Assembly (NCBI GenBank): GCA_002494215.1
Contig: DLBF01000144.1
Location: 1 to 6,471 of the forward strand
Length of the DNA: 6,471 bases
Direction: 5' to 3'
From: Prevotellaceae bacterium UBA7028
GTDB taxonomy: Bacteria > Bacteroidota > Bacteroidia > Bacteroidales > Bacteroidaceae
The notes below the pieces were generated by a model. That model was not told the DNA's origin and did no database searches. It saw only the letters and a program-made list of their open reading frames with translations. Position numbers and translations under genes: made by a program. Position 1 is the stretch's first letter. Each line of letters opens with the position of its first letter. Below are positions 1-6,471 of the stretch, one piece after another.

Positions 1-2262
1 ATCATTGCCAACGAGAGTCAGGAGCGTATGGGTCTGCTTATCGATGAGAAGCACATCGACCATGTACGTAAGATTGCTGAGCGCGAGCGCGCTCCGTTGT
101 ATGTCGTTGGTGAGACAACTGGCGATGCACACTTCAGCTTCGAGCAGGGTGACGGTGTTCGTCCCTTCGACCTGGAGGTAAGTCAGATGTTCGGTCACTC
201 TCCCAAGACCATCATGCGCGACAAGACCGTTGAACGCAAGTATGAGAATGTGTCTTCAATTCAAAATTCAAAATTAGAAATTCAAAATCAATTAGAGAAA
301 GTCCTTCAGCTGGAGGCTGTTGCCTGCAAGGATTGGTTGACCAACAAGGTGGACCGCTCCGTAACAGGTAAGGTTGCACGCCAGCAGTGTCAGGGTGAGT
401 TGCAGTTGCCTCTCAGCGACTGTGGTGTTGTTGCCCTCGACTATCGTGGCGAGAAGGGTATCGCTACAGCATTGGGCCATGCACCTCAGGCTGCTTTGGC
501 AAACCCCGCTGCTGGTTCTGTACTCTCTGTTGCCGAGTCTCTGACTAATATTGTTTGGGCTCCCTTGGAGGAAGGCTTGGACAGCGTAAGCCTCAGTGCT
601 AACTGGATGTGGCCCTGCCGTGCTCAGGAGGGTGAGGATGCCCGCCTCTATACTGCCGTTAAGGCACTCTCTGACTTCTGCTGCGAGCTGCAGATTAACG
701 TGCCCACAGGTAAGGACTCGCTGAGTATGACTCAGAAGTATCCCAATGGTGAGAAGATCATCTCTCCGGGTACCGTCATCGTAACCAGCGGTGGTCAGGT
801 AAGCGACATCAAAAAGGTGGTTTCACCCGTGGTTCAGAACGTACCCTCTACGCTGTACCACATTGACTTCTCATTCGACGAGCTTCGTTTGGGTGGTTCA
901 GCCTTTGCACAGGTTAACAACAAGGTGGGCAGCGATGTTCCTACCGTTAAGAACAGCGAATATTTCCGCGATTGCTTCAATGCCATCCAGGCCCTGATTC
1001 AGAAGGGCCTCATCCTGGCTGGTCACGATATCAGCGCCGGTGGTCTTATCACTACCCTGCTGGAGATGACCTTCGCCAATACAAAGGGTGGTTTGAACAT
1101 CAACTTAGACAAGATAAAGACCGACGACCTGACAAAGATTCTCTTCGCAGAGAACCCTGGCGTTATTATTCAGGTTGCCAACGACAAGCGTAGCGAGGTG
1201 AAGAAGTTCCTGGAGGATGAAGGCGTTGGCTACGTTAATATAGGTGAGCCTGCAAAGGGTCGCACCCTTGCCATTGAGAAGAACGGACAGACATACAACT
1301 TCGACATTGACGCGCTGCGTGATGTTTGGTACAAGAGCAGCTTCCTGCTGGATCAGAAGCAGAGCTTCCACGGCAAGGCAGCTGAGCGCTACCAAAACTA
1401 CAAGCAGCAGCCTCTCGAGTGGAATATCCTTCCCAACTTTACAGGCAAACTGAGCCAGTTCGGTCTGAACCCCGACCGTCGTGAGAAGAGCGGCCTGCGT
1501 GCTGCCATCATCCGTGAGAAGGGTACAAATGGCGAACGCGAGATGGCTTACATGCTGTATCTGGCAGGCTTCGATGTGAAGGATGTTATGATGACCGACC
1601 TTATAACTGGTCGTGAGACACTGGACGACATCAACTTCATCGTCTTCTGTGGCGGCTTCTCTAACAGCGACGTATTGGGTAGCGCTAAGGGATGGGCTGG
1701 TGCCTTCCTTTACAACCCCAAGGCAAAGGAGGCCCTCGACCGCTTCTACGCCCGCAAGGATACCCTGTCACTGGGTGTCTGCAACGGTTGCCAGTTGATG
1801 GTGGAACTGGGGTTAATTAAAAATGAAAAGAGAAAAGAGAAAAATGACGAGAAACCTCGTATGCTGCATAACGACAGCCACAAGTTCGAGTCTAACTTCT
1901 TGGGCCTGACTGTACAGCCCAACAAGAGTGTGCTGATGGAAAGCCTCAGCGGCAGCAAACTCGGCATCTGGGTGGCTCACGGCGAAGGTAAGTTCTCTCT
2001 GCCTGGCAAGGAGGAGGATTACAACATCGTTCTGAAGTACAGCTACGACGGTTATCCTGCTAACCCCAACGGTAGCGACTTCACCACTGCTGGTATCTGC
2101 AGTGCCGATGGTCGTCACTTGGCTATGATGCCTCACCTGGAGCGTGCCTTCTTCCCCTGGCAGTGTGGTTACTATCCCGCTGACCGCAAAGCACAGGATC
2201 AGGTGACACCTTGGATTGAAGCATTTGTAAACGCTAAGAAGTGGATTGAGAAGAATTCATAA
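1..2262 (+). CDS. purL: Phosphoribosylformylglycinamidine synthase (FGAM synthase), C-terminal part, 5'-truncated by window edge
   Basis: PurL converts FGAR, glutamine and ATP to FGAM in cytosolic de novo purine synthesis. The frame is open from base 1, so the ATG at 28 is internal (Met10) and the real start lies upstream. 753 residues are visible; long-chain PurL is usually about 1,200-1,300, so roughly the first 480 are missing. Order: tail of the first AIRS-like half (NESQER, ERERAP, residues 1-45), linker, second AIRS-like half (about 100-470, with TGKDSLSM at 236-243 and HDISAGG at 342-348), then the class I glutamine amidotransferase domain (about 498-753). The glutaminase triad is intact: Cys594 in GVCNGC, and His712 and Glu714 in MPHLER. 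Two A+T-rich, lysine/asparagine/glutamine-rich segments (about 86-99 and 605-618) coincide with heptad repeats, and the last two codons plus part of the stop lie in a third array. Family assignment is certain from the motifs. Confidence 0.97.
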   Translation: MIANESQERMGLLIDEKHIDHVRKIAERERAPLYVVGETTGDAHFSFEQGDGVRPFDLEVSQMFGHSPKTIMRDKTVERKYENVSSIQNSKLEIQNQLEKVLQLEAVACKDWLTNKVDRSVTGKVARQQCQGELQLPLSDCGVVALDYRGEKGIATALGHAPQAALANPAAGSVLSVAESLTNIVWAPLEEGLDSVSLSANWMWPCRAQEGEDARLYTAVKALSDFCCELQINVPTGKDSLSMTQKYPNGEKIISPGTVIVTSGGQVSDIKKVVSPVVQNVPSTLYHIDFSFDELRLGGSAFAQVNNKVGSDVPTVKNSEYFRDCFNAIQALIQKGLILAGHDISAGGLITTLLEMTFANTKGGLNINLDKIKTDDLTKILFAENPGVIIQVANDKRSEVKKFLEDEGVGYVNIGEPAKGRTLAIEKNGQTYNFDIDALRDVWYKSSFLLDQKQSFHGKAAERYQNYKQQPLEWNILPNFTGKLSQFGLNPDRREKSGLRAAIIREKGTNGEREMAYMLYLAGFDVKDVMMTDLITGRETLDDINFIVFCGGFSNSDVLGSAKGWAGAFLYNPKAKEALDRFYARKDTLSLGVCNGCQLMVELGLIKNEKRKEKNDEKPRMLHNDSHKFESNFLGLTVQPNKSVLMESLSGSKLGIWVAHGEGKFSLPGKEEDYNIVLKYSYDGYPANPNGSDFTTAGICSADGRHLAMMPHLERAFFPWQCGYYPADRKAQDQVTPWIEAFVNAKKWIEKNS
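258..292. repeat. Heptad repeat array inside purL, in frame
   Basis: Five consecutive 7-bp units in one register: AATTCAA twice, AATTAGA, AATTCAA, then a decayed AATCAAT. The surroundings are ordinary G+C-richer purL coding sequence. The array encodes residues about 86-98 (SIQNSKLEIQNQL), between the conserved ERKY and VLQLEAVACKDW segments, in the linker leading to the second AIRS-like half. The first 13 bases (258-270) are an exact reverse complement of 2348-2360, at the start of the first chrA gene, so the two sites carry the same repeat family in opposite orientation. Confidence 0.8.
1819..1846. repeat. Purine-rich heptad repeat array inside purL, in frame
   Basis: Four 7-bp units in perfect register: AAAAATG, AAAAGAG, AAAAGAG, AAAAATG. 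Less regular A-rich sequence flanks them (1812-1818 and 1847-1854). The array encodes a highly charged stretch (KNEKRKEKND, residues 607-616) between the catalytic-cysteine helix (GVCNGCQLMVELGLI) and the conserved MLHNDSHKFESNF segment of the glutaminase domain. From memory, Bacteroidetes PurL proteins have a shorter loop here, so this looks like a small in-frame expansion; an alignment would settle it. Confidence 0.72.
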
Positions 2263-2288
2263 TTATCAATTCATAATTCATAATAAAA
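2254..2288. repeat. Heptad repeat array covering the purL stop codon
   Basis: Four AATT-led heptads in register (AATTCAT, AATTATC, AATTCAT, AATTCAT), then a decayed AATAAAA. The first unit supplies the last two PurL codons (Asn, Ser) and the first base of the TAA stop; the second supplies the remaining AA. The array is the left arm of an imperfect inverted repeat with 2329-2363. Confidence 0.82.
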
Positions 2289-2360
2289 AAGGCATAAGCA
2301 ACCAAGAGGAAAGGAAATGGAATGACACAATTAAGAATTGTGAATTATGAATTTTGAATT
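2254..2360. other. Imperfect inverted repeat (possible stem-loop) joining purL stop and chrA1 start
   Basis: By hand alignment the reverse complement of 2254-2284 matches 2330-2360 at 25 of 31 positions; three of the six mismatches fall in one heptad. The intervening segment of about 45 bases is unrelated and purine-rich. In the transcript this could fold into an A+U-rich stem enclosing the purL stop codon in one arm and the chrA1 start codon in the other. Whether it forms, or merely reflects two inverted repeat copies, cannot be told from sequence. It has no U tract and is not a standard terminator. Confidence 0.5.
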
Positions 2361-2363
2361 ATT
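2329..2363. repeat. Heptad repeat array supplying the chrA1 start codon
   Basis: Five AATT-led heptads in perfect register: AATTAAG, AATTGTG, AATTATG, AATTTTG, AATTATT. The ATG of the third unit is the start codon at 2347, and the following units encode the first residues Asn-Phe-Glu-Leu. AATTATG is a rotation of the reverse complement of AATTCAT, so this array is the same family as 2254-2288 in inverted orientation. Confidence 0.85.
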
Positions 2364-2877
2364 CAAAACATTCTTTCAGATAGGACTTTTCACCTTCGGT
2401 GGCGGCTATGCAATGATACCGCTGATAGAGCAGAAAGTTGTTGATGAAAAGCATTGGGTCGACCACGATGAGTTGGTCGACCTGATAGCTGTTGCCCAAA
2501 GTTGCCCAGGCGTCTTTGCCGTTAACATCAGCATCTTCATCGGCTACAAGCAAAAAGGCGTATGGGGAGCCTTCCTAAGCACCTTGGGCGCTTGCCTACC
2601 CTCTTTCATAATCATTCTGCTCATAGCCCTTGCCTTCATGCAGTTTAGGGACAACCCATGGGTAGAGAAATTCTTCAAGGGTTTACGCCCCGCTGTTGTT
2701 GCACTCATTGCCTCGCCAGTATTCCGCATGGCCAAGAGTTCGCATATCAACCGCTACAACATCTGGATCCCCTTCCTTTCAGCCTTTGCCATCTGGCTAT
2801 TAGGCGTCAGCCCTATATACATTATATTAATAGCTGGCTTGGGTGGCTATGCCTACGGGCAGTATTTGAGGGATTAG
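2347..2877 (+). CDS. chrA: CHR-family (chromate transporter-like) single-domain membrane protein, first of a pair
   Basis: A 176-residue integral membrane protein with one CHR domain, a family named for chromate efflux, although many members have no tested substrate. Family marks are the N-terminal IGLFTFGGGYAMIPLI (residues 12-27), AQSCPGVFAVN (50-60) and FKGLRPAVVALIA in the middle, with about five or six hydrophobic segments and no signal peptide. Length fits short-chain CHR proteins, which usually occur as adjacent pairs. The start at 2347 is the only one possible: the next upstream in-frame triplet but one is a TGA at 2341-2343, and MNFELFKTFF aligns with the second copy's RLFWTFF. That start lies inside a heptad repeat. 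An AGGAAAGG motif is 33-40 bases upstream, too far to be a normal ribosome-binding site. It probably forms a heteromer with the next gene; the transported ion is not deducible here. Confidence 0.93.
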   Translation: MNFELFKTFFQIGLFTFGGGYAMIPLIEQKVVDEKHWVDHDELVDLIAVAQSCPGVFAVNISIFIGYKQKGVWGAFLSTLGACLPSFIIILLIALAFMQFRDNPWVEKFFKGLRPAVVALIASPVFRMAKSSHINRYNIWIPFLSAFAIWLLGVSPIYIILIAGLGGYAYGQYLRD

Positions 2878-2881
2878 GGGT

Positions 2882-2951
2882 CATTGAACATTGAACATTG
2901 AACATTATTGTAAACGGTAAACAGTAAACAGTAAACAGTAAACGGTAAACA
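2882..2951. repeat. Ten consecutive heptads between the two chrA genes
   Basis: Seventy bases form ten 7-bp units with no slip in register: CATTGAA three times, CATTATT once, then GTAAACG, GTAAACA three times, GTAAACG, GTAAACA. The unit changes completely after the fourth copy, yet the period continues exactly. The array fills most of the 89-bp gap between the chrA1 stop (2877) and the chrA2 start (2967), ending 15 bases before the start codon. There are no spacers, so this is not a CRISPR array. Confidence 0.95.
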
Positions 2952-2966
2952 AGAGCTAAAATTATC

Positions 2967-3545
2967 ATGGTAATATTGTTATTAAGATTATTCTGGACGT
3001 TTTTTCTCATTGGACTTTTTGGGTTCGGGGGAGGATATGCCATGATATCCATGATTCAAACCGAGGTGGTTACACACCAGCATTGGATGACGATGGGACA
3101 GTTTACAGATATTGTTGCCATTAGCCAAAGTACGCCTGGCCCCATTGGCATCAATAGTGCCACATACGTTGGATATACAGCTTTGGTAAATGCTGGGTAC
3201 GATCCTTCTTGGGGTGTACTGGGAAGTTTCATAGCCACCTTTGCCGTCGTCTTCCCCAGTTTTGTGCTCATGCTTATCATCAGCAAATTCCTGATGAAGT
3301 ACAAGACACATAGTGCTGTAGAGAGCACCTTCCAAGGACTGCGCCCTGCTGTTGTAGGCTTACTGGCTGCTGCAGCCCTATTGCTTATGAACGGGGAGAA
3401 CTTTGGCAATATCTCAGAGACACCTTGGCAATTCTGGATAAGCGTAGGACTCTTCAGTTTTGCCCTGATAGCTCACCGTATATATAAAACAAACCCCATA
3501 GCTATTATTCTGCTATGTGGTTTAACAGGAATGCTCCTGTTCTAA
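2967..3545 (+). CDS. chrA: CHR-family (chromate transporter-like) single-domain membrane protein, second of a pair
   Basis: A 192-residue membrane protein homologous to the preceding gene. Shared features are LIGLFGFGGGYAMISMI (residues 14-30), a histidine-tryptophan pair (HW, 39-40), ISQSTPGPIGIN (52-63) and FQGLRPAVVGLLAA, with several long hydrophobic segments reaching the C-terminus. It keeps the Pro-Gly-Pro typical of many CHR proteins, where copy one has Pro-Gly-Val. Paired short CHR proteins are known to act together, for example in Bacillus subtilis, so a two-subunit transporter is likely; the substrate (chromate, sulfate-like or another oxyanion) is unknown. The ATG at 2967 directly precedes the first hydrophobic segment. 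No ribosome-binding site is recognisable, as is common in Bacteroidetes. The gene ends in a terminator stem that includes its stop codon. Confidence 0.93.
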   Translation: MVILLLRLFWTFFLIGLFGFGGGYAMISMIQTEVVTHQHWMTMGQFTDIVAISQSTPGPIGINSATYVGYTALVNAGYDPSWGVLGSFIATFAVVFPSFVLMLIISKFLMKYKTHSAVESTFQGLRPAVVGLLAAAALLLMNGENFGNISETPWQFWISVGLFSFALIAHRIYKTNPIAIILLCGLTGMLLF

Positions 3546-3579
3546 AACAGAAGCATTCCCCATAATTTTTCCTTTTTAT
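3528..3579 (+). terminator. Rho-independent-type terminator overlapping the chrA2 stop codon
   Basis: GGAATGCT (3528-3535) pairs perfectly with AGCATTCC (3552-3559). Inside it, after one C/A mismatch, CTGTT (3537-3541) pairs with AACAG (3546-3550). The four-base loop CTAA (3542-3545) holds the TAA stop. A T-rich stretch with two five-T runs follows at 3566-3577. It suits the rightward purL-chrA transcript. The reverse strand lacks a T-run after the stem, so action on the convergent operon is less certain. Confidence 0.8.
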
Positions 3580-3601
3580 ACTTTAGATTCCTAAGAATGG
3601 A

Positions 3602-4018
3602 TTATTCTGCAGATTTCTGTGCAGGATCATCGAAATCGGTAACACCGTTTTCAACAAGAATATTGTACCACTGGGCCAACTTCTTCATATCTGCAGGATA
3701 AACACGGTCACGGTCGTAGTTGGGAAGTGCCTCTGCCATAAATGCAGCTAACTCATCCTTGCTTGCCTTCTTGTAATCGAGGCTGGTCTTCTTACCGCCT
3801 TCCTTCTCCAGAATATTCTTGAATACACGACGCAGAGGAACTTCTTCCTCGTCGGTGTACATAGCAATGTCTGCCAATGAGATTACCTTGTCGGCACCAA
3901 ATATGGGCATACGCTTCTTCTGAGCATCCAATGTCTCAACAATAAGACTGTTATTACCACGTGATACCAACTTATACAAACCGGGCTTGCCGGATATTGC
4001 CAAAACTGTTTCTAACAT
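3602..4018 (-). CDS. DUF5606 domain-containing protein of unknown function
   Basis: A 138-residue soluble protein without signal peptide or membrane segment. The N-terminal third (residues 1-45, with ISGKPGLYKLVSRGNNSLIVETLD at 8-31) matches the DUF5606 family as I remember it, which is largely confined to Bacteroidetes. The Gly/Pro-rich, beta-prone N-terminus resembles a small barrel-like fold, which is inference only. The C-terminal half is charged and probably helical (KKASKDELAAFMAEALPNYDRDRVY), ending in an acidic tail. It is the last gene of the operon, 22 bp after coaE; the steady linkage to coaE, ybbR and nusB suggests a housekeeping role but does not say which. No catalytic motif is visible. 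The start at 4018 gives the expected family N-terminus MLETVLAISGKPG. Confidence 0.87.
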   Translation of the reverse strand: MLETVLAISGKPGLYKLVSRGNNSLIVETLDAQKKRMPIFGADKVISLADIAMYTDEEEVPLRRVFKNILEKEGGKKTSLDYKKASKDELAAFMAEALPNYDRDRVYPADMKKLAQWYNILVENGVTDFDDPAQKSAE

Positions 4019-4040
4019 AATTTCTTCTTGTTTAATTATA

Positions 4041-4628
4041 TCAAATTAAAGTAATATTCTTAAATATTGCCTGCAAGGATGTCAGTAAGGATTCCTGCTG
4101 GCGGTCTTTATTCTCTATCACATAATCTGCCTTCTGACGTTGTTCGTCAGCCCTTTGCATACCTATGCGGGCCTCAACCTGCTGTCGAGTACTACCGTCT
4201 CTCTGCATCACCCGTTGTATGCGTAGCTCTTTAGGTGCATCCACGAAAAGAACTTTATCGACCAGCGTATCAAAGCCACTCTCGTATAATATGGCACTTT
4301 CGATAGCTACCACATTAGTATTCTGCTGTACAGCCCATTTGCAGAAATCCTCTTTCACAGCAGGATGGACAATAGCATTAACATTCTGGGCATGACATTG
4401 GTCGGCAAAAAGGTAATCAGCTAAAACAGCCTTCTGTAACTTACCATCCTTATATACATGCGCTCCAACCAGCTCTTTTAGGCGCTTTTGTATGCTGCCA
4501 TCTTCGCCTATCAGGCGCTTTGCTTCAGCATCACAATCATAGACTGGCACATTAAGATGCTCGCGTAGGAGAGAAGAGATATAGCTCTTCCCACTTCCTA
4601 TTCCACCTGTGATGCCAAGTTTTATCAT
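4041..4628 (-). CDS. coaE: Dephospho-CoA kinase
   Basis: Catalyses the last step of coenzyme A synthesis, ATP-dependent phosphorylation of the ribose 3'-hydroxyl of dephospho-CoA, in the cytosol. 195 residues, normal for the family. The Walker A motif GGIGSGKS is at 8-15, followed by the conserved DCDAEAKRL (31-39) with the Asp residues that contact substrate and metal. HP at 88-89 in the VHPAV motif, Glu110 in the ESAILYESG segment, and the lid-region pattern RVMQRD..R with Arg154 and Gln158 are all present. The protein ends with ADYVIEN and a short tail, as usual. It sits 19 bp after ybbR and 22 bp before the DUF5606 gene, consistent with one transcript. All key residues are intact, so it should be active. 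Confidence 0.97.
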   Translation of the reverse strand: MIKLGITGGIGSGKSYISSLLREHLNVPVYDCDAEAKRLIGEDGSIQKRLKELVGAHVYKDGKLQKAVLADYLFADQCHAQNVNAIVHPAVKEDFCKWAVQQNTNVVAIESAILYESGFDTLVDKVLFVDAPKELRIQRVMQRDGSTRQQVEARIGMQRADEQRQKADYVIENKDRQQESLLTSLQAIFKNITLI

Positions 4629-4647
4629 AGCAACCTCACTTTAAAGC

Positions 4648-5655
4648 CTATTGGCCTCCCCCGTCCATTTCTGAAAGTTCTATCAGATAGTCAACATCCC
4701 GAGGAGAGATACGGGCATTGGTAACTCCTTCTGGAAGCGATTTCAAATGCAACCGATATTTGTCGGTAGGATTTTGCAACAACTCCTCATAGGTAATGGC
4801 CAATACAAAGTTCTCGGTATTGATACTCTGATAACGTCCAGACTCTACACGAAATGTGACCTTAGCCTTTGAAGGGAAAGTTCGCAGCTCTTTGTCGCCA
4901 GGGAAATTCAGTCCTATTATGGGAACCTCGACAGTCTTTTCTGCATAATAGCCCACATGAGCCGTCATTCGCACGACATTCGGTTCATACTCGACACCCT
5001 TCATTTTGCGGAATGCAACGTTATGAACTGTGTTTTCCTTCATCATAGACAGGTTAACAACCTGCGTATAAGCATACTGCATGGTATCAAGCACAGCATT
5101 AGGGGCATACACCAAGACGCTATCCTCCGAAAGGCTTATGTCCTGAATGTAGTTCTGAGGCGAAGCACTGACACTACCGCATAACATAACAGGAAGGCGG
5201 CGAGCCACCCCTCTGTTGTAATAGTACTCCAAGGTATCAGGACGCATGGAGATTATATGGCTTGTTACGCCAAGTTGTTTTTGAATCATTCGCTGGACCT
5301 CAGCTGTAGGAACCTGCACACGGGCATTGGTAAGACCTGCATCATATTTATCGAAGTCCACCTCTATGGCTTTCTGAACGGAGTAGCGAAAGAAGTGCAA
5401 CAACGTTGTTCCCCTTTCCTTAACGGTGACATTCACCTGAGAAGGCAGTCCCGTTGTGATATGAACATTCTCTGGAACATTTTTCAACTCCAATGGAATA
5501 GAGATTTCCGTCTCGAATGTTTCGTTCAGCGTCTGCAATAACCAGAAACCGGCAGATACCACAAAGAAGAAGAGGAAGACAAAAAAATCATGGCTTTTCT
5601 TGCCAAAAAGCAAATTCTTTATCCTCACCCAAACCTTTACGATTCCGTATCTCAT
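4648..5655 (-). CDS. YbbR-like domain protein, membrane-anchored
   Basis: 335 residues. A short basic N-terminus (residues 1-23) precedes a single transmembrane helix at about 24-40 (FFVFLFFFVVSAGFWLLQ), then an extracytoplasmic beta-rich region. The WLLQTLNE motif just after the helix, and repeated stretches such as ISIPLELKNVPENV and VTVKERG, are typical of Bacteroidetes YbbR-like proteins. In Firmicutes, YbbR/CdaR regulates the diadenylate cyclase CdaA, encoded next to it. No cyclase gene is in this window, so that role cannot be carried over. Here the gene stands between yajC (41-bp gap) and coaE (19-bp gap), suggesting an envelope function with housekeeping expression. The start at 5655 gives a plausible inside-positive anchor. 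Family is fairly sure, function is not. Confidence 0.9.
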   Translation of the reverse strand: MRYGIVKVWVRIKNLLFGKKSHDFFVFLFFFVVSAGFWLLQTLNETFETEISIPLELKNVPENVHITTGLPSQVNVTVKERGTTLLHFFRYSVQKAIEVDFDKYDAGLTNARVQVPTAEVQRMIQKQLGVTSHIISMRPDTLEYYYNRGVARRLPVMLCGSVSASPQNYIQDISLSEDSVLVYAPNAVLDTMQYAYTQVVNLSMMKENTVHNVAFRKMKGVEYEPNVVRMTAHVGYYAEKTVEVPIIGLNFPGDKELRTFPSKAKVTFRVESGRYQSINTENFVLAITYEELLQNPTDKYRLHLKSLPEGVTNARISPRDVDYLIELSEMDGGGQ

Positions 5656-5696
5656 AGTGCAGACCTATTTAAGACAGAACGCTGTCCTCCGTTTGC

Positions 5697-5969
5697 CTAC
5701 TGGTTGGGCTGAGCCTGAGCGAAAACTGAATTACGGTCGACCTTGATGCGAACACCATTGGCTACCTCAATCATCAGCGTATTGTCGCTCTCTTCTATCT
5801 GCTTTACAACGCCATAGATGCCACCGGCTGTTACAACTGCCTGTCCTACGCTAATGCTATTACGGAAGTTCTGAATCTCCTTCTGCCTTTTCTGCTGAGG
5901 ACGAATCATAAGGAAATACATGATGGCAAAAAGAGCCGCAATCATCAAAAGACCACTGTACTGTTGCAT
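5697..5969 (-). CDS. yajC: Preprotein translocase accessory subunit YajC
   Basis: A 90-residue inner-membrane protein that associates with SecDF and the SecYEG translocon. One transmembrane helix at residues 6-22 is followed at once by the signature RPQQKRQKE (23-31), then the conserved VGQAVVTAGGIYGVVKQI (41-58) and a short beta-rich cytoplasmic domain ending in a Gln/Pro-rich tail. It is somewhat shorter at the N-terminus than many Bacteroidetes YajC proteins. The frame upstream of the ATG at 5969 has no further start before a stop near 6006, so the short form is what this sequence encodes. It lies 82 bp after nusB and 41 bp before ybbR. Placement with nusB and coaE, rather than beside secD, is the Bacteroidetes arrangement. 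Confidence 0.95.
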   Translation of the reverse strand: MQQYSGLLMIAALFAIMYFLMIRPQQKRQKEIQNFRNSISVGQAVVTAGGIYGVVKQIEESDNTLMIEVANGVRIKVDRNSVFAQAQPNQ

Positions 5970-6019
5970 TGTTGTTCTTATTTTAATTAATGTTTTTACT
6001 ATTGTCTAATTCATTTGGA

Positions 6020-6047
6020 TTGCCCTCGCCTATAGGAGAGGGGGCAA
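6020..6047. repeat. GC-rich palindrome between nusB and yajC
   Basis: TTGCCC (6020-6025) pairs with GGGCAA (6042-6047). After two unpaired bases on the right arm, TC pairs with GA, a G/A mismatch follows, and CC/GG close a TATA apex around the CCTATAGG core. It begins four bases after the nusB stop codon (read leftwards). No T tract follows on the minus strand, so a classical terminator is unlikely. The shape and CCTATAGG-type apex resemble dispersed REP-like palindromes that I associate with Bacteroidetes intergenic regions. It could equally be an mRNA processing or stability hairpin. The rest of the 82-bp gap is A+T-rich with no recognised promoter. Confidence 0.6.
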
Positions 6048-6051
6048 GCTT

Positions 6052-6471
6052 TTATTCGTTCTTAATCAACTTGTTTTCTTCTATCAGTCTCTTGGCAATA
6101 TTGTCAAGTGTTGCATTGATGTACTTTCCGCTCTTGCTGGTACTGTACATCTTGGCAATCTCGACATACTCGTTGATGCTGACCGAGAGCGGTATCTGCG
6201 GGAAGCTCAGTATCTCGGCGATGGCGATCTGCATGATGACGACGTCCATGAAGGCGAGTCGGTCGAACTCCCAGTTCTTCACGTTCTGCTCGATCAGGCT
6301 GCGGTAGTATTCGTCGTTCAGTATGGTACGTCGCAGCAGGCGTATGGCATACTCGCGGTCGTCGTCGTCCTTGAATTCGGGCAGCAGTTCCTGCTTGGCG
6401 GTGCTCTTCTCGTCGAATCGCTTGAGGGTCTTGAGCACGAAGGTGTCGACGATCTCCTTGTCGTCGTTCCA
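6052..6471 (-). CDS. nusB: Transcription antitermination factor NusB, C-terminal part, 5'-truncated by window edge
   Basis: NusB binds the boxA RNA element with NusE (ribosomal protein S10) and supports antitermination of rRNA operons. 139 residues are visible and the frame stays open to the window end (beginning WNDDKEIVDTFVLK). The GTG codon at 6438 is therefore internal Val, not a start. The all-helical NusB domain is recognisable from RRTILNDEYYRSLIEQNVKN, then FDRLAFMDVVIMQIAIAEIL, then INEYVEIAKMYSTSKSGKYINATLDNIAKRL, which match the conserved helices and the S-x-KFVN-type motif of the family. Bacteroidetes NusB proteins often carry a long N-terminal extension (total near 300 residues), so more than half may lie outside. 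It is the first visible gene of the leftward operon. Its first part is about 57% G+C and its last 60 coding bases only about 33%. Confidence 0.93.
   Translation of the reverse strand, partial: WNDDKEIVDTFVLKTLKRFDEKSTAKQELLPEFKDDDDREYAIRLLRRTILNDEYYRSLIEQNVKNWEFDRLAFMDVVIMQIAIAEILSFPQIPLSVSINEYVEIAKMYSTSKSGKYINATLDNIAKRLIEENKLIKNE

Follow-up and report, generated by a model that had tools for sequence, protein, structure and literature searches.

The window, by which we mean the whole stretch of 6,471 nucleotides analysed here, from an uncultured bacterium of gut type, carries the C-terminal part of purL followed by the two halves of a chromate transporter. Arrays of tandemly repeated heptamers lie both inside and between genes, as the earlier note on this DNA had claimed, namely in PurL loops and at the purL-chrA1 and chrA1-chrA2 junctions. 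The features are as follows:

28..2262, + strand: purL (FGAM synthase, C-terminal part), an open reading frame with the Pfam domains GATase_5, FGAR-AT PurM_N-like and AIRS_C
258..292, + strand: solitary AATTCAA array at PurL loop site 1, in frame, no hairpin
1819..1846, + strand: solitary AAAARWG-type array at PurL loop site 2, in frame
2254..2288, + strand: 5' arm of the predicted hairpin element, AATTCAT type, holding the purL stop TAA at 2260-2262
2289..2328, + strand: core of the predicted hairpin element, about 40-50 bp depending on where the arms are cut, absent from the relatives L001 and L006
2329..2363, + strand: 3' arm of the predicted hairpin element, ATGAATT type, holding the start ATG of the chrA1 reading frame at 2347
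2347..2877, + strand: chrA1, chromate transporter half (PF02417)
2882..2906, + strand: CATTGAA array at the chrA1-chrA2 junction (TRF, lag scan)
2910..2951, + strand: GTAAACA array at the chrA1-chrA2 junction (TRF, lag scan)
2967..3545, + strand: chrA2, chromate transporter half (PF02417)

The five heptamer arrays previously claimed can be read directly from the window. The two hosted by purL read AATTCAA AATTCAA AATTAGA AATTCAA AATCAAT (258-292) and AAAAATG AAAAGAG AAAAGAG AAAAATG (1819-1846), those at the purL-chrA1 junction AATTCAT AATTATC AATTCAT AATTCAT AATAAAA (2254-2288) and AATTAAG AATTGTG AATTATG AATTTTG AATTATT (2329-2363), and 2882-2951 consists of 3.6 copies of CATTGAA followed by six of GTAAACA type; towards 292 and 2288 the arrays become degenerate. 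A lag scan returned five lag-7 segments scoring at least 11, located in four of the five places named before, while 200 dinucleotide shuffles give an expectation of 0.005 such segments per window. The arrays of the window are real and far above chance. The remaining array, 2254-2288, passes only at lag 14, or as 2268-2284 at a lower score, and TRF assigns it 15% indels, so that the 7-bp period stands whereas the addition that it is free of register slips was slightly too strong. Units vary while the period stays, which bears out the view that period is conserved more than sequence. The description as A+T-rich fits the window arrays but is not general, as GGTTAG-type and GGGGCAA-type units are also present in relatives. 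Neither TRF nor the lag scan found a period-7 array in 3546-6471, in agreement with the reported lack of arrays in the leftward operon. Lastly, the 13-base reverse-complement match between 258-270 and 2348-2360 is exact, and it pointed to the actual arrangement, in which arrays of relatives occur as inverted pairs in the form of hairpins.

Judged by its letters, 2254-2363 is one such inverted-pair hairpin element, with a predicted fold of -21.5 kcal/mol (z -3.2) and with both the purL stop and the start of the chrA1 reading frame inside its arms. The gap between purL and chrA1 amounts to about 95 bp in the window (within 2254-2363), whereas the two genes overlap by 8 bp in L001 and L006, the two closest relatives at this comparison. 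From 2353 onward, the 3' arm (2329-2363) consists of chrA1 codons that also fit the heptamer period. A hairpin at the chrA1-chrA2 junction (2870-2970) was considered and rejected (predicted-fold z -0.03); L001 has other arrays at this junction and L003 and L004 have short junctions.

The two arrays within purL are single arms, and neither forms a hairpin. At site 1 (residues about 77-88) the RNA of 258-292 is predicted to be unstructured, and period-7 arrays also occur in L001, L005, L063, L071 and L073, with a unit that has drifted between AATTCAA in the window and AATTCTC in L001. Site 2 (1819-1846) is 12 nt shorter and has no such array in L001 and L006, and it holds an inverted pair in L005.

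The comparison of periods was run on unselected stretches of four relatives, namely G005 (342 kb), G001 (400 kb), G040 (347 kb) and G029 (200 kb). In this order, they hold 48, 58, 28 and 46 period-7 arrays, while period 9, the runner-up among periods 4-12, reaches 28, 16, 10 and 18. Period 8 yields 18, 13, 10 and 4 arrays, period 6 yields 1, 5, 6 and 2, and period 5 none in any of the four, and one shuffle of each stretch leaves 1, 0, 0 and 1 period-7 arrays. The earlier note had named two outcomes that would speak against it, namely that period 7 is no more frequent than periods 5, 6 or 8, or that the arrays are fixed ancestral sequence. Since period 7 leads in the stretches of all four relatives and arrays differ at orthologous sites between close relatives, neither holds there, and a young age of the arrays at such sites is supported.

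The architecture of neighbouring arrays is inverted in 20 of 48 pairs from the unselected stretches of four genomes, as compared to 5-16% under random unit pairing, and in the relatives inverted neighbours are copies of a single unit on either side of a core and make up long hairpins. For G001, which is the closest genome, the pairing is weak (3 of 16 neighbour pairs, p 0.057). In partly selected stretches of six genomes we counted 65 inverted elements of many unit families, 45 of them of the AATTCAT, AATTCAC or AATTCTT type, and the predicted folds of four relatives' elements reach z values of -6.0 to -9.8. The AATTCAT family has a fixed order, with AATTCAT..ATGAATT at 20 sites and the reverse at one across the same 42 genomes. 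Arrays at co-directional junctions are solitary in 191 of 266 cases.

Arms and core recur together across loci. In G060, a GGTTAG-armed element is found at nine loci and a sister family with 9-bp-period arms at nine others, while three loci of G005 share an identical order of variant heptamers followed by GGCTACGCC, and the core is nearly identical in L238, L240 and L245. There are, moreover, orthologous junctions free of elements: a junction of 121 bp in G005 measures 12 bp in G047 and G002, a second one 218 bp against 30 bp in the same genomes, and a third one 224 bp as opposed to 36 bp in G075. These junctions are too diverged for a target duplication to be recognised, and none was seen. 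Tight co-directional junctions are preferred: of 18 elements seated between co-directional genes, 13 leave 30 bp or less, compared with 208 of 575 junctions without arrays (p 0.003). In unselected stretches, elements were not significantly more frequent at co-directional junctions than at others (18/20 versus 440/604, p 0.12). Solitary arrays take opposite senses at the two gene ends, with AATTCAx near the stop in 17 of 22 cases and xTGAATT near the start in 17 of 24 (p 0.0014).

From our point of view, it is fairly probable that a considerable share of this lineage's heptamer arrays are arms of short palindromic elements that lie dispersed, or single arms that such elements have left behind. 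When complete, an element would comprise a 5' arm of about 3-6 heptamers, a core of about 15-130 bp and a 3' arm. The unit of the 3' arm would be the reverse complement of the 5' unit family, so that a long hairpin could form in RNA or single-stranded DNA. The elements may have spread as non-autonomous mobile DNA in a REPIN- or MITE-like manner, with slippage afterwards altering array length and unit sequence and with solitary arrays as their remnants. A period of 7 (1 mod 3) would further present the stop or start codon of a unit in successive reading frames, the stop TAA lying in AATTCATAA and the start ATG in ATGAATT. As such, an insert could mend the gene boundary that it splits, and insertions into tight junctions would be tolerated. 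The hairpin may also influence how stable the mRNA is or how the translation of the two genes is coupled. If many arrays in the lineage are indeed hairpin arms, the way in which they spread, are ordered and are placed can be put to the test as that of mobile DNA, beyond slippage.

The question arises what could have moved such elements. A search for the Y1 transposase of RAYT type (PF01797) covered five element-bearing genomes and gave no match in the drafts of G001, G002, G029 and G040 and one partial, weak match in G005; with no match in four of five, a RAYT as mover is unsupported. The same applies to a reverse transcriptase as source, for which the PF00078 model, which may miss divergent enzymes, gave no match in seven of eight element-bearing drafts, the eighth, G029, having a weak match. 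The idea of a coding transposon framed by distant AATTCAT arms was dismissed, as the 3.6 kb pair concerned (G005, C11) consists of the junction arrays of two separate genes. BLAST gave no match in plasmids for one G005 element and none in phages for the window element, although the low-complexity filter may hide the arms in both searches, and spread by either vehicle was not retained. One could tentatively speculate that these are RAYT-independent mobile intercistronic hairpins with concerted tandem-array arms, in which AATTCAT-, GGTTAG- and AGTTTAA-type as well as 9-bp families are matched in inverted orientation within one genome, the main family at any rate keeping one sense, and which open operon stop/start junctions that are tight or overlapping, with arms able to supply both codons in successive frames. 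Should this be true, some process would have to put in place or convert the two arms jointly.

Alternatively, ordinary slippage that favours steps of 7 nt could build each array in place, and template switching or fold-back copying could afterwards produce the inverted pairs. The dominance of period 7 over many units, the unit drift at PurL site 1 between close relatives, the mostly solitary junction arrays and the weak pairing in G001 are all in line with this scenario. So is the finding that, in 42 elements of AATTCAT type, the two arms of an element pair no more strongly than arms after permutation (-25.0 versus -25.5 kcal/mol), on which account arm covariation was discarded as proof of selected pairing. 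However, slippage alone explains neither the inverted pairing nor the fixed order, and it gives no account of identical arms plus core at several loci or of a non-repetitive core that is inserted along with both arms. The slippage option of the earlier note accounts for drifting units and for array length but leaves inverted pairing and recurring cores unexplained, and as a full explanation we regard it as rather unlikely.

That selection maintains the hairpins as regulatory operon parts, which tune mRNA stability or couple the translation of two genes, with copying being secondary, appears improbable to us. The preference for tight junctions, the strong predicted folds and the opposite senses of solitary arrays near stops and starts would suit such a role, but gain and loss at orthologous junctions, the absent covariation of own arms and the insertions inside PurL do not. 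We give very little credit to an RNA-templated, telomerase-like enzyme, comparable to DRT10, that extends broken 3' ends and leaves inverted arrays of one unit, in a fixed sense, when two such ends are joined. It predicts inverted arrays in one strand-invariant sense, as observed, and bacterial synthesis of tandem-repeat cDNA exists (PMC12632851), but the PF00078 result, the recurring cores and the many different units per genome argue against it, as does the DRT10 product, described as protein-primed cDNA and, for one system, as having a 9-nt repeat (PMC12632851). A dedicated RNA-templated copying enzyme, another of the options raised before, is disfavoured, within the reach of a model that divergent enzymes could escape. 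A structural role of 7-bp phasing, the third of these options, loses weight through the sister family with its 9-bp-period arms.

Dispersed hairpins between operon genes or in enzyme loops are a known style of genomic repeat, here with an unusual build, and the closest kinds are REPINs, MITEs and the palindromic elements of Rickettsia. REPINs, described as REP doublets that form hairpins (PMC3116915), resemble the elements of the relatives and 2254-2363 of the window in having two inverted modules around a spacer with a predicted hairpin in ssDNA or mRNA, and also in their many dispersed extragenic copies per genome with single modules as presumed remnants (PMC3116915). They differ in that the present arms are built of tandem heptamers from several unit families, in that arrays also occur inside genes, and in that the cognate RAYT-type transposase was not found in four of five element-bearing drafts. 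MITEs are likewise short, non-coding, dispersed inverted-repeat DNA that occurs in operons (PMC10969869), and the inverted arms correspond to their terminal inverted repeats, although the termini here are heptamer arrays. For the MITE Chunjie, the title of a paper cited there states that it entered an operon without disturbance (PMC10969869). Among open-access titles and abstract openings, none was seen to describe hairpins with heptamer arms in Bacteroidales.

Among the filamentous cyanobacteria, STRR are heptanucleotide repeats, and going by their general description the likeness drawn in the earlier note is reasonable with respect to period and intergenic placement. Many bacteria carry an excess of heptamer arrays, on whose origin there is no agreement (PMC4692102, PMC4679880). 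Bacterial heptanucleotide SSRs are described as mostly intergenic and variable between close relatives (PMC4692102, PMC4679880); inverted GGGAATC repeats are mentioned for Xanthomonas (PMC4692102) and TAACTGA repeats for some Bacteroidetes (PMC4679880), and both PMC4679880 and PMC4692102 report that Mrazek et al. 2007 proposed slippage with a favoured 7-nt step. Tandem 7-bp units above chance are common to these SSRs and the present arrays, but the latter form matched inverted pairs with recurring cores and many unit families, the main one in fixed order. DRT10 shares the production of short tandem-repeat DNA by a bacterial activity, its product being described as protein-primed cDNA whose repeat measures 9 nt for Eco3DRT10 and other lengths in relatives (PMC12632851), whereas seven of eight element-bearing genomes here gave no match to a reverse transcriptase model that could overlook divergent enzymes.

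The palindromic elements of Rickettsia are about 150 bp long and encode a conserved peptide (Ogata et al. 2000, via PMC10969869). Compared by description alone, they share with the PurL inserts of L005 and L071 the presence of in-frame palindromic DNA in metabolic genes (PMC10969869), but the PurL arrays of the window are single arms. If the arrays are arms of dispersed hairpins, they would provide a natural experiment on the tolerance of insertions in operon junctions and in the loops of the essential-type PurL. In PurL, three sites gather 17 of the 18 arrays across relatives, and the palindromic in-frame inserts occupy two sites in L005 and one in L071.

The genes of the window, assigned by ORF and Pfam, are as follows:
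purL, C-terminal part, in the same direction as the chromate-transporter halves
two chromate-transporter halves (chrA1 and chrA2), in the same direction as purL
on the opposite strand, a run of a DUF5606/DUF6852 protein, coaE, a YbbR-domain protein, yajC and nusB

Period 7 is favoured. The 7-bp tandem arrays that the earlier note had described in the 6.5 kb window are present and far above chance, and the genome-wide test that it proposed was run on relatives, in stretches picked regardless of repeats (G005, 342 kb; G001, 400 kb; G040, 347 kb; G029, 200 kb). There, period 7 outnumbered each other period from 4 to 12, with 48, 58, 28 and 46 arrays, respectively, against 28, 16, 10 and 18 for the runner-up and none for period 5. 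At a stricter score, 80 purL loci (954 kb) held 45 period-7 arrays, spread over 20 loci, whereas periods 8 and 9 gave 10 and 7. Period 22 was the second commonest class at this score (18 arrays in the 80 purL loci; 23 in G005).

Among the 80 loci kept, those nearest to the window by PurL come from uncultured Prevotellaceae/Bacteroidaceae drafts (best-segment identity of 95% for L001 and 93% for L006). Both lack about 95 bp that the window carries between purL and chrA1, and the alignment reads as an 8-bp overlap of their purL stop with their chrA1 start. In the window insert, an AATTCAT arm comes first and is separated by a core of ~40-50 bp from an ATGAATT arm, with the purL stop (2260-2262) lying within the first arm and the candidate chrA1 ORF start (2347) within the second. 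Its predicted fold (z -3.2) is weaker than those of four relatives' elements (z -6.0 to -9.8). Matches to the window element number at least 54 in G001, 44 in G002, 91 in G005 and 78 in G047, and 6 in G006; among the matches listed, long ones (70-77% identical) occur in G047 and G005, and most others are single arms. G006 shares 88% DNA identity with the window in purL, yet has 6 matches versus 54 in G001, a contrast that may reflect lineage-specific gain or loss. The chrA1-chrA2 junction of the window has two arrays in direct orientation, and its predicted fold shows no hairpin; in relatives it carries other arrays (L001) or is short (L003 and L004).

Arrays in relatives often have, within the next 150 bp, a second array built of the reverse-complement unit. 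With selected stretches included, four genomes gave 83 neighbour pairs, of which 42 were inverted in this way, 9 direct and 32 unrelated. Unselected stretches of four genomes gave 48 pairs (20 inverted, 6 direct, 22 unrelated), where random unit pairing would make 5-16% inverted. By genome, the unselected counts were 9/15 in G005 (p 1.5e-6), 6/12 in G029 (p 0.006) and 2/5 in G040 (p 0.03), whereas pairing was weak in G001 (3/16, p 0.057), which counts against the mobile-hairpin reading given below. So does the number of solitary arrays at co-directional junctions, 191 of 266. Among 65 inverted elements (six genomes, selected stretches counted), 45 have AATTCAT/AATTCAC/AATTCTT arms, five are GGTTAG types and the rest use a dozen other units. 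Arms are alike within one element and unlike from element to element; within 42 AATTCAT-type elements, an element's own arms paired no better than permuted arms, a further result against that reading.

The order of the main family is fixed. Among 42 genomes, five have AATTCATAATT followed after 15-45 bp by AATTATGAATT, at 20 distinct sites by our count of those listed, against one site in the same 42 for the equally palindromic opposite order. In a genus sample of 61 genomes, which covers the first order only, 12 contained it. The sense of solitary arrays at co-directional junctions agrees with this order, with AATTCAx near the stop in 17/22 and xTGAATT near the start in 17/24 (p 0.0014). Other units at these junctions are biased as well (120 arrays, 25 with equal G and C set aside), G-rich ones lying more often near stops than near starts (54 versus 26) and C-rich ones more often near starts than near stops (26 versus 14; p 0.0009). 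In one G005 element (L178:804-984), three direct copies of the core are separated by AATTCATAATT.

Elements prefer tight junctions, with gene starts being predicted. In five genomes, 226 of 353 arrays lie outside ORFs, though simple ORF cover reaches 89-92% of the DNA, part of which was chosen for holding arrays. Placed by a home-made codon-usage gene caller, 48 inverted elements (five genomes, selected stretches included) fell at co-directional junctions in 39 cases, within genes in five (two being the G005 PurL elements), and at divergent and convergent junctions in three and one. With the element removed, 30 bp or less remain at 31/39 junctions versus 313/872 array-free co-directional ones (2,732 of 112,778 intergenic bp). 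Unselected stretches gave 13/18 versus 208/575 (p 0.003); their co-directional share was not significant (18/20 versus 440/604, p 0.12).

Junctions without the element were indeed found at orthologous sites in relatives, the comparison proposed in the earlier note: 121 bp in G005 versus 12 bp in G047 and G002, 218 bp versus 30 bp in the same two, and 224 bp versus 36 bp in G075, where we read an ATGA overlap of stop and start. These junctions were too diverged for a target duplication to be recognised. When a 20 kb G005 stretch was compared with four relatives, the matches listed included many dispersed ones of ~50-110 bp. Of 31 GGCTACGCC sites in G005 stretches, 14 come immediately after an AATTCAT-type arm, and three of the 14 (L167, L178, L180) share an identical order of variant heptamers with a G047 element (L205). 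Of 20 G060 loci picked among the matches listed, nine have an element with GGTTAG arms that shares 78-84% identity with the copy in G005; a motif search placed the GGTTAG core in 8/9, nearly identical in L238, L240 and L245. Nine others belong to a sister family whose arms have a 9-bp period (ACGGATTACACGGATTT...) and enclose GCTGATTATCAGC; the flanks, as far as shown, differ. This sister hairpin (arms ACGGATTACACGGATTTCACGGATT; L246-L254 in G060 and L101:14745-14880) may be the source of part of the period-9 arrays. Other differences in the compared G005 stretch are palindromes without heptamer arms. Such CCCCTTTAAGGGG-type palindromes are dispersed in G005 and relatives (L101:1082-1162, 6282-6414, 11815-11935), and those at 6282-6414 and 11815-11967 fill junctions of 2 and 15-24 bp in relatives.

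Within PurL (the window and 80 loci), 11 of 81 sequences contain 18 period-7 arrays; of the other periods from 4 to 12, period 6 has two arrays and period 9 has one. Seventeen of the 18, including the window arrays 258-292 and 1819-1846, fall at three sites:
residues 79-84 (site 1), 8 arrays in 6 sequences
residues 487-489, 3 arrays in 3 sequences
residues 596-607, 6 arrays in 5 sequences

Site 1 lies just ahead of a PurM_N-like domain (residues 101-254). Inverted pairs occur in L005 at the first and third site and in L071 at the first, and no internal stops were reported across 80 purL frames. Among the matches listed in a protein search (best 120 of 7447), 15 clusters, which may include the window's own, are identical to the window over residues 60-110 and five are 98% identical; the window array at site 1 is hence no assembly accident.

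Our reading is that the elements are non-autonomous mobile hairpins; what we observed are inverted arms, a fixed order in the main family, cores that recur, sites lacking the element and a seat at junctions. From our point of view, a trans-acting enzyme would move them, the heptamers would drift by slippage and solitary arrays would be remnants, as has been argued for REP singlets in a passage of PMC3116915. Against this reading, no mover was identified in the element-bearing genomes examined, whose completeness is not given. By description the element is a heptanucleotide SSR. It works like a REPIN, but is not filed as one since four of the five element-bearing genomes tested yielded no Y1 transposase; the elements inside PurL of L005 and L071 resemble the Rickettsia palindromic element. 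As 7 = 1 mod 3, a stop or start codon comes up in one frame after another, yet any period not divisible by 3 gives the same recurrence, which does not explain period 7 itself. A polymerase footprint has been suggested as its cause in passages of PMC4679880 and PMC4692102. Lastly, a G060 junction (L260) matching L101:9509-9606 holds a direct array of ~23 bp units (CGAGGCACGCTCTTATT...), with a gap of 492 bp versus 96 bp in G005.
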